Of a stretch of 64,000 nucleotides of DNA, positions 1 to 64,000 are shown piece after piece. Origin of the DNA: Microbacterium paraoxydans (GTDB taxonomy: Bacteria; Actinomycetota; Actinomycetes; Actinomycetales; Microbacteriaceae); NCBI RefSeq assembly GCF_020524545.1, contig NZ_JAIVLG010000002.1, positions 372,001 to 436,000 of the forward strand. Direction: 5' to 3'. The first letter of the stretch is position 1, and each line of letters starts with the position of its first letter. Position numbers and translations under genes: made by a program. The notes beneath the pieces were generated by a model. The model made no database searches, had not been told where the DNA came from, and saw only the letters and a list, made by a program, of their open reading frames with translations.

Positions 1-1142
1 TCGCCTATCTCGTCGCGGTGGCGAATCCGGCCGACGAGATGTCGGTGCGCCGCATCCTGAACAAGCCGCGCCGAGGCATCGGCGACGTGACCGAGACGGC
101 GATCGCTCGCTTCGCCGAAGAGCAGGGCATCAGCTTCCGTGACGCGCTGTCGATGCCGGCTCAGCTCGGCGTCGGACCGAAGATCCAGTCGGCGATCGGA
201 CAGCTCGATGCGGTACTGGCCGAAGCCAGTGCGATCCTGACCCCGGCCAGCGGCGAGCTCCCACCGCCCACGGCCGTCGCCGACGGACTGAGCCTGCTGT
301 TGGGCAAGAGCGGCTACCTCGACGCCCTGCGCGCGAGTCGTGATCCGCAGGACGAGGCGCGCGTCGAGAACCTCGACGAGTTCGTGGCGGTGGCCCGCGA
401 CTTCGCACGCAACAACCCCGAAGGCACGATCGTCGACTTCCTCACCGAAGTGGCCTTGGTGTCGGACGCCGATGACCTCGACGACGAATCCGGTTCGGTC
501 TCGCTCATGACGATGCACACGGCGAAGGGTCTCGAGTACGACGCCGTGTTCGTCACGGGCGTCGAAGAAGACCTGATCCCGCATCGCATCTCGGCCGGGG
601 AGCCGGGCGGACCGCAGGAGGAGCGTCGGCTCTTCTACGTCGGCATCACACGAGCGCGCAAGCGGCTGCACCTGTCGCTCGCGATGACCAGGGCCCAGTT
701 CGGCGAAGTGACCGTCGCGATGCCCAGTCGCTTCTTGCAGGAGATCCCCTCGGGACTCATCGACTGGCGTCAGTCACCCGGCGACGTGAACTCGCGCGGG
801 GGGATGCAGTCCCGCGCCCTCAACGCGCGACGCCAGGGCGGATTCGGCGGTTCGGGCTCCGGATCGGGCGATCGCTTCGCCGTCAAGGCGCTTCCCGGTC
901 GAGATTCCCTCAAGCCGCTGTCGACGGCGATGGACAAGTTCCCCAATCGCGTCACGGCCAAGATGCGCGACAACGGCGATCTCGAGCTCGCCGCCGGTGA
1001 CCGCATCCGTCACGTCGACTTCGGCGAGGGGCGGGTCGATGCGGTGACGGGCGAGGGCGCGAAGCGCATCGCTCATGTGCGATTCGACGCGTCAGGGCAG
1101 AAGAAGCTCCTCATCAAGGTCGCACCGATCGAGAAGATCTGA
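1..1142 (+). CDS. pcrA: ATP-dependent DNA helicase PcrA/UvrD, C-terminal part
   Basis: This is the C-terminal part of a superfamily 1A 3'-5' DNA helicase of repair and replication. The reading frame is open from base 3, so the start lies upstream of the window. Visible helicase motifs are the block starting MTMHTAKGLEYDAVFVTGVE (motif V region, encoded near 510-570) and EERRLFYVGITRARKRL (motif VI, near 620-670). They are followed by a low-complexity Gly/Ser linker and a short C-terminal module (DRIRHVDFGEGRV) typical of the PcrA tail that binds RNA polymerase. The Walker A region is outside the window. PcrA is favoured over other UvrD-like helicases because of this C-terminal module; that is family knowledge, not tested here. 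Confidence 0.9.
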   Translation, partial: AYLVAVANPADEMSVRRILNKPRRGIGDVTETAIARFAEEQGISFRDALSMPAQLGVGPKIQSAIGQLDAVLAEASAILTPASGELPPPTAVADGLSLLLGKSGYLDALRASRDPQDEARVENLDEFVAVARDFARNNPEGTIVDFLTEVALVSDADDLDDESGSVSLMTMHTAKGLEYDAVFVTGVEEDLIPHRISAGEPGGPQEERRLFYVGITRARKRLHLSLAMTRAQFGEVTVAMPSRFLQEIPSGLIDWRQSPGDVNSRGGMQSRALNARRQGGFGGSGSGSGDRFAVKALPGRDSLKPLSTAMDKFPNRVTAKMRDNGDLELAAGDRIRHVDFGEGRVDAVTGEGAKRIAHVRFDASGQKKLLIKVAPIEKI

Positions 1143-1193
1143 CCTCCGGTCCCCGGCGAAACACTGACCGGATTGCCGGTTAGGCTGGCTGAT

Positions 1194-2381
1194 ATGGCCC
1201 TCTTCTCCCGCCGCAAGAAGTCCGGTGACGATGCCGTCGCCCCCACCGCCGACGCCGTCGAGACGGAAGCAGGGGCGCTCGACTCCGACGCCGTGGTCGC
1301 CGACGAAGCCTCGGCTGACGCCGGTGCCGTCGACGCCGGTGCCGTCGACGCCGGTGCCGTCGACGCCGGTGCCGTCGACGCCCCCTCGATCGGCATCTCC
1401 GTGCAGGCCTTCCGCGGCGTCGGCGCCGAGGCCGGTCCGGAGGTGGCGCTGCCCAGCGCCGAGACGGCGCCCGCGGCGGCCCCTGCTGCGCCTCGCGCAC
1501 CGCAGGCCCCGACGGCGCCACAGGAAGAGCCCCAGGAACGACGTCTGCCCCTTGCGTCGCCGCTGCCGCCGGAGCAGACCGAGACCGTCGCCGGGATGAA
1601 GGACAACGTCCTGCTCCGGGAGGCGCTCACCGAGATCGAAGCGGGGGCGACCAACGAGCAGCTGTTGGGCGTGATGCGCCAGGCGCTCCAGGGACACCTC
1701 TACATCCGCGTGAACGGTGACGCCCGCGCGCAGATCAGCGAGGGCAAGCCCCTCTCCGTCGCCGTCGTCCGCGACAACGACGACCGCCAGTTCATGCTCG
1801 CTTTCAGCTCGGCGTCCGCCGTCCGCGACTCCGTGCAGCTCGAGCCGGACCCGGCTGCGACCTCCGCCGTCGCGCAGCCCGTGACGTCGGTGCTGCAGCA
1901 GGTCGTGGCGGGGGACTTCGCAGGGCTCATCGTCGACAACGCGTCCGCCCCTCACCGCGTGGTCTTCCCGACCGAGTTGCTGCAGAAGACGCTCGACCAG
2001 GCCGACGTCGACATGACCGTGAAGTCGATCCTGGCAGCGCCCCGTGCCCAGGATTCGGCTGTCAAGGTCGGAGAGGCCCTGGCGACCAAGCGCATGTGGG
2101 TGGCGGTCAACGACGGCTCCGGCAGCGGCCAGGTCGGCATCGCCGAGGCCCGGACCCCCGACGGGCGACGGTTCCTTCAGCTCTTCTCGCACCCGCTCGA
2201 GGTCATCGCGCTCGGCCGGGGTGACCGTCCGCTCCCGTTCGAGCCGACGCAGCTCGCGAAGGTCCTCACGAGTCACTCCGAGATGGGTGGCGTGATCGTC
2301 GACCCCGCGGGCCCGTCGATCATCGTCGAGCGGGATGCCCTCACGCCGGTCCTGGTGCTCGCGGTCGACCTCGGCGACTGA
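1194..2381 (+). CDS. SseB-family protein with N-terminal AGAVD repeats
   Basis: A 395-residue protein. The first ~130 residues are low-complexity Ala/Pro/Asp-rich sequence with four copies of AGAVD. The rest resembles SseB-family proteins (tandem SseB-like segments from about residue 140 to the end), whose role is poorly defined; SseB was described as a rhodanese-associated sensitivity factor, so no reaction is claimed. The ATG at 1194 is preferred over the upstream TTG at 1173, because TAGGCT at 1181-1186 fits a -10 element 7 nt before the ATG, implying a leaderless mRNA, and MALFSRRKK is a natural N-terminus. There is no signal peptide, so it is probably cytoplasmic. Confidence 0.75.
   Translation: MALFSRRKKSGDDAVAPTADAVETEAGALDSDAVVADEASADAGAVDAGAVDAGAVDAGAVDAPSIGISVQAFRGVGAEAGPEVALPSAETAPAAAPAAPRAPQAPTAPQEEPQERRLPLASPLPPEQTETVAGMKDNVLLREALTEIEAGATNEQLLGVMRQALQGHLYIRVNGDARAQISEGKPLSVAVVRDNDDRQFMLAFSSASAVRDSVQLEPDPAATSAVAQPVTSVLQQVVAGDFAGLIVDNASAPHRVVFPTELLQKTLDQADVDMTVKSILAAPRAQDSAVKVGEALATKRMWVAVNDGSGSGQVGIAEARTPDGRRFLQLFSHPLEVIALGRGDRPLPFEPTQLAKVLTSHSEMGGVIVDPAGPSIIVERDALTPVLVLAVDLGD
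1317..1381 (+). repeat. 15-bp tandem repeat (AGAVD codons)
   Basis: Four near-perfect copies of GACGCCGGTGCCGTC lie in frame inside the SseB-like gene. Each adds five residues (DAGAV). The unit is a multiple of three, so copy-number change would keep the frame. It could vary between strains. Confidence 0.85.
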
Positions 2382-2449
2382 CCGGCACCGTCGCTCCTGC
2401 GGGCGGGCGCGGGGTTCCGTCCGGCTGAGCATCGCTCTAGGGTCGGAGC

Positions 2450-3523
2450 ATGGCCTCAGAACGTGTGACCCTGACCGTGGTCGACTCGGACGGAGAGCGG
2501 GAGGTCGCGCTCTCCAGTCCCAACAGGGTGGTGTGGCCGGACCTCGGGATCACGAAGGCCGAGCTCGCCGACTACGTGCAGCAAGTCTCGGTGCCCTTCC
2601 TCGCGGCGAACGGGAACCGGCCGGTGTCGCTGGAGCGCTTCCGTGACGGCGTCGGTCCCTCGGGCGGCCCGAAGGCGGAGGGATTCTTCTCGAAGAACCC
2701 GCCCAAGGGCACTCCGGACTACGTCGATGCGGTGACCGTGACCTACAACAGCGGACGCCGGCATCCGCAGATCGTGCTGAACCGCTCGAGCGCGATCGTC
2801 TGGGCGGTCCAGATGAACACGATCGTGTTCCACCCCTGGGCATCGCTCGCGACCGACGCCGACGACCCGGTCGAGCTGCGCATCGACCTGGACCCGCAGC
2901 CGGGGACGGATTTCGCGGACGCGGTGACGGCCGCGCACACGCTACGTGAAGTGCTGCGTGAGGCGGGCCTGGAGGCGTTCGCCAAGACCAGCGGCAACCG
3001 CGGACTGCACGTGTTCGCGCCGATCGAGCCGACCCATGAGTTCCTCGATGTGCGTCATGCCGTGATCGCGGCGGGGCGTGAACTGGAGCGTCGGATGCCG
3101 GATCAGGTCACGACGAACTGGTGGAAGGAGGAGCGCGGGGAGCGGATCTTCGTCGACTTCAACCAGGCGAACCGCGACCGCACGATGGCCGGTGCCTACA
3201 GCCCTCGCGCGCTGCCGGGAGCGACGGTGTCGACGCCGGTGGCCTGGGAGGAACTCGACGGGCTGGATCCGCGGACGTTCACGGTGCGCACGATTCCGCA
3301 GCGCCTGGATGAGATCGGCGATCCCTGGGTGACCATGCAGGAGACAGCGGGCCGGATCGACACCCTGCTGGCCTGGTGGGAGCGGGACAAGGAGAACGGG
3401 CTGGGGGAGCTGCCGTTTCCCCCGGAGTTCCCGAAGATGCCGGGAGAGCCGCCTCGCGTGCAGCCCAGCAAGAAGGTCGCGGCCAACTGGGAGGACGACG
3501 GCACTCCTGCCGAGAAGGGGTGA
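2450..3523 (+). CDS. LigD-type NHEJ polymerase (primase/polymerase domain protein)
   Basis: A 357-residue stand-alone polymerase domain of the LigD type (archaeo-eukaryotic primase fold), which adds ribo- or deoxynucleotides at double-strand-break ends in bacterial non-homologous end joining. The catalytic aspartates are visible in RIDLDPQPG (D146, D148) and in IFVDFNQANRDRT (D236); the nucleotide-binding segment is TSGNRGLHVF (residues 180-189). The length matches a polymerase domain without ligase or phosphoesterase modules. The ATG at 2450 sits 6 nt after TAGGGT (2438-2443), a leaderless arrangement. Its neighbour on the other strand, an ATP-dependent ligase, ends 7 bp away, so the two NHEJ-like activities are convergent genes. 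No Ku gene is visible in the window. Confidence 0.9.
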   Translation: MASERVTLTVVDSDGEREVALSSPNRVVWPDLGITKAELADYVQQVSVPFLAANGNRPVSLERFRDGVGPSGGPKAEGFFSKNPPKGTPDYVDAVTVTYNSGRRHPQIVLNRSSAIVWAVQMNTIVFHPWASLATDADDPVELRIDLDPQPGTDFADAVTAAHTLREVLREAGLEAFAKTSGNRGLHVFAPIEPTHEFLDVRHAVIAAGRELERRMPDQVTTNWWKEERGERIFVDFNQANRDRTMAGAYSPRALPGATVSTPVAWEELDGLDPRTFTVRTIPQRLDEIGDPWVTMQETAGRIDTLLAWWERDKENGLGELPFPPEFPKMPGEPPRVQPSKKVAANWEDDGTPAEKG

Positions 3524-3529
3524 GCGCGT

Positions 3530-4573
3530 TCAGCGGAGGACGTCGGCGAGGTCGTAGCCTGCGACGGTGTCGAGCTGGTCGTATGTGCACGAGCGGGCGT
3601 CGCGATCCGGCCGCCAGCGCTCGAACTGCACGGTGTGACGGAAGCGGGCACCTTCGAGCTGGTCGTAGCGCACCTCGAGCACACGCTCCGGGCGCAGCCG
3701 GACGAACGAGACATCCGTTCCACCGCTGAATCGCGAGCGCTCACCCTCCGCGGTCACCGCTTCGCCCGCGTCGTCACGTTCCACCAGGGGGGCGAGTTCC
3801 TCGACGAGCTCGTGCCGTCGCACGTCGGTCCAGGCCGCGACGCCACCGACCTGACGGAGCACACCGTCGTCTCCGTACAGTCCCACCAGCAGTGAACCGA
3901 CCCCCGAACCCGACTTGTGGACGCGGTAGCCGAGTGCGACCACGTCGGCGGTGCGCGCGTGCTTGACCTTGAACAGCGTGCGCTTGCCCGGGGCGTAGGG
4001 CTGCGCGAGCGGCTTGGCGACGACCCCGTCGAGGCCTGCGCCTTCGAACTCCGCGAGCCAGCGGACGGCCGCATCGTGATCCCTCGTCGTCCTGGTGAGG
4101 TGAAGCGGATGCTCCACGGATGCCAGGAGCGCCTCGAGGCGCGTCCGCCGGGACTCGAAGGGCTCGGTGAGGAGGTCGTCGTCGCCGGCGGCGAGCAGGT
4201 CGAAGGCGATGAACATCGCCGGGGTCGAGGCCGCGAGCGTGGCGACACGGGAGGCTGCGGGGTGGATGCGCTGACTCAGCGCCTCCCAGTCCAGGCGCTG
4301 GGATCCCGGCGCGCCGGTGGCGACGACGATCTCGCCGTCGAGCAGGCACGGACCGGGGAGCAGCTCGGGGATGGCCTCGACCAGCTCCGGGAAGTAGCGC
4401 GTGAGAGGCTTCGCTCCGCGTGAGCCGATCTCGACGGTCTCGCCGTCCCAGGCGATGAGCCCGCGGAAGCCGTCCCATTTCGGCTCGTACAGGAGTCCGC
4501 CCTGAACCTTCTCCGGAGGAGGAACCGTGGGGACCGCCTTGGCGAGCATCGGCGCGGGGATCTCGTAGCGCAT
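3530..4573 (-). CDS. ATP-dependent DNA ligase
   Basis: An ATP-dependent DNA ligase of 347 residues, resembling the ligase module of LigD or LigC. The adenylation motif I is EPKWDGFRG, with the nucleophilic Lys at residue 32. Motif CLLDGEIVV follows, then LDGVVAKPL and TLFKVKHART (motifs IV and V region), and the C-terminal part should be an OB fold. I chose ATG at 4573 (MRYEIPAPMLAKAV) rather than the GTG at 4627, because the first 18 residues of the longer form are low-complexity and ligases of this type start with PMLA near the N-terminus. It converges on the LigD-type polymerase gene. Probable role: sealing breaks in end joining together with that polymerase. Confidence 0.88.
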   Translation of the reverse strand: MRYEIPAPMLAKAVPTVPPPEKVQGGLLYEPKWDGFRGLIAWDGETVEIGSRGAKPLTRYFPELVEAIPELLPGPCLLDGEIVVATGAPGSQRLDWEALSQRIHPAASRVATLAASTPAMFIAFDLLAAGDDDLLTEPFESRRTRLEALLASVEHPLHLTRTTRDHDAAVRWLAEFEGAGLDGVVAKPLAQPYAPGKRTLFKVKHARTADVVALGYRVHKSGSGVGSLLVGLYGDDGVLRQVGGVAAWTDVRRHELVEELAPLVERDDAGEAVTAEGERSRFSGGTDVSFVRLRPERVLEVRYDQLEGARFRHTVQFERWRPDRDARSCTYDQLDTVAGYDLADVLR

Positions 4574-4723
4574 GCTCCCATCCTGGTCCTCGGCGGTGCG
4601 GGGCGGAAGAGTGGGGTGGGTGTTCACGTCTCCGCAGAAACCGATGATGATTGCGGCGGTTCCCCCATGATTCTCAGGGCTACGGGGGCAGCGCGTCCCG
4701 TTCTTGAGGAGTCGTGAACGTGC

Positions 4724-6175
4724 TCAGTCGAACAGATCGGACAGTGTCGCGGTCGAGCCGGCGTCGTGCAGCGCCGTGCGGGCGGCATGCCAACCGGCCA
4801 TGCCGTTGACGGACGGGCCCGGAGGAGTCGAGGCGGAGGCCAGGTAGACGCCCGGCATCGGGGTACGCCACGGGGCAGGGGAGAGTATCGGTCGACGAAG
4901 GGCCTGACGCATGTCGAACATCCCGCCGGAGATGTCGCCGCCGATCTCCGCGGGATTGATCGCCTCGCGCGACGACGCCGGCACCGCGTGGTGGGCGAGG
5001 ACGAGGTCGCGGAACCCCGGGGCGAACCGTTCGACCTGCGCGGTGATGAGCTCCGTGGGATCGAGGTCGGAGCTCGGCGGCACGTGGATGTACGCCCAGA
5101 GCACGGCCTTGCCCGTGGGCGCACGGGAGTCGTCGAGCACGGACGGCTGCACGGCGAGGACGAAAGGACGCTCGCTGACCCTTCCGGCCGCGACCGCGTT
5201 CTCGCTCGCCCACACCTCGGCTCTGGTGCCGCCGAGGTGCACGGTAGCAGCCTGTCCGACCTCGGGGTTCGTCCAGGGAACGGGGCCGTCCAGGGCGAAG
5301 TCGACCTTCGCCGCACCGGGCCCGTAGCGATAGGTGCCGATGGCCCGGGCATAGCTCGGCGGAACGTCGGAGTGCGTGAGGGCGAGTCGGGGAGATGTGT
5401 TCAGGATCAGCAGGTCGCCCCGCCGCGGGTCGCCCCAGTCCAGCCTCTCGAGGTCCGTGACCCGCGCACCGGTCTCGACGGCCCCACCGTGCGCCTCGAG
5501 GTCGGCGACCAGGGCATCGGCGATCCGTTGCGCACCACCGCGTGGAAGAGGCCAGCCTCCGGCGTGCCCCAGGGCAGCCAGCAGGAGGCCGGCCGCGGCC
5601 CCCGCGAGGGAGGGGAGCGGCGCGTTGCCGTGAGCGACGGCCCCCGCCAGGAGCGCAGCAGCCTCTTCCGTGCGGAAAGAGGAAGCGGCCAGCGGAGTGC
5701 CCTGTTCGAGCATCCGGATCGCATAGCGCAGGGCGGTCAACGGATCCCGGGGGACTCGGAGCAGCTGATCGCCCGTGAAGTCCACGACGCCGTCGATGTG
5801 CGCGGTCAACGGCCGGATGCGGGTGCGCCAGGCATCGCCGTCCGCCCCGAGCGCGGTCGCCGTCCGGTCGAGGTCGCGCCAGGCGATCGCCGCCCTTCCG
5901 CCGTCGAGCGGGTGCGCATAGGAGGCCTCGGGGCGGAGCCACTCCAGACGCCGTTCGAGACCGAATGCCTGGAAGAAGGGTGAGGCCAGGGCGGTCGGGT
6001 GCACGGTGGAGCAGACGTCGTGCCGGAACCCCGCAAGCGTCGACTCGGCCGTGCGGAGGCCGCCCCCGACCGTGTCGGCCGCTTCGAGCACCTGCACCGC
6101 GTACCCGGCGCGCGCGAGGGTCACCGCGGCGGCGAGCCCGTTGGGACCGGAACCGATGATCGTCGCCCGCGCCAT
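4724..6175 (-). CDS. FAD-dependent phytoene-desaturase-like oxidoreductase
   Basis: A 483-residue NAD(P)/FAD-dependent oxidoreductase of the phytoene dehydrogenase/CrtI-like class. The N-terminus has the Rossmann dinucleotide motif IIGSGPNGLAAA followed by VLEAADTVGGGLRT, the usual FAD-binding pair. The start is the ATG at 6175; an in-frame extension to 6784 would run through the next gene and lacks the flavoprotein N-terminus. CAGACT lies 6 nt before the ATG on the minus strand, matching the leaderless pattern seen elsewhere. There are no carotenoid genes beside it, so a substrate cannot be assigned. It is divergent from the small Cys-tailed gene at 6248. Confidence 0.85.
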   Translation of the reverse strand: MARATIIGSGPNGLAAAVTLARAGYAVQVLEAADTVGGGLRTAESTLAGFRHDVCSTVHPTALASPFFQAFGLERRLEWLRPEASYAHPLDGGRAAIAWRDLDRTATALGADGDAWRTRIRPLTAHIDGVVDFTGDQLLRVPRDPLTALRYAIRMLEQGTPLAASSFRTEEAAALLAGAVAHGNAPLPSLAGAAAGLLLAALGHAGGWPLPRGGAQRIADALVADLEAHGGAVETGARVTDLERLDWGDPRRGDLLILNTSPRLALTHSDVPPSYARAIGTYRYGPGAAKVDFALDGPVPWTNPEVGQAATVHLGGTRAEVWASENAVAAGRVSERPFVLAVQPSVLDDSRAPTGKAVLWAYIHVPPSSDLDPTELITAQVERFAPGFRDLVLAHHAVPASSREAINPAEIGGDISGGMFDMRQALRRPILSPAPWRTPMPGVYLASASTPPGPSVNGMAGWHAARTALHDAGSTATLSDLFD

Positions 6176-6247
6176 TCCGCCAGTCTGGCACGCCGCCACC
6201 GCCGACACGGTCGAGAACTCCTCTCCCGGCGTGCGATCCTGGAGGAG

Positions 6248-6736
6248 ATGAAAGAAGTTCAGGGGCCGACCCCCGCAGGCACCTCCCGTCCCTACCGCTC
6301 CCTCCCCGAAGCGCTGCGCGCGCACCGGATCGACCCGTCGAACCATGCGTTCATCACGGCCATCGTCGAGGCGATCGGGATCAGCTCGTTCATCGACCGC
6401 GGGCGCTACATCGAGGCGATCCGTCGCGGCGAGGGCGCATCCCTGCACATCGGTCGCACGTACACGAACGGCTTCACGGAAGATGAGCGGATCGTGGTGG
6501 GCGCGGCGCCTCTTCGCCTGCAGCCGAGCGAGGGGCGCGCGCCGTACTTCTACGTGAGCCACCCGAGCGAGTTCATCCCGCTCTCGCCGGCGCGCGCCGC
6601 CAAGCGCACGACGACTCCACGCGTCGCGGCGCCCCGCGCCGAGAAGGCACCGAAGCCGGTCGAGGAACGCGACTACGGCGTGTGCGACGAGTGCTTCATG
6701 GTGAAGACCCCGTCCGGCGGCTGCGGCTGCGGCTGA
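6248..6736 (+). CDS. hypothetical protein with C-terminal Cys cluster
   Basis: A 162-residue protein I do not recognise by name. The central part (residues ~20-110) is compact and charged. A linker rich in Ala, Pro, Lys and Arg follows. The C-terminus ends VCDECFMVKTPSGGCGCG, a CxxC plus CxC arrangement that could bind zinc. The ATG at 6248 has GGAGG only 2-3 nt upstream, too close for a strong ribosome site, so the start is somewhat uncertain. The gene ends 11 bp before a long inverted repeat shared with another locus (56903-56963). Confidence 0.7.
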   Translation: MKEVQGPTPAGTSRPYRSLPEALRAHRIDPSNHAFITAIVEAIGISSFIDRGRYIEAIRRGEGASLHIGRTYTNGFTEDERIVVGAAPLRLQPSEGRAPYFYVSHPSEFIPLSPARAAKRTTTPRVAAPRAEKAPKPVEERDYGVCDECFMVKTPSGGCGCG

Positions 6737-6747
6737 GCGTGACGCCG

Positions 6748-6809
6748 CTTCGAATCGCGCAAAGGGCTCCGAAATCGGCGTCAAACGGGCAACTTGCGCG
6801 ATTCGAAAG
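6748..6809. repeat. REP-like inverted repeat, copy A
   Basis: The arms TTCGAATCGCGCAA (6749-6762) and TTGCGCGATTCGAA (6794-6807) are perfect 14-bp complements, with a 31-nt loop. It lies between the convergent ends of the Cys-tailed gene and the acyl-CoA dehydrogenase and may act as a bidirectional terminator. The same arms with a different loop of the same length are at 56903-56963. Confidence 0.85.
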
Positions 6810-6817
6810 CTGGGGCC

Positions 6818-8053
6818 TCAGGCGAACGCACTCATCCCGGTGATGTCGCGGCCGAGCAGCAGTGCCTGGACGCTCTCGGTTCCCTCGTACGTGTGGATGG
6901 CCTCGATGTCGGCCATGTGCTGCATGACACCGTTCTCGAGCAGGATGCCGTTACCGCCGAGCAGGTCGCGAGCGGTCGATGCGATGCGTCGCGCGGCACG
7001 GGTGTTGTGGAACTTCGCGAGCGAGGCCTGGGTCGGGCGCAGCTCGCCCGCCGTCTCGAGGTCGGCCATCCGCCGGCAGTACAACTGCATGGCGGTGAGG
7101 TCCTCGAGCATGTGGGTGAGCCGCTCCTGCACCATCTGGAACTTCGCGAGCGGCTTCCCGAACTGCACCCGCTGCATGGCGTAGGCCAGCGCCGCCTCGT
7201 AGCAGGCCGTCGCATGTCCGAGCGCGGACCACGCGACACCCGAGCGGGTCGCGTACAGCACGGTCGATGCGTCCTTGAAGCTCGTGGTCCCCGGCAGGAC
7301 GGCATCCAGCGGCACCCGAACGTCGTCGAGGACGATGTGCGCCTGGTGGATCGCGCGCAGCGAGGCCTTGCCCCGGATCACACTGCCCGTGTACCCGGGG
7401 GTCTCCTGCTCGACGAGGAAACAGCGCACGGCGCCGTGTTCGGCGGCGCCCTCGTCGTCGACGCGTGCCCACACGAACGTGATCCCGCCGGAGGCGCCGT
7501 TGCCGATCCACTTCTTCGTGCCGCGGATGACCCAGGTGTCGCCGTCGCGGCGGGCCACCGTCTCGAGCGAGACCGAGTCGGAGCCGTGGTCGGGTTCGGT
7601 CAGCGCGAACGAGCCGAGCACAGAGCCGTCGGCGAGTGCCGTGAGCCATCGGTCCTGCTGGGCGGGGGAGCCGAACAGGGCGAGGGTCCGCAGCGCGAGG
7701 CCGCCCTGCACCGCGAGGATCGTGCCCAGCGATCCGTCGCCGCGCGAGATCTCCATGTTCACGAGGCCGGCGGCGAGCGGGGACAGGCGCGTGAGTGCGG
7801 GGTGCTGGATGCCGTCGACCACGAGGTCCATCTCGCCCATCCGGCGAGCGGCGTCGAGCGGGTACTCCGCGCGATCCCACGCGTCCGCCATCTGCGCAGC
7901 GACCTCGTCGGTGTAGGACTTCGCCCGATCCCACGCCTCGCGGTCGGCGGTGGGGATGTCGGCGAAGACGGCGTAGTAGTCGCTGTCTCGACGTCCGGTG
8001 ATGTCGTAGGACGAGACACGCTCGCCGGGGAACGGTGCGGCTTCGATGCTCAT
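6818..8053 (-). CDS. acyl-CoA dehydrogenase (glutaryl-CoA dehydrogenase-like)
   Basis: A 411-residue flavoprotein that should oxidise an acyl-CoA to the enoyl-CoA and pass electrons to ETF. Signature segments are SFALTEPDHGSD (FAD and substrate-binding region), GTKKWIGNGASG, VQFGKPLAKFQMVQERL, RDLLGGNGILLENGVMQ and the C-terminal TYEGTESVQALLLGRDITG. The Glu in YEGT (about residue 390) is at the catalytic-base position of glutaryl-CoA dehydrogenases. The start has a good site, AAGGAG, a few bases before the ATG. A TetR gene lies 63 bp upstream on the same strand and a short palindrome (8073-8085) in the gap is a plausible operator. Substrate chain length cannot be fixed from sequence alone. 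Confidence 0.9.
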   Translation of the reverse strand: MSIEAAPFPGERVSSYDITGRRDSDYYAVFADIPTADREAWDRAKSYTDEVAAQMADAWDRAEYPLDAARRMGEMDLVVDGIQHPALTRLSPLAAGLVNMEISRGDGSLGTILAVQGGLALRTLALFGSPAQQDRWLTALADGSVLGSFALTEPDHGSDSVSLETVARRDGDTWVIRGTKKWIGNGASGGITFVWARVDDEGAAEHGAVRCFLVEQETPGYTGSVIRGKASLRAIHQAHIVLDDVRVPLDAVLPGTTSFKDASTVLYATRSGVAWSALGHATACYEAALAYAMQRVQFGKPLAKFQMVQERLTHMLEDLTAMQLYCRRMADLETAGELRPTQASLAKFHNTRAARRIASTARDLLGGNGILLENGVMQHMADIEAIHTYEGTESVQALLLGRDITGMSAFA

Positions 8054-8072
8054 GGGGCTCCTTCGTGGACCT

Positions 8073-8085
8073 GAGTATCGTACTC
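8073..8085. promoter_or_regulatory. possible TetR operator upstream of acyl-CoA dehydrogenase
   Basis: The palindrome GAGTA-TCG-TACTC sits 20 bp before the dehydrogenase start, and its minus-strand centre (TACGAT) could be the -10 element. Repressor binding there would block the promoter. Short, so moderate support. Confidence 0.45.
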
Positions 8086-8116
8086 CTCGACACTCGGTTT
8101 CACGACCCTCGGGCGC

Positions 8117-8779
8117 TCAGTCCAGCTGAGATTGGAGCCTGCGACTGACCTCGGCGATCGGCATGGATCGCGGGAACACCGCGACGACCATGTCGTCCGG
8201 CGCGTCGGCCGCTTCATCGCCCGCGACGCCGTAGCGGCGCCGGACGTCGGCCAGAGCCGTCTGCAACGTCGCGAGCGGTACCTTCTTGCGGCCGCGCAGC
8301 AGCTGTCGCAGGACGTGGTTGTGCACGGCCGTCACGAGGGCGGCGAATCCGACGGCGTCGAGGGGATCGACGCCGGGGAGGGCCCCGCGCAGGTATTCGT
8401 CGAACAGTCGTTCGTAGCGGAAGACGGTGATGATCTCGCGCTCACGCAGTACCGGCACCTGGCGCACGATCTGGTAGCGGCGGCGTGCGAGCTCCGGATC
8501 GTGCGCGAAATGCGCGAAGACCGATTCGGAGGCGGCGCACACTGCAGCCCACGGGTCGTCGTGCCCCGCGTCGAGGAACTCCCTGAGGTGCTCGAGGAGT
8601 ACCTCGTGATCGGCGAAGACGACGTCTTCCTTGCCGCCGAACTGACGGAAGAAGGTCGATCGGGAAACCCCCGCAGCCTTGGCGATCTGCTCCACCGACG
8701 TCTGATCGAACCCCTGGGCGCTGAAGAGTTCGAGCGCTGCGGCGACGACGCCCGTGCGCAGTTCTGCGGATTCGTGCAT
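8117..8779 (-). CDS. TetR-family transcriptional regulator
   Basis: A 220-residue TetR-type repressor. The N-terminal helix-turn-helix is clear: TSVEQIAKAAGVSRSTFFRQFGGKEDV (about residues 27-53), followed by an all-helical ligand domain. It is transcribed in the same direction as the acyl-CoA dehydrogenase downstream, so it probably controls that gene through the palindrome at 8073-8085, and the ligand is likely an acyl-CoA or fatty acid. The C-terminal ligand domain gives no clearer hint. Confidence 0.85.
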   Translation of the reverse strand: MHESAELRTGVVAAALELFSAQGFDQTSVEQIAKAAGVSRSTFFRQFGGKEDVVFADHEVLLEHLREFLDAGHDDPWAAVCAASESVFAHFAHDPELARRRYQIVRQVPVLREREIITVFRYERLFDEYLRGALPGVDPLDAVGFAALVTAVHNHVLRQLLRGRKKVPLATLQTALADVRRRYGVAGDEAADAPDDMVVAVFPRSMPIAEVSRRLQSQLD

Positions 8780-8838
8780 GGCGAAAGCCTAGACCTCGGC
8801 GGCCGCCGGCGTCGGTGGACGAGCGTCATAATGAGGGC

Positions 8839-9192
8839 GTGAGTGAACGTGGGAGAGCGGCCGGATGGTTCCAGACACGGCGCCGCGGCACCCGTCGCTG
8901 GTGGGACGGCACGCGCTGGACCGAGCGCATCTCGGTGCGCGGAAGGGAGACGACCCTCGCGGAGCACAGCAGGGCTGTGCGCAGACAGCTGATCCTGACC
9001 GAGCTCCTGCTGGTGGCCGTCCTCGTCGGCTCGATCCTCATCGCCTTGTGGAGCGCGCTCCCGGTGGTCGTGATCCGCCCGGTGATCGTCGCCACGGGCA
9101 CGGCGCTGGTGCTCGTTCCCCTCGTGATCTCGCGGCAGCTCCGCCTGGTCGCGCTGCCGGAGCGTCGGCCGGGCGTGCCGACGCTCCGATGA
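8839..9192 (+). CDS. DUF2510 small membrane protein
   Basis: A 117-residue protein with an N-terminal DUF2510 module ([21 protein letters not shown], in the pattern of paired Trp around a WWDG core), then two hydrophobic segments (about residues 50-70 and 75-97). DUF2510 modules are common in actinobacterial membrane proteins and have no assigned function. The GTG at 8839 is taken as start because CATAAT (8827-8832) is an excellent -10 element 6 nt upstream, giving a leaderless mRNA; a longer form from 8815 would overlap that element. Confidence 0.7.
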
Positions 9193-9236
9193 TCGTCCGA
9201 GCGGCCGGTGCCGCAGGTGGGCACAGGCGGAGGTAG

Positions 9237-9270
9237 TAGGCTGGGGGACTGGTCGATGTCTCGACATCGA
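9237..9270 (+). promoter_or_regulatory. sucCD promoter -10 and 5'-UTR hairpin
   Basis: TAGGCT at 9237-9242 fits a -10 element. Just downstream TCGATGT (9253-9259) and ACATCGA (9264-9270) form a 7-bp hairpin with a 4-nt loop in the untranslated leader, before the ribosome site AGGAACC near 9300. Role unknown. Confidence 0.5.
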
Positions 9271-9307
9271 GAGAATTACCAGACAGCAGCCCAGTGAAGG
9301 AACCACA

Positions 9308-10474
9308 GTGGATCTGTACGAGTACCAGGCACGAGACGTTTTCGAGAAGTACGGAGTGCCGGTCCTCGCCGGCATCGTCGCGGACACCCCGGAAGAGGTG
9401 AGGGCGGCAGCCGAGAAGATCGGTGGCGTCGTCGTCGTCAAGGCCCAGGTGAAGACCGGTGGCCGCGGCAAGGCGGGCGGCGTCAAGGTCGCCAAGACGC
9501 CCGACGAGGCGTACGAGGCAGCGAAGGCCATTCTCGGCCTCGACATCAAGGGCCACGTCGTCAAGCGCGTCATGGTCGCACAGGGTGCGCGCATCGCTGA
9601 GGAGTACTACTTCTCCGTGCTGCTCGATCGTGCCAACCGCTCGTACCTGAGCCTCTGCTCGGTCGAGGGCGGCATGGAGATCGAAGAGCTCGCCGTCGAG
9701 CGCCCGGAGGCACTCGCACGCGTCGAGGTCAACCCGCTCACGGGCATCGACAAGGCGAAGGCGGTGGAGATCGCTCGCGCCGCGAAGTTCCCCGAGGACC
9801 TCGTCGAGAAGGTCTCCGACGTCTTCGTGAAGCTCTACGACGTCTACAAGGGCGAGGACGCCACGCTCGTCGAGGTCAACCCGCTGGTGCGTACCGAAGA
9901 GGGCGACATCATCGCGCTCGACGGCAAGGTGACCCTCGACGACAACGCCTCCGAGATCCGCCACCCCGAGCACGAGGCGCTCGAGGACAAGGACGCCGCC
10001 GACCCGCTCGAGGCCAAGGCCAAGGCGTCCGGCCTCAACTACGTGAAGCTCGACGGCGAGGTCGGCATCATCGGCAACGGTGCAGGACTGGTCATGTCGA
10101 CGCTCGACGTGGTCGCCTACGCCGGTGAGGACCACAACGGCGTGAAGCCCGCCAACTTCCTCGACATCGGTGGTGGCGCCTCGGCCGAGGTCATGGCTGC
10201 CGGTCTCGACGTGATCCTCGGCGACCCGCAGGTCAAGAGCGTGTTCGTCAACGTGTTCGGCGGCATCACGGCGTGCGACGCCGTCGCCAACGGCATCAAG
10301 GGTGCGCTCGAGACGCTGGGCGCCACGGCCTCCAAGCCGCTCGTCGTGCGCCTCGACGGCAACCGCGTCGACGAGGGGCGTGCGATCCTCGCCGAGTACG
10401 CGCACCCGCTTGTCACCCTGGCCGCAACCATGGACGAGGGCGCCGACAAGGCCGCCGAGCTCGCCAACGCCTGA
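9308..10474 (+). CDS. sucC: succinyl-CoA ligase (ADP-forming), beta subunit
   Basis: Beta subunit of succinyl-CoA synthetase, 388 residues as usual for bacteria. It starts [19 protein letters not shown], has the ATP-grasp region ([18 protein letters not shown]) and the C-terminal ligase domain with [17 protein letters not shown], where the dimer contacts the phosphohistidine loop of the alpha subunit. It makes ATP from succinyl-CoA in the TCA cycle, in the cytoplasm. The GTG start follows GAAGGA. The alpha gene begins 18 bp after the stop, so the two form an operon. Confidence 0.97.
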
Positions 10475-10480
10475 GACTGA

Positions 10481-11395
<915 letters not shown>

Positions 11396-11415
11396 TCTGA
11401 GCTACGCTTGATCTG

Positions 11416-11443
11416 AAGGCCCCGGGCTCCACCCCGGGGCCTT
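11416..11443 (+). terminator. Terminator after sucCD
   Basis: AAGGCCCCGG and CCGGGGCCTT pair as a 10-bp stem with an 8-nt loop, followed by CGTCTTG. It starts 20 bp after the sucD stop. Confidence 0.8.
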
Positions 11444-11490
11444 CGTCTTGCCCGGGGAGGGTGCTCGGTCGGGAGAGCGCCGTCCGGGGC

Positions 11491-12069
11491 TCAGATCTGC
11501 AGAGCCACGGCGTCCAGGACACGGTCGAGGGCCGCGTGCGCCTTCGACCGGGCATCCTCCTCATCCGGGCGGGCGGCGAGCCAGAGGGCCAGTTCGTTCA
11601 TCGCCCCGGAGAGAGCGGCCGTGAGCGGGTCCAGAAGCGCGGGGGAGACGCCGGCCTCCCGCAGACCGGTGCGCAGCTCCTGTTCTGGTCCTTCCGCGTC
11701 GAGCCGGCGCCACTCCTCCCCGCCGAGCACGGCGGGCCCGTCGACGAGCAGGATACGCGCCGTGGCGTGATGGGTGATCGCGTCGAGGAACGCGTGACTG
11801 CCGTCGTGCAGCGCCGTGCGCGGGTCGCTCTCCACTGTCGCGGCCACGATGGCCCCGGCGATCCGCTGCTGCTGTGCGGCGGCGACGGCGGTGAACAGGC
11901 CGGGCTTCGACGAGTAGTGGTGGTAGACCGCGCCCCGGGTCACCTGCGCGGCCTGGGCGATCTCGTCGACCGAGGCGGCCGCGTAGCCCTGTTCGGCGAA
12001 GTGCGTCGCGGCGGCGTCGAGGATTCGCCGTGCGGTCTCGGCGGCGTCTGCGGCAGAAGCTCGAGGCAT
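11491..12069 (-). CDS. TetR-family transcriptional regulator
   Basis: A 192-residue TetR repressor with the helix-turn-helix [24 protein letters not shown] (about residues 32-55), whose TRGAVYHHF-like recognition helix is typical of AcrR/QacR-type members. It is divergent from a VOC-family gene. The 72-bp gap holds a clear 31-bp operator (12091-12121) that overlaps both promoters, so it should repress itself and the VOC gene. The ligand is unknown. Confidence 0.87.
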
Positions 12070-12090
12070 GGGGTTCCTTTACGTGCGATG

Positions 12091-12121
12091 TGTATGTATC
12101 CTAGCCGAACCGATACAAACA
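12091..12121. promoter_or_regulatory. Operator between TetR and VOC genes
   Basis: The arms TGTATGTATC and GATACAAACA are inverted repeats matching at 9 of 10 positions, with an 11-bp spacer. They are centred in the divergent intergenic region and are the obvious binding site for the TetR protein. Confidence 0.7.
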
Positions 12122-12141
12122 CACTGCATGTAAAAGAGGGC

Positions 12142-12546
12142 ATGATGGAGATCACGAGCTTCTATCCGGTGCTGATGGTGGACGACGTCGCGGCAGCGGC
12201 ACGGTTCTACCGCGAGGAACTCGGGTTCGAGACGACGTTCGCTGCTGACTGGTATGTGAGCCTGCGCTACGACGGCGGCGAGCTCGCCATCCTCGACCGG
12301 GCGCATGAGACGATTCCGGAGGGCTTCCGCGAGCCGGTACGCGGACTGCTGCTCAACGTGGAGGTCCCGGACGCGGCTGTCGAGCACGCGCGCCTGGTGG
12401 GGGAAAGGGGGCTTCCCGAACGCCTGACGCTGCGCGATGAGGCGTTCGGGCAGCGGCACTTCATCGTGGAGGCGCCGGGAGGCGTGCTCATCGACGTGAT
12501 CGAGCCGATCGCGCCGTCGCCGGAGTTCGCCGCGGCCTATGCCTGA
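12142..12546 (+). CDS. VOC/glyoxalase-family protein
   Basis: A 134-residue protein of the vicinal-oxygen-chelate fold, starting [29 protein letters not shown] and ending with the second beta-alpha-beta module ([21 protein letters not shown]). Members include glyoxalases, dioxygenases and antibiotic-binding proteins, and the substrate is not evident. Start is ATG 12142 or 12145. Its repressor is probably the divergent TetR gene. The 3' end overlaps the convergent homocysteine methyltransferase gene by 10 bp. Confidence 0.8.
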
Positions 12547-13475
12547 GGGACTGCCCCCGGATCCAGGCGCGCCCACATCTCGGCCACGTGCACGGCATCC
12601 GTGCCACAGCATCCACCGATCACCCGGAGCGCGGGGAGACGAGCGGCGAGTTCCGCCGTCCGGGTCGCGAGGTCGACCGGATCGCCCTGGTCCAGGGTCT
12701 CCGATTCGTCGAGTTCCGCATGGGAGAGGCGCGAGGCGTTCGGACGGATCCCGATCACGCGATCGACGACCGACGGATCGAGCGCGCGGGACAGATGGTC
12801 CGGATGCGCGCAGTTGAGCAGGTAGCCGTCCGGCGATGCCTCGGCGTCGACGAGCTCGATGGTCTCGGCGAGCGATCGTCCGGATGCCAGTCTCCCGTCG
12901 GTCTCCACCGTGAACGCGATCTCCACCGGGACCTCCGCCTCCCGCGCGGCGCGGACGATACCGATCGCTTCTGCGGCATCCGTGAGCGTGTACGCGGCGA
13001 CGGCGTCGACGCCGGCCGCAGCGAGGGTTCTCACCTGCGCGCGGTGGTAGGCGAGCGCCTCGTCCGCGCCGGTGTCGTCGTCCCAGGCGCCGGAGCGATA
13101 GCCGTCGCCGCGCGGGCCGATCATGCCGATCAGCGCCACGGCCGGCAGGTCCGTGCACTCGGTCGCGACGTCGCGCAGCACGTCCACAGCGGTGGTATTG
13201 GCGCGATCCAGGTCCTGCGCAGAGAACCCGAGCCGGGTGCCCCAGTCGCTGCTCGCTCGCCAGGTCGCCGACTCCAGGCGCAATCCGGCGGAATGTCGTC
13301 GTGCGATGTCGACGTAGCCGCGGTAGTAGTCGCGCAGCAGTTCGATGCCGTGAGCGTTCTCCACGAGGACGAAGGCGGCGAAATCGGGCAGGTCGACGTC
13401 GTGGTGGAAGATGAGGTCGGTCTCGAGTCCGCCGTCGGTGACGAAGCGGACCCCGGCCGCGGATGATGCGGACAT
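12537..13475 (-). CDS. homocysteine S-methyltransferase
   Basis: A 312-residue zinc-dependent methyltransferase of the MmuM/homocysteine S-methyltransferase family. The zinc Cys residues are visible in [11 protein letters not shown] (first Cys) and in [12 protein letters not shown] (the CC pair), the three-Cys pattern that binds homocysteine thiolate. The N-terminus has the family's [10 protein letters not shown]. It should make methionine from homocysteine using S-methylmethionine or a similar donor; the donor is not fixed by sequence. There is no obvious operon partner. Confidence 0.88.
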
Positions 13476-13580
13476 GAGGTCACTCCCTGCAGGATGCCTC
13501 CGGTCTACCAGAGCGCCGGGCGCCGCGCCATGGCTTCTGCGACGGCGCGCTGCGACCGTGGTGCAGGAAGGGCGGAAGAC

Positions 13581-13618
13581 GCAGAGGGGGCGGATGCCAC
13601 AGCATCCGCCCCCTCTGC
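13581..13618 (-). terminator. Terminator of the NCS2 permease
   Basis: A perfect 17-bp stem (13581-13597 with 13602-13618) and a 4-nt loop, 8 bp after the permease stop on the minus strand. The stem core GGGCGGATGC / GCATCCGCCC recurs at the icd terminator (29022-29051). Confidence 0.8.
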
Positions 13619-13625
13619 ATCTTCG

Positions 13626-15101
13626 TCAGATCCCGACGCCGAAGAGCGCCTCGATGGGGCCTCGCGCGAAGAAGATCAGGAACCCGGCGCCGACGACCCA
13701 GAGCAGCGGGCTGATCGTCTTCGCCTTTCCGGAGAACGCGTGGATGAGCACCCAGCTGACGAAGCCCGCGCCGATGCCGTTGGCGATCGAGTAGGTGAGC
13801 GGCATCACCGAGACCGTGAGGAAGACGGGGAGCAGCACGCGGAAGTCCGAGAAGTCGATGTGTCGGATCTGCGCCATCATCATGGCACCGACGATGATCA
13901 GGGCCGCGGCGGCGATCTCGGTCGGGACGATCGAGGTCAGCGGGGTCAGGAACATCGCGATGAGGAACACCACGCCGGTCACCACGTTCGCAAGGCCGGT
14001 GCGTGCGCCCTCGCCGATCCCCGCACCGGATTCGATGAAGACGGTGCTGGAGGACGACGACGTCGCACCACCGGCGATCGCTCCCACGCCCTCGACCACG
14101 AGCGCCGACTTGATGCGCGGGAAGTCACCCTTGTCGTCGGCGAGGTTCGCTTCCTTCGCGAGGCCCGTCATGGTGCCCATCGCGTCGAAGAAGTTCGTGA
14201 AGAGCAGCGTGAAGACGATCATCACGATCGCGACGAGGCTCACCTTGCTCAGGTCGAAGCCGAAGTCGACGGCGCCGATCAGGCTCAGGTCGGGGACGCC
14301 GATCGGTGATCCGTCGAGGGCCGGCACGGTGAGACCCCAGCCGCCCGGGTTGATCACGTTGCCTTCATCGTCGAAACCACGCGGTCCGATGTGCCAGACC
14401 GCCTCGACGATCACGGCGAGCACGGTGCCGCCGATGAGGCCGATCAGCATGCCGCCCTTGATCTTGAGGGCGACGAGGATGCCGGTGAGCAGCAGCGTGA
14501 TGACGAAGAGCAGGCTCGGCACCGTCGCGACCGAGCCGTTGACACCGAGTCCGACCGGGGGAGACGACGCACCGGTGGCGGTGACGAAGCCGGAATTGAC
14601 GAAGCCGATGAAGGCGATGAACAGGCCGATGCCGACGGTGATCGCGATCTTCAGCTGGAAGGGCACGGCGTCGAAGATCGCCTTTCGCAGGCCGGTCGCG
14701 GCGAGCAGCACGATCACGACACCGTTGATCATCACGAGCGCCATGGCTTCGGGCCAGGTCACCTGACCCACGACCGAGAACGCCACGAACGCGTTGATGC
14801 CCAGTCCCGCGGCGAACCCGAACGGCAGTCGCGTGACCAGACCGAACAGGATCGTCATCACCCCGGCGGTCAGCGCGGTCGCTGCCCCCACGGCGTTGAA
14901 CTCGAGCACGTTGCCGGCGACGTCCGGCTTGCCGGAGAGGATGATCGGGTTCAGGATCACGATGTAGGCCATCGTGACGAAGGTCACCAGACCCCCTCGG
15001 ATCTCGGTGCCGATCGTGGATCCGCGCTTGCTGATCTCGAAGAAGCGGTCCACGGCGTTCTTGGGTTCAGTGGATGCCGGGGCGGGCGGGGCAGTTGTCA
15101 T
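13626..15101 (-). CDS. NCS2-family purine permease (AzgA/PbuG type)
   Basis: A 491-residue membrane transporter with 12 or more hydrophobic segments. Family hallmarks are AYIVILNPIILS near the N-terminus, FDAMGTMTGLAKEANL in the middle and SSSTVFIESGAGIGEGARTG. These identify the AzgA/PbuG/AdeQ branch, which imports adenine, guanine or hypoxanthine by proton symport. The choice among purines cannot be made from sequence. It stands divergent from perM-purN-purH, so purine uptake and purine synthesis genes are neighbours. Confidence 0.9.
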   Translation of the reverse strand: MTTAPPAPASTEPKNAVDRFFEISKRGSTIGTEIRGGLVTFVTMAYIVILNPIILSGKPDVAGNVLEFNAVGAATALTAGVMTILFGLVTRLPFGFAAGLGINAFVAFSVVGQVTWPEAMALVMINGVVIVLLAATGLRKAIFDAVPFQLKIAITVGIGLFIAFIGFVNSGFVTATGASSPPVGLGVNGSVATVPSLLFVITLLLTGILVALKIKGGMLIGLIGGTVLAVIVEAVWHIGPRGFDDEGNVINPGGWGLTVPALDGSPIGVPDLSLIGAVDFGFDLSKVSLVAIVMIVFTLLFTNFFDAMGTMTGLAKEANLADDKGDFPRIKSALVVEGVGAIAGGATSSSSSTVFIESGAGIGEGARTGLANVVTGVVFLIAMFLTPLTSIVPTEIAAAALIIVGAMMMAQIRHIDFSDFRVLLPVFLTVSVMPLTYSIANGIGAGFVSWVLIHAFSGKAKTISPLLWVVGAGFLIFFARGPIEALFGVGI

Positions 15102-15176
15102 CGGGAAACCTCCGGAGAAACGCTATCGTGTCGCCGACCTCACGCGCGCCCCGGGGGCTTCGTCGGCAACTCGTCG

Positions 15177-15182
15177 TAGTCT
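15177..15182 (+). promoter_or_regulatory. -10 element of perM (leaderless)
   Basis: TAGTCT, 9 nt before the ATG at 15192, with no ribosome-binding site between them. It fits the leaderless pattern in this genome. Confidence 0.55.
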
Positions 15183-15191
15183 CGAATCGCT

Positions 15192-16589
15192 ATGCAACGC
15201 CTCCTCGTCGCGCTCCTCGCCGCCTTCGACGCCGCCATCGCCGCTGCGGTCGGTCTCGTCGCGCTGCTCGCGCCGCTGACGCTGCTGTGGACGCTCGCCT
15301 TCGGCGTCACCGCGGACTGGGGCGCGCTCTGGCCGCTCACCGGAACGCTCTGGCAGTTCGGCCACGGAGTGCCGCTCGATGTCACGATTCCGGATGCGCT
15401 CCTCGTGGCTCTCGCCATCCCCTCGGAGGCCGCGCGCTTCGCGGTGTCGATCACGCCGCTGGCCTTCCTGATCTTCACGCTTCTCTTCGCCGCGCGCTCG
15501 GGAGGAAGAGCGGCGAAGGCAGGCGCATGGCTGCTGGGGCCACTGACCGGCACCGCGGTCTTCGCCGTCATCTCCACCGGCGTCGCACTGACGACCCGAT
15601 TGGAAGCGGCCGAGACCTCGCTGCCGCTGGGCATCGTCCTCCCCACGGCGGTCTACCTCGTGGGCGCGCTCTGCGGAGCCGTGCGCATCGCCTGGGAAGA
15701 CGGCGACGGCGGCATCCTCGACCGTCTGCACGACCTGATCGACGCTCGCGAGGACTGGGCACCGGTTCCTGCCGCGATCGTACGGGGCACGGCCATCGCG
15801 CTCGTCGCCGTGGCCGGAGCTTCCGCCTTGGCGCTCGCCGTCACGACCCTGCTCCGCGGCGGCGAGGTGGTGGCGCTGTTCCAGGCCGCCAGGGTCGACG
15901 CGCTCGGCGCGACCGTGCTGACGCTCGCGCAACTCGCCTATCTGCCGACGCTGATCGTGTGGTCGGCTTCCTGGCTGGCCGGTCCCGGCTTCGCGGTGGG
16001 ATTCGGGACGGCGGTGTCTCCCGCCGGCACGCAGCTCGGTGTGGTGCCCGGGATCCCGGTGTTCGGCCTGCTGCCCGAGAACAGCTCGATCTGGATGCTG
16101 ATCGTCGTGCTCATCCCCGTCGCCGCCGGAGCCTTCGCGGGCTGGGCGGTGCGCTCTCGCCTCGTGTGGGAGGGCACGCCGTTGCGCATGCCGCAGCGCG
16201 CGGTGATCGCATTCGGTATCGCCGCGGTCACCGCGGGGATCGCGGGGCTGGCCGCTGACCTGGCGAACGGGTCGATGGGGCCGGGCAAGTTGGCGGTGGT
16301 GGGACCGGCGGTGGTCCCGTTCATGCTCGCCCTCGGTGCGGAAGTCCTCGTCGGCGCCGCGATACTGCTGCTCTCGCCGCGGCACCGCGACGAGCTCGCG
16401 GAAGAGCGGACCGACCGGTGGATCGCCGAGATGACCGCGTACGATCCGGCGCCCACATCGGTGGGCGTCGAGGGGGGCTCCGCCGCGGGCCCATGGACCG
16501 GCCCACCCGAGCTCGACGACACGGCACCGCTCGACGACCTCAAGCGATTCGAACGGCCGAGGGACGAGCCAGCGGAGCAGCGCGACTGA
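15192..16589 (+). CDS. perM: PerM-like DUF6350 membrane protein
   Basis: A 465-residue polytopic protein with about nine to ten hydrophobic segments and a charged C-terminal cytoplasmic tail (from ~residue 395). It matches the DUF6350 family, whose mycobacterial member PerM (Rv0955) is linked to cell division and sits directly before purN and purH, the same order as here. The name rests on this gene order plus length and topology, so the orthology is inferred. A leaderless -10 (TAGTCT) lies 9 nt before the ATG. Confidence 0.75.
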   Translation: MQRLLVALLAAFDAAIAAAVGLVALLAPLTLLWTLAFGVTADWGALWPLTGTLWQFGHGVPLDVTIPDALLVALAIPSEAARFAVSITPLAFLIFTLLFAARSGGRAAKAGAWLLGPLTGTAVFAVISTGVALTTRLEAAETSLPLGIVLPTAVYLVGALCGAVRIAWEDGDGGILDRLHDLIDAREDWAPVPAAIVRGTAIALVAVAGASALALAVTTLLRGGEVVALFQAARVDALGATVLTLAQLAYLPTLIVWSASWLAGPGFAVGFGTAVSPAGTQLGVVPGIPVFGLLPENSSIWMLIVVLIPVAAGAFAGWAVRSRLVWEGTPLRMPQRAVIAFGIAAVTAGIAGLAADLANGSMGPGKLAVVGPAVVPFMLALGAEVLVGAAILLLSPRHRDELAEERTDRWIAEMTAYDPAPTSVGVEGGSAAGPWTGPPELDDTAPLDDLKRFERPRDEPAEQRD

Positions 16590-16640
16590 AGGGCCCGTTT
16601 CGGGCGCGGGCGCCGGGAGAGACCCGGTCGCGCGCCCCGG

Positions 16641-16646
16641 TAGACT
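16641..16646 (+). promoter_or_regulatory. -10 element of purN (leaderless)
   Basis: TAGACT lies 6 nt before the GTG start at 16653, and no Shine-Dalgarno sequence is present. Confidence 0.6.
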
Positions 16647-16652
16647 GGGCGC

Positions 16653-17240
16653 GTGCTCATGGTCGCCGTTCTCATCTCGGGCACCGGCTCGAACCTTCGC
16701 GCCCTCCTCGAGGCCGCTCGTCATCCCGATTTTCCTGCCAGGATCATCGTCGTGGGTGCCGACCGCGAAGCAGACGGGCTGGCCCACGCCGAGGAGTTCG
16801 GCATCCCCAGCTTCACGGTGCCGTGGCACGAGCACGAGAGTCGTGAGGCCTGGGGCGAGGAACTCGCCCGGCAACTGGACGTCTGGAAGCCGGACCTCAT
16901 CGTGCTCAGCGGCCTCATGCGTCTGCTGCCGCCGACACTCGTCGCCCGGTACTCGCCGAACCTCATCAACACCCACCCCGCGTACCTGCCGGAGTTCCCC
17001 GGCGCACACGGTGTCCGGGACGCGCTCGCCGCGGGAGTTCCCGAGACCGGCGCGAGCGTGATCGTGGTGGATGACGGGGTGGACACCGGCCCGATCCTGG
17101 CCCAGGAGCGCGTGCCGATCCTCGCCGACGACACCGAGCACAGCCTCCACGAGCGCATCAAACCCGTCGAACGTCGACTGCTCATCGACGTCGTCCGAGG
17201 CATCGCCACCGGCGACCTCGCCCTGACATCTTCCTCCTGA
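16653..17240 (+). CDS. purN: phosphoribosylglycinamide formyltransferase
   Basis: GAR transformylase of de novo purine synthesis, 195 residues, using 10-formyl-THF. The active-site triad is in the standard places: N106 and H108 in [18 protein letters not shown] and D144 in [10 protein letters not shown]. The GTG at 16653 is favoured by the -10 TAGACT; this numbering makes the triad match E. coli PurN exactly. purH follows after 35 bp, probably in the same transcript. Confidence 0.96.
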
Positions 17241-17275
17241 CCTCCACCCGACGCCCCCGCACGAAGGAGCCCATC

Positions 17276-18883
17276 ATGGCCGGCCCCCGCCACGACCCCA
17301 CGCTCTACCGCGACCGCGACACCGTGCCGATCCGGCGCGCGCTCGTCTCGGTGAGCGACAAGACCGACCTGCTCGTTCTCGCCGAGGCGCTCGCCGGCGC
17401 GGGTATCGAGATCGTGTCGACCGGATCGACCGCCGCGACCATCCGTGACGCCGGCTTCGCCGTGACAGACGTGGCTGCCGTCACCGGTGTCGCCGAGATG
17501 CTCGACGGCCGGGTGAAGACGCTTCACCCGAAGGTCCATGGCGGCCTGCTCGCGGACCTCCGCCTCGAGGAGCACGAGCGTCAGCTCGAGGAGCTCGACA
17601 TCGCGCCGTTCGAGCTCGTCGTGGTGAACCTGTATCCGTTCGTCGAGACCGTGGCCTCGGGCGCGATCGGCGACGACGTCGTCGAGCAGATCGACATCGG
17701 CGGCCCCGCCATGGTGCGCGCCGCGGCGAAGAACCATGCCAACGTCGCGATCGTCGTCTCGCCGCAGTCCTACCCCGCGATCATCTCGGCGATCGAGGCC
17801 GGAGGCACCTCCGTCGCCCAGCGGCGGGAGCTCGCCGCCCGCGCGTTCGCTCACACCGCGGCCTACGACACCGCCGTCGCCCAGTGGTTCGCCGAGGGGA
17901 CGCTCACCGACCCGGGCGACCTTCCCGCGCATCTCACCATCCAGGCTGAGCGCCTCGCGACCCTCCGCTACGGCGAGAACTCGCACCAGCGCGGCGCGAT
18001 CTACACCCGCGCCGGTGGCCACGGCATCGCGCAGGCCACGCAGTTGCAGGGCAAGGAGATGTCGTACAACAACTACGTCGATGCGGATGCCGCGCTGCGC
18101 GCCGCCTACGACATGATCAAGCCCGCCGTCGCGATCATCAAGCACGCCAACCCCTGCGGCATCGCGACGACCGCCCCCAACGCCCTCGACCCGATCGCCA
18201 GCGCCCACCTGCGTGCGCACGAGTGCGACCCGGTCTCGGCGTACGGCGGAGTGATCGCCGCGAACGGCACGGTGACCCTCAAGATGGCCGAGAACCTCAA
18301 GGACATCTTCACCGAGGTCATCGTCGCGCCGTCGTTCGAGCCGGCCGCTTTGGAGGTCTTCAAGGCGAAGAAGAACCTGCGCCTGTTGCAGCTGCCACAG
18401 GACTGGCGCCAGGAGCGGATGGATGTGCGTCTCGTCTCGGGCGGGCTGCTTCTCCAGGACGCTGACCGCTTCCCCGACGACATCGGATCGGTCGCGAAGA
18501 ACTGGGAGCTCGTGTCGGGTGAGCGTCCGAGCGAGGCGGAGATGGAGAATCTGATCTTCGCGTGGAAGGCCTGCCGCGCGGTGAAGTCGAACGCCATCGT
18601 GCTCGCGAAGGACAACGCCACGGTGGGCGTCGGCATGGGGCAGGTCAACCGTGTCGACTCGTGCCGCCTCGCCGTCGAGCGTGCGGGCGATCGGGCTGCC
18701 GGTTCGGTCGCTTCCTCCGACGCGTTCTTCCCGTTCGCCGATGGTGCTCAGGTGCTGATCGACGCCGGCGTCACCGCCATCGTGCAGCCGGGCGGATCGG
18801 TGCGTGACGAGGAGGTCATCGACGCCGCGCGCAAGGCTGGCGTCACGATGTTCTTCACCGGAGAGCGCCACTTCTTCCACTGA
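17276..18883 (+). CDS. purH: bifunctional AICAR formyltransferase/IMP cyclohydrolase
   Basis: A 535-residue bifunctional enzyme for the last two steps to IMP. The N-terminal cyclohydrolase (MGS-like) domain has [23 protein letters not shown] and [14 protein letters not shown]. The C-terminal formyltransferase has [12 protein letters not shown] with the catalytic K289 and H290, and ends [13 protein letters not shown] good ribosome site, GAAGGAG, precedes the ATG. It is co-directional with purN. A long hairpin at 18916-18959 ends the unit. Confidence 0.97.
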
Positions 18884-18915
18884 GCAGCTGTCTCCCGCCG
18901 AGACCCCCCTTCCCT

Positions 18916-18959
18916 GCCGACACCCCCGCCTGCCGACGTGTGCAGGCGGGGGTCTCGGC
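18916..18959 (+). terminator. Terminator after purH
   Basis: An 18-bp stem with one mismatch (18916-18933 with 18942-18959) and an 8-nt loop. Extra copies of GCCGAGACCCCC upstream and GGGGGTCTCGGC downstream allow an even longer pairing. Confidence 0.75.
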
Positions 18960-19046
18960 GTTGCGCGGGGGTCTCGGCATCAGAGCGCGCACCGCCATGT
19001 CCGATTTCCGCCAGTCGAGGTCGCTGGGACGTGACAGGGTGGAGGC

Positions 19047-20567
19047 ATGAGCTTCCCCGTGACCGACTTCGACGAGCGCTACCGTGCGATCAGCGCGCGG
19101 GACACCCGTTTCGACGGGCAGTTCGTCACGGCCGTGCGCTCGACCGGGATCTACTGTCGCCCGAGCTGTCCTGCGCGCACGCCCCGACCGCAGAACGTGA
19201 CGTTCTATCCGACCAGTGCAGCCGCGCACGAAGCGGGCTATCGGGCGTGCAAGCGCTGCCTGCCGGAGGCCGCTCCCGGGTCTCCGGCCTGGAACCTCCG
19301 CGGGGACACCGCGGCGCGGGCGATGCGGCTGATCTCCGACGGCGTCGTGGAACGGGAGGGCGTCCCCGGACTGGCCGCGCGTCTTGGATACTCGAGCCGG
19401 CATCTCACCCGTCTGCTCACCGCCGAGCTCGGAGCCGGACCCCTCGCTCTCGCCAGGGCCCATCGGGCGCACACGGCACGGATGCTCCTGGTCGGCACCG
19501 ACATGCCGGTCTCCGACGTCGCCTTCTCGGCGGGCTTCGCCAGCATCCGGCAATGCAACGAGACGATCCGTGACGTGTTCGGCCTCACACCGGGGGAGCT
19601 CCGCGCCAGACGGCGCACACCCGCCACGGCGGCACCGGGAACCATCGATCTCGTGCTGCCGTACCGTGGTCCGCTCGACGCGGGTGGCATCTTCGCGTGG
19701 ATGGCGGCGCGCGCGGTGCCCGGCGTCGAAACTGTCGGCGAGGCGTCGTTCTCGCGGCATCTGCGCATGGCAGGAGGCGCGGCCTGGTTCGAAGTGCGAC
19801 AGGACGGCCGGTCGGGATTGCATCTGCGTGCTCGGGTGGCCCGACTCGGCGACCTGGCTCCGCTGGTCTCGACCGTGCGACGCATCTTCGACCTCGACGC
19901 CGACCCTCTGGCGATCGACGAGGCACTGTCCACGCATCCCGAAGTCGCCCCCCTCGTGACCCGGACGCCGGGAATCCGGGTTCCCGGATCGGCTGACCCG
20001 CACGAGATGCTCATCCGCGCCATGGTCGGGCAGCAGATCACCGTGGTCGCCGCCCGCACGGCTCTGACGGCGCTGACCGAGGCACTGGGGGAGCGGACCG
20101 ATGACGGACTGCTGTTCCCGACGATGGCGGCCATCGCTGAACACGGCGCAGCGGTGCTCCGCGGTCCGGCCGCGCGTATCCGGGCCATCACGGGCGCCGC
20201 TGCCGCTCTCGCCGACGGCTCGCTCACCCTCACCGTCGGTGACGACGGCCCGCGGCAGCGCGAACGTCTCCTGGCGATGCCCGGCATCGGACCCTGGACC
20301 GCCGACTACGTGCGCATGAGGGTGCTCGGCGACCCCGACATCCTTCTTCCGGGTGATGTCGCGCTGCGCGCAGGCGCGGCGGCCTCCGGCATTCCCGGAG
20401 AGGCGCGGGCTCTCACCGCCTGGGCGGAGCGTGCGGCTCCCTGGCGCAGCTACCTCAGCGCACACCTCTGGCGCGCCGCGCCGGTGCGCCCCTCAGCATC
20501 CCGGCACACGGCCTCCGGGCCGCGTGCCGCTCGCACGGAGCACTCGACCTCGAAGGAGACCTCATGA
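19047..20567 (+). CDS. Ada-AlkA fusion: methylphosphotriester sensor and 3-methyladenine glycosylase
   Basis: A 506-residue three-part protein. Residues ~1-75 are an Ada zinc domain (C37 and C41 in [12 protein letters not shown]68 and C71 in ACKRCLPE); C37 is the expected methyl acceptor. Residues ~85-190 form an AraC-type DNA-binding domain. Residues ~200-480 are an AlkA glycosylase with helix-hairpin-helix [18 protein letters not shown] and the catalytic Asp in LLPGDVALR (D437). It should sense alkylated phosphates, activate repair genes and also excise alkylated bases. The same fusion is known in other Actinobacteria, including mycobacteria. It overlaps the ogt start by 4 bp. Confidence 0.93.
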
Positions 20568-21061
20568 CCGCCGTCATCCAGACCATCGACACCCCGGACG
20601 GGGCCTTCACGATCCTCGCAGACGACCGGCAGCGCGTGCTCGCCTCCGGGTGGACCTCCGATGTCGAGGCGATCCTCGGTCGCCTCCCGGCGGCGAACCG
20701 TCCCGTGGACCTCCGGGAAGGCGAGACCGCTGCCGCCGCCGCTGTTCGGTCCTACTACGGCGGCGACCTGTCGGCGATCGACGCGGTGCCGGTCGCGCAG
20801 ACCGGCACCGGACTCCAGCTCGCCGGCTGGTCGGCCCTGCGCTCGATCGAGCCCGGCGCGCCACTCACCTACACGGGCTTCGCCGCCCGGCTCGGCAACC
20901 CGAACGCCGTCCGCGCTGCGGCCTCGATCTGCGCGCGAAATGCCCCTGCGCTCTTCGTGCCGTGCCATCGTGTGCTGCGCACGGACGGAAGCCTCGGCGG
21001 ATTCGCCTGGGGTCTGCGCGTGAAGGAGAGCCTGCTGGCGCGGGAGTCGACGGGCGACTGA
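20564..21061 (+). CDS. ogt: methylated-DNA-protein cysteine methyltransferase
   Basis: A 165-residue suicidal O6-alkylguanine repair protein. The acceptor is C134 in [20 protein letters not shown]; the DNA-binding helix is [22 protein letters not shown]. It begins with an ATGA overlap on the Ada-AlkA gene, so the two are translationally coupled and likely induced together by alkylation. The stop is followed by a perfect 14-bp hairpin. Confidence 0.95.
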
Positions 21062-21083
21062 GCCGACCGCGGTCGCTGAATCG

Positions 21084-21118
21084 TCCCGATTCGTCGAACC
21101 TCCCTCGACGAATCGGGA
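21084..21118 (+). terminator. Terminator after ogt
   Basis: TCCCGATTCGTCGA and TCGACGAATCGGGA form a perfect 14-bp stem with a 7-nt loop, 22 bp after the ogt stop and 7 bp before the -35 of the next operon. It has no strong T-run. Confidence 0.7.
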
Positions 21119-21125
21119 ATGACTC

Positions 21126-21155
21126 TTGCTTTCAGCTGGTTCACAGCAATAGGCT
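21126..21155 (+). promoter_or_regulatory. Promoter of the leader ORF and ABC exporter
   Basis: TTGCTT (21126-21131) and TAGGCT (21150-21155) fit -35 and -10 elements separated by 18 bp. Transcription would begin near 21162, well before the leader ORF. Confidence 0.6.
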
Positions 21156-21207
21156 GGTGGGCTGTCGCGCCGACCGGACGACACCGCCGAGCCCTGAGGA
21201 GGACACC

Positions 21208-21273
21208 ATGACATCGATCGCCACCGCGCGGATCGCAGCTCTCGGCTCGAACCCGGCACGGCCGCTCCTCTAG
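21208..21273 (+). CDS. Leader peptide upstream of the ABC exporter genes
   Basis: A 21-codon ORF (MTSIATARIAALGSNPARPL plus a final L) with the strongest ribosome site in the region (GAGGAGG, 4-5 nt before the ATG). It is followed within 25 bp by a nested hairpin and then, 103 bp after its stop, by the first exporter gene. This arrangement resembles ribosome-controlled attenuators such as the leader of Bacillus bmrCD. That it is translated and regulatory is inference. Confidence 0.55.
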   Translation: MTSIATARIAALGSNPARPLL

Positions 21274-21295
21274 CGCCGCCCCGCCCCTCCCGCAC

Positions 21296-21331
21296 CGGAT
21301 GCCGGACTCCAGGAGTCCGCTCTCGCATCCG
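21296..21331 (+). promoter_or_regulatory. Nested hairpin between leader ORF and exporter
   Basis: Inner stem CGGACTC (21303-21309) pairs with GAGTCCG (21313-21319). Outer stem CGGATGC (21296-21302) pairs with GCATCCG (21325-21331). CCCCTTTC follows. It could be the attenuator controlled by the leader peptide. Confidence 0.5.
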
Positions 21332-21375
21332 ACCCCTTTCGCACTCGCTTTCCCTACGAAACTCATCTGAGAGAC

Positions 21376-23307
21376 ATGTCCTCCTCGCCTTCCGCGCAGA
21401 ACTCCTCGCCGTCCTCCCCTCTTTCCACCCCGGCCGCACTGTGGCGCCTGAAGCCCTTCGTGAAGCCCGTCATCTGGCGGCTCGCCGGCGGTGCGGCCAG
21501 CGCCCTCATCGCCGCGCTCATCGCGCTGATGATCCCGATCGTCCTCGAACAGATCATCTCCGGTCCGGTCCGGTCCGGCGAGATCAGCGCGATCGTCTGG
21601 GGCGCAGCGGCCGTCTTCGCGCTCGCGCTCGGCGAGGCGCTGATGGTCTGGCTGCGTCGCCAGTTCGTGCTCAATCCCTCGACCGAGGTCGAGTACAAGA
21701 TGCGCACGGAGCTCTACTCGCGCCTGCAGACCCTTCCGGTGTCGTTCCACGACCGCTGGGGCTCCGGCCAGCTGCTCAGCCGCATGATGCAGGACATCGG
21801 TCTCATCCGTCGTTGGCTCGCCTTCGGGCTGGTCCTGCTCGTCGTCAACGTGCTCACGATCATCATCGGTTCGATCCTGCTTTTCCGGTGGCACTGGCTG
21901 CTCGGCACGATCTTCCTGGTGACCGCGATCCCGCTGTGGATCCGCGGCTACCTGTTCGAGAAGCGCTACGGCGCCCTGACCCGTCGCAGCCAGGATCAGG
22001 CCGGCGATCTCGCGACCAGTGTCGAGGAGAGCGTGCACGGCATCCGCGTCCTGAAGGCGTTCGGGCGCGGAAAGCACGCGCTCAGCCGCTTCAGCCGCCA
22101 GGCCGAGACGCTGCGCGAGACCGAGATGAGCAAGGCCGGCGCGATCGCGTCCATCTGGTTCTGGCTCGACCTCATGCCGCAGATCGCGTTCGGTCTCAGC
22201 CTGATGTCCGGTATCTGGCTGATCTCCCAGGGGCAGATCGACGAGGCTCAGCTGTTCGCCTTCTTCGCGATGGCGGTCGTGCTGCGCTGGCCCATCGAGT
22301 CGATCGGCTTCCTGTTCTCGTTCATGCTCGATGCCCGCACGGCCACCGATCGCGTGTTCGACATCTTCTCCGAGACCAACACCATCACCGATCCGGAGAA
22401 CCCGGTGCACATCACGCAGCCGCGCGGAGAGCTCGCCTTCGAGAACGCGCACTTCCGCTACCAGGATGCGGGTTCGCACGAGCGGGATCTGCTCGACGGC
22501 ATCGATCTGGTGCTGCGTCCGGGCGAGACCATGGCGCTGGTCGGGCTCACCGGCAGCGGAAAGACCACGCTCACCACGCTTCCGACGCGTCTGTACGACG
22601 TGACAGGGGGGAGGGTCACGCTTGACGGCGTGGATGTGCGCGACCTCCCGCTCTCGGAGCTCCGTCAGCACATCGCCATGGCGTTCGAGGACGCGACGCT
22701 GTTCTCGGCGACCGTCCGGGAGAACGTGCTGCTCGGGCGCGCCGAACTCGACGTGCACAGCGAGGAGGGTGAGCGCGTGCTGCGCGAAGCCCTGGAGGTC
22801 GCTCAGGCATCGTTCGTCGATGCGCTCCCGGAGGGCGTCGAGACCGTGATCGGCGAGGAGGGACTCAGTCTCTCGGGCGGTCAGCGTCAGCGGCTCGCCC
22901 TCGCCCGCGCGGTGGCGGCGAAGCCGAAGGTGCTCGTGCTCGACGACCCGCTGTCGGCGCTCGACGTCGACACCGAGGCGCTGGTCGAGGAGGCGCTCCG
23001 GCACGTCCTCGCCGACACGACGGCGATGATCGTCGCGCACCGTCCGTCGACGGTGGCTCTCGCGGATCGGGTCGCGCTCCTCGAGGGCGGGCGCGTGACA
23101 GCGGTCGGCACCCACTCCGAGCTTCTGAAGACGAGTCGGCACTACCGGCACGTCATCTCCAGCCTGGAGGCGGAGGAGGCTGCGCGGACCGGAGCGATCC
23201 CGATCATCCGCGACGAGCAGCTGGCGGTCGCCGAAGAGGTGCGTGAGGGGCTCGCGAAGCAGGCCGCGGACGAAGACCCGATCATCGAGAAGGAGGTGCA
23301 GCGATGA
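21376..23307 (+). CDS. ABC exporter half-transporter with a degenerate catalytic site
   Basis: A 643-residue type IV ABC exporter half: six hydrophobic segments (about residues 30-330) and a C-terminal nucleotide-binding domain. Walker A is [10 protein letters not shown] (about residue 390) and the signature [14 protein letters not shown] is intact. Walker B is [11 protein letters not shown], with Asp (D524) where the catalytic Glu should be. Its partner starts within an ATGA overlap and has the reverse combination, so the two should form a heterodimer of the TM287/288, BmrCD or TmrAB kind with one active ATP site. Drug or lipid export is likely; the substrate is unknown. Confidence 0.92.
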
Positions 23308-25118
23308 GCTCCGCCATCACCGGAACCCAGAACGAGGACCGTTCCGCGTACACCCGCGAAGAGAGCAGGCAGATCCGTCGTCGGTCCCTCCGACTGCTCG
23401 GTTCTCTGGTGCGCCCGTTGAAGCTGCAGATCGTGCTGGCCGCCGTGGTGCTGATCATCTCGACCGCGCTGCAGGTCGCCGGCCCCATCCTGATCAGCAT
23501 CGGGCTCGACCGTGCGCTCCCGGCCGCGGTGAAGCAGGCCGACTGGATGCCGACCTTCCTGATCGGCGGCGTGTACCTGCTCGCCGGAGCGCTGGCCGCC
23601 GTGATGATCGCCTGGTATGTGATCATCGCCGCCAAGCTCACGCAGGCGGTGCTGCTCGACCTGCGCAAGCGCATCTTCCTGCACACCCAGCGCCTGAGCC
23701 TGGAGTTCCACGAGTCCTACACGTCCGGCCGGATCATCTCGCGCCAGACCAGTGATCTCGACTCGATCAAGGAACTCCTCGACGGCGGACTGAACGAGCT
23801 CGTCTCGGGCGTGCTCTTCGGTATCTTCACCTTCATCGCCCTCTGCATCTGGGACTGGCAGTCGGGACTGATCCTCGCCATCGGCGGCGTGCCGCTGTTC
23901 TACTTGATGCGCTGGTTCTACTCCCGCTCGCAGCTCGTCTACCGCGAGTCGCGCGTGATCAGCGCGAAGGTGATCGTGCAGTTCGTCGAGACGATGACCG
24001 GTATCCGCGCCGTGAAGGCATTCCGCAAGGAGCCGCGCAACGATGAGGCGTTCCAGGAGATCGCGGGAGACTACCGCGACGTGAACCGTCGGTCGATGCT
24101 GCTGTTCGGGACGTTCGAGCCCGGGCTGATGGGGGTCGCCGCACTGGTTCTCGGCATCGTCGTGCTGTGGGGTGGAATCCGTGTCTCCGAGGGAGCGCTC
24201 ACGGTCGGCGTGCTGTTGTCGGCGGTGCTCTACGTGCGCAACTTCTTCGCTCCGATGCAGGAGATCGCGATGTTCCTGAACTCCTACCAGTCGGCCACGG
24301 CCGCGCTGGAGAAGGTGTCGGGTGTGCTCGAAGAGGTGCCGACCGTGCCCGATCCCGAGAAGCCGGTCGATCTCTGGGAGTCGCGCGGTCACATCCGGTT
24401 CGACGAGGTGACCTTCGGCTACAACGGCGAGAAGACGATCCTCCCGAACTTCTCCCTCGACATCCCGGCCGGGGAGACGATCGCCCTGGTGGGCACGACG
24501 GGTGCGGGCAAGTCCACGCTCGCCAAGTTGATCTCACGGTTCTACGACCCTTCGGAGGGACGCGTCACGCTCGACGGCGTCGACCTGCGCTCGCTGCACC
24601 CGAAGGATCTCCGTCGCGCGATCGTGATGGTCACGCAGGAGGCCTACCTGTTCAGCGGCACGGTCGCCGACAACATCGCCCTCGGCAAGCCCGATGCCTC
24701 GCTCGAGGAGATCCGTGCGGCTGCCAAGGCCGTCGGCGCCGACGAGTTCATCTCGTCGCTGCCGGACGGGTACGGCACCGACGTGAACAAGCGCGGCGGA
24801 CGGGTCTCCGCGGGCCAGCGGCAGTTGATCTCGTTCGCGCGGGCCTTCCTCGCCGACCCGGCGGTGCTGATCCTCGATGAGGCGACGGCATCACTGGACA
24901 TCCCGTCCGAGCGTCTCATCCAGGACGCTCTGCAGACCCTGCTCAAAGACCGCACCGCGATCATCATCGCCCACCGCCTCTCGACGGTCGCGATCGCCGA
25001 CCGGGTGCTGGTGATGGAGCACGGGAAGATCATCGAGGACGACAGCCCCGACGCGCTGATCGGAGGCACGGGCAAGTTCGCCCAGCTGCACGCCGCGTGG
25101 CAGGGCACACTGGTCTGA
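23304..25118 (+). CDS. ABC exporter half-transporter with the intact catalytic Glu
   Basis: A 604-residue partner of the preceding exporter half. Membrane domain residues ~30-320; Walker [11 protein letters not shown] (about residue 397); signature changed to [14 protein letters not shown] (SAGQ in place of SGGQ); Walker [12 protein letters not shown] with catalytic E526. Pairing this degenerate signature with the Asp-bearing Walker B of the partner gives one dead composite site and one live one, the textbook heterodimer. A long hairpin follows the stop. Confidence 0.93.
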
Positions 25119-25129
25119 TGACGACGTCA

Positions 25130-25178
25130 CTCCCTCCGCTGCGGACGTGGGCATCCCCCGCGTCCGCAGCGGGGGGAG
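25130..25178 (+). terminator. Terminator after the ABC exporter operon
   Basis: An 18-bp stem (25130-25147 with 25161-25178, one wobble) and a 13-nt loop, starting 12 bp after the stop codon. Confidence 0.75.
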
Positions 25179-25239
25179 CGCATCGCGGGACCCTCGTGCG
25201 AGCGGTTCGGCGGGAGCGCAGGCTCGGTAGCATCGAGTC

Positions 25240-26055
25240 ATGGACCCGTTGCTGCTCGCCGCCGAGTGGTGGTGGATCGCGCCGACCGCGGTCGCCGCAG
25301 GAACGGTCGGATGGATCGGCCTGCGCAGGCGGAGCACCGTGAGCGGGCGGCGCCTCGAGGTCGATGCCGCGCGTCACGACCTCCGGATGGCGCAGGCAGC
25401 TCTCGTCGAACGGCGTGCGGCGCTCAAGGTCGCCCGCGCCGATCATGCCAGGGTCGTGGCGGAGCGGGCCGCGAGACGGGCTTCCCCCGATCAGGTGGCG
25501 AGCTCCCGCCGCATGCTGCGTGACGTCGAGCGCGACACCAAAGCGTGTGCCGCCGATGTCAAGGCCAAACAGGCCAGGCTCCAGGCGGCACGGGCGGCTG
25601 TACCCGCGGCGTCGGCTCCTCGTCCTCTCGACCGGTTGCGTTCCGCGCACGATGCGGTGGTCGCTCGATGGATGCTCTACGAGACCGACCCCGCGCGCCA
25701 GATCGCCTATCCCGAGATGACAGACGTGAAGCAGCCGGCGACGGTCGCGTATCTGCGTGCGTCAGAACGGGCGAGCGAGCTCCGGCGCGGGCTGGGGGAT
25801 CGGCCGACGCCCGCCGAGTTCGCCGCCTACCGTGATGCGGTGGCGGCCCTCGCGAGTGCCTTCGAGGTCGCCGAGCACACCGCTCGGGTGAAGGCGGGGG
25901 AGGTGCCGGCGGCACCCGCCTGGCAGGACGCGGCTCAGGACGCCATCGCTCGATCGACCGAGGCGATCGAGCGCGCCGCGGCCTCCGCGGCCTCCGCTCT
26001 GACCCACTGGGCATCACGAGGGCGCCGCGGGGATCCGCCCCGCGACGATCGCTGA
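25240..26055 (+). CDS. membrane-anchored coiled-coil hypothetical protein
   Basis: A 271-residue protein I do not recognise. Residues ~5-27 form one hydrophobic segment (AAEWWWIAPTAVAAGTVGWIGL) followed by RRR, so the bulk should lie in the cytoplasm. Residues ~40-115 are Ala/Arg/Glu-rich with a heptad look (coiled coil). The C-terminal half is helical and Ala-rich. TAGCAT at 25228-25233 is a good -10 element 6 nt before the ATG (leaderless). It stands alone between two terminators. Confidence 0.65.
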   Translation: MDPLLLAAEWWWIAPTAVAAGTVGWIGLRRRSTVSGRRLEVDAARHDLRMAQAALVERRAALKVARADHARVVAERAARRASPDQVASSRRMLRDVERDTKACAADVKAKQARLQAARAAVPAASAPRPLDRLRSAHDAVVARWMLYETDPARQIAYPEMTDVKQPATVAYLRASERASELRRGLGDRPTPAEFAAYRDAVAALASAFEVAEHTARVKAGEVPAAPAWQDAAQDAIARSTEAIERAAASAASALTHWASRGRRGDPPRDDR

Positions 26056-26117
26056 TGGCGCGAGGCACAGGCGGCCCTGAGCGGGGCGTGGGAGCGATCC
26101 CGTGCCGAGGGCGACGA

Positions 26118-26146
26118 GGTCTCGATGGGGGAGGGGATTCGAGACC
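26118..26146. terminator. Bidirectional hairpin between convergent genes
   Basis: GGTCTCGA and TCGAGACC pair as an 8-bp stem with a 13-nt loop between the ends of the coiled-coil gene and the GNAT gene. Confidence 0.5.
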
Positions 26147-26158
26147 CCGCCGCCGGTC

Positions 26159-26617
26159 TTAGGGCGTGACCCGGATCTCGGCGATGACCTCGCCGTAGGC
26201 GGTCTCCCCGACGGGGGTGAATCCGACGCGGTGGAAGAAGGTCTCCGGGCCGCCCTCTCCGGCCTCGTAGATCACGTTGACGTGATCGACGCCACGAGCA
26301 CGGGCTTCTTCGATGAGCGACTCGACGGCATACCGGCCGACGCCGCGTCCCTGATCGTCGGCGTCCACGTTGATGCGCCACAGCACCGAGCGGAAATGCT
26401 CCTCCGGCGCTTCGGCGTCGAAGTTCGCGCTGACGAAGCCGACGACCTCGTTGCGGTCGAGGATCACCCGCTGCCAGGACGTCTTCGGATTGATGACCGT
26501 GGCCGCGATCCCGTACGAGACGGGAGCGAGGAACTGCTCCTGTCCGGGCTTGAGCGACAGGTTGTTCACGGCGACGATCGTCGCAGCGGAGAGTTCGACC
26601 ATGCGCAGTTCGGACAT
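26159..26617 (-). CDS. GNAT-family N-acetyltransferase
   Basis: A 152-residue acetyltransferase. The acetyl-CoA pyrophosphate loop is [22 protein letters not shown] (about residues 87-108), preceded by a beta strand (WRINVDA) and followed by [25 protein letters not shown], the usual C-terminal part. The acceptor substrate cannot be inferred. It is monocistronic and convergent with the coiled-coil gene. Confidence 0.85.
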
Positions 26618-26793
26618 GCACCCAGGCTAACCCCTCCGGACCGGACGCACACGTCTCGGGGAACATTTCACCGAGGCGTGGGCTCCCGTCTGCTCTCGGA
26701 GCGCGTCCCCGGCGGCGGCTCGGCCACACGGTCAGAGCCACTCAGGTATCTTGGTGTCGAGACAAATTGACTATGAGAGCGGAGAACCACCTG

Positions 26794-29013
<2,220 letters not shown>

Positions 29014-29021
29014 GGCAGGAG

Positions 29022-29051
29022 AAGGGGCGGATGCTACGGCATCCGCCCCTT
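29022..29051 (+). terminator. Terminator after icd
   Basis: AAGGGGCGGATGC and GCATCCGCCCCTT pair as a perfect 13-bp stem with a TACG loop, then TTCGTGTT. The stem core is shared with the permease terminator at 13581-13618. Confidence 0.85.
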
Positions 29052-29064
29052 TCGTGTTCCGGTC

Positions 29065-29099
29065 GGTTTCGGTCTGCGCACTGCGCACCGGCCGAAACC
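29065..29099. terminator. Possible terminator of the L,D-transpeptidase gene
   Basis: Outer arms GGTTTCGG and CCGAAACC with an inner TGCGC/GCGCA stem, between icd and the minus-strand transpeptidase gene, 80 bp after its stop. It is the only notable structure in this gap. Confidence 0.4.
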
Positions 29100-29180
29100 C
29101 AGACGACAGTCTCACCGCACGGCGAGCCCGTCACAGACACGCCGACGGGGAGCCATCCGCTCTCCGTTTTGGCACGCGGA

Positions 29181-30668
29181 TCAGTAGTAGACGGAGATCT
29201 CGAGGCCCTCGGGGGACCAGTCGTAGACGTACTTGGCGAGATCGATCGGCAGATTCACGCAGCCGTGGCTCATCCGCTGACCGAAGTTGTTGTGCCAGTA
29301 GGTGCCGTGGAAACCGATGTTGGGGGCGAACCACGTGATCCACGGCACGTCCTTCGTGCAGTAGGGCGCGCCTTCGAAGCAGCCCATGTCCTGCATCGCC
29401 GTGTGCGCGAACACCCGGAAGTTGCCCGTCGGGGTCAGGGTGCCCGGCAGACCGGTGGAGACGGCCCAGGACTTCACGACTTCGTTGTTCTCGAAGAGGT
29501 AGGCGCGCTGCTGGCTCAGATTGATCTCGATGCGACGGAAGAGGTTCACCGTCTCGAAGGCGGTCTCTTTGACGGAGAGCTCGTACACGCCGTCGCCTGC
29601 GGCGAGCTGCTGAGCGAACGCCTCGGCGACGCCGGAGGTGTCGTCGAGCGCGCGGCCCGCGGCCCCCTCCCGCTCGGCGCGGAGCACGGTGCCGCCGGAG
29701 TCGACGATGTTCGTGGCGTTGACCGGGGCACGGTCGACGAGTCCGGGAAGCGTGTCGACCGTTGCCTGGATGGTGGTGGGATCGGCCTCGATGCGCAGCT
29801 GGCCGTCGTCGTCGAGCACGGTGAGCCAACTGGCCGCGACGGCCGGCGCGACCGGGACGGTGCGTTCGTCGCCGACGTAGAAGCCGATGGTCGAGAGCAT
29901 CGTGTTCAGCGAGGCGGCCGTGGCGGTCGCGTCGTCATCCGAGACAGCGGGCAGGGCTTCTGCGGGACCGCCCGGGTACTCGAACGTCGTGCTCCCACCG
30001 GCCACCGCATCGGCGAACGCGGCGTTGAGGTCATCGACATCGATCCCCGTGCCCGCCTCGGACGGGGTGATGACGTAGGTGCCACCGGCCGCGTCGAACA
30101 CGACCCCGGCGTCGACCGGGTCGTCGAAGCTCGTCGGGACCGCGCTGCGCAGCGCTGCCGAAGCCGTGGCGGCGTCGAGTGTGATCTCGCCGGGAACGGG
30201 ATCACCCATCCAGGTGCCGAGATTCCAGAGCGGACGTTCCGCGAACGCGGTGTCGGCGAGCGCTGTGGCGTCCACCGTGGCGCCGAGGTCCGTGCCGGTG
30301 AGCACGGCGCCCTCGCCCTGCCCCGTGAGGGTGACTTCGGTCTGTGCGATCTGCGTGCTGATGGCTTCGGCCGCAGCACCGGGGGTCATCCATCCGACCG
30401 GGATCCCGGCGACGGTGGTACCCGGTGCGATGAGCACGAGGGACGCGGCCCCGGCGCCCAGCGCGATGGTGCCGAGACCGATGCCGATCCAGAGGCCGAG
30501 GTGACGCTTCTTGGAGGCGGGCTCGATGGGAGCCCAGGCCAGCGGCTGCTCACCGGTGGTGGGCGGTGCCGTGTCGGTCTGAGCGTCCGCCGGGGTGAGC
30601 ACGGCGGTCGGGGCGGAGTCGTCGCCGTGCGTCTCGGCCGCGCCCGGTGCAGAAATCAGATCGGTCAC
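29181..30668 (-). CDS. L,D-transpeptidase with peptidoglycan-binding repeats
   Basis: A 495-residue membrane-anchored enzyme that makes 3-3 crosslinks in peptidoglycan or attaches proteins to it. Residues ~1-55 are cytoplasmic, with a single membrane segment (GLWIGIGLGTIALGAGAASLVLIA, about 58-80). Two modules like PG_binding_4/VanW-associated domains follow (about 95-330). The C-terminal YkuD domain ends HGTYWHNNFGQRMSHGCVNL with the catalytic Cys 26 residues from the end. I chose GTG 30668 (MTDLISAPG); GTG 30677 is also possible. The ORF is open up to 30758, but those residues are unlike the family. Confidence 0.88.
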   Translation of the reverse strand: MTDLISAPGAAETHGDDSAPTAVLTPADAQTDTAPPTTGEQPLAWAPIEPASKKRHLGLWIGIGLGTIALGAGAASLVLIAPGTTVAGIPVGWMTPGAAAEAISTQIAQTEVTLTGQGEGAVLTGTDLGATVDATALADTAFAERPLWNLGTWMGDPVPGEITLDAATASAALRSAVPTSFDDPVDAGVVFDAAGGTYVITPSEAGTGIDVDDLNAAFADAVAGGSTTFEYPGGPAEALPAVSDDDATATAASLNTMLSTIGFYVGDERTVPVAPAVAASWLTVLDDDGQLRIEADPTTIQATVDTLPGLVDRAPVNATNIVDSGGTVLRAEREGAAGRALDDTSGVAEAFAQQLAAGDGVYELSVKETAFETVNLFRRIEINLSQQRAYLFENNEVVKSWAVSTGLPGTLTPTGNFRVFAHTAMQDMGCFEGAPYCTKDVPWITWFAPNIGFHGTYWHNNFGQRMSHGCVNLPIDLAKYVYDWSPEGLEISVYY

Positions 30669-30773
30669 GAACTTCACCCCCCGGTTCTCAAACGTGTCCT
30701 GGGGATCAATGGTACGGGATGGGAGGTAACGGGGAGGCAACGGTCGTGATATGGTCACCCCCCGCTCCTCGGC

Positions 30774-31178
30774 TCAGTCGATGATGGCGATGCCGTCGAT
30801 CTCGACGAGCATCTCCTCCCGCGGCAGCCCGGTGAAGACGGTGGTGCGCGAGGGGAGCACCCCGTTCGTGGTGTGCGCGGTCACGAAGGCGCCGTAGGCG
30901 TCGTTCATGATCGGGAAGTCCTCGCGCTTGGTGAGGTAGACGCGCAGCATCACGACGTCGTCGAAGGTCGCGCCGGATGCCTCCACGATCGCCTTGACGT
31001 TCTCGAGGGTGCGCGTGGTCTGGGCGGCGACGTCACCCGGGAAGAGGTACTCGTTCGTCTGCGGGTCGACGGGGCCCTGCCCGGAGACCTGCACGAACGG
31101 ACCCTTGCGGATCCCCTGGGAGAAGGTGTGTGCGGGGGCGGGGGCGGCGTCGGTGGAAACTCGGATCTTCGCGGTCAT
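30774..31178 (-). CDS. RidA/YjgF-family enamine deaminase
   Basis: A 134-residue RidA-type protein that hydrolyses reactive enamine/imine intermediates released by PLP enzymes. The family segments are FVQVSGQGPVDPQTNEY, TRTLENVKAIVEASGATFDDVVMLRVYLT and the C-terminal REEMLVEIDGIAI. It is divergent from a DSD1-type PLP enzyme, an apt partner, because serine/threonine dehydratases produce exactly such intermediates. TAGGCT lies 6 nt before the ATG (leaderless). Confidence 0.88.
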   Translation of the reverse strand: MTAKIRVSTDAAPAPAHTFSQGIRKGPFVQVSGQGPVDPQTNEYLFPGDVAAQTTRTLENVKAIVEASGATFDDVVMLRVYLTKREDFPIMNDAYGAFVTAHTTNGVLPSRTTVFTGLPREEMLVEIDGIAIID

Positions 31179-31184
31179 GCCGCC

Positions 31185-31197
31185 AGCCTAGTAGCCT
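31185..31197. promoter_or_regulatory. Back-to-back -10 elements of RidA and the DSD1-like gene
   Basis: On the minus strand TAGGCT (31190-31185) is 6 nt from the RidA ATG. On the plus strand TAGCCT (31192-31197) is 6 nt from the DSD1-like ATG. Only 1 bp separates them, so the two leaderless promoters overlap and should compete. Confidence 0.6.
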
Positions 31198-31203
31198 TGT
31201 TAG

Positions 31204-32421
31204 ATGCCTCTACAAATTCCGGATCCCGTCATCGGCGCCTGGACGAAGGGCTTCCCGGCACGTGCCGCGGGACTCCGTCTCTCGGAGGTGCCCGGCGCCG
31301 GCCTGCGCCTCTCCGATCTGGTCACCCCGGTGCTCACGGTGCACGAGGACGCGCTGGCGCACAACGAGGAGACGGTCTTCACCTGGGCGAAGGAACAGGG
31401 GGTGCGGCTCGCCCCCCACGGCAAGACCACGATGGCGCCGGCGCTCTGGCAGCGGCTCCTGGAGGCGGGTGCGTGGGGCATCTCGGTCGCCACGCCGTGG
31501 CAGGCCGAGGTGGCGGTCGACGCGGGCGTCCCGACCGTTCTGATCGCCAACGCCGTCACCGATCTCGCCGCCGTGCAGCGCCTCAGCGACCTGCTCGCCG
31601 CCGACGAGGGCCTGCGTGTCCTGTGCTGGGCCGACTCGCTCGCCGGTGTCGAGATCCTGGCTTCGGGGATGCGCGATGCGGCACGTCCGCTGGACGTCCT
31701 CGTCGAGCTGGGCGGCGCCCGGGGGCGCACGGGGGCGCGGACCGTGGTGGAGGGAGAGCGGATCGCCCACGCGATCTCGGATGCCCCAGGCCTTCGGCTC
31801 GCCGGTGTCACCGGTTATGAGGGACCGTTCGGACCGGATCGCAGCGACGCGTCGATCGAGGCCGTCGACGCCTACCTGGAGACCCTGGTCTCGTTGCACG
31901 CGCGGTTGGAGTACCCCGACGGCCTGCGGCCGGTGCTCAGTGCGGGCGGCAGCGCTTTTCCCGACCGTGCCGCGGCCGTGCTCGCGACCGCGGGAGCCAC
32001 GGCTGACGTCGTCCTGCGTTCCGGCGCGTTCCAGATCCACGACGACGGCTTCTATTCGCGGATGTCCCCGTTCGGCCCCGTGACCGGCACCGCCCCGCTC
32101 CGCTCCGCGATGCACGCCTGGTCTCGCGTCGTCTCGCAGCCGGAGGACGGCCTCGCCCTTCTCGATGCCGGGCGGCGTGATGTGCCGTTCGACCTCGATC
32201 TGCCTGTGCCGCAGTCCGTCGAGGGCGATATCACCGCGTTGAACGATCAGCACGCCTTCCTTCGGATCGCGGACGGTGCCGCGGTCGCCGTCGGCGATGT
32301 CGTGCGGCTCGGCCTCTCGCACCCGTGCACGGCGTTCGACAAGTGGCGGGTGGTCGCGGTCATCGACGACCCGGACGCGGCCGACCCTCGCGTGATCGGA
32401 GCGGTCGCGACATGCTTCTGA
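31204..32421 (+). CDS. DSD1-type PLP enzyme (D-serine/D-threonine dehydratase or aldolase family)
   Basis: A 405-residue fold-III PLP enzyme related to D-serine dehydratase and D-threonine aldolase. The PLP lysine is K74 in LAPHGKTTMAP. The C-terminal metal motif LGLSHPCTAFDKW has the His and Cys zinc ligands of DSD1-like proteins. It should act on a D-hydroxy amino acid or similar substrate. The next gene, an N-acyl-D-amino-acid deacylase fusion, overlaps its end by 10 bp, and RidA is divergent, so the neighbourhood is about D-amino acids. The exact substrate cannot be decided. Confidence 0.85.
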   Translation: MPLQIPDPVIGAWTKGFPARAAGLRLSEVPGAGLRLSDLVTPVLTVHEDALAHNEETVFTWAKEQGVRLAPHGKTTMAPALWQRLLEAGAWGISVATPWQAEVAVDAGVPTVLIANAVTDLAAVQRLSDLLAADEGLRVLCWADSLAGVEILASGMRDAARPLDVLVELGGARGRTGARTVVEGERIAHAISDAPGLRLAGVTGYEGPFGPDRSDASIEAVDAYLETLVSLHARLEYPDGLRPVLSAGGSAFPDRAAAVLATAGATADVVLRSGAFQIHDDGFYSRMSPFGPVTGTAPLRSAMHAWSRVVSQPEDGLALLDAGRRDVPFDLDLPVPQSVEGDITALNDQHAFLRIADGAAVAVGDVVRLGLSHPCTAFDKWRVVAVIDDPDAADPRVIGAVATCF

Positions 32422-35400
32422 GTGCGGAGAAGTCCGCGGTCGGGCTGGTGCGGGTGTATCGCGCGGCGACAGTCGTCGATGGGACCGGCGCCCCCCGCTT
32501 CGTCGCCGATGTAGCGGTCGAGGGGACGAGGGTCGTCGGTGTCCTCCCGGCCGCGGAGCCGGACGACGTTCTCGAACTTCCGCAGGGGGCGATCGAGATC
32601 GATGCGAACGGTCTCGTGCTCGCGCCCGGCTTCATCGACATGCACGCCCACAGCGAGCTCGCGGTGCTGAGCGGCGTCGCCCACGACGCGAAGATCCGCC
32701 AGGGGGTGACGACCGAGGTCCTCGGTCAGGACGGCCTCGGCTATGCACCGCTCGACGACGCCACCGCCGCCGTCATCCCCGGCCAGATCGCCGGGTGGAA
32801 CGGGATGCCCGCCGACAGCCCCTGGCGCACCATGGACGACCTCCTCTCCGCGATCGACGCGGCGACGGTGGCGAATGCCGCCGTCCTCGTTCCGCAGGGG
32901 AATCTCCGGATGATGGTGGTCGGGCATGAGAATCGCCCGGCGACCGCCGCGGAGCTCACCGCGATGACGGAGCTGCTGGGTGCGGCCCTGGACGCCGGCG
33001 CCTTCGGGATGTCGAGCGGCCTCACCTATACGCCGGGGATGTACGCCGACGTGGCCGAACTCGAGGCACTGTGCCGGGTCGTCGCCGAGCGCGGCGGATA
33101 CTGGGCGCCGCACACCCGCAGCTACGGCGGGGGAGCACTAGACGCCTACCGCGAGGCGCTGGACATCGGCCGTCGCACCGGCTGCCCCGTGCATCTCACA
33201 CACGCCACCATGAACTTCGCCCCGAACCGGGGGCGAGCGGCGGAACTGCTGGCGTTGATCGACGGAGCCATCGCCGACGGCGTCGATGTGACCCTGGACA
33301 CCTACCCCTACCTGCCCGGTGCGACGACGCTCGCGGCTCTGCTGCCGAGCAGGCTGGCAGCGACGGGCGATCTGCTGCGTGCCATCTCCGACCTCGACCT
33401 CGCCGGCCGCGAAGCCGTGCGTGTGGAGCTGGAGGACATCGGCTGCGACGGCTTCCACGGCGAGACGGCGGACTGGACCCAGATCCAGATCTCCGGCACG
33501 GCCAACCCCGCGCTCGCAGATCTCGTCGGCCGAACCGTCGCCGAGATCGCCGAGACGACCGGACGACGGGCCGTCGATGTCGTGCTCGACACCGTGCTCG
33601 AAGATGCCGGTGCCACGGGGATCCTGATGCACATCGGCGATGAGAACAACGTCCGCACGATCATGCGTCATCCGCAGCACTCGGGGGGAAGCGACGGGAT
33701 CCTGATCGGTGCCAGACCGCATCCGCGCGGCCGTGGCACCTTCCCGCGTTATCTCGGGCACTACGTGCGTGAGCTCGGCGTGCTCACGCTGGAGGAGGCT
33801 GTCCGTCACCTTTCCGGGACACCGGCGCGGCGGCTCGGCCTCGACCGCGGCGATGCGCCGCGGGGCGTCATCCGCTCGGGCGCGATCGCCGACCTGGTGC
33901 TGTTCGACCCGGACTCGATCGCCGCGGGCGCGACCTTCGACAGCCCGTTCACCGCTCCGCAGGGCATCGTCGAGGTGCTGGTCGGCGGCGTGGCCGTGGT
34001 CTCCGACGGCGAGGTCACGGGGGCGACGCCGGGGCGGGCGCTGCGGATGCCGCCGGCTGCGCATCGATCGACGCTGCCCCGGGTCGCGGCGCACATCGAC
34101 CACGCGGAGCCCGGCTTCGCCTGGTCGAGCGGGACACCGATCATCGGGTCACCGGAGGTCGCCGCCGCGGTCGCCCGGCTCGGCGGCGGGGGGCACGACG
34201 ACGCTGCCGCCCCCATCCGGCTGCTCATCGACGCCGACCTCGGCGCGGAGGCGGCGTCGAGTGGCTGCATCGCCGACGAGGCCTTCCGTGTGCGGGTGAA
34301 CGCCGAAGGGATCGAGGTGCGGGGAGCGAGTGCTGCCGGCGTGTTCCGGGGCGCCACGGTGCTGCGACAACTCCGCGATCCCGATGCGGAATCGGCGCGG
34401 ATCCCGGCCGGCGTGTGGGAGGGGTCGCCCGCATACGGCTGGCGCGGGGTCATGCTCGATGTGGCTCGCCACTTCCGTCCGGTGGACGAGGTGCGTCGGG
34501 TGATCGACCTCCTCGCCGATCACCACCTCAACGTGCTGCATCTGCACCTCACCGATGACCAGGGATGGCGCTTCGAGGTTCCGGGCTACCCGCTGCTCAC
34601 CGAGGTCGGCTCGCGCCGCGGAGCGACGCAACGCGGTCACGGTCCGCTCGCGACGGTCGAACCGGGCGTGCATGAGGGGTTCTACACGACCACCGAACTG
34701 CGCGACCTCGTCGCCCACGCGGCTGATCGCTTCGTGACGCTCGTGCCCGAGGTCGAGCTGCCCGGTCATGTCCAGGCCGCGCTCGCCGCCTACCCGCGAC
34801 TCGGCAACGTCGATGTCGCTGAACCCGCCGTCTCCGCGTGGGAGCGCTTCGGCGTCAACCCCCGCACGCTCGCGCCGACGGAGGCCGCGCTGGAGTTCGG
34901 GCGCGCGGCGATCGATGCGCTGTGCGAGGTGTTCACGTCGGAGTGGATCGGGATCGGCGGCGATGAGGTCCCGGTGACCGAGTGGGCGGAGAGTCCCGCG
35001 GCCGCCGCGCGGATGGCCGAGCTCGGACTCGCGACCCCGTACGACGTGCAGCCGTGGTTCACGGCGCACTTCGTCGCTCACGTCCGGGCCAGGGGGCGCA
35101 CAGCGCTCGCGTGGGACGAGGTGCTCGAGGGTGAGGTCCCGCAAGGGGTGCGGATCCTCGCCTGGCGGGGCCCGGTGGCGATGCGCGCCGCCCTGTCGCG
35201 CGGGATCCCCGTGGTGGCCTGCCCCGACCTCGAGGCGTACCTTGACTACCCCCAGTCGGAGTCGGAGGAGGAGCCGATCAGGGTGGGGCCGCCGCTGACG
35301 ATAGAACGTGCGTACACGCTTCGGGTCGAAGAGGGCGCGGTCGGCGGCCAGGCCAACGTCTGGAGCGAGCATCTGCCCACGCGCGACCGTGTCGACTTCG

Positions 35401-35678
35401 CGATGTTCCCGCGGCTCTCGGCGATCGCCGAGAGGCTCTGGGAGGGTGGGGAGCCGGCACCGTACGCCGACTTCGCACGGCGGCTCCCGACGCACCTGCG
35501 CCGTCTGCGCGCCGCGGGGGTGCGGTATCGTCCCCTGGATGGGCCCACGCCCGACCAGCGTCGCCCCGGAGTGCCCGGCAAGCCCCTCACGATCGAGGCC
35601 AGGGAGGGGATCGTCGCCGGCCTGGTCGCCCGTCTCAGGGAGCGCACGGAGAGCGCTCCCGTCGAGCATCGAAAGTAA
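32412..35678 (+). CDS. Fused N-acyl-D-amino-acid deacylase and GH20 beta-N-acetylhexosaminidase
   Basis: One uninterrupted 1088-residue reading frame with two enzymes. Residues ~15-545 are an amidohydrolase of the D-aminoacylase family: metal motif GFIDMHAHSEL (H78, H80), VTTEVLGQDGLGYAP, VHLTHATMNFAPNRGRAAEL and GGSDGILIGARPHPRG. The Cys that bridges metals in classical D-aminoacylase (GNCG) is replaced by GQDG (D107). Residues ~560-1070 are a GH20 hexosaminidase: a GH20b-like N-part, MLDVARHFRPVDEVRRVIDL, HLHLTDDQGWRFEV and the catalytic pair in GIGGDEVPV (D851, E852). No signal peptide, so cytoplasmic. Start 32412 (ATG) or GTG 32448. A hairpin at 35697-35718 follows. Likely role: breakdown of muropeptide or amino-sugar conjugates; this is inferred. 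Confidence 0.85.
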   Translation: MLLSAEKSAVGLVRVYRAATVVDGTGAPRFVADVAVEGTRVVGVLPAAEPDDVLELPQGAIEIDANGLVLAPGFIDMHAHSELAVLSGVAHDAKIRQGVTTEVLGQDGLGYAPLDDATAAVIPGQIAGWNGMPADSPWRTMDDLLSAIDAATVANAAVLVPQGNLRMMVVGHENRPATAAELTAMTELLGAALDAGAFGMSSGLTYTPGMYADVAELEALCRVVAERGGYWAPHTRSYGGGALDAYREALDIGRRTGCPVHLTHATMNFAPNRGRAAELLALIDGAIADGVDVTLDTYPYLPGATTLAALLPSRLAATGDLLRAISDLDLAGREAVRVELEDIGCDGFHGETADWTQIQISGTANPALADLVGRTVAEIAETTGRRAVDVVLDTVLEDAGATGILMHIGDENNVRTIMRHPQHSGGSDGILIGARPHPRGRGTFPRYLGHYVRELGVLTLEEAVRHLSGTPARRLGLDRGDAPRGVIRSGAIADLVLFDPDSIAAGATFDSPFTAPQGIVEVLVGGVAVVSDGEVTGATPGRALRMPPAAHRSTLPRVAAHIDHAEPGFAWSSGTPIIGSPEVAAAVARLGGGGHDDAAAPIRLLIDADLGAEAASSGCIADEAFRVRVNAEGIEVRGASAAGVFRGATVLRQLRDPDAESARIPAGVWEGSPAYGWRGVMLDVARHFRPVDEVRRVIDLLADHHLNVLHLHLTDDQGWRFEVPGYPLLTEVGSRRGATQRGHGPLATVEPGVHEGFYTTTELRDLVAHAADRFVTLVPEVELPGHVQAALAAYPRLGNVDVAEPAVSAWERFGVNPRTLAPTEAALEFGRAAIDALCEVFTSEWIGIGGDEVPVTEWAESPAAAARMAELGLATPYDVQPWFTAHFVAHVRARGRTALAWDEVLEGEVPQGVRILAWRGPVAMRAALSRGIPVVACPDLEAYLDYPQSESEEEPIRVGPPLTIERAYTLRVEEGAVGGQANVWSEHLPTRDRVDFAMFPRLSAIAERLWEGGEPAPYADFARRLPTHLRRLRAAGVRYRPLDGPTPDQRRPGVPGKPLTIEAREGIVAGLVARLRERTESAPVEHRK

Positions 35679-35696
35679 TGTAACGTTTCGGTAACC

Positions 35697-35718
35697 CTCC
35701 CCGCGCGTCTGCGGGGAG
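35697..35718 (+). terminator. Hairpin after the fusion gene
   Basis: CTCCCCGC and GCGGGGAG form an 8-bp stem with a 6-nt loop, 18 bp after the stop. Confidence 0.6.
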
Positions 35719-35721
35719 AGG

Positions 35722-35757
35722 TTGCACAAATTTTGTTCGTAAGGTCTACTAACAAAC
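35722..35757 (+). promoter_or_regulatory. ROK operator and promoter over the regulator start
   Basis: TTTGTTCGTA (35732-35741) and TACTAACAAA (35747-35756) are inverted repeats matching at 9 of 10 positions with a 5-bp spacer, ending 1 bp before the ATG at 35758. TTGCAC (35722-35727) is a likely -35. The A/T-rich 10-bp arms resemble NagC/XylR-type operators, which suggests that the ROK protein represses its own gene. Confidence 0.65.
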
Positions 35758-36945
35758 ATGTCCGTTTCGGATGAACAGCGCCCCGCCTCGCCGGTGGAGT
35801 ACCTCGGCGCGAACACGCATGCCTTCGGCCCGGGGCGCCACCTGCGGTCGCGCTCGAAAGTGCTTCCGGAACACGCGCGCGGCCACAACCGCGCCTTGGT
35901 CCTGCAGACGCTGTACCACGCCGGAGCCATGAGCCGCGCTGACCTGTCTCGCGAGACGGGACTGACCAGGGTGACCATCTCCGACCTCGTCGCCGAGTTC
36001 ATCGCAGACGGCATCGTCATCGAGATGGGCGTCCGCGAGGCCGTGGGTCCCGGCAAGCCACCGATCCTCATCGACATCGACCGCTTCGGGCACCAGATCC
36101 TCGGTCTCGATCTCTCCGGTCCCAGTGCCTTCACCGGTGCCGTCCTGAGCCTCGACGGCGACGTGCTCGAGCGCCGTGAGGTGCCGCGCCCGGAGTCGCC
36201 CGATGGTGAAGCCGCCTACTCCGCGCTGCGTGAGCTCGCCCGCACGCTCATCGCCGCCTCCACTCAGCCGTTGCTGGGCGTGGGGATCGGCACCCCCGGC
36301 GTGGTGCGGCCGGACGGGGTCGTGTTGAGCTCGCCGAACCTCGGCTGGACGAACTTCCCGCTGGAGGCGAAGCTCGGCGTCGATCTCGACCTTCCCGTCC
36401 TCGCCAGGAACGATGCCAACGCGGCGGTGCTGGCCGAGTACACCTTCGGTGAGGCCAAAGCCGACTTCATGCTCATCAAGATCGGACGCGGCGTCGGCGC
36501 CGGTCTCATCACGGGCAGCCAGCCGCTGCTCGGCAGCCGCTTCGCCGCGGGCGAGATCGGACACGTCGTCGTCGGCACCGACGGCGGACCGCGGTGCGCC
36601 TGCGGCAAGGACGGCTGCCTCGAGGCCTGGCTGAGCGTCAGCCGCCTTGGTGCTGCGATCGCGGCCGATCCCGGCTCCCGTGACGAGATCCTCCGCGATG
36701 CCGGGACGCGCATGGCGATCGCCATCGCCCCCATCGTCGCCGCGCTGGATCTGTCCGAGGTCGTCCTGTCCGGACCAGCCGATCTGCTCGACGGCATCCT
36801 GATCGACGCCGCTATCGAGACCCTCCACGCACGCACCCTCGAGGGCGTGTTCGAAGACGTCAGCGTGCGACTGACGCACCAGGAGGACATCGTCCTGCGC
36901 GGTGCTGCGGTGATGGTGCTCTCCGGGCAGCTGGGAGTGTCGTGA
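35758..36945 (+). CDS. ROK-family transcriptional regulator (NagC-like)
   Basis: A 395-residue ROK repressor. The N-terminal winged helix is HNRALVLQTLYHAGAMSRADLSRETGLTRVTISDLVAEF (about residues 43-81). The sugar-binding domain has GIGTPGVV, ARNDANAAVLAEYTFG, EIGHVVVG and the zinc motif CACGKDGCLEAWLS. It sits between a hexosaminidase fusion and a kinase/nagB pair, so N-acetylglucosamine, or its phosphate, is the probable effector. The palindrome at 35732-35756 is its likely operator. Confidence 0.9.
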   Translation: MSVSDEQRPASPVEYLGANTHAFGPGRHLRSRSKVLPEHARGHNRALVLQTLYHAGAMSRADLSRETGLTRVTISDLVAEFIADGIVIEMGVREAVGPGKPPILIDIDRFGHQILGLDLSGPSAFTGAVLSLDGDVLERREVPRPESPDGEAAYSALRELARTLIAASTQPLLGVGIGTPGVVRPDGVVLSSPNLGWTNFPLEAKLGVDLDLPVLARNDANAAVLAEYTFGEAKADFMLIKIGRGVGAGLITGSQPLLGSRFAAGEIGHVVVGTDGGPRCACGKDGCLEAWLSVSRLGAAIAADPGSRDEILRDAGTRMAIAIAPIVAALDLSEVVLSGPADLLDGILIDAAIETLHARTLEGVFEDVSVRLTHQEDIVLRGAAVMVLSGQLGVS

Positions 36946-36982
36946 GGTCCACCGACACCGACACCGCGGGGAACTGCATCCG

Positions 36983-37948
36983 ATGAAGGGTGCAGCAGCC
37001 GCCGACCGAGCCGGTCGGCAGATTCGAGTGGGCCTGGATGTCGGCGGCACCAAGATCGACGCGGTGGCCGTCGACGCTTCCGGCGACATCATCGGTCGCC
37101 TCCGCCGACCGACCGGATGGGGCGAGGACGCGGTCGTCGAGAGCATCGTGGCCTCGGTCACCGCTCTCGCCGACGAGGCCGGCGTTCCGATCTCGCGCAT
37201 CGGCTCCGTCGGCATCGGCATCCCGGGACTGGTGGACGCCGAAGCGGGGCGCGTCCTCCACGCGGTCAACCTCGGCGTCGAGTCGCTCGACCTCGCGGAT
37301 CGCGCCGAGCGCGCCCTCGGGGTGCCTTTCCGCGTCGAGAACGACGTGAAGGCGGCTGCTCTCGGGGCCGCTGTGCTCAGCGGGGTCACCGGGTCGATGG
37401 CGTATCTGAACCTCGGTACCGGCGTGGCGGCCGGGATCGTGCTCGACGGGCGCATCTGGCGTGGTGCCCGGGGCACGGCCGGTGAAGTCGGACACATCTC
37501 GGTCGATCCGCGCGGGCGGCTCTGCGGGTGCGGGCAGCGCGGCTGCGTCGAGACCTTCTGCGGTGGCGGCGCTCTCGCCAAGGCCTGGGGGCGACCGGGG
37601 GCGCTGCCGATCAGGGATATCTTCGACGCGGCCGACGCGGGCGACCCCCTGGCGAGCGCCCTTCGCGACGATCTGTACCACGGCGCTGCGGCCGCGGTGC
37701 GTGTGCTCGTGCTCTCGGCGGATGTCGAGACCGTCATCATCGGGGGCGGACTCACCGCGCTCGGTGACCGTCTCGAGACCGGTGTCCGCGCGGCGCTCCA
37801 CGCGGGCGCGGAAGCGTCACCGTTCATGCGGTCGCTCCGCTTGGATGAGAGAATCGAACTGCTCCCTGCGGGATCCCCCGCTGCCGCTTTCGGCGCCGCT
37901 CTGGTCGGCGCCTCCATCACCGAGAAGGAGATCGTCCCGCATGGCTGA
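36983..37948 (+). CDS. ROK-family sugar kinase (N-acetylglucosamine kinase-like)
   Basis: A 321-residue ROK kinase with the N-terminal phosphate motif GLDVGGTKIDAVAVD, catalytic region VENDVKAAALGA, NLGTGVAAGIVLDG and the zinc-binding GEVGHISVD...CGCGQRGCVE. It lacks a helix-turn-helix, so it is a kinase and not a repressor. It overlaps nagB by 8 bp and probably phosphorylates GlcNAc released by the hexosaminidases, in the cytoplasm. A glucose or ManNAc substrate is possible. Confidence 0.87.
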   Translation: MKGAAAADRAGRQIRVGLDVGGTKIDAVAVDASGDIIGRLRRPTGWGEDAVVESIVASVTALADEAGVPISRIGSVGIGIPGLVDAEAGRVLHAVNLGVESLDLADRAERALGVPFRVENDVKAAALGAAVLSGVTGSMAYLNLGTGVAAGIVLDGRIWRGARGTAGEVGHISVDPRGRLCGCGQRGCVETFCGGGALAKAWGRPGALPIRDIFDAADAGDPLASALRDDLYHGAAAAVRVLVLSADVETVIIGGGLTALGDRLETGVRAALHAGAEASPFMRSLRLDERIELLPAGSPAAAFGAALVGASITEKEIVPHG

Positions 37949-38720
37949 GGTCGTCATCGTCGAGAACGCCGAGGCCGCCGGCGCATTGGTCGCCACCGAG
38001 ATCGTGGAGTTGATCGAGCGTCGTGCCGATGCCGTCCTCGGTCTCGCAACGGGGTCGACTCCGCTGCCCGTGTACCAGGCCCTGCGCACCCAGCTCGCGG
38101 GCCGTGATCTCTCGCAGGTGCGAGGTTTCGCCCTGGACGAGTATGTCGGTATCGATCCCGCGCACCCGGAGAGCTACCGGTCGGTCATCTCGCGCGAGGT
38201 CGTCGAGCCGCTCGGTCTCGATCCGGAGCGGATCCATGTGCCCAACGGTGCGCTTGCGACGATCCAGCACGCCGGGGACGACTACGAGGCTGCGATCGAC
38301 GCGGCCGGTGGCGTCGACCTCCAGATCCTCGGGATCGGCACCGACGGACACATCGGCTTCAACGAGCCGGGCTCCTCGTTCGCCTCGCGTACGCGTGTGA
38401 AGACCCTCACCGAGCAGACGCGTGAAGACAACGCCCGCTTCTTCGACTCGATCGACGATGTCCCGATGCACTGCATCACGCAGGGGCTCGGCACCATCTT
38501 GAAGGCGCGCCACCTCGTCCTGCTCGCGTTCGGCGAGGGGAAGGCCGACGCGGTCGCCCGCGCGGTCGAGGGACCGCTCAGCGCGCTCCTCCCGGGGTCC
38601 GCGATCCAGCTGCACCCGCACGCGACGGTCGTCGTCGACGAGGCCGCCGCGTCTCGCCTCGCTCTGGCCGACTACTACCGCTACACCTTCGCCAACAAGC
38701 CGGACTGGCAGGGCATCTGA
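37941..38720 (+). CDS. nagB: glucosamine-6-phosphate deaminase
   Basis: A 259-residue enzyme that converts glucosamine 6-phosphate to fructose 6-phosphate and ammonia. Diagnostic blocks: LGLATGSTPLPVYQAL, GFALDEYVGIDPAHPESYR with the catalytic Asp, and ILGIGTDGHIGFNEPGSSF with the DxH proton relay. The start at 37941 (MAEVVIVENAEAAG) has GAAGGAG upstream and overlaps the kinase stop. Together with nagA (43608-44777) it completes GlcNAc catabolism. Confidence 0.95.
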   Translation: MAEVVIVENAEAAGALVATEIVELIERRADAVLGLATGSTPLPVYQALRTQLAGRDLSQVRGFALDEYVGIDPAHPESYRSVISREVVEPLGLDPERIHVPNGALATIQHAGDDYEAAIDAAGGVDLQILGIGTDGHIGFNEPGSSFASRTRVKTLTEQTREDNARFFDSIDDVPMHCITQGLGTILKARHLVLLAFGEGKADAVARAVEGPLSALLPGSAIQLHPHATVVVDEAAASRLALADYYRYTFANKPDWQGI

Positions 38721-38735
38721 CGCCGGAGGAGGCCG

Positions 38736-39143
38736 TCAGCCGGCGAGCGAGGGCCAGGCGATCGGCAGCAGGTGCTCGATGCTCAGCGGCGCCAGCGGAA
38801 GTGTCGCGACGTCGGTGGGGGTGATCCAGCGCAACTCGGCGAGCTCCGCCTGTGCCGCGACGGACCCGGGGTCGATGGAGGCGGCGAAGGCCTCGGCCAC
38901 GACACGGTGACCGGGCTCGTTCGCGGCCGCGGAGATGAAGGTGCCCAGAGGACGAAGGTCGGACTCGTCGAGCAGCACCCCCAATTCCTCGTGCAGCTCG
39001 CGGATCAGGGTCTGTGCCGCCGTCTCGCCGCGTTCGGGCTTGCCACCCGGCTGCATGAACCGGGTCGTCCCCTGTTTGCGCACGACCAGGACTCGGCCCT
39101 CGTCGTCAGCGATCACGGCGGCGCTCACGTGGATGTCAGGCAT
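38736..39143 (-). CDS. NUDIX hydrolase
   Basis: A 135-residue protein with a complete Nudix box, GGKPERGETAAQTLIRELHEELGV (about residues 35-58), matching Gx5Ex7REUxEExGU. It should hydrolyse a nucleoside diphosphate linked to X. MPDIHVSAAVIADDEGRVLVV is the natural start; it overlaps the upstream oxidase stop by 8 bp, so the pair is one transcript. The substrate is not identifiable. Confidence 0.87.
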   Translation of the reverse strand: MPDIHVSAAVIADDEGRVLVVRKQGTTRFMQPGGKPERGETAAQTLIRELHEELGVLLDESDLRPLGTFISAAANEPGHRVVAEAFAASIDPGSVAAQAELAELRWITPTDVATLPLAPLSIEHLLPIAWPSLAG

Positions 39144-40500
39144 CGGGGGTGAAGACCTTCCCGGGGTTGAGGAGACCGAGCGGATCGAACACCGCGGCGA
39201 TCTGACGCTGGAGCTGCCACTGGTCGTCGCCCAGCTCCTCGGCGAGCCAGCGGCGTTTGAGGACCCCGATGCCGTGCTCACCGGTCAGGGTTCCGCCCAG
39301 CCGGATCGCTGCGCGGAACAACTCGTCGGCCGCTGCCCAGACCTCCGGTGGAGCGTCTGGGCCGTCGAAGACGAAGTTCGGGTGCAGGTTCCCGTCGCCG
39401 GCGTGCGCCACGGTCGGGATCGCCAGTGCGTACTCCCTCTCGATCCGCGCGATCTCGTCGAACATCGCGGGCATCGCGCTGCGTGGCACCGAGACGTCCT
39501 CGATGAGCGTGGTGCCCAGCGACGCCATCGCGGCGTGCATGGATCGACGGATCGCGAGCAGCCGTTCCCCTTCGGCGCGATCGCGCGAGACGAGCGTCGT
39601 CCCCTCGTGGGTGCGGAGGATCTCGGCGATCGTCTCAGCTTCGGCGACGGCGGCGGGGCCGTCGGTCTGGATGGTCAACTGGGCTGCCCCGGGCGTGGGG
39701 GAGGGGAGCGAGAGCAACGCGTGCACGGCCCCGAGACTGGCGGCGTCCATCAGCTCCATGATCGCCGGTTGCACGCCGGCGGCGGTCACCGCGGCTGAGG
39801 CCGCCGCGGCGGCACGGACGCCGGGGAAGGTGGCGGTGACGGTGCAGGTCTCGCCCGGCACGATCCTGCGCAGTTTCAAGGTCGCTCCGACCACGACACC
39901 CAGTGTGCCTTCGGAGCCCACGACCAGCGCGGTGAGGTCGAGGCCCGTCACTCCCTTGACGCTGCGATGCCCGAGATGCAGCAGCCTGCCGTCGGCGAGC
40001 ACGAGGTCGACGCCGAGCACGGCATCGCGTACGACACCGTACTTGGCGCACAGCAGGCCGCCCGCACCGGTGGCGATGTTGCCGCCGACCGTGGAGATGT
40101 CGCGGCTCGCGGGGTCCGGCGCCCACCAGAGCCCGTGCCGTGCGAGCTCGGCGTTGAGGTCCGCGTTGAGGATACCCGGCTCGACGACGGCGAGCAGGTC
40201 GTCGGGGCGCACCTCATGGATCGCGGTCATGCGTCGCAGGGACAGCACGATCTCGCCGCTGCCGGCGTTGGCCGCACCGGCGAGGCCGGTCCCGGCGCCG
40301 CGGATGACGACCGGCGTGCGAGTGGTCGTGGCGATGCGCATCGTCTTCTGGACATCCTCGACGCATTCGGCGTGAACGATGGCGAGGGGGCGTCCGGCGG
40401 ACGCGTGACCCGAGCGATCGGCTCTGGCCTCTTCGAGCGAGTCCTCGTCGGTGTCGATGAGCCCGCCGAGCGACTCCCGCAGAAGCGTCAGGACACTCAC
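39136..40500 (-). CDS. FAD-linked oxidase (GlcD/D-lactate dehydrogenase-like)
   Basis: A 454-residue FAD-binding oxidase of the GlcD/D-lactate dehydrogenase group. The PCMH-type FAD domain has VVIRGAGTGLAGAAN and GGNIATGAGGLLCAKYGVVRDAVLGVDLVLADG; the C-terminal substrate domain has VAHAGDGNLHPNFVF and GTLTGEHGIGVLKRRWL, both conserved in D-2-hydroxy-acid dehydrogenases. It likely oxidises D-lactate or glycolate. In an amino-sugar locus D-lactate is notable, because MurNAc carries D-lactate in ether link, but no MurQ etherase is visible. Confidence 0.88.
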   Translation of the reverse strand: MSVLTLLRESLGGLIDTDEDSLEEARADRSGHASAGRPLAIVHAECVEDVQKTMRIATTTRTPVVIRGAGTGLAGAANAGSGEIVLSLRRMTAIHEVRPDDLLAVVEPGILNADLNAELARHGLWWAPDPASRDISTVGGNIATGAGGLLCAKYGVVRDAVLGVDLVLADGRLLHLGHRSVKGVTGLDLTALVVGSEGTLGVVVGATLKLRRIVPGETCTVTATFPGVRAAAAASAAVTAAGVQPAIMELMDAASLGAVHALLSLPSPTPGAAQLTIQTDGPAAVAEAETIAEILRTHEGTTLVSRDRAEGERLLAIRRSMHAAMASLGTTLIEDVSVPRSAMPAMFDEIARIEREYALAIPTVAHAGDGNLHPNFVFDGPDAPPEVWAAADELFRAAIRLGGTLTGEHGIGVLKRRWLAEELGDDQWQLQRQIAAVFDPLGLLNPGKVFTPDA

Positions 40501-40510
40501 GACGACACCC

Positions 40511-40882
40511 TCACGACAGTGAGCGCCGACCGCTGAGGACCCCGGCGACCACGGCCACGAGCGCGAAGGCCGTGCCGATCAGGGCCTGTCCCATCGACCA
40601 CCAGGCGATCGTCACTCCGACGTAGATGAGCAGCTCGACCGCGGCGCGAAGGAACGGGTGCACGCGCAGGACCGGCCGTGGCGAGAGGAACAGTGCCCAG
40701 ATCAGGACCACGATGACGGGTGCGCCGATCCCGATGATGATGTTCCACGGGAGGTCCCAGCTGGCGAAGCCCCACAGCGCGAGAGAAGCCACGGCGACGA
40801 CGAGGACGACGGCGCGGACGATGTCGAGGGCGGAGAGGTTCGGGCGGTCGACACCGGGGACAGGGGCGGAATCCGAGGGCAT
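40511..40882 (-). CDS. YrdB/DUF2568-family membrane protein
   Basis: A 123-residue protein with four hydrophobic segments (about residues 22-40, 45-65, 78-98, 101-117), matching the YrdB/DUF2568 family of unknown function. It lies 10 bp upstream of the oxidase on the same strand, probably in one operon with it and the NUDIX gene. Confidence 0.7.
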   Translation of the reverse strand: MPSDSAPVPGVDRPNLSALDIVRAVVLVVAVASLALWGFASWDLPWNIIIGIGAPVIVVLIWALFLSPRPVLRVHPFLRAAVELLIYVGVTIAWWSMGQALIGTAFALVAVVAGVLSGRRSLS

Positions 40883-40891
40883 GGATCCAGT

Positions 40892-42913
40892 CTATTCGCC
40901 GACGGGCGCGTCCTCGGTCGGAGCCGTGGCGCCATCTGCGGCCGCGGTGTCGGGCTCCTGCGAATCCTCTGCGGTGTCGGGCGCGGCGGCCTCCGGAGCC
41001 GTCTCCGGTGCCGTGGTCGCCGCAGGTTCGACCTCTGCGGGATCGGTCTCCTGCGGGGTGGACTCCGCGGGGCCCTGGTCCTCAGATGAGGGATCCGCGG
41101 GCGCCGTATCGTTCGAAGGCTCTTCTGCCGGTGTCTCTTCTGCCGGGGGTTGCTCGGTGTCGGATGTCTCTTCTGCCGGGGGGTCTTCGGTGTTGGGGTC
41201 TTCGGTGTTGGGGTCTTCGGTGTTCGGGTCCTCGGGGTCCGGAACCTCCCAGTCGCCCAGGAACCTGATCCCGATGTAGCCGCCCTCGCGGGTGAAGTCC
41301 AGGAGCGTGAGGTCGATCGATCCCGCCGGGTACCCCGAGGGCAGCGTGTGATGGACGGTGACCTTCGTCGCCTCGGGATCGGCGTTCTGTGCGGCTGAGG
41401 GCGAGAACACGAGTGTTCCCTGGCCGAACTCATCGAGGACGATGGTGTCGCCGCCCTCCGCGCTGTCGTCGAGGAGGCCGACGACGGTCGCGCCCGGCGC
41501 TCCGATGATGATCACGGGATAGTCCCCGACCTCGGGGTCCGCGGGGTCCACCGGAGGTACGGGGTCGACCGGCGGTGCGGGGTCGACCGGCTCGGGAGGC
41601 GTCACCGGTGTCACCGGCGTCACGGGAGATGTCTCGACCGGCGGAGCCTCGTCCGCGGCCGGCGTCTTTCTCTCCTCCACGGGCGGGGCGGGTGCGGGCG
41701 GCGAGGCGACCGGCTCGTCGATCACGACGGGCTCTTCGAGCGTCATCGACGCATCCGGTCCGACATCGGAGGTGATCGACGACGGGTCGGTGTCCCCGGC
41801 GCTGGGCAGGGACGTCTCCGGATTCGCTCCGGCGAGCCCGGGGAGGATCGTCGCCGCAGTCACGACCCCGGCCACGACCAGGGCCGCGGAACCCGCTCCC
41901 ACGAGCGCGCCCATCCCGGTGAACACTCCGCCGGAGGCACCCGCACCTCCGGCGCCGGCGCCACCACCGGAACCGGCACCGCTGCCGGACCCCGCGCCAC
42001 CGCCCGAAGCGGCGGAGCCGGTTGTGACGGCCCCGGCCCCTCCGTCGCCGCCGAAGACGGCACCCGGAATGCTGGATGGCATCGCAGCGAGCGCGACGAT
42101 GGGAGTGCCTGCGCCCTGCAAGGTCGCGAGGTAGCCCGAGGCTCCGGCGACCCCCAGCACGAGAGGAAGCAGGACGAGGGCGAGGCGCTGGGAGACGTCT
42201 TTGGCCTCTGCGGCGACGATCATGCAACGTGCGCAGTCGTCGAGGTGCAGCTCGAGTCTCTTGTGATCGCGCGTGCTGAGGTTGCCGCGCGAGTAGGCGC
42301 CCAGATGTTCGATGGCCCATCGGCAGTCGGAACCGTCGGCAGCACTGCGCAGGTGCGCCTGGATCCACGCCTCGCGGAGCCCTTCGCGGGCACGGAAGGC
42401 CAGCTGCGACACGGCACCGGACTTCATCCCGAGGAGGTGGCCGACTTCCTGCGGCTTCATCTGCTCGATCTCGGTGTACCAGAGCACTTCCTGCCAGCGC
42501 GTCGGGAGGCTGCGGAACGCCTGGGCGGTGAGGCTCCGGTCGAGCGCCTCGTTCGCCGCCTGGTCGGTGGTCTCGGGATCGACGACGGTGTCGAGTTCGT
42601 CGATCGTGGTCTCGCGTCGCGCCCGTCCCCAGCCGGCCGCGGTGTTGCGGATGCTCGTGAACAGGTAGGCGCGGAACGAGCCGTTCGGTCCGCCACCCTT
42701 GACGATCGCCTGGTAGATGCGTGTGTACGCTTCTTGCACCAGGTCGTCCGGGTCGATCGAGGACGTGATGGATCGGGCGACCGCGATGCCCGAGGGGTAG
42801 TGGCGTCGCCAGAGTTCCCCGAACGCCCCCGTGTCGCCTGAACGGGCGCGGAGGATCAGGTCGGCATCGCCGATCAGTTCGTCGTGGCTCGAGGTCTCTT
42901 CGTGCACAATCAT
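40892..42913 (-). CDS. ECF sigma factor fused to zinc finger, membrane segments and Pro/Glu-rich tail
   Basis: A 673-residue protein. Residues ~15-95 are sigma region 2 (DPDDLVQEAYTRIYQAI); ~125-185 are region 4 (PTRWQEVLWYTEIEQMKPQE...MKSGAVSQLAFRAREGLREAW). Residues 197-230 hold an anti-sigma-like zinc motif (C197, H223, C227, C230; HLDDCARC). Hydrophobic segments lie at ~245-267 and ~335-357, joined by a Gly/Ser/Ala linker. The tail contains a beta-rich stretch (~465-560) and Pro/Glu/Asp repeats including NTEDP. So sigma and a membrane-bound anti-sigma module are one chain, like ECF groups with C-terminal extensions. Two membrane segments would return the tail to the cytoplasm; if only one spans, the tail is outside. 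Its own promoter is probably at 42952-42980. Confidence 0.85.
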   Translation of the reverse strand: MIVHEETSSHDELIGDADLILRARSGDTGAFGELWRRHYPSGIAVARSITSSIDPDDLVQEAYTRIYQAIVKGGGPNGSFRAYLFTSIRNTAAGWGRARRETTIDELDTVVDPETTDQAANEALDRSLTAQAFRSLPTRWQEVLWYTEIEQMKPQEVGHLLGMKSGAVSQLAFRAREGLREAWIQAHLRSAADGSDCRWAIEHLGAYSRGNLSTRDHKRLELHLDDCARCMIVAAEAKDVSQRLALVLLPLVLGVAGASGYLATLQGAGTPIVALAAMPSSIPGAVFGGDGGAGAVTTGSAASGGGAGSGSGAGSGGGAGAGGAGASGGVFTGMGALVGAGSAALVVAGVVTAATILPGLAGANPETSLPSAGDTDPSSITSDVGPDASMTLEEPVVIDEPVASPPAPAPPVEERKTPAADEAPPVETSPVTPVTPVTPPEPVDPAPPVDPVPPVDPADPEVGDYPVIIIGAPGATVVGLLDDSAEGGDTIVLDEFGQGTLVFSPSAAQNADPEATKVTVHHTLPSGYPAGSIDLTLLDFTREGGYIGIRFLGDWEVPDPEDPNTEDPNTEDPNTEDPPAEETSDTEQPPAEETPAEEPSNDTAPADPSSEDQGPAESTPQETDPAEVEPAATTAPETAPEAAAPDTAEDSQEPDTAAADGATAPTEDAPVGE
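41186..41237 (-). repeat. 15-bp tandem repeat encoding NTEDP
   Basis: About three copies of GTCTTCGGTGTTGGG (plus strand), encoding repeated NTEDP in the sigma-factor tail. The unit is in frame, so copy number could vary without breaking the gene. Confidence 0.8.
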
Positions 42914-42951
42914 CCATCTGTCGCGGGGCGCGATTACGCCTCTACAGGGGA

Positions 42952-42980
42952 AGACGCGGGGAGGCGCCGCTCATTACGCG
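42952..42980 (-). promoter_or_regulatory. ECF-type promoter i, driving the sigma gene
   Basis: Minus strand CGCGTAATGA (42980-42971), 14 nt, then CGTCT (42956-42952), placed 38 nt before the sigma ATG at 42913. The same two blocks at the same spacing occur twice more on the plus strand. The layout (GTAAT, 16 nt, CGTC) fits ECF sigma promoters, pointing to autoregulation. Confidence 0.6.
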
Positions 42981-43116
42981 ACTTTCCCATCCTCTCGCGA
43001 ATCTCTCAGGGAAGCCACCTTTTCCCATGAAGTACGCAGAATCCCGGGGCGCGCGGCGGATGATTCGGCCGGCCTCCGAGCGCCGAGCCACTGTTCTTCG
43101 AAGAATTTCGGAAACA

Positions 43117-43145
43117 CGCGTAATGATTCCGGGGCGCGGACGTCT
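43117..43145 (+). promoter_or_regulatory. ECF-type promoter ii
   Basis: CGCGTAATGA (43117-43126), 14 nt, CGTCT (43141-43145), followed by CATCC. The sequence just upstream, CGAAGAATTTC (43099-43109), is also shared with promoter iii. It faces a structured, non-coding unit. Confidence 0.6.
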
Positions 43146-43151
43146 CATCCA

Positions 43152-43310
43152 TAGGACAGCCGAATAGGACTCCGGGGGCGGAGTCCAGGCGCTGCAGGTG
43201 AGCTGTGCTCGCGTGCGGCAGGGCGGGCCGGGGCCTCGGGGGAGGTATCCCGCCCGTCCGTGTCAAGACGGAGCGGGGCCGCCGTTCGGGGGAACGGCGG
43301 CCTCCCGCCC
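43152..43310 (+). ncRNA. Candidate structured RNA A
   Basis: A predicted transcript downstream of promoter ii. Hairpins: GGACTCCG/CGGAGTCC with a GGGG loop (43167-43186); GGGCGGG/CCCGCCC enclosing CCTC-GGGG-GAGG (43221-43255); TCCGT/ACGGA (43257-43272); and an 11-bp terminator-like stem (43277-43302). It is related to unit B 241 bp downstream. The 5' and 3' ends are guesses, and RNA from here has not been shown. Confidence 0.4.
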
Positions 43311-43357
43311 GCGTCGGATGAGCGATGGAAGGAATTTCTCGAAGAATTTCACGAAGT

Positions 43358-43386
43358 CGCGTAATGAATCGATGAGACGGTCGTCT
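43358..43386 (+). promoter_or_regulatory. ECF-type promoter iii
   Basis: CGCGTAATGA (43358-43367), 14 nt, CGTCT (43382-43386), followed by CATCA, 241 bp downstream of promoter ii. Preceded by the shared CGAAGAATTTC (43340-43350). Confidence 0.6.
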
Positions 43387-43392
43387 CATCAC

Positions 43393-43557
43393 TGAGAGAC
43401 AGCCAAGACGAACTCCTCCGGGGGGCGGAGTTCAGGCACTGGTGCGAGGGGCAAATGCACCGGTGGGCCGGTCGGGACCCTCGGGGGAGGAGATCCCGGC
43501 CGCCCGTCTCCGGAGGGGACGGGGCCGCCGATCTGGGGAACGGCGGCCCCCCGTCCC
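43393..43557 (+). ncRNA. Candidate structured RNA B
   Basis: A diverged copy of unit A downstream of promoter iii. Hairpins: GAACTCC/GGAGTTC (43410-43433), GGCCGG/CCGGCC enclosing CCTC/GAGG (43466-43501), CCGTCTCC/GGGGACGG (43504-43522) and a terminator-like stem GGGGCCGCCG/CGGCGGCCCC extended by GGGAC/GTCCC (43516-43557). Stem 1 differs from unit A by a paired G:C to A:T change. Spacing changes between units are not multiples of three, against protein coding. Confidence 0.4.
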
Positions 43558-43607
43558 GCACAGGCACGACCGGAGCACAGAGCCGTGCGTCGCGCGCGAC
43601 ACAGGAC

Positions 43608-44777
43608 CTAGGGGAGCCGGGGTCCCGACCAGACGCCCGCGACGCGCAGCTCCGCGTCCAACAGCACGATGTCGCCGAGCATTCCGGGGCGCAGGCCGCC
43701 GAGCAGAGCGCCGCGTCCGATCGCCCTCGCCGGGGTCTCGGTGAGCGCCCGCACGGCTTCTTCGAGGGGCACCCCGGCAGCGACTGCGCGCTGCAGCGCC
43801 ACGTCCTGGGTGAGCGTGGAGCCGGCGATCGAGCCCGTGTCGTCCGCCCTGGCCACGCCATCCTTCACCGTCACACCGACCGCTCCGAGGTCGTAGTGGC
43901 CATCCGCGCTTCCTGCCGCAGCCATCGCATCGGTGATCAGCGCCACCCGACCAGGGGCCGCGTCGAACACGAGCTTGACGACGTGCGGATCGAGATGCAC
44001 GTCGTCGGCGATCGCCTCCAGCACCACGCGGTGATCCGCCGCCGCGGCCAGCACCGGGCCCGGCGCGCGATGGTGGATGCCCGGCATCGCGTTGAAGGCG
44101 TGGGTGAGGATCGACGCGCCGGCCTCGAACGCGGCGACCGCCGTCGTGGCATCCGCGTCGGTGTGGCCCACCGCGGCCGCCGCGCCGGCGGCCACGATCT
44201 GCCTGACCGCGTCGAGTCCGCCGGGGAGCTCGGGCGCGATCGTCACCTGGCGGACCGTGCCTCGTCCCGCGTCCAGCAGACGGGCGACGTCCGCGGCGAC
44301 CGGATGGCGCAGCAGCGTCGGCTCGTGAGCGCCGTGGTGACCGGGATCGAGGAACGGGCCCTCGAGATGCGACCCGAGGATATCGGCGTCCGTCTCGGTC
44401 AGATCGGCGATCGTCGCGACGCTCCGGGCGAGCGAATCCACCGACGCCGTCACGAGGGAAACCACGGCACGGGTGGTGCCGTGCGCGCGGTGCAGGTCGC
44501 GACCGATCCGGATGGCGTCGACGCCGTCGTCGAACGACGCTCCCGCTCCGCCGTGCCCGTGGATGTCCACGAAGCCCGGGGTGAGCAGCGCCCCGGCGCC
44601 GGCGATGGACGAGGCGTCGACGATCACATCCGCCGGTGTCCAGTCCGAACCGGTGCCGCGGATCGCGACGGTGCCGTCCTCGATCCGGACCCAGGCGTCT
44701 TCGGTGATGGTGCCGCCGTCGACGACGCGCGCCGAATGGATGACCAGCGAGCCGGTCGCGGAGGAGTGGGTGCTCAA
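43608..44777 (-). CDS. nagA: N-acetylglucosamine-6-phosphate deacetylase
   Basis: A 389-residue amidohydrolase that removes acetate from GlcNAc-6-phosphate. The metal and catalytic residues are visible: VDIHGHGG (H73, H75), HLEGPF (E139), AAVGHTDA (H205), THAFNAM (H226) and ITDAM (catalytic D283). The ATG at 44777 overlaps the stop of the upstream hexosaminidase by 4 bp, giving a two-gene operon. It supplies the substrate for NagB. The terminal hairpin of RNA unit B lies beyond its stop and could terminate it too. Confidence 0.94.
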   Translation of the reverse strand: MSTHSSATGSLVIHSARVVDGGTITEDAWVRIEDGTVAIRGTGSDWTPADVIVDASSIAGAGALLTPGFVDIHGHGGAGASFDDGVDAIRIGRDLHRAHGTTRAVVSLVTASVDSLARSVATIADLTETDADILGSHLEGPFLDPGHHGAHEPTLLRHPVAADVARLLDAGRGTVRQVTIAPELPGGLDAVRQIVAAGAAAAVGHTDADATTAVAAFEAGASILTHAFNAMPGIHHRAPGPVLAAAADHRVVLEAIADDVHLDPHVVKLVFDAAPGRVALITDAMAAAGSADGHYDLGAVGVTVKDGVARADDTGSIAGSTLTQDVALQRAVAAGVPLEEAVRALTETPARAIGRGALLGGLRPGMLGDIVLLDAELRVAGVWSGPRLP

Positions 44778-46285
44778 CGTTCGCTCCAGGGGATTTCTTC
44801 TGCAGGGTGGAAGTCGATCCCCTCAGCCTTCCACAGCGGTGCGAGTGCTCCGACACGGACGCGGAAGGAGTCCCAGGTGCGCGCCGGGCCCTCCTGCGGC
44901 GACCAGGCTACCTCGGCCTGGGCGGCGGCACGGGGGAAGACGAGCTGCTGCACCTCGTCGAGGGTGCGGGTGGTCTCAGACCAGAGCGGGGCTTCGACGC
45001 CGAGGATCGCCGCCTCCGGCACATCCAGGACGGCTGTCGGCTCCCACTCATACGCCGAGCGGACGTCGATGATGGCGGCCCAGGTGAGGCCGAGCGGGAA
45101 GTCCTCGGAGTACTTCATGTCGAGGTACGTGACGTTCGCCGCCGACATGATCAGCGCGCCCCCGCGCTCGACGAAGTGGGCGGCCTCTTCGGCGTGTGCG
45201 CCCTCGGGCGTGGTCTTGCCCCAGTACTGCCCGACGGTCCCCTCGGCGATCCGCGCGGCGGAGCCCATCTCGTGCCAGGCCACCGGGGTCTTGCCTGCTT
45301 CGACGACGATCGCGGTGGCACGCTCGGCGAACAGGTCGAAGTCTGCCTGCGGGGTACCGAGGGACTCGTCGCCTCCGACGTGGATGTAGGGCCCCGGAGT
45401 CATCTCGGCGAGCTCGCGGACGACGTCGCGCACGAAGTCGTAGGTGCGCTCCTCGTGGATGCGGACGCTCGAGTGCCCGACGCCCCAGCCCAGGTAGGTC
45501 TCGCCCGCGACGGGCAGCGGCTGGCCGAGGCGTGCGGACTCCGCGATCAGCGTGTCGTTCAGCACCGGTGCCTCGACGAGTTCGGGGTAGGCGACGCCGA
45601 TCGCATGAGTGTGGCCCGGCAGGTCGATCTCGGGGATCACGATCATGTGATGCGCGGCGGCGTGGGCGACGATCTCGCGGTAGTCGTCCTTCGTGTAGAA
45701 GCCGCCGGGATCGCCGTTCGCGGAGGTGCCTGCCGAAAGCTCGGTCAGCAGCGGCCAGGAATCGATGTGCACGCGCCACCCCTGGTCGTCGGTCAGGTGC
45801 AGATGCAGGTGGTTGAACTTGAGAGCGCTCGCGCTGTCGATGAACTTCTTCACGTCGTCGACACCGAAGAAGTGCCGGGCGACATCGAGCATGACGCCGC
45901 GTCGGGCGAAGCGGGGGGAGTCGGCGACGTCGGCGCCGAGCAGTGCCCAGCCGGAGTCGTCCTGGCGCAGCAGCTGCAGCAGCGTCTGGACGCCGTAGAA
46001 GAGCCCGGCTTCGTCGGCGCCGACGATGACGGCACGATCGCCGATCTCGAGTGTGTAGCCCTCGGCGGCCGAGGAGGTGGGATCGACGAGGAGCTCGATC
46101 TCGGCGGACGCGTCGTGGACGAGAGGGAGACGGATTCCGGTGCGACGCTCGATCGCTTCGATCAGCTGGACGGCGGCGGGGGAGGAGCCGAGCACACGCG
46201 TCGTCGCGGTGAGCGGCATCCGTCCTTCCCGTGCGACGGCGGAGACGGGCGCGGGGACGAGCGGAAGCGTATGAGGAAGGACCAT
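44774..46285 (-). CDS. Cytoplasmic beta-N-acetylhexosaminidase (GH20)
   Basis: A 503-residue GH20 enzyme releasing terminal GlcNAc or GalNAc by substrate-assisted catalysis. After a GH20b N-domain come GVMLDVARHFFGVDDVKKFID, HLHLTDDQGW and the catalytic pair in YIHVGGDESLG (D306, E307). It has no signal peptide, so it works on imported sugars. The start ATG 46285 (MVLPHTLPLVP) is 6 nt from TAGGTT on the minus strand (leaderless), preferred over TTG 46291. It is the first gene of the nagA operon and a second, separate GH20 besides the fusion at 32412. Confidence 0.93.
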   Translation of the reverse strand: MVLPHTLPLVPAPVSAVAREGRMPLTATTRVLGSSPAAVQLIEAIERRTGIRLPLVHDASAEIELLVDPTSSAAEGYTLEIGDRAVIVGADEAGLFYGVQTLLQLLRQDDSGWALLGADVADSPRFARRGVMLDVARHFFGVDDVKKFIDSASALKFNHLHLHLTDDQGWRVHIDSWPLLTELSAGTSANGDPGGFYTKDDYREIVAHAAAHHMIVIPEIDLPGHTHAIGVAYPELVEAPVLNDTLIAESARLGQPLPVAGETYLGWGVGHSSVRIHEERTYDFVRDVVRELAEMTPGPYIHVGGDESLGTPQADFDLFAERATAIVVEAGKTPVAWHEMGSAARIAEGTVGQYWGKTTPEGAHAEEAAHFVERGGALIMSAANVTYLDMKYSEDFPLGLTWAAIIDVRSAYEWEPTAVLDVPEAAILGVEAPLWSETTRTLDEVQQLVFPRAAAQAEVAWSPQEGPARTWDSFRVRVGALAPLWKAEGIDFHPAEEIPWSER

Positions 46286-46384
46286 GAACAAAACCTACCG
46301 GTCGCCGCAGTAGGAGGGAATGGGGGATCGAAACGATTCTGCGGAGCCGATGACCCGACCGCGTGCGTCGGCTCCGGCATCGGC

Positions 46385-46390
46385 TATGCT
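46385..46390 (+). promoter_or_regulatory. -10 element of glyA-folD
   Basis: TATGCT, about 7-10 nt upstream of the first paired bases of the riboswitch, where transcription should begin. Confidence 0.5.
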
Positions 46391-46394
46391 CGTA

Positions 46395-46474
46395 ACCGTC
46401 GCGACTGGCGTCTGGGTGGACTACCACCGGGGAGCGACTGACCACGGAACTCGACCGCGCGCCTGGGCCGATAG
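46395..46474 (+). ncRNA. ZTP (pfl) riboswitch
   Basis: The conserved core of the ZTP/pfl class is visible: CGACTGGCG (46402-46410), GGTGG-ACTA-CCACC-GGGGAGCGACTG (46415-46440) and the distal CCGCGCGCCTGGGC (near 46455-46468). It lies between a -10 element and glyA, the usual place for this riboswitch, which senses the 10-formyl-THF alarmone ZTP and turns on one-carbon genes. The identification is from pattern memory, not a covariance search. Confidence 0.85.
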
Positions 46475-46515
46475 GAACACCCCTTTCGAATCCGTCGTCA
46501 AAGGAGCACGTCATC

Positions 46516-47790
46516 ATGACCGACCGTTACTTCAACGCCCCCCTCGCCGAAGTCGATCCCGAGATCGCTCAGGTCCTCGACCGTGAGCTGAAGCGCCAGC
46601 AGACCTTCCTCGAGATGATCGCGTCCGAGAACTTCGTGCCGGTCTCGGTGCTGCAGTCGCAGGGCTCGGTGCTCACGAACAAGTACGCCGAGGGCTACCC
46701 CGGCCGTCGGTACTACGGCGGCTGTGAAGAGGTCGACGTCGCCGAGTCCCTCGCGATCGAGCGGGCGAAGAGCCTGTTCGGCGCCGAGTTCGCGAACGTG
46801 CAGCCGCACTCCGGTGCCTCCGCCAACGCCGCCGTCCTGCATGCCATCGCCCGCCCCGGCGACACCCTGCTCGGCCTCTCCCTCGACCAGGGCGGCCACC
46901 TGACGCACGGCATGAAGATCAACTTCTCGGGTCGTCTCTACGACATCGTCGCCTACGGCGTGGACCCGGAGACCTCGACGATCGACATGGCGGAGGTGCG
47001 CCGTCTCGCGATCGAGCACCGCCCGAAGGTCATCATCGCCGGCTGGTCCGCCTACCCGCGCACGATGGACTTCGCGGCGTTCCGCGAGATCGCCGACGAG
47101 GTCGGGGCGCTGCTCTGGGTCGACATGGCGCACTTCGCGGGGCTGGTCGCCGCGGGCCTGCACCCGAACCCGGTGCCCCACGCGCACGTCGTCTCGTCGA
47201 CCGTGCACAAGACGATCGGCGGGCCGCGCTCGGGCTTCATCCTCACCAACGACGCCGACATCGCCAAGAAGATCAACTCCGCCGTGTTCCCGGGCCAGCA
47301 GGGTGGGCCGCTCATGCACGTGATCGCCGCCAAGGCGACCGCGTTCAAGCTCGCAGGCACCCCCGAGTTCAAGGAGCGCCAGGAGCGCGTGCTGCGCGGT
47401 GCCGCTCTCATCGCCGAGCGCCTGTCGAAGCAGGACCTGAAGGACGCCGGCATCGCCGTGCGCTCGGGTGGCACGGATGTGCACCTGGTGCTGGTCGACC
47501 TGCGTGACGCCGAGATCGACGGCAAGCAGGCCGAAGACCTCCTGCACGACATCCACATCACCGTGAACCGCAACGCGGTCCCGAACGACCCGCGCCCGCC
47601 GATGGTCACCTCGGGTCTGCGCATCGGCACGCCCGCCCTCGCGACCCGTGGTTTCGGGGACGCCGAGTTCACCGAGGTCGCCGACATCATCGCGCTCGCG
47701 CTGCTCCCCGGCGCGGATGTGGAGGCGTTGCGTGCCCGGGTCGACGCGCTCGCCGCAGCGTTCCCGCTCTACCCGGACCTGCAGCAGTGA
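46516..47790 (+). CDS. glyA: serine hydroxymethyltransferase
   Basis: A 424-residue PLP enzyme that converts serine and THF to glycine and 5,10-methylene-THF. The PLP lysine is K232 in [17 protein letters not shown]; other blocks are [34 protein letters not shown] at the N-terminus and [12 protein letters not shown] near the C-terminus. A good ribosome site (AAAGGAG) precedes the ATG. It is behind the ZTP riboswitch and overlaps folD by 4 bp. Confidence 0.97.
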
Positions 47791-48665
47791 CCGCGAAGAT
47801 CCTGGATGGGAAGGCCGCATCGGCTGCCATCCGTGCCGAGCTCACCGAGCGGGTGGCCGCGCTCAAGGCGAAGGGGATCACGCCGGGGATCGCGACGGTG
47901 CTGGTCGGGGCCGACCCCGCCTCCCAGCTCTATGTGGGAATGAAGCACCGGCAGTCCGAGGGCATCGGGATGAACTCGATCCAGCGTGAACTCCCGGCAG
48001 ATGCCACGCAGGCCGAGGTCGAGGCGCTGATCGACGAGCTCAACGCGGACCCCGCCTGCCACGGGTACATCGTGCAGCTTCCTCTTCCGAAGCACCTCGA
48101 CACGGACGCCGTCCTCGAACGGATCGACCCGGCGAAGGATGCGGACGGCCTGCACCCGACCAACCTCGGGCGTCTCGTGCTCAACGTCAACGGCCCGATC
48201 CACACACCGCTGCCGTGCACCCCGCGCGGCGTGATCGAGCTGCTGCTCCGCAACGACTACGACCTCAAGGGCAAGCACGTGGTCGTGGTCGGCCGCGGGG
48301 TCACGATCGGCCGATCGATCGGACTTCTGCTCACCCGCCGTGACCTGAACGCCACGGTCACGCTCACGCACACCGGCACGGTCGACATGCCGCGCTACCT
48401 GCGGGAGGCCGATGTCATCGTCGCGGCCGCGGGGGTCAAGCACCTCGTCCGCCCCGAAGACGTCAAGCCCGGAGCGGCAGTGCTCGACGTCGGGGTGACG
48501 CGCGAGGCCGATCCCGAGACGGGGAAGAGCATGGTGTTCGGTGACGTGGCGCCCGGCGTCGCAGACGTCGCCGGATACCTCTCCCCGAATCCCGGCGGCG
48601 TGGGTCCGATGACGGTCGCGTTGCTCATGACGAACGTGGTCGAGGCCGCAGAACGTCTCGTCTGA
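47787..48665 (+). CDS. folD: methylenetetrahydrofolate dehydrogenase/cyclohydrolase
   Basis: A 292-residue bifunctional enzyme making 10-formyl-THF from 5,10-methylene-THF, in step with the upstream GlyA. The cyclohydrolase pair is Y49 and K53 in [13 protein letters not shown]; other blocks are [12 protein letters not shown] and the NADP motif [17 protein letters not shown]. The C-terminus has [25 protein letters not shown]. It starts in a 4-bp overlap with glyA and shares its riboswitch control. Confidence 0.96.
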
Positions 48666-48691
48666 CGCGGGTGAGCCCGCTTCGTGCGATG

Positions 48692-49249
48692 TCAGCCGAG
48701 TTCGTCGAGCATCCGCCGCTGTTCCGGCGTCAGGCCGTCACGGAGCTCTTCCTGTGCGGCCGCCGTCTCCGGCGACGCCGAGGTGTCTGCGGTGTGGGCG
48801 GGGGTCGACCTGCTGCGGCCGGTCACCTTCGCCTGCACGGAGTCATAGACCTCCCCGGCCTTGGCGCGCATCCTGTCATCGACCCGGTCGTAGATCACCC
48901 AGCCGACGAGGAGCGCCACCGGCGGCAGCACGAAACCCCAGAATCCCGAGGCCCGCACGCCGCTCAGCCACACCGTGAGCACCCAGATGATGAGCTCGAC
49001 GAGGTACACGAGCGCGTACTGCACGACCTTCTCGCCGGCCCTCGTGCGCTCGGCGGCGGACTTCGCCGCCGACCTGCGGAACGCGCCGGCCAGGAGAGGC
49101 TTGACGAAGAGAGCGGCGAGAGTCAAGACGACGGATGCCCAGAGGGCGTGGAGACCGACGGAGACACCGGGGAGCAGCACGCCGATCAGCAGCAGCACAG
49201 CGACGTCGAACACGTAGAGCGCGGCGAACCGGACGAGTACCGTTTTCAT
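48692..49249 (-). CDS. Four-segment membrane protein of unknown function
   Basis: A 185-residue protein beginning MKTVLVRFAALYVFDVAVLLLIG, with four hydrophobic segments (about residues 8-25, 33-52, 85-102, 108-128) and a charged C-terminal tail ending GLTPEQRRMLDELG. I do not recognise a named family. The ATG at 49249 is chosen over an upstream start at 49327, whose extra residues are not membrane-like. It converges on folD. Confidence 0.65.
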   Translation of the reverse strand: MKTVLVRFAALYVFDVAVLLLIGVLLPGVSVGLHALWASVVLTLAALFVKPLLAGAFRRSAAKSAAERTRAGEKVVQYALVYLVELIIWVLTVWLSGVRASGFWGFVLPPVALLVGWVIYDRVDDRMRAKAGEVYDSVQAKVTGRSRSTPAHTADTSASPETAAAQEELRDGLTPEQRRMLDELG

Positions 49250-49332
49250 CCGATCAGACTCCCACACTCGACCGCTCGGGCACACGGAACCGTGTGCGGC
49301 CGGGTGAACCGGAGCCGCTCGAGGCACACGTC

Positions 49333-50097
49333 ATGACACTCGACACCGATCCGCTCCTGGACTCGATCGACATCTTGACGACCGAAGACGGAGCTCGCTG
49401 GCCGGCCCACTCGCACGACGATCATGAGCTGCTCTCGGCGATCACCCGTTCGGTGACGGTCGTCACCCCCGATGCCGTGTACATCGCGCAGCGGGGGACG
49501 AGCATCTGGATACCGGCGGGCGTCGTCCACGAGGTCACCGCGGCACCGGGCAACAGCATGCGCTGCACCTGGTTCGAGCCGGAAGCGGGTGTCGAGCTCA
49601 CCCGTCGCGTCGTGGTGACCAGGGTCGTGCCACTGCTCGACCAGGTGCTCGCCGAGCTGGTGCGCTACACGGATCCTGCGCGGCGTGCACGAGCCGAGGC
49701 CTTCGCGCTCGACCTGCTCGCGGACTCACGGGAAGCCGAGGCGGGACTGCCCACCCCGAGCAGCTCGTGGCTGCGCGCCGTCGCGGACGCGCTGATCGCG
49801 GATCCGGCCGACCGCCGGACGGTCGACGCATGGGCGGCGGCGTCGGCGGTGAGCGTGCGCACGTTCACGAGGCAGTTCGCCGCCGAGACGGGGATGGCGT
49901 TCTCGCGGTGGCGCGCCGAGCTGCGACTGCAGATCGCGATGTCGATGCTGTCAGACGGGTCCGAGGTGGGGCGTGCTGCTCGCGCCGTGGGCTTCGAGTC
50001 TCTCGCCGCGTTCTCCGCAGCCTTTCGGCGACGGACGGGCGTCTCTCCGCGTGACTTCGTGCGCTCTCACGGGTTCGTGACCGATTCGCGCGCATAG
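49333..50097 (+). CDS. AraC-family transcriptional regulator with cupin domain
   Basis: A 254-residue AraC-type regulator. Residues ~20-95 are an AraC-like cupin (GARWPAHSHDDHELL). The C-terminal double helix-turn-helix covers ~150-250: DAWAAASAVSVRTFTRQFAAETGMAFSRWRAELRLQIAMSML and VGRAARAVGFESLAAFSAAFRRRTGVSPRDFV. It is co-directional with the siderophore operon 84 bp downstream, so it may activate it, as YbtA does for yersiniabactin genes; that link is inference. Confidence 0.85.
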   Translation: MTLDTDPLLDSIDILTTEDGARWPAHSHDDHELLSAITRSVTVVTPDAVYIAQRGTSIWIPAGVVHEVTAAPGNSMRCTWFEPEAGVELTRRVVVTRVVPLLDQVLAELVRYTDPARRARAEAFALDLLADSREAEAGLPTPSSSWLRAVADALIADPADRRTVDAWAAASAVSVRTFTRQFAAETGMAFSRWRAELRLQIAMSMLSDGSEVGRAARAVGFESLAAFSAAFRRRTGVSPRDFVRSHGFVTDSRA

Positions 50098-50151
50098 TCG
50101 ACCGATCCGCGCAAGTCTTGGCATCGAATCGGGCACTTCAGCCGGACATAA

Positions 50152-50170
50152 TTAGGTAACCCTTGCCTAA
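50152..50170. promoter_or_regulatory. DtxR/IdeR iron box
   Basis: A 19-bp inverted repeat, TTAGGTAACCCTTGCCTAA, close to the DtxR/IdeR consensus TTAGGTTAGGCTAACCTAA, 11 bp before the start of the binding-protein gene. In iron-rich cells the repressor should close this operon. Confidence 0.85.
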
Positions 50171-50181
50171 TTGGAGAACCC

Positions 50182-51168
50182 GTGCGCCTATCATCGCGTC
50201 TGCGAATCAGTCTCGCAGCAGTTGCCATCGTCCCGCTCCTCGTCGTCACCGCCTGCTCTTCCGATCCGTCGCCCGACGGCTCGGCGAGCGACGGAGACAC
50301 TCTGGTGGTCGACTCCGTCTACGGGAAGGTCACCGTCCCCGCCGACCCGGAGCGCGTCGCCGCGATCTCGTACGACACCCCCTGGCAGGTCATGTCGCTG
50401 GACATCCCCGTCGTGGCCGCGATCGACTACAGCCAGTGGATCGACGGGTACACCGACGAGCAGCAGGCCTACATCGCCGACGCAGCGAAGGTCGGAACCT
50501 ACGGCGAGGTCAACTTCGAGGCGCTCGCCGGCGCGACGCCCGACGTGATCGTCGGAGACGCCTACGAAGTCGACGAGGCCACCTTCGAGCGTCTCAGCGA
50601 GATCGCCCCCACCGTGATCGTCGGCGGAGACGAGCGCGGCGATTGGCAGACGATCACCGAGGATCTGGCCTCCGCGCTCGGAGCCCACGACACCTGGGCG
50701 GAGGCGAAGGCATCGTACGAGGCCCGTCGCGACGAGGTGAAGGAGCAGTACGCGGACGTGATCGCCGCGAACACCTGGGCCAACTTCTCCCTCGGCGATG
50801 AGCCCGGCCAGTTCTCGATCCAGCTGCCGACAGGATCCACCGGCAACCTGATCGTCAACGAGATGGGTCTCGCGTACGGCGACGGCATCCCGGCAGCGGG
50901 GGAGGGCGGTGCCGGCTACGTGTCCTTCCCGCTGGAGCGGATCGGGGAGGTTCTCGACGGCGTCACCGTGGGGCTCACGTACGAGAACCCCGACGGCACG
51001 AAGATGCCCGCGATCCAGGACGTGATCGACAGCAGCCTTTTCCAGCAGCTCGAGATCGCCGAGACCGGCAACGTGTTCGGGCTCGTCGCGAACGTCACCG
51101 ACTACCGCAGCGCCGAGGAGTGGATCGACGAGCTCACCGCCAAGGTGCTCGAACCGCTCTCGCAGTGA
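50182..51168 (+). CDS. Iron-siderophore ABC transporter substrate-binding lipoprotein
   Basis: A 328-residue FecB/FepB-type binding protein. Residues 1-25 are a lipoprotein signal with lipobox VVTAC (Cys 25 acylated). The mature part has the class III fold sequence GDTLVVDSVYGKVTVPADPERVAAI at its start. The GTG at 50182 follows GGAG (50173-50176) and lies just past the iron box. It leads the operon, delivering ferric siderophore to the two permeases. Confidence 0.92.
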   Translation: MRLSSRLRISLAAVAIVPLLVVTACSSDPSPDGSASDGDTLVVDSVYGKVTVPADPERVAAISYDTPWQVMSLDIPVVAAIDYSQWIDGYTDEQQAYIADAAKVGTYGEVNFEALAGATPDVIVGDAYEVDEATFERLSEIAPTVIVGGDERGDWQTITEDLASALGAHDTWAEAKASYEARRDEVKEQYADVIAANTWANFSLGDEPGQFSIQLPTGSTGNLIVNEMGLAYGDGIPAAGEGGAGYVSFPLERIGEVLDGVTVGLTYENPDGTKMPAIQDVIDSSLFQQLEIAETGNVFGLVANVTDYRSAEEWIDELTAKVLEPLSQ

Positions 51169-52205
51169 CGAGCATCACCGTGGGGGGACGACACCGCAGA
51201 CGTCGTCCCCCCGACGCGATCGTGCTGCCGATCGTGCTGGCCCTCCTGGTCGCCGTGGTGGCGGTGAGCATCGCGGTCGGTCCGCGTTCGCTCTCCCCGG
51301 ACGAATTGCTCCGCGCATTCACGACACCGACGGGCACCGAAGCCGATCTGATCGTGCGGGACGTGCGTCTGCCGCGCACGTTCATCGGCATCGCCGCGGG
51401 GAGCGCCCTCGCGGTCGCGGGCGTGATCATGCAGACGCTGACGCGCAATCCCCTGGCCGAACCCGGCCTTCTCGGCGTCAACGCCGGGGCCTCGTTCGCG
51501 GTCGCCATCGCCATCGTGGTGCTCGGCATCGGCGACTTCGCCTCGACGATGTGGTTCGCTTTCCTCGGAGCGGCCATCGCCAGTGCGGTCGTCGCTCTCC
51601 TCGGCGGGGTCGGGCGCGCAGCCTCCATAGGCCGCCTCGCGCTCACGGGCGTGGCGGTCGCCGCGGTGCTCTCCGCGGCGACATCTGCGCTGAGCCTGAT
51701 CGATCCCGCGTCCTACCAGGCAATGCGCCTGTGGGGAGCGGGAGCGCTCGGCGGACGTTCTCTCGAGGCGGCGCTGCTCACGCTGGCCGTCGTGGCGGGG
51801 GGACTCGTGCTCGTGGCCGTCCTCGCCCCGGGAATCGGCCTGCTCGCCCTCGGAGAGGACACCGCCAGAGCGCTGGGCGGACACGTCGGCGTCATCCGCC
51901 TGGGAAGCTTCATCGTGATCGCCGTGCTGTGCGGCGCGGCGACGGCGGCTGCCGGACCCATCGCCTTCGTCGGGCTCCTGGTCCCGCACGCCCTGCGCGC
52001 AGTGTTCGGCCCCGACACCCGACGGCTGCTCGTCTACAGCGTTCTCGCCGGACCCATCCTGCTGCTGGTGGCCGACCTCCTCGGCGGCATGATCATCGCG
52101 CCGCGAACCATCCCCGTCGGCGTGATGACCGCTTTCCTGGGCGCTCCGCTGCTCGTCGCCCTCGTGCTGTCCCGCCGCGTCCAGGCCGATGGAGCGCCCT
52201 CGTGA
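51165..52205 (+). CDS. FecCD-type iron-siderophore permease 1
   Basis: A 346-residue FecCD-family permease with about ten membrane segments. Family blocks: ITVGPRSLSPDELL-like N-terminus, RLPRTFIGIAAGSALAVAGVIMQTLTRNPLAEPGLLGVNAGASF and AAAGPIAFVGLLVPHALR. It starts by a GTGA overlap with the binding protein and ends in a GTGA overlap with the second permease; the pair forms the membrane channel. Confidence 0.93.
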   Translation: MTSITVGGRHRRRRPPDAIVLPIVLALLVAVVAVSIAVGPRSLSPDELLRAFTTPTGTEADLIVRDVRLPRTFIGIAAGSALAVAGVIMQTLTRNPLAEPGLLGVNAGASFAVAIAIVVLGIGDFASTMWFAFLGAAIASAVVALLGGVGRAASIGRLALTGVAVAAVLSAATSALSLIDPASYQAMRLWGAGALGGRSLEAALLTLAVVAGGLVLVAVLAPGIGLLALGEDTARALGGHVGVIRLGSFIVIAVLCGAATAAAGPIAFVGLLVPHALRAVFGPDTRRLLVYSVLAGPILLLVADLLGGMIIAPRTIPVGVMTAFLGAPLLVALVLSRRVQADGAPS

Positions 52206-53224
52206 CGGGCGCATCGATCGTGGCCCCACCGGCCGCGATGCGCTCGCGCACGGTCGTGATCTGGACGGTCTCCGCTCTCGCCCTCGCCGGCATCGGTCTC
52301 GCGGGGCTGATGCTCGGGGACGCGCCGATCTCTGCGGCGGACGCGCTGAGCGCGCTCGTGGGTGGTGGAGATCCGGGAACGCGGCTCATCGTGGTCGGCT
52401 GGCGGCTGCCGCGGGTCGTCCTCGGCGCGGCGATCGGCGCAGCGCTCGCCCTCTCCGGGGCTCTGTTCCAAGTGCTCACGCGCAACCCTCTCGGCAGTCC
52501 GGACATCCTCGGCTTCTCGGCGGGTGCCTATACCGGGGCGCTGATCGTGATCGTCGGCGGATCCGTGAGCACCGTCGCGCTCACGGCGGGCGCGATCGGC
52601 GGCGGCATCCTCGCCGCGGCCCTGGTGTTCGCGCTCGCCGCCTGGCGCGGCGCGAGCGGAACCAGGCTGATCATCGTCGGTATCGCGTTGACGGCCCTGC
52701 TCGGGGCCGTCAACACCATGATCGAGATCGCCGCCGATGACGTCGTCGCTCGCAGCGCCGCGATCTGGGGAGCCGGCTCGCTGAACGGGATCGACGGCAG
52801 ATGGCTGCCGGTGATCCTCGGCGCTCTCGCCCTCGGCGGTGTGGCTGTCGCCGTGCTCCGACCGGCTCTCGCCCTGTATGAGCTGGGCGAGGACCGCGCG
52901 GTGTCGCTCGGGGTCACGCCGTCCCGATTGCGGCTTCTCGCCATGATCGCGGGCGTCGTGCTGCTCGCCGTGACGATCGCAGCGGCGGGGCCGATCGCAT
53001 TCATCGCCCTCGCCGCCCCCCAGATCGCCCGACGACTCTGGAGGAGCGGTCCGATGCCGTTCGCAGCCGCGGCGATGACCGGTGCCGTGCTGCTCATGGT
53101 CAGCGATCTGCTCGCGATGCGACTGTTCGCACCCGTCGTCCTGCCCACCGGACTCGTCACGATCGGGATCGGCGGGCTCTATCTCGCGTGGATGCTCTCC
53201 GGAGCGAATCGAAGGAGGCGCTGA
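52202..53224 (+). CDS. FecCD-type iron-siderophore permease 2
   Basis: A 340-residue partner permease with the same family blocks (RLPRVVLGAAIGAALALSGALFQVLTRNPLGSPDILGFSAGAY, AAAGPIAFIALAAPQIARRL). The true start is the GTG at 52202 in a GTGA overlap; an open frame reaching back to 51551 is an artefact of high G+C. Its stop overlaps the next ATG by one base. Confidence 0.93.
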   Translation: MTGASIVAPPAAMRSRTVVIWTVSALALAGIGLAGLMLGDAPISAADALSALVGGGDPGTRLIVVGWRLPRVVLGAAIGAALALSGALFQVLTRNPLGSPDILGFSAGAYTGALIVIVGGSVSTVALTAGAIGGGILAAALVFALAAWRGASGTRLIIVGIALTALLGAVNTMIEIAADDVVARSAAIWGAGSLNGIDGRWLPVILGALALGGVAVAVLRPALALYELGEDRAVSLGVTPSRLRLLAMIAGVVLLAVTIAAAGPIAFIALAAPQIARRLWRSGPMPFAAAAMTGAVLLMVSDLLAMRLFAPVVLPTGLVTIGIGGLYLAWMLSGANRRRR

Positions 53225-54045
53225 TGCGCACCGATGTCCCCCTGTACACGGCCGAGGTGGTGTCGCGCGCAGTGATCACCCCGAACATGCTGCGGATAAG
53301 CCTCGGCGGTGCGCGCACCGCCGAGGGGGTTCCCTTCGAGTCCAGTGGGCGATCGGACGAGTTCTTCGGCCTCTGGTTGCGGGACTCGGAGGGCCGGGAG
53401 GTCAAGCGCTACTACACGGTGCGGGCCTGGGATCGGGCGAGCGGTCGCCTGGACATCGACTTCGTCGTGCACGCGCACGGCCCGGCGACCGGCTGGGCGC
53501 GAGAGGCCGTGGTCGGCGATCAGGTCGCCTTCGACGCCCCGCGCGGCCACTACGCGCCGCCGACGGGCGTGGAACGGGTGCTCCTCGTCGGAGACGCGAC
53601 CGCGCTCCCGGCGATCGGGCGGATCCTCGAGGAGCGCGCACCCCACGACGCTCCGGTGTCGGCGATCCTCACGGTGGACGACCCGGTCGACCGGCAGCGC
53701 CTGCCGTTCCGGGAAGGAGACGAGGTGCGGTGGGTACCGGCGCAGGAGATGCTCGCCGAAACGGTGACCGCCACAGCGGCTTTCGATGCGTCGAGCTACC
53801 TCTGGTTCTCCGGGGAGTCCTCCCTGATGCGCCAGATCAGACGGCACGTCAGGCACACGCTCGGATGGCCGCGGTCGCGGTACATGACCATGGGCTACTG
53901 GCGTCGTGACGAGGAGCGCTGGGCGGCGGAGTTCGCACGCCACCCCGGATTGGAGCAACGCATCGCCGCGATCTGGGACAACGGCGGCGACGATGAGACG
54001 CAGCGGGACATGGTCGACGATCTGCTGGCGAGGAACGGACTGTGA
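53224..54045 (+). CDS. Siderophore-interacting FAD protein (SIP family)
   Basis: A 273-residue flavin reductase of the SIP/ViuB family that frees iron from an imported siderophore. The FAD-binding motif is RYYTVRAWDRASGRLDIDFVVH, followed by GPATGWAREAVVGDQV; the C-terminal SIP domain has SYLWFSGESSLMRQIRRHVR and YMTMGYWRRDEE. Its place between permease and ATPase genes, with 1- and 4-bp overlaps, shows a single operon under the iron box. Confidence 0.93.
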   Translation: MRTDVPLYTAEVVSRAVITPNMLRISLGGARTAEGVPFESSGRSDEFFGLWLRDSEGREVKRYYTVRAWDRASGRLDIDFVVHAHGPATGWAREAVVGDQVAFDAPRGHYAPPTGVERVLLVGDATALPAIGRILEERAPHDAPVSAILTVDDPVDRQRLPFREGDEVRWVPAQEMLAETVTATAAFDASSYLWFSGESSLMRQIRRHVRHTLGWPRSRYMTMGYWRRDEERWAAEFARHPGLEQRIAAIWDNGGDDETQRDMVDDLLARNGL

Positions 54046-54830
54046 CGGACGACATCTTCGACGTCCGCGGACTCACCGCCGGACACCCGCACGCGCGCCC
54101 GGTATCGGTGGATCTCGACCTGACCATCGCACGCGGCTCCTTCGTCGCCATCATCGGGCCGAACGCCTGCGGGAAATCGACTCTCCTGCGAACCATCGCC
54201 CGCCTTCTCCCACCTCTCGCCGGTGCGGTGCTGCTCGATGGCCGTGACATCCGCACGCGTGGCGCGAAGGAGCTGGCACGAGAGGTGGGCCTGCTCAGTC
54301 AGTCCGCCGAAGCGCCGGACGGTATGCGGGTCGTCGACCTCGTCGCCCGCGGTCGCTACCCGCACCGCCGTCCCTTCGCGAGTTGGAGCGAGGCCGATGA
54401 GCACGCCGTCCGCCACGCCATGGAGCGCACCTCGGTCACCGCGCTCGCGGACCGACCGGTGGACGAGCTGTCGGGAGGGCAGCGTCAGCGCGTGTGGCTG
54501 GCCATGGCGCTCGCGCAGGAGACCGAGGTGCTGCTGCTCGATGAGCCGACGACCTTCCTCGACATCACGCACCAGCTCGACATGCTCGACCTCTTCCGGG
54601 CGATCAACCGCGACCACGGGACGACGGTCGTGGCCGTGCTGCACGATCTCAACCAGGCTGCTCGGTATGCGGACCGCATCGTGGCGATGCGAGACGGCAT
54701 CATCGTCCGCACCGGTGCCCCCGCCGAGGTGCTGACACCGGAGGTGATGACGCAGGTCTTCGACCTCGAATGCACGGTGATCGACGATCCGGAGACGGCG
54801 ACACCGATGGTGGTGCCCCGACGGCGATGA
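54042..54830 (+). CDS. Iron-siderophore ABC transporter ATPase
   Basis: A 262-residue FepC/FecE-type ATPase. Walker A GPNACGKSTLL (about residue 39), signature [15 protein letters not shown], Walker B VLLLDEPTTFLDITHQ and the switch histidine in VAVLHDLNQAARYAD. The alanine in GPNACGKST replaces the common Gly, a normal variant. It is the last gene of the iron-siderophore operon. Confidence 0.94.
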   Translation: MTDDIFDVRGLTAGHPHARPVSVDLDLTIARGSFVAIIGPNACGKSTLLRTIARLLPPLAGAVLLDGRDIRTRGAKELAREVGLLSQSAEAPDGMRVVDLVARGRYPHRRPFASWSEADEHAVRHAMERTSVTALADRPVDELSGGQRQRVWLAMALAQETEVLLLDEPTTFLDITHQLDMLDLFRAINRDHGTTVVAVLHDLNQAARYADRIVAMRDGIIVRTGAPAEVLTPEVMTQVFDLECTVIDDPETATPMVVPRRR

Positions 54831-54861
54831 CCTGCCGACGGGCCGCGACGGCGCGCGGGTG

Positions 54862-55584
54862 TCAGGCCTGTGCGTTGAGCGTGCTCTCGATGCCGCTGAT
54901 GCGGGCCTGCTCGTCGAAGCGGAACGTCGCCGTCCCCGAGGCATCCGTCACGATCGCGCCCGAGAAGGACTCGTCGGTCCAGGTGAGGGTCCAGCCCGCG
55001 AGCCGCGCGAGGTCCCACACCGCCGTGCGGGCGTCGGAGAGGTCCAGTCCCGAGAGCACGCGAGGCAGCGCGACGACGGCGACCGCGACCGTGAGCGGTG
55101 CCAGGGGTGCGTCGAGCAGGAACACCGCCCGGGTGCCGTTGCCGACGGGTGCCGAGTAGTACGGTGAGCGCCCGGTGAGCTCGACCGCGGCGCCTCCGAT
55201 CGTGTGCGCGGCCTGCGCGATCCACTCGTCGTCGCCCGAGGCCTCGGCGGGGAACGGTACCTCCGGCGTGGTCAGCTCGATGATGCCGTGTTCGGTCCCG
55301 TAGGCGTGCAGCTGCGTCGCGACTCCCTGCGGGTCACCACTGGGATGGGCCCACGCCCACAGCAGCGAGCGGGGCCCCGGCGCGATCGTGGCGATCAGGT
55401 GTGCGCGTGTGACGAGCTGACGCGAGGGGTCGTCGTTCGCGGTGAAGGTGAGCGTTCCCTGCGCCATGTCCGCGTCCCAGCGGTGCTCGCCGAGGGCATC
55501 GGCGGCGGCGGAGAGCGCGTCCTGACGGAGGGCGACGAACAGAGCGGCACGGTCGGCGAGGGGCTGGAGGGCGACGTAGGTCAT
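54862..55584 (-). CDS. DUF6882-family protein
   Basis: A 240-residue soluble protein starting MTYVALQPLADRAALFVALRQDALSAAADALG, with LLWAWAHPSGDPQGVA and a C-terminal AARLAGWTLTWTD-like stretch. The pattern of a small alpha/beta protein with a conserved LLWAWA core matches DUF6882, which has no known role. It is convergent with the iron-siderophore operon and lies 22 bp beyond the MFS gene stop. Confidence 0.65.
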   Translation of the reverse strand: MTYVALQPLADRAALFVALRQDALSAAADALGEHRWDADMAQGTLTFTANDDPSRQLVTRAHLIATIAPGPRSLLWAWAHPSGDPQGVATQLHAYGTEHGIIELTTPEVPFPAEASGDDEWIAQAAHTIGGAAVELTGRSPYYSAPVGNGTRAVFLLDAPLAPLTVAVAVVALPRVLSGLDLSDARTAVWDLARLAGWTLTWTDESFSGAIVTDASGTATFRFDEQARISGIESTLNAQA

Positions 55585-55606
55585 GCCGACAGTCTCGTCG
55601 GAGATG

Positions 55607-56854
55607 CTATGAATCCGCTAGTTCGGAGGAGGGCTTGGTGACCGCCTCCGGCCGCCCCATCCGCCACACGCTCGGCACCATCAGGGTGAGCAGCGCGACG
55701 GACGCGTAGACGATGCCCGAGGTCACCAGCACGGTCTCAGGATCCGCATGCGCGATCAGCCAGCCGTAGATCAGCGTGCCGACGGGCATCACGACGAAGC
55801 TGCCGAGCATGTCGTAGCTGGCGACACGGGAGAGCTTCTCGCCCGGGACGTTCTCCATCAGCGCGAGGTTCCATCCGGTGCTGAAGATCTCCGCGCCGGC
55901 GCCCGCGATGAACGCGGCCATCGCGAGCAGGACCACGGCGGGATGGACGCCCAGTATCGTCACCGGGATCGCGAACGCGGCGATGCCGATCATGCCGTAG
56001 CGCAGCGGCCTCCGCAGCGGGAACCACATCAGCAGCAGCGTCATCAGCAGCACGCCGACGCCCTCGGCGCTGAGCACCCATCCCCAGCCCGTGATACCGA
56101 GGAGGTCGTTGTTCTTCGCGATGTAGGGGCCGACGACACCCCAGGCGCCGATGTGGATCGCGTTCATCACCATGAAGGCCAGCACGACCGTCCACAACCA
56201 GGAGCGGCTCCAGAACTCCTGCCACCCGATCCTGAGATCGTGGAGCATCCCGGTGCCGCCGGCGTGCGACGGCGGCGGCAGCCTCACGAGAGCGAGCACG
56301 GGGATCGCGATCGTCCAGCCCGCGGCCTGGACCACCATCGCCCAGGCGGGGCCGGCGGTGGCCACGAGGATCCCGGCGAGGACCGGACCGCCGATCGTGA
56401 CGGCGGATCGGACGAACGACAGCATCGCGTTCGCCTGCTGCAGGTGCTCCGGGGTGGTGAGCTGCGGGATGATGCCCTGCATCGCGGGGAGGACGAAAGC
56501 GGTCGATGCGCCGTTGACGATCGAGAGCAGGATGAGCAGCGGGATCGTCGCGTTGCCGGTGAACAGGAGCACCGCGATCGTGCCGATGGACAGGATGTCC
56601 ACCACGTAGCAGGCCTGGATGATCAGGGCACGCGGCAGGCGGTCGGCGATGACGCCGCCGAACAGCACGAAGACGATGTTGCTGACGGTGAAGGCGGTGA
56701 GGACGAAGGACAGGGAGCGGGCATCGTTGTCGATCTCCAGCACGGCGAACGCGAGGGCGATCGACGACATCGAGCCGGTGATCATCGTGATCGCGCGCGC
56801 CAGGAAGAACCAGCGGAAGTTCCGGTCCTGCATCGCGGCGAGGCCGCGGATCAT
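55607..56854 (-). CDS. MFS transporter (DHA3-like exporter)
   Basis: A 415-residue major facilitator with 12 hydrophobic segments. It begins MQDRNFRWFFLARAITMITGSMSSIALAFAVLEI and has the A-motif loop VFVLFGGVIADRLPRALI between segments 2 and 3, like MefA/Tet(V)-type drug exporters of the DHA3 branch. The substrate cannot be named. It follows the aldolase gene of the aromatic operon but is separated from it by the REP-like repeat, so it is probably independent. Confidence 0.87.
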   Translation of the reverse strand: MIRGLAAMQDRNFRWFFLARAITMITGSMSSIALAFAVLEIDNDARSLSFVLTAFTVSNIVFVLFGGVIADRLPRALIIQACYVVDILSIGTIAVLLFTGNATIPLLILLSIVNGASTAFVLPAMQGIIPQLTTPEHLQQANAMLSFVRSAVTIGGPVLAGILVATAGPAWAMVVQAAGWTIAIPVLALVRLPPPSHAGGTGMLHDLRIGWQEFWSRSWLWTVVLAFMVMNAIHIGAWGVVGPYIAKNNDLLGITGWGWVLSAEGVGVLLMTLLLMWFPLRRPLRYGMIGIAAFAIPVTILGVHPAVVLLAMAAFIAGAGAEIFSTGWNLALMENVPGEKLSRVASYDMLGSFVVMPVGTLIYGWLIAHADPETVLVTSGIVYASVALLTLMVPSVWRMGRPEAVTKPSSELADS

Positions 56855-56902
56855 CTCACCGGCTCGCTCGTGCGCATCCGATCATCTTGCCACGGCGGAC
56901 AC

Positions 56903-56963
56903 CTTCGAATCGCGCAAATGGTCCCATCCAGGCCGCCGGAGCAGCCGGTTGCGCGATTCGAAG
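56903..56963. repeat. REP-like inverted repeat, copy B
   Basis: CTTCGAATCGCGCAA (56903-56917) and TTGCGCGATTCGAAG (56949-56963) are perfect 15-bp complements with a 31-nt loop. It begins 3 bp after the aldolase stop on the minus strand. Same arms and loop length as 6748-6809, but the loop sequence is different. Confidence 0.85.
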
Positions 56964-56965
56964 TG

Positions 56966-57766
56966 TCAGTAGCTGGCGCGGGTGATGCCGTCCGCGCGGA
57001 TGAAGCGTGCGGCGAGGGCCTCGGAGGCGCGGGCGAGCAGCGCCACGTCCGCGCCGACGGCCACGAAGTCGGCGCCCGCGGCGAGGTAGGCGTCCGCCGC
57101 GGCGGGGTCGAAGGCGTTCACACCCACCGGCTTCCCGGCTGCCGTGACGGCGTCGAAGACGGTCTTCACCGCAGCCGTGACATCGGGGTGGGTCTGCTGA
57201 CCGAGCAGGCCCATCGACGCGGAGAGGTCGGAGGGGCCGACGAACACCGCATCGACACCGTCGACCGCGGCGATCTCGGCCGCGGCTTCGACTCCTGCGC
57301 TCGTCTCGATCTGGACCGTGAGAGAGGTGTGCTGCGCGGACTCCTGGAGGTAGCGGTCGATGCGGTTCCACCGCGCGCTGCGTGCGAGCGCACTGCCCAC
57401 GCCGCGGACTCCCGCCGGAGGGTAGCGGGTGGCGGCGACCGCTGTCCGCGCCTCGTCGGCGGACGACACCATCGGGACGATCAGGTTCTGCGCGCCGAGG
57501 TCGAGGACCTGCTTGATCGCGACGACGTCGTTGGAGGGGACGCGCACCACCGGCGTGATGGGGTAGGCGGCGGCCGCCTGGAGCTGCTGGAGCACCGACT
57601 CGAGCGTGTTCGCCGAGTGCTCCATGTCGATCAGCAGCCAGTCGAGTCCCGACCCCGCGGCGACCTCCGCGAGGAGCGGGCTGCCCGAGCACACCCACAT
57701 TCCGGCGAGGGGACGGTCGGAGGCGGTGAGCTTCTCGCGGAACGACGGTTCTAGACGAAGCGGCAT
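56966..57766 (-). CDS. hpaI: 4-hydroxy-2-oxoheptanedioate aldolase
   Basis: A 266-residue class II aldolase of the HpaI/HpcH family that splits 4-hydroxy-2-oxo-heptanedioate to pyruvate and succinic semialdehyde. The family blocks are LAGMWVCSGSPLLAEVAAGSGLDWLLIDMEHSANTLESV, VVRVPSNDVVAIKQVLDLGAQNLIVPMV, IETSAGVEAAAEIAAVDGVDAVFVGPSDLSASMGLLGQ. The start is ATG 57766, overlapping the hydratase gene by 16 bp; a longer frame to 57997 is a shadow. It is the last gene of the homoprotocatechuate operon. Confidence 0.93.
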   Translation of the reverse strand: MPLRLEPSFREKLTASDRPLAGMWVCSGSPLLAEVAAGSGLDWLLIDMEHSANTLESVLQQLQAAAAYPITPVVRVPSNDVVAIKQVLDLGAQNLIVPMVSSADEARTAVAATRYPPAGVRGVGSALARSARWNRIDRYLQESAQHTSLTVQIETSAGVEAAAEIAAVDGVDAVFVGPSDLSASMGLLGQQTHPDVTAAVKTVFDAVTAAGKPVGVNAFDPAAADAYLAAGADFVAVGADVALLARASEALAARFIRADGITRASY

Positions 57767-58536
57767 GTGATGGTTCCCATCGGTCCGTAGTCGCACAGCA
57801 CCTCGTCGCCGCGCGACACCCACATCGGGCGTGTGAACGATCCTGCCAGGATGATCTCGCCCGCCTCCAATCGCGCGCCGTGCTGATGGAACTTGTTCGC
57901 GAGCCAGGCGACTCCCGTGGCCGGGTGGCCCAGCACGCCCGCCGCCACTCCGGTCTCCTCGATCTCGCCGTTGCGGGAGAGCACCCCGGGGACCCACCGG
58001 AGGTCGATCTCATCTGGCCGCTTGTGCACCGTGCCGAGAACCATCGCCCCGTAGGCGGCGTTGTCGCTGATCGTGTCGACGATCGTGCGGCCCTCGAGCT
58101 CGATGTGCGAGTTCAGCACCTCGAGTGCGGGGACGGCGTAGTCGATCGCCTCGAGGGCATCCTCGAGGGTGCAGTCGGGGCCTTCGAGCGGCTTCTTCAA
58201 CACGAACGCGAGTTCGACCTCGATCCGCACGTTCGAGAAATGATCGACCGGGATCTCCGCGCCCGACTCGTGGACGGTGTCGTCGAACATCACGCCGTAG
58301 TCCGGCTCGGTGATGCCCGTCGCCTGCTGCATGGCCTTCGACGTCAACCCGATCTTGCGCCCCACGAGGCGGCGGCCCGCAGCGATCTGCGTGTCGCGCC
58401 AGACACCCTGGATCGCGTAGGAGTCCTCGACCGTGGCCTCCGGGTACCGTGCCGTGATCCGGGGGATCACAGCGTGGGTGCGGTCGGCCTCGGCCAGCTC
58501 CGCGGCGATCCGAGTGATCGTCTCCTCTGACAGCAT
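57751..58536 (-). CDS. hpaH: 2-oxo-hepta-3-ene-1,7-dioate hydratase
   Basis: A 261-residue hydratase of the FAH-related family (HpaH/HpcG), with [55 protein letters not shown]-like metal loop ([10 protein letters not shown]) and [14 protein letters not shown]. It hydrates 2-oxo-hept-3-ene-1,7-dioate in the meta-cleavage route for homoprotocatechuate. It overlaps hpaI and begins 9 bp after the dioxygenase stop. Confidence 0.93.
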
Positions 58537-58545
58537 CCGTGCCCC

Positions 58546-59712
58546 CTAGAGCTGGTGGCCCAGCTTGTACTCGCCCTGCTTGTACTCCGGCATCGACTTC
58601 TCTCCCTCGTCGGCACGCGTGTAGGAGAAGCCGTCGGCGCCGATCGTGACCGCCATCTCGCTGGAGTCGGTGCGGGCCACCACGGGCTGCGGGTTGCCGT
58701 CGAGGTCGAGTACGAGCGAGGCGTCGGTGTACCACGACGGCACGACCGGGGTGCCCCACCAGTCGCGGCGCTGGTTGTCGTGCACGTCCCACGTGACGAC
58801 GGGGTTGTCGGGATCGCCCGTGTAGTAGTCCTGCGTGTAGATCTCGACGCGGTGCCCGTCGGGGTCGCGCAGGTACAGGTAGAACGCATTCGAGACGCCG
58901 TGACGACCAGGACCGCGCTCGATCGCGTCGGACCGGCGTAGAGCGCCGAGCTTGTCGCAGATCGCGAGGATGTTGTGCTTCTCGTGCGTGGCGAAGGCGA
59001 CGTGGTGCATCCGGGGGCCGTCACCGCCGGTCGCTGCGGTGTCGTGCACGGTCGGCTTGCGGCGCATCCACGCGGCGTAGACGGTGCCCTCCTCGTCCTG
59101 GATGTCCTCCGTGACCCGGAATCCGAGGTCCTGGTAGTGGCGCACAGCGCGAGGCACGTCGGGGGTGACCTGGTTGAAGTGATCCAGACGGACGAGCTCA
59201 CCGGGGGTGTGCAGGTCGTAGCGCCAGGAGAGACGCTCGACGTGCTCGGTGGCGTAGAAGAACTCGTACGGGAAGCCGAGCGGGTCGACGACACGGACGG
59301 AGTCGCCGATGCCCTTCACGAAGCCGTGCTCGTTGCGGCGGACGTCGCAGCCCAGCTCGGAGTAGAACGCGACGGCGCGGTCGAGGTCCTCCGGAGTGCG
59401 CACCCGGTAGGAGAAGGCCGCCACGGCGGCGATCGGGCCCTTGCGGAGAACGAGGTTGTGGTGGATGAACTCCTCGGTCGAGCGGAGATAGATCGCCTCG
59501 TCGTCCTCCTCGGTCACGTACAGGCCGAGGATGTCGACGTAGAACTGGCGTGAGGCGGCCAGGTCGGTCACGACGATCTCCATGTACGCGCAGCGCAGGA
59601 TGTCCGGCGGAGTGCTCTTCGGCGTCGCGACGGGGTTGTCGCTCTGGATCGGCGCCTCCTGGCTCACGTAGTAGCCGGAGGAGGTCAGGGTCTTGGCGGT
59701 CTTGTCGGTCAT
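58546..59712 (-). CDS. hpaD: 3,4-dihydroxyphenylacetate 2,3-dioxygenase
   Basis: A 388-residue extradiol dioxygenase that opens the ring of homoprotocatechuate. It closely resembles the Brevibacterium fuscum enzyme. The metal ligands by alignment are H178, H237 and E290 (RLDHFNQ, MHHVAFATHE, RVEIYTQDY); the acid-base His is H223 (TVHDTA). An N-terminal extension of about 23 residues precedes the catalytic part. The start is ATG 59712 (MTDKTAKTL); the frame remains open to 59907 with no gene-like sequence. Confidence 0.95.
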   Translation of the reverse strand: MTDKTAKTLTSSGYYVSQEAPIQSDNPVATPKSTPPDILRCAYMEIVVTDLAASRQFYVDILGLYVTEEDDEAIYLRSTEEFIHHNLVLRKGPIAAVAAFSYRVRTPEDLDRAVAFYSELGCDVRRNEHGFVKGIGDSVRVVDPLGFPYEFFYATEHVERLSWRYDLHTPGELVRLDHFNQVTPDVPRAVRHYQDLGFRVTEDIQDEEGTVYAAWMRRKPTVHDTAATGGDGPRMHHVAFATHEKHNILAICDKLGALRRSDAIERGPGRHGVSNAFYLYLRDPDGHRVEIYTQDYYTGDPDNPVVTWDVHDNQRRDWWGTPVVPSWYTDASLVLDLDGNPQPVVARTDSSEMAVTIGADGFSYTRADEGEKSMPEYKQGEYKLGHQL

Positions 59713-59735
59713 GTCAGCGTCCTTGCTCAGGGATT

Positions 59736-61235
59736 TCAGTTCTTGCCGAAGGTCGGGTTGTGCGAGTGGGCCGCGAGCGTGATGTGCACGCTCTGCTGAT
59801 CGGTGTAGAAGTCGATCGAGCGGTAGCCGCCCTCGTGGCCGAGGCCCGAGGCCTTCACACCGCCGAACGGGGTACGGAGGTCGCGTACGTTGTTGCTGTT
59901 CAGCCACACCATGCCCGCCTCGACCGACTGCGCGAAGTTGTGCGCGCGCTTGAGATCGTTGGTCCAGATGTAGGCGGCGAGCCCGTACTTGGTGTTGTTC
60001 GCGAGCGACAGCGCCTCGTCGTCGGAGTCGAACGGCGTGATCGCGACGACCGGCCCGAAGATCTCCTCCTGGAAGATGCGCGCGTCGGGGGACACGTCGG
60101 CGAACACGGTCGGTGCGACGAAGTTGCCCTCCTCGAATCCTTCGGGGCGTCCGCCACCGGCGACCAGGCGGCCCTCGGTCTTGCCGATCTCGACGTAGCT
60201 CATCACCTTGTCGTAGTGCTCGGGGTGCACGAGGGCCCCGACCTCGGTCGCGGGGTCGTGCGGGTAGCCGACCTTGACGCGCTGCGCCTGTGCGGCGTAG
60301 CGCTCGACGAACTCCTCGTAGATCGACCGCTCGACGAGAATGCGCGACCCCGCGGTGCAGCGCTCGCCGTTGAGGGAGAACACACCGAAGATCGTGGCGT
60401 CGACGGCGGCTTCGAGGTCGGCGTCGGCGAAGACCACGGCCGGCGACTTGCCGCCGAGCTCCATCGACAGGCCTTTGAGGAACGGCGCGGCGTTGCCGAA
60501 GATGATCTGTCCGGTGCGGCTCTCACCCGTGAAGGAGATCAGGGGAACGTCGGGGTGCTTGACCAGCGCGTCACCCGCGTCCTCACCCAGGCCGTTCACC
60601 AGGTTGAAGACGCCCTGCGGGAGGCCGGCTTCTTCGAAGATGCCGGCCCACAGCGAGGCGGACAGCGGTGTGAACTCGGCCGGCTTGAGCACGACGGTGT
60701 TGCCGGTCGCGAGCGCGGGGCCGAGCTTCCAGGACTCGAGCATGAAGGGAGTGTTCCACGGCGTGATGAGGCCCGCGACGCCGATCGGCTTGCGGTTGAC
60801 GTAGTTCATCTGGCGACCGGGCACCTTGAACGCATCATCGGACTGCGCCACGATGAGGTCAGCGAAGAAGCGGAAGTTCTCGGCGGCGCGACGCGCCTGG
60901 CCCAGAGCCTGAGTGATCGGGAGGCCGGAGTCGTAGGATTCGAGTTCGGCCAGACGGGCGTCTCGGGACTCGACGATGTCGGCGATCCTGTGCAGCACGC
61001 GCGAGCGCTCGCGGGGGAGCATCCGCGGCCAGGGGCCCTCGTCGAACGCGCGCTTGGCCGCGGCGACCGCGAGCTCGATGTCGGCCTTCTTGCCCGCGGC
61101 GGCGGTGGTGTAGGTCTCGTTCGTGACCGGGTCGAGGACGTCGAACGTGTCGCCGTCGACCGAGTCGACGAACGCGCCGTCGATGTAGTGCTGGATGTGG
61201 TCGGGGAGGTCGGCGGGGATGCGCGAATCGGTCAT
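59736..61235 (-). CDS. hpaE: 5-carboxymethyl-2-hydroxymuconate semialdehyde dehydrogenase
   Basis: A 499-residue aldehyde dehydrogenase. Visible motifs: LITPWNTPFMLESWKLGPALATGNTVVLKPAEFTP (cofactor), MELGGKSPAVVFADAD (catalytic Glu) and NGERCTAGSRILVE (catalytic Cys). The C-terminal FGGVKASGLGHEGG is also typical. HpaE is chosen over other dehydrogenases because it is between GntR and hpaD in an hpa operon. It overlaps the GntR stop by 4 bp. An open frame reaching 62054 is a shadow. Confidence 0.93.
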   Translation of the reverse strand: MTDSRIPADLPDHIQHYIDGAFVDSVDGDTFDVLDPVTNETYTTAAAGKKADIELAVAAAKRAFDEGPWPRMLPRERSRVLHRIADIVESRDARLAELESYDSGLPITQALGQARRAAENFRFFADLIVAQSDDAFKVPGRQMNYVNRKPIGVAGLITPWNTPFMLESWKLGPALATGNTVVLKPAEFTPLSASLWAGIFEEAGLPQGVFNLVNGLGEDAGDALVKHPDVPLISFTGESRTGQIIFGNAAPFLKGLSMELGGKSPAVVFADADLEAAVDATIFGVFSLNGERCTAGSRILVERSIYEEFVERYAAQAQRVKVGYPHDPATEVGALVHPEHYDKVMSYVEIGKTEGRLVAGGGRPEGFEEGNFVAPTVFADVSPDARIFQEEIFGPVVAITPFDSDDEALSLANNTKYGLAAYIWTNDLKRAHNFAQSVEAGMVWLNSNNVRDLRTPFGGVKASGLGHEGGYRSIDFYTDQQSVHITLAAHSHNPTFGKN

Positions 61236-61918
61236 GACGGTTCTCCTGTCGCGTGAGCGGTACGGGTGTGCAGTGCATCGAGGAACGCGTCCCTCGTGCG
61301 CCAACGGTGGTTGCGGGCGGCGAGCTCGATCTCGAGCGGGTCGGCCCCTTCGCGGATGAGTTCGAGGATCTGCGTGTGCTCGTCGACCGAGTGGTGGGCG
61401 CGCCCCGGGACATAGGCGAAAGTGGTGTCGCGGATGCCGGAGAGTCGGGCCCAGCCCCGATGGACGAGGTCGAGCAGATGCGGGTTCGGACACGGGGTGA
61501 ACAGCACCGAGTGGAACTGGCGGTTCAACTCCGTGAAGCTGTGTGCGTCGAAGTGGTCGAGCAGTCGCGTCATGCGCTCGTTCACTTCCGCGGCCTCGGC
61601 GAGGGCGTCGGCGTCGAGCAGGGGAGCGGAGAGCGCTGTGGCCGCGCCCTCGACGAGCCCGAGGGTCTGCATGGTGTGCGCGTACTCGCTCTCGTCGACG
61701 AGCGTCACCCTCGCGCCGACGTTGCGCTCGAACGTGACGAGCCCCTCCGCCTCGAGACGGCGGATCGCCTCCCGGACCGGGACCACGCTCATGTCGAGCT
61801 CCTCGGCGATCGCGCCGAGCACCAGGCGGTACCCGGGCCCGAAAGTGTGCGCGGAGATGCGGGAGCGGATCCAGACGTAGGCCTGCTCCGACTTGCTGGC
61901 GCTGGCGACCGTGGTCAT
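61232..61918 (-). CDS. GntR-family regulator (FCD domain) of the hpa operon
   Basis: A 228-residue FadR-type GntR regulator. The winged-helix part is LGAIAEELDMSVVPVREAIRRLEAEGLVTFERNVGARVTLV (about residues 36-75), followed by the all-helical FCD ligand domain. It lies inside the operon, overlapping hpaE and the FAH-RraA gene by 4 bp each, so it is co-transcribed with the pathway and likely autoregulated by homoprotocatechuate or 4-hydroxyphenylacetate. Its operator could be the AT-rich site at 63435-63455. Confidence 0.9.
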   Translation of the reverse strand: MTTVASASKSEQAYVWIRSRISAHTFGPGYRLVLGAIAEELDMSVVPVREAIRRLEAEGLVTFERNVGARVTLVDESEYAHTMQTLGLVEGAATALSAPLLDADALAEAAEVNERMTRLLDHFDAHSFTELNRQFHSVLFTPCPNPHLLDLVHRGWARLSGIRDTTFAYVPGRAHHSVDEHTQILELIREGADPLEIELAARNHRWRTRDAFLDALHTRTAHATGEPS

Positions 61919-63381
61919 CGCGGGTCCCGGTCGGCGACGGCGGCGTCATAGCGGGCACGCCACTCCGCGTTGAGGGGGAACAGCCCGTCGACCGGGTGCC
62001 CGGCGGCGACCTGCTCGGCGATCCAGGCGTCCTCGATCTCCTGGGCCACCGCATCCGCGGCGACCTCTTCGGCCAGGGCGGGGGGAATGACGATCACGCC
62101 GTCGCTGTCGCCGACGATGATGTCGCCCGGCTGCACGGTCGCGCCGCCGCAGGAGATCGTCACATCCACGTCCCACGGCACGTGCTTGCGTCCGAGGACC
62201 GAGGGGTGCGCGCCCTGGGAGAACACCGGCAGGCCGATCTCGGCCACGGCATCGAAGTCGCGGACCCCGCCGTCGGTGACCACGCCGGCCGCCCCTCGAG
62301 TCTTCGCGCGGAGCGCGAGGATGTCGCCGAGGGTGCCCGTCGTGGCGTCGCCTCGCGCCTCGATGACGATGACCTCGTCTTCCTCGACAGCGTCGAAGGC
62401 GCGTTTCTGGGCGTTGTACCCGCCGCCGTGCGCAGCGAAGAGATCTTCGCGGAACGGCACGAACCGCAGCGTCTTCGCGGTGCCGACGACCTTGCGACCC
62501 GGGAGGTTGACCGACACCCCGTCGATGAAGCAGGAGTGGTGACCACGCTTGCGGAGCTGAGCCGAGAGCCCGGCGGTCGGGGCTTCCAGCAGCAGCGTGC
62601 GCAGTTCGGGGGACAGGCGGGTGCTCTGGATCGGCGCGAGACCCGCCTCCGCGCGCGAGCCCCAGGCTTCGGTGCGCTGCAGGTCGTCCACCGCGGGCAG
62701 CGACCCGAGGTCGCCGTCGAAGGGGACATCGCCTTGAGTCACGGTGGTGAGGAGCCGGCCCGACGTCGGGGCGCCGGGAGCGGTGGGGGCGTCCACCTCG
62801 ACCTCGACGACATCGCCGGGGACGATGACCGAGGAACCGGCGGGTGTGCCGGTGAGGATCACGTCGCCGGGATCGAGGGTGAAGTGCTGGGAGAGGTCGG
62901 CCACGAGCTGCGCGAGGGGGAAGATGAGTCCCGCCGTCGTGTCGTCCTGGCGGAGCTCGCCGTTGACCCAGGTGCGCACGCGGAGGGCTTCGGGGTCGAC
63001 CGAGCGGGCGTCGATCACGTCCGGGCCGAGCGGGGTGTAGCCGTCGCCGCCCTTGGAGCGGACGTTCGAGCCCTTGTCGTTCGCGCGGAGGTCGTACAGG
63101 CCGAGGTCGTTCGCGGCGGTGACGCCGCCGACGTGGGACCAGGCCTCGTCCAGCGGGACCCTGCGCGCGGAGGTGCCGATCACGAGGGCGATCTCCCCTT
63201 CGAACGCGAGCAACTCCGTGCCGGCGGGGCGTTCGACGGTGCCTCCGGAGGGAGCGACGGAACTCGTCGGCTTGAAGAAGTAGGAGGGGGAGGCGGGTCG
63301 TCGGCCGCGCTGATCGGCACGGGAGGCGTAGCTCAAATGGATCGCGATGATCTTGCCGGGGCGGTCGATGGGTTCCGTCAC
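61915..63381 (-). CDS. FAH-family enzyme fused to an RraA-like domain
   Basis: A 488-residue two-domain protein. Residues ~1-225 are a fumarylacetoacetate-hydrolase-type domain (ELLAFEGEIALVIGTSARRV, LRANDKGSNVRSKGGDGYTPLGP, DVILTGTPAGSS) like HpaG isomerase/decarboxylase. Residues ~255-480 are RraA/oxaloacetate-decarboxylase-like (RKVVGTAKTLRF, GTLGDILALRAKTRGAAGVVTDGGVRD), with the G-x-x-x-D and R-D metal and substrate residues. Classical HpaG is two FAH domains, so here the second half is a different fold. It is first in the operon. Probable job: decarboxylation and isomerisation of 5-oxopent-3-ene-1,2,5-tricarboxylate. Confidence 0.88.
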   Translation of the reverse strand: MTEPIDRPGKIIAIHLSYASRADQRGRRPASPSYFFKPTSSVAPSGGTVERPAGTELLAFEGEIALVIGTSARRVPLDEAWSHVGGVTAANDLGLYDLRANDKGSNVRSKGGDGYTPLGPDVIDARSVDPEALRVRTWVNGELRQDDTTAGLIFPLAQLVADLSQHFTLDPGDVILTGTPAGSSVIVPGDVVEVEVDAPTAPGAPTSGRLLTTVTQGDVPFDGDLGSLPAVDDLQRTEAWGSRAEAGLAPIQSTRLSPELRTLLLEAPTAGLSAQLRKRGHHSCFIDGVSVNLPGRKVVGTAKTLRFVPFREDLFAAHGGGYNAQKRAFDAVEEDEVIVIEARGDATTGTLGDILALRAKTRGAAGVVTDGGVRDFDAVAEIGLPVFSQGAHPSVLGRKHVPWDVDVTISCGGATVQPGDIIVGDSDGVIVIPPALAEEVAADAVAQEIEDAWIAEQVAAGHPVDGLFPLNAEWRARYDAAVADRDPR

Positions 63382-63434
63382 GGGGGCGCCTCCTCGCGCT
63401 CGTCTGCGTTGTCGTGCGGGACGCCTTGTGCGTC

Positions 63435-63455
63435 GTATTCGAAATCATATATCAT
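63435..63455. promoter_or_regulatory. AT-rich site between the hpa operon and the MHS transporter
   Basis: GTATTCGAAATCATATATCAT, the only AT-rich stretch in the 154-bp divergent gap. It contains ATCAT-AT-ATCAT and could hold the divergent -10 elements and the GntR operator. No clear long inverted repeat. Confidence 0.4.
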
Positions 63456-63535
63456 CGGTTCACCCCTCGGCAAGCATTTGGATCCGTTCCGCTGCGCGCC
63501 GTGACAATGCGGTCACAACCAGAAGGAGACACCCC

Positions 63536-64000
63536 ATGAGCGGGCAGTCACAGGATGGGTTCACGCCCACCGGAACCATCGCGACATCGGCGGATCGGCG
63601 CCGCGTCGTCTTCGCCACCGTCGTCGGGACCACCGTCGAGTGGTACGACTTCTTCATCTACGCCACAGCGGTCGGGCTCGTGTTCGGGCAGCTGTTCTTC
63701 GAGCCGCTGGGGGCGAACAGCGCGCTGGTCGCGTTCGCCACCGTCGGCGTCAGCTTCCTCTTCCGCCCGCTCGGCGCGTTCCTCGCCGGCCACTACGGCG
63801 ACAAGCTCGGGCGCAAGGCCGTCCTCATGTGGACGCTGATCCTGATGGGCGCGGCGACCGCCCTCATCGGACTCCTGCCCACGTACGAGACGATCGGGAT
63901 CACGGCTCCGATCCTGCTGGTGCTGCTCCGCATCATCCAGGGCATCTCCGCGGGCGGTGAATGGGGCGGCGCGGTGCTGATGGCCGTCGAGCACGCCCCG
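63536..64000 (+). CDS. MHS-family MFS transporter, 5' part
   Basis: The first 155 codons of a metabolite:H+ symporter of the MHS family (proline/betaine, shikimate, citrate-type). Signature: VVGTTVEWYDFFIYATAVGLVFG (segment 1) and the MFS loop GAFLAGHYGDKLGRKAVLM, then LRIIQGISAGGEWGGAVLM. The ATG follows AGAAGGAGA at a good spacing. It is divergent from the aromatic operon and likely imports 4-hydroxyphenylacetate or a related acid. The gene continues past the window end. Confidence 0.85.
   Translation, partial: MSGQSQDGFTPTGTIATSADRRRVVFATVVGTTVEWYDFFIYATAVGLVFGQLFFEPLGANSALVAFATVGVSFLFRPLGAFLAGHYGDKLGRKAVLMWTLILMGAATALIGLLPTYETIGITAPILLVLLRIIQGISAGGEWGGAVLMAVEHAP

Follow-up and report, generated by a model that had tools for sequence, protein, structure and literature searches.

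A fused ECF sigma factor gene of Microbacterium diverges from a structured RNA family that may act as a sponge of 6C RNA

In Microbacterium, a gene for a fused ECF sigma factor faces a conserved divergent pair of promoters, one reading into the sigma gene and one into an RNA, each with a 14-base spacer (N14), and this RNA is a structured non-coding family with covarying secondary structure. Judged from sequence, the RNA is very probably a small RNA controlled by the sigma factor. We also lean towards reading the whole locus as an ECF-sigma module that regulates itself and that, in the source genome (G000), would have as its main output a non-coding product, namely an RNA that sponges 6C. The fullest version is rather doubtful: here a tethered ECF sigma factor would have only RNA as its output besides itself, and the new RNA family would be a natural antagonist of 6C, with up to four G-loops kissing the C-loops. 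These readings stand on the motif, its conservation and spacing, the structure of the RNA and its linkage to the sigma gene, the presence of both RNA genes and the complementarity between them, all of which were observed. The window below means the whole stretch of 64,000 nt that was analysed, and coordinates refer to it.

The proposed mechanism would begin at the membrane, where the sigma factor, to judge from its architecture, would be held and kept inactive by its own fused zinc-finger part. Activation by proteolysis is expected for ECF48, ECF52 and ECF53 (PMC8999054), and release of the Microbacterium sigma factor by proteolysis is carried over from this expectation. Once released, it would read promoters of the form CGTRATGA-N14-CGTCT; the inward promoter would give more sigma factor, and the divergent promoters would give one or two copies of an RNA of about 160 nt, whose production is itself a prediction. 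The RNA loops with GGGG(G) runs most likely base-pair with C-rich RNA, and among the candidate partners the 6C-like RNA beside acs ranks first. If it binds 6C as we suppose, the RNA would act as a sponge induced by the sigma factor and would free the targets of 6C.

If this is true, an envelope or sugar signal would be coupled to the 6C regulon, and a dedicated, signal-induced partner would offer a handle on 6C RNA, which is widespread in Actinobacteria. It would also add an actinobacterial, fused and membrane-bound sigma factor to the ECF sigma factors that drive small RNAs. The RNA adds a four-way-junction family that Rfam 15 does not hold, and what is predicted is simple, consisting of one promoter pattern, two RNAs and defined loop pairs.

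The promoter-like motif CGCGTAATGA-N14-CGTCT is present three times between the sigma gene and a nagA-like gene (43608..44777, minus strand, convergent with the RNAs; the name is a reading only). One copy reads into the sigma gene (42952..42980, minus strand; close relatives usually have CGTGATGA-N14-CGTCT), and two read away from it on the plus strand, in front of RNA copy 1 (43117..43145) and RNA copy 2 (43358..43386). An A/T-rich stretch lies directly 5' of the first outward promoter (43095..43116, plus strand); part of it is common to copy 2, and it may be UP-element-like. Another A/T-rich stretch lies 5' of the second outward promoter (43339..43357, plus strand). The earlier note had reported the three motifs at these positions, and we confirmed that blocks and spacing are identical.

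With up to 2 mismatches allowed, three matches were found in the window, all of them exact, against 0.78 expected, and 3 of 100 shuffled windows reached this number. Across the 3.58-Mb genome, the exact 13-base core gave 3 matches, all in the gap between sigma gene and nagA, and the reversed control gave 0. When the core was extended by one base and 1 mismatch was allowed, the same three matches were obtained (reversed control 1). A motif spread at random density over the genome was the outcome that the earlier note had named as speaking against its reading, and the result favours the reading. The looser pattern CGTRAT-N16-CGTCT had 9 genome matches versus 1 in the control; the 6 additional matches are probably chance, because all of them lie inside long open frames. 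The occurrence of three motifs in the gap exceeds chance. The strong candidate promoters of the sigma factor in the source genome are only its own promoter and the two RNA promoters.

The sigma gene (40892..42913, minus strand) encodes a protein of 673 aa in which an ECF sigma factor and an anti-sigma-like zinc-finger domain are fused, with two hydrophobic segments and an acidic, Pro-rich tail. Sigma70 region 2 (residues 34-93; 42635..42814, minus strand; Pfam PF04542, E 1.6e-8) and the zf-HC2 zinc finger (residues 197-230; 42224..42325, minus strand; PF13490, E 2.2e-7) score above their cut-offs, and Sigma70 region 4 (residues 131-177; 42383..42523, minus strand; PF08281, E 4.5e-5) is just under it, with 23.5 bits for a cut-off of 25.7. 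TIGR02937 covers the whole sigma part with 76.7 bits versus a cut-off of 42.9. The protein has sigma regions 2 and 4 only, as the definition of ECF requires. The hydrophobic segments, at about residues 243-265 and 334-360, were placed by eye from the alignment, in which the acidic, Pro-rich tail is variable. In the 5' leader of the gene (42914-42945 of the window, and in relatives), an apparently conserved GC hairpin was seen by eye just 5' of the start codon, together with no clear Shine-Dalgarno sequence; translational control is possible.

Group ECF52, to which SCO4117 of Streptomyces coelicolor belongs, has a sigma domain, a pfam13490 zinc finger, a transmembrane region and a Pro-rich extension; it is described from Actinobacteria only, and self-activation has been proposed for it (PMC5826349, PMC8999054). 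The Microbacterium sigma factor has the domain order of SCO4117 (PMC5826349, PMC8999054), with a fused zf-HC2, hydrophobic segments and a Pro-rich extension, the last two by eye. SCO4117, however, has a carbohydrate-binding domain, whereas Pfam at E <= 0.1 found none in the Microbacterium protein and nothing beyond zf-HC2, and the motif reported for ECF52, CSGYN-17-SRHA, differs from the CGTRAT-N16-CGTCT found here (PMC5826349, PMC8999054). For these two reasons we call the protein ECF52-like, as its sequence suggests, and do not file it as a member of ECF52. A further difference is that the term "small RNA" has 0 occurrences in the main text of PMC5826349. There is a second sigma-zinc-finger fusion in the source genome, 45% identical, at G000:C2:64513-65271 (locus L169, G000:C2:63300-66600), which sits behind an ORF with an LPxTG-like surface-anchor end.

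Using residues 1-265 of the sigma factor as query against 149 sampled genomes of the genus, matches at E <= 1e-30 were obtained in 108 genomes, and an orthologue of at least 59% identity was identified in 97. Upstream regions were taken for 86 of these 97 orthologues (30 close and 56 more distant), and 85 were used after one was cut by a contig end (L009). The relaxed motif with N14 was found outward at 78 sites in 70 of the 85 regions and inward at 46 sites in 46 regions; other spacings from 6 to 23 gave only 0-3 sites each, and the reversed control gave 0. By this relaxed pattern, the outward site is missing in 15 and the inward site in 39 of the 85 regions. Among the inward promoters of the 30 close loci, CGTGATGA is the usual form, and among the outward ones CGTAATGA; tandem outward units (x2) are present in 7 of the 30. 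Named records gave a similar count, with the outward promoter in 69, the inward in 59 and both in 52 of 80; they are the best 80 of 140 relatives, with Microbacterium sp. CBA3102 (96%) as the nearest of them, the inward pattern used for them was slightly looser, and their genomes overlap in part with those of the 85 regions, so that neither count is independent of the other. Beyond the genus, the inward site was seen in 16 and the outward site in 6 of 26 sigma loci read, mostly in CGTCAT forms. The locus is also present, with 74% identity, in a record under the name Planococcus sp. APC 4015 (L228), which is probably mislabelled or contaminated.

Behind each outward promoter lies one copy of a single structured RNA, a point that is absent from the earlier note. 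The RNA is about 155-165 nt long and is present as tandem copies in the source genome, and the two stretches of about 240-250 bases, each made up of an outward promoter and its downstream part, have a mean column identity of 81%. RNA copy 1 (43146..43304, plus strand, start estimated at about 43151) is more diverged and scores 81.2 bits with our model R1, and RNA copy 2 (43387..43550, plus strand, start estimated at about 43393) scores 155.4 bits, both copies being in the training set of the model. The parts 3' of the outward promoters fold better than shuffles, with z of -5.3 for copy 1 and -4.0 for copy 2. Copy 2 shows a four-way junction closed by P0 (P1, P2, P3), followed by a terminal hairpin P4, and this structure has covariation. 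No Rfam 15 family matched the RNA copies above its gathering threshold; the 5 matches at E <= 5 were all weak, and the strongest had 21 bits versus 70 needed. The copies look like free RNAs, because the next plus-strand ORF read as a gene begins only at 46516.

The 50-pair structure (P0, P1-P3, P4) was obtained by RNAalifold from alignment A2 itself, which contains 33 of 36 RNA copies (L018_1 and L020_1 were excluded as diverged, and L010_2 as near-identical). On A2, 93.0% of the cells are paired in this structure, and the signal falls away when the structure is slid. Two-sided changes occur in 25 of the 50 pairs versus 12.2 in shuffles, and 0 of 500 shuffles reached 25 (kinship not corrected). 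The model had 65 matches in the named loci, in 56 of 80, and when 65 sequences were fitted to it, two-sided changes occurred in 41 of the 50 pairs versus 20.0, again with kinship not corrected. The stems of the RNA vary in A2, and the loops CCGGGGGGCGG, CUCGGGGGAGG and CUGGGGA are nearly invariant. That the G runs of the loops hardly change while the stems drift points to base pairing with a C-rich RNA or to a protein partner.

Model R1 at E <= 0.001 matched 46 of the 149 genomes of the genus, and 45 after a false positive was removed (G062, L102), where the match is the 3' end of a coding gene. Training sequences, chosen via their sigma gene, came from 29 of the 45. Among the 16 non-training genomes, 15 have a sigma orthologue, and in the exception, G127, the RNA is cut by a contig end. 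There was no R1 match at E <= 0.001 in 53 of the 97 genomes with a sigma orthologue; many of these 53 keep the promoter and G-loop hairpins that are too diverged for R1, and in at least four loci (L048, L096, L098, L103) no RNA was seen by eye beside the sigma orthologue. Across the family, R1 matched 4 of 299 genomes: 3 belong to the genus, and the fourth match is marginal (E 0.008). The RNA is therefore either missing from other genera or has diverged there beyond the reach of the model. Two genomes have further, unlinked RNA copies with their own CGTRATGA promoter, L099 (G133:C15) and L100 (G083:C2), and in these copies several hairpins are capped with UGGGGA.

6C RNA (RF01066) is an actinobacterial small RNA with hairpins that carry homopolymer loops. 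It is said, in the title of work by Mai et al. in 2019, to bind mRNAs through its C-rich loops without chaperones. The function of 6C is counted among the questions to be understood (PMC9569102). Model RF01066 matched 9 of 38 genomes, with the source genome not among them, but an absence of 6C from the source genome was rejected: the neighbourhood of acs (the name is a reading) holds a 6C-like RNA, so the apparent absence is a threshold effect. This placement of the 6C gene was first found in G013. By eye, a 6C-like RNA lies beside acs in 29 of the 30 RNA-bearing genomes checked, out of the 45, and the acs locus of the 30th (L251) ends at a contig edge. With Rfam on 20 of the 30 acs loci (L251 included), 4 reached 6C at E <= 0.5 and none at the cut-off. 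The 6C-like RNAs of L252-L280 fall short of the RF01066 threshold at each of the 19 assessable loci scored, and the model seems to miss this clade. The 6C-like RNA has two hairpins with C runs, in the source genome GAUUCCCCCAAUC and CAUUCCCCCCGUGA, and its loops there are UUCCCCC and UUCCCCCCG.

Between the nearly invariant GGGG(G) loops of the RNA and the CCCCC(C) loops of the 6C-like RNA there is complementarity. In RNA copy 2 (plus strand), the P1 loop CGGGGGG (43419..43425) is complementary to CCCCCCG of hairpin 2 of the 6C-like RNA, the P3 loop GGGGGA (43483..43488) to UCCCCC, and the P4 loop GGGGAA (43535..43540) to UUCCCC. Pairing was measured with a home-made score, which takes helices of 6-9 bp with an opening cost on both sides, and the genomes compared are related. 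The count of accessible sites covered 35 RNA copies in 28 of the 30 genomes (G041, where no 6C was seen, and G096 were left out) and gave 3.54 accessible 6C sites per RNA copy, whereas the 1161 local tiles averaged 0.44. No local tile equals the best RNA copy in 26 of the 28 genomes, and in each of the other two 1 of 42 tiles does. In the window, 1 of 1162 tiles does as well as RNA copy 2; copy 1 is a weak partner, matched by 33 of these tiles. The best 6C-pairing tile of the window (45761-45925, plus strand, GCGGGGGGA) lies opposite the coding strand of a gene read as hexosaminidase, and is probably there by chance.

The best single 6C site is not exceptional, at -7.8 for copy 2 and -5.6 for copy 1, where the lines for the best 5% and 1% of 770 tiles are -7.1 and -9.6; copy 2 is within the best 5% but not the best 1%, and copy 1 misses the 5% line. 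Matched pairs of RNA and 6C did slightly better, averaging -29.6 versus -28.4 for mismatched pairs (permutation 0.017, 31 pairs from related genomes). Letter-shuffled RNAs averaged -11.4 against 6C, and 5% of them reached the matched mean. Among the three most diverged pairs, the genome's own 6C is the better partner for the RNAs of G013 and G018, and a worse one than mismatched 6C RNAs for that of G011. G018 has GGGGGGAAC in the RNA and GUUCCCCCC in its own 6C; in G022, loop 2 of 6C is changed and the P1 loop of the RNA has no answering change. Complementarity alone does not single out 6C, because G runs pair with any C run. As a single partner, 6C is still the best hypothesis by sequence; we tentatively regard the RNA as a possible 6C sponge and 6C antagonist, at somewhat below even odds.

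The main alternative, serious though rather unlikely in our view, is that the RNA pairs not with 6C but with C-rich sites in mRNAs of envelope or sugar genes, and is a post-transcriptional arm like MicA/RybB or GsrN. The module evidence, that is covariation, divergent promoters and co-occurrence with the sigma gene, is the same for this explanation; loops rich in G serve as pairing surfaces in general, the locus adjoins amino-sugar genes (names by reading), and RNAs of the GsrN type are typically encoded close to their ECF sigma factor (PMC5869019). However, the layout with several loops that repeat one motif, and the density of accessible 6C sites, suit a sponge better than a small RNA with a single seed.

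The Microbacterium RNA is not like 6C itself, since it has complementary G runs, is longer and lies outside Rfam; it would be a partner of 6C, not a member of its family. To our knowledge, MicA, RybB and MicL are not encoded divergently from the sigma gene. These RpoE-dependent small RNAs resemble the RNA proposed here as an ECF-driven post-transcriptional arm, but they belong to Gammaproteobacteria and have mRNA targets (PMC8103513). GsrN of Caulobacter and its relatives is ECF-controlled (EcfG/SigT), is typically encoded near the sigma gene and acts through an exposed loop, and its predicted homologues in Rhizobiaceae have a G-rich loop (PMC5869019). The likeness is that of a small RNA under an ECF sigma factor, encoded close by and with an exposed loop; GsrN differs in belonging to Alphaproteobacteria, in having one C-rich loop and mRNA targets, and in an unfused sigma factor (PMC5869019). 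In Bacillus subtilis, an RNA sponge titrates the small RNA RoxS (PMC8216469), an action like that proposed for the Microbacterium RNA, but no sponge that targets 6C, or that is itself the output of an ECF sigma factor in Actinobacteria, is among the matches listed. Neither a module of fused ECF sigma factor and small RNA nor a 6C sponge was found among the open-access literature matches listed, by titles and starts of abstracts; the terms "6C sRNA" and "sponge" are both present in PMC12395582, there in titles of references.

The pattern CGTRATGA-N14-CGTCTC was found in 54 of the 149 genomes versus one match of the reversed control, and 51 of these 54 genomes have a sigma orthologue. The motif occurs without an orthologue in G127, G124 and G070, and the RNA in G127. 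These genomes, and the second related sigma factor of the source genome, would suit promoters read by another sigma factor and not by the neighbouring one. We regard this as improbable: the sigma gene and the RNA promoters are divergently linked, an orthologue accompanies the motif in nearly all genomes, the RNA of G127 is cut by a contig end, and CGTNAT-N16-CGTCT was not seen upstream of the second sigma gene. The earlier note had proposed that the sigma factor activates itself and drives two extra transcripts. We likewise infer this, and the proposal gains support from the divergent promoters with fixed spacing, the co-occurrence of motif and sigma gene and the two paralogous structured RNAs.

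It is very unlikely that the RNA is a sponge of the protein CsrA, with GGA hairpins like CsrB/RsmZ, and we set this low because more than half of the RNA genomes are without CsrA. The source genome does have csrA, and CsrA is present in 21 of 45 RNA genomes versus 17 of 104 others (Fisher 2e-4, kinship not corrected), but it is missing in 24 of the 45, and the loops are kept there, for example in G005, G066 and G117. The CsrA site is A(N)GGA, and the loops are CGGGGGA / CUGGGGA. The 7 tandem-unit genomes among the 30 close loci (G000, G002, G021, G023, G029, G060, G108) all have CsrA, which is present in only 38 of 149 genomes; kinship may explain this. That the hairpins are a terminator or spacer of nagA, or a cis-element, and not a free RNA, is hardly credible: nagA has its 3' end towards the ends of the RNAs, and the terminal hairpin could work in either direction, but a separate promoter with fixed spacing stands before each RNA copy, the two unlinked copies in other genomes also have such a promoter, and the next gene-like ORF on the plus strand is remote.

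Away from the sigma loci, 27 motif sites were counted by hand, and 19 of them, the RNA copies L099 and L100 included, were examined; L163, taken along with these, is itself a sigma locus. Among the 17 others, all judged by eye, 7 precede ORFs that look secreted or surface-exposed (L150, L156, L157, L159, L160, L161, L164) and 2 precede small membrane-like proteins (L148, L153); 1 looks coding (L162) and 5 have no clear reading (L149, L151, L152, L158, L165). Since the motif precedes secreted-looking ORFs in other genomes, the regulon is not RNA-only everywhere, and it may be broader in those Microbacterium genomes. The last 2 of the 17 (L154 in G126, L155 in G135) precede a shared hairpin-rich stretch that ends with a hairpin and a T run, which is perhaps a second sigma-dependent RNA.
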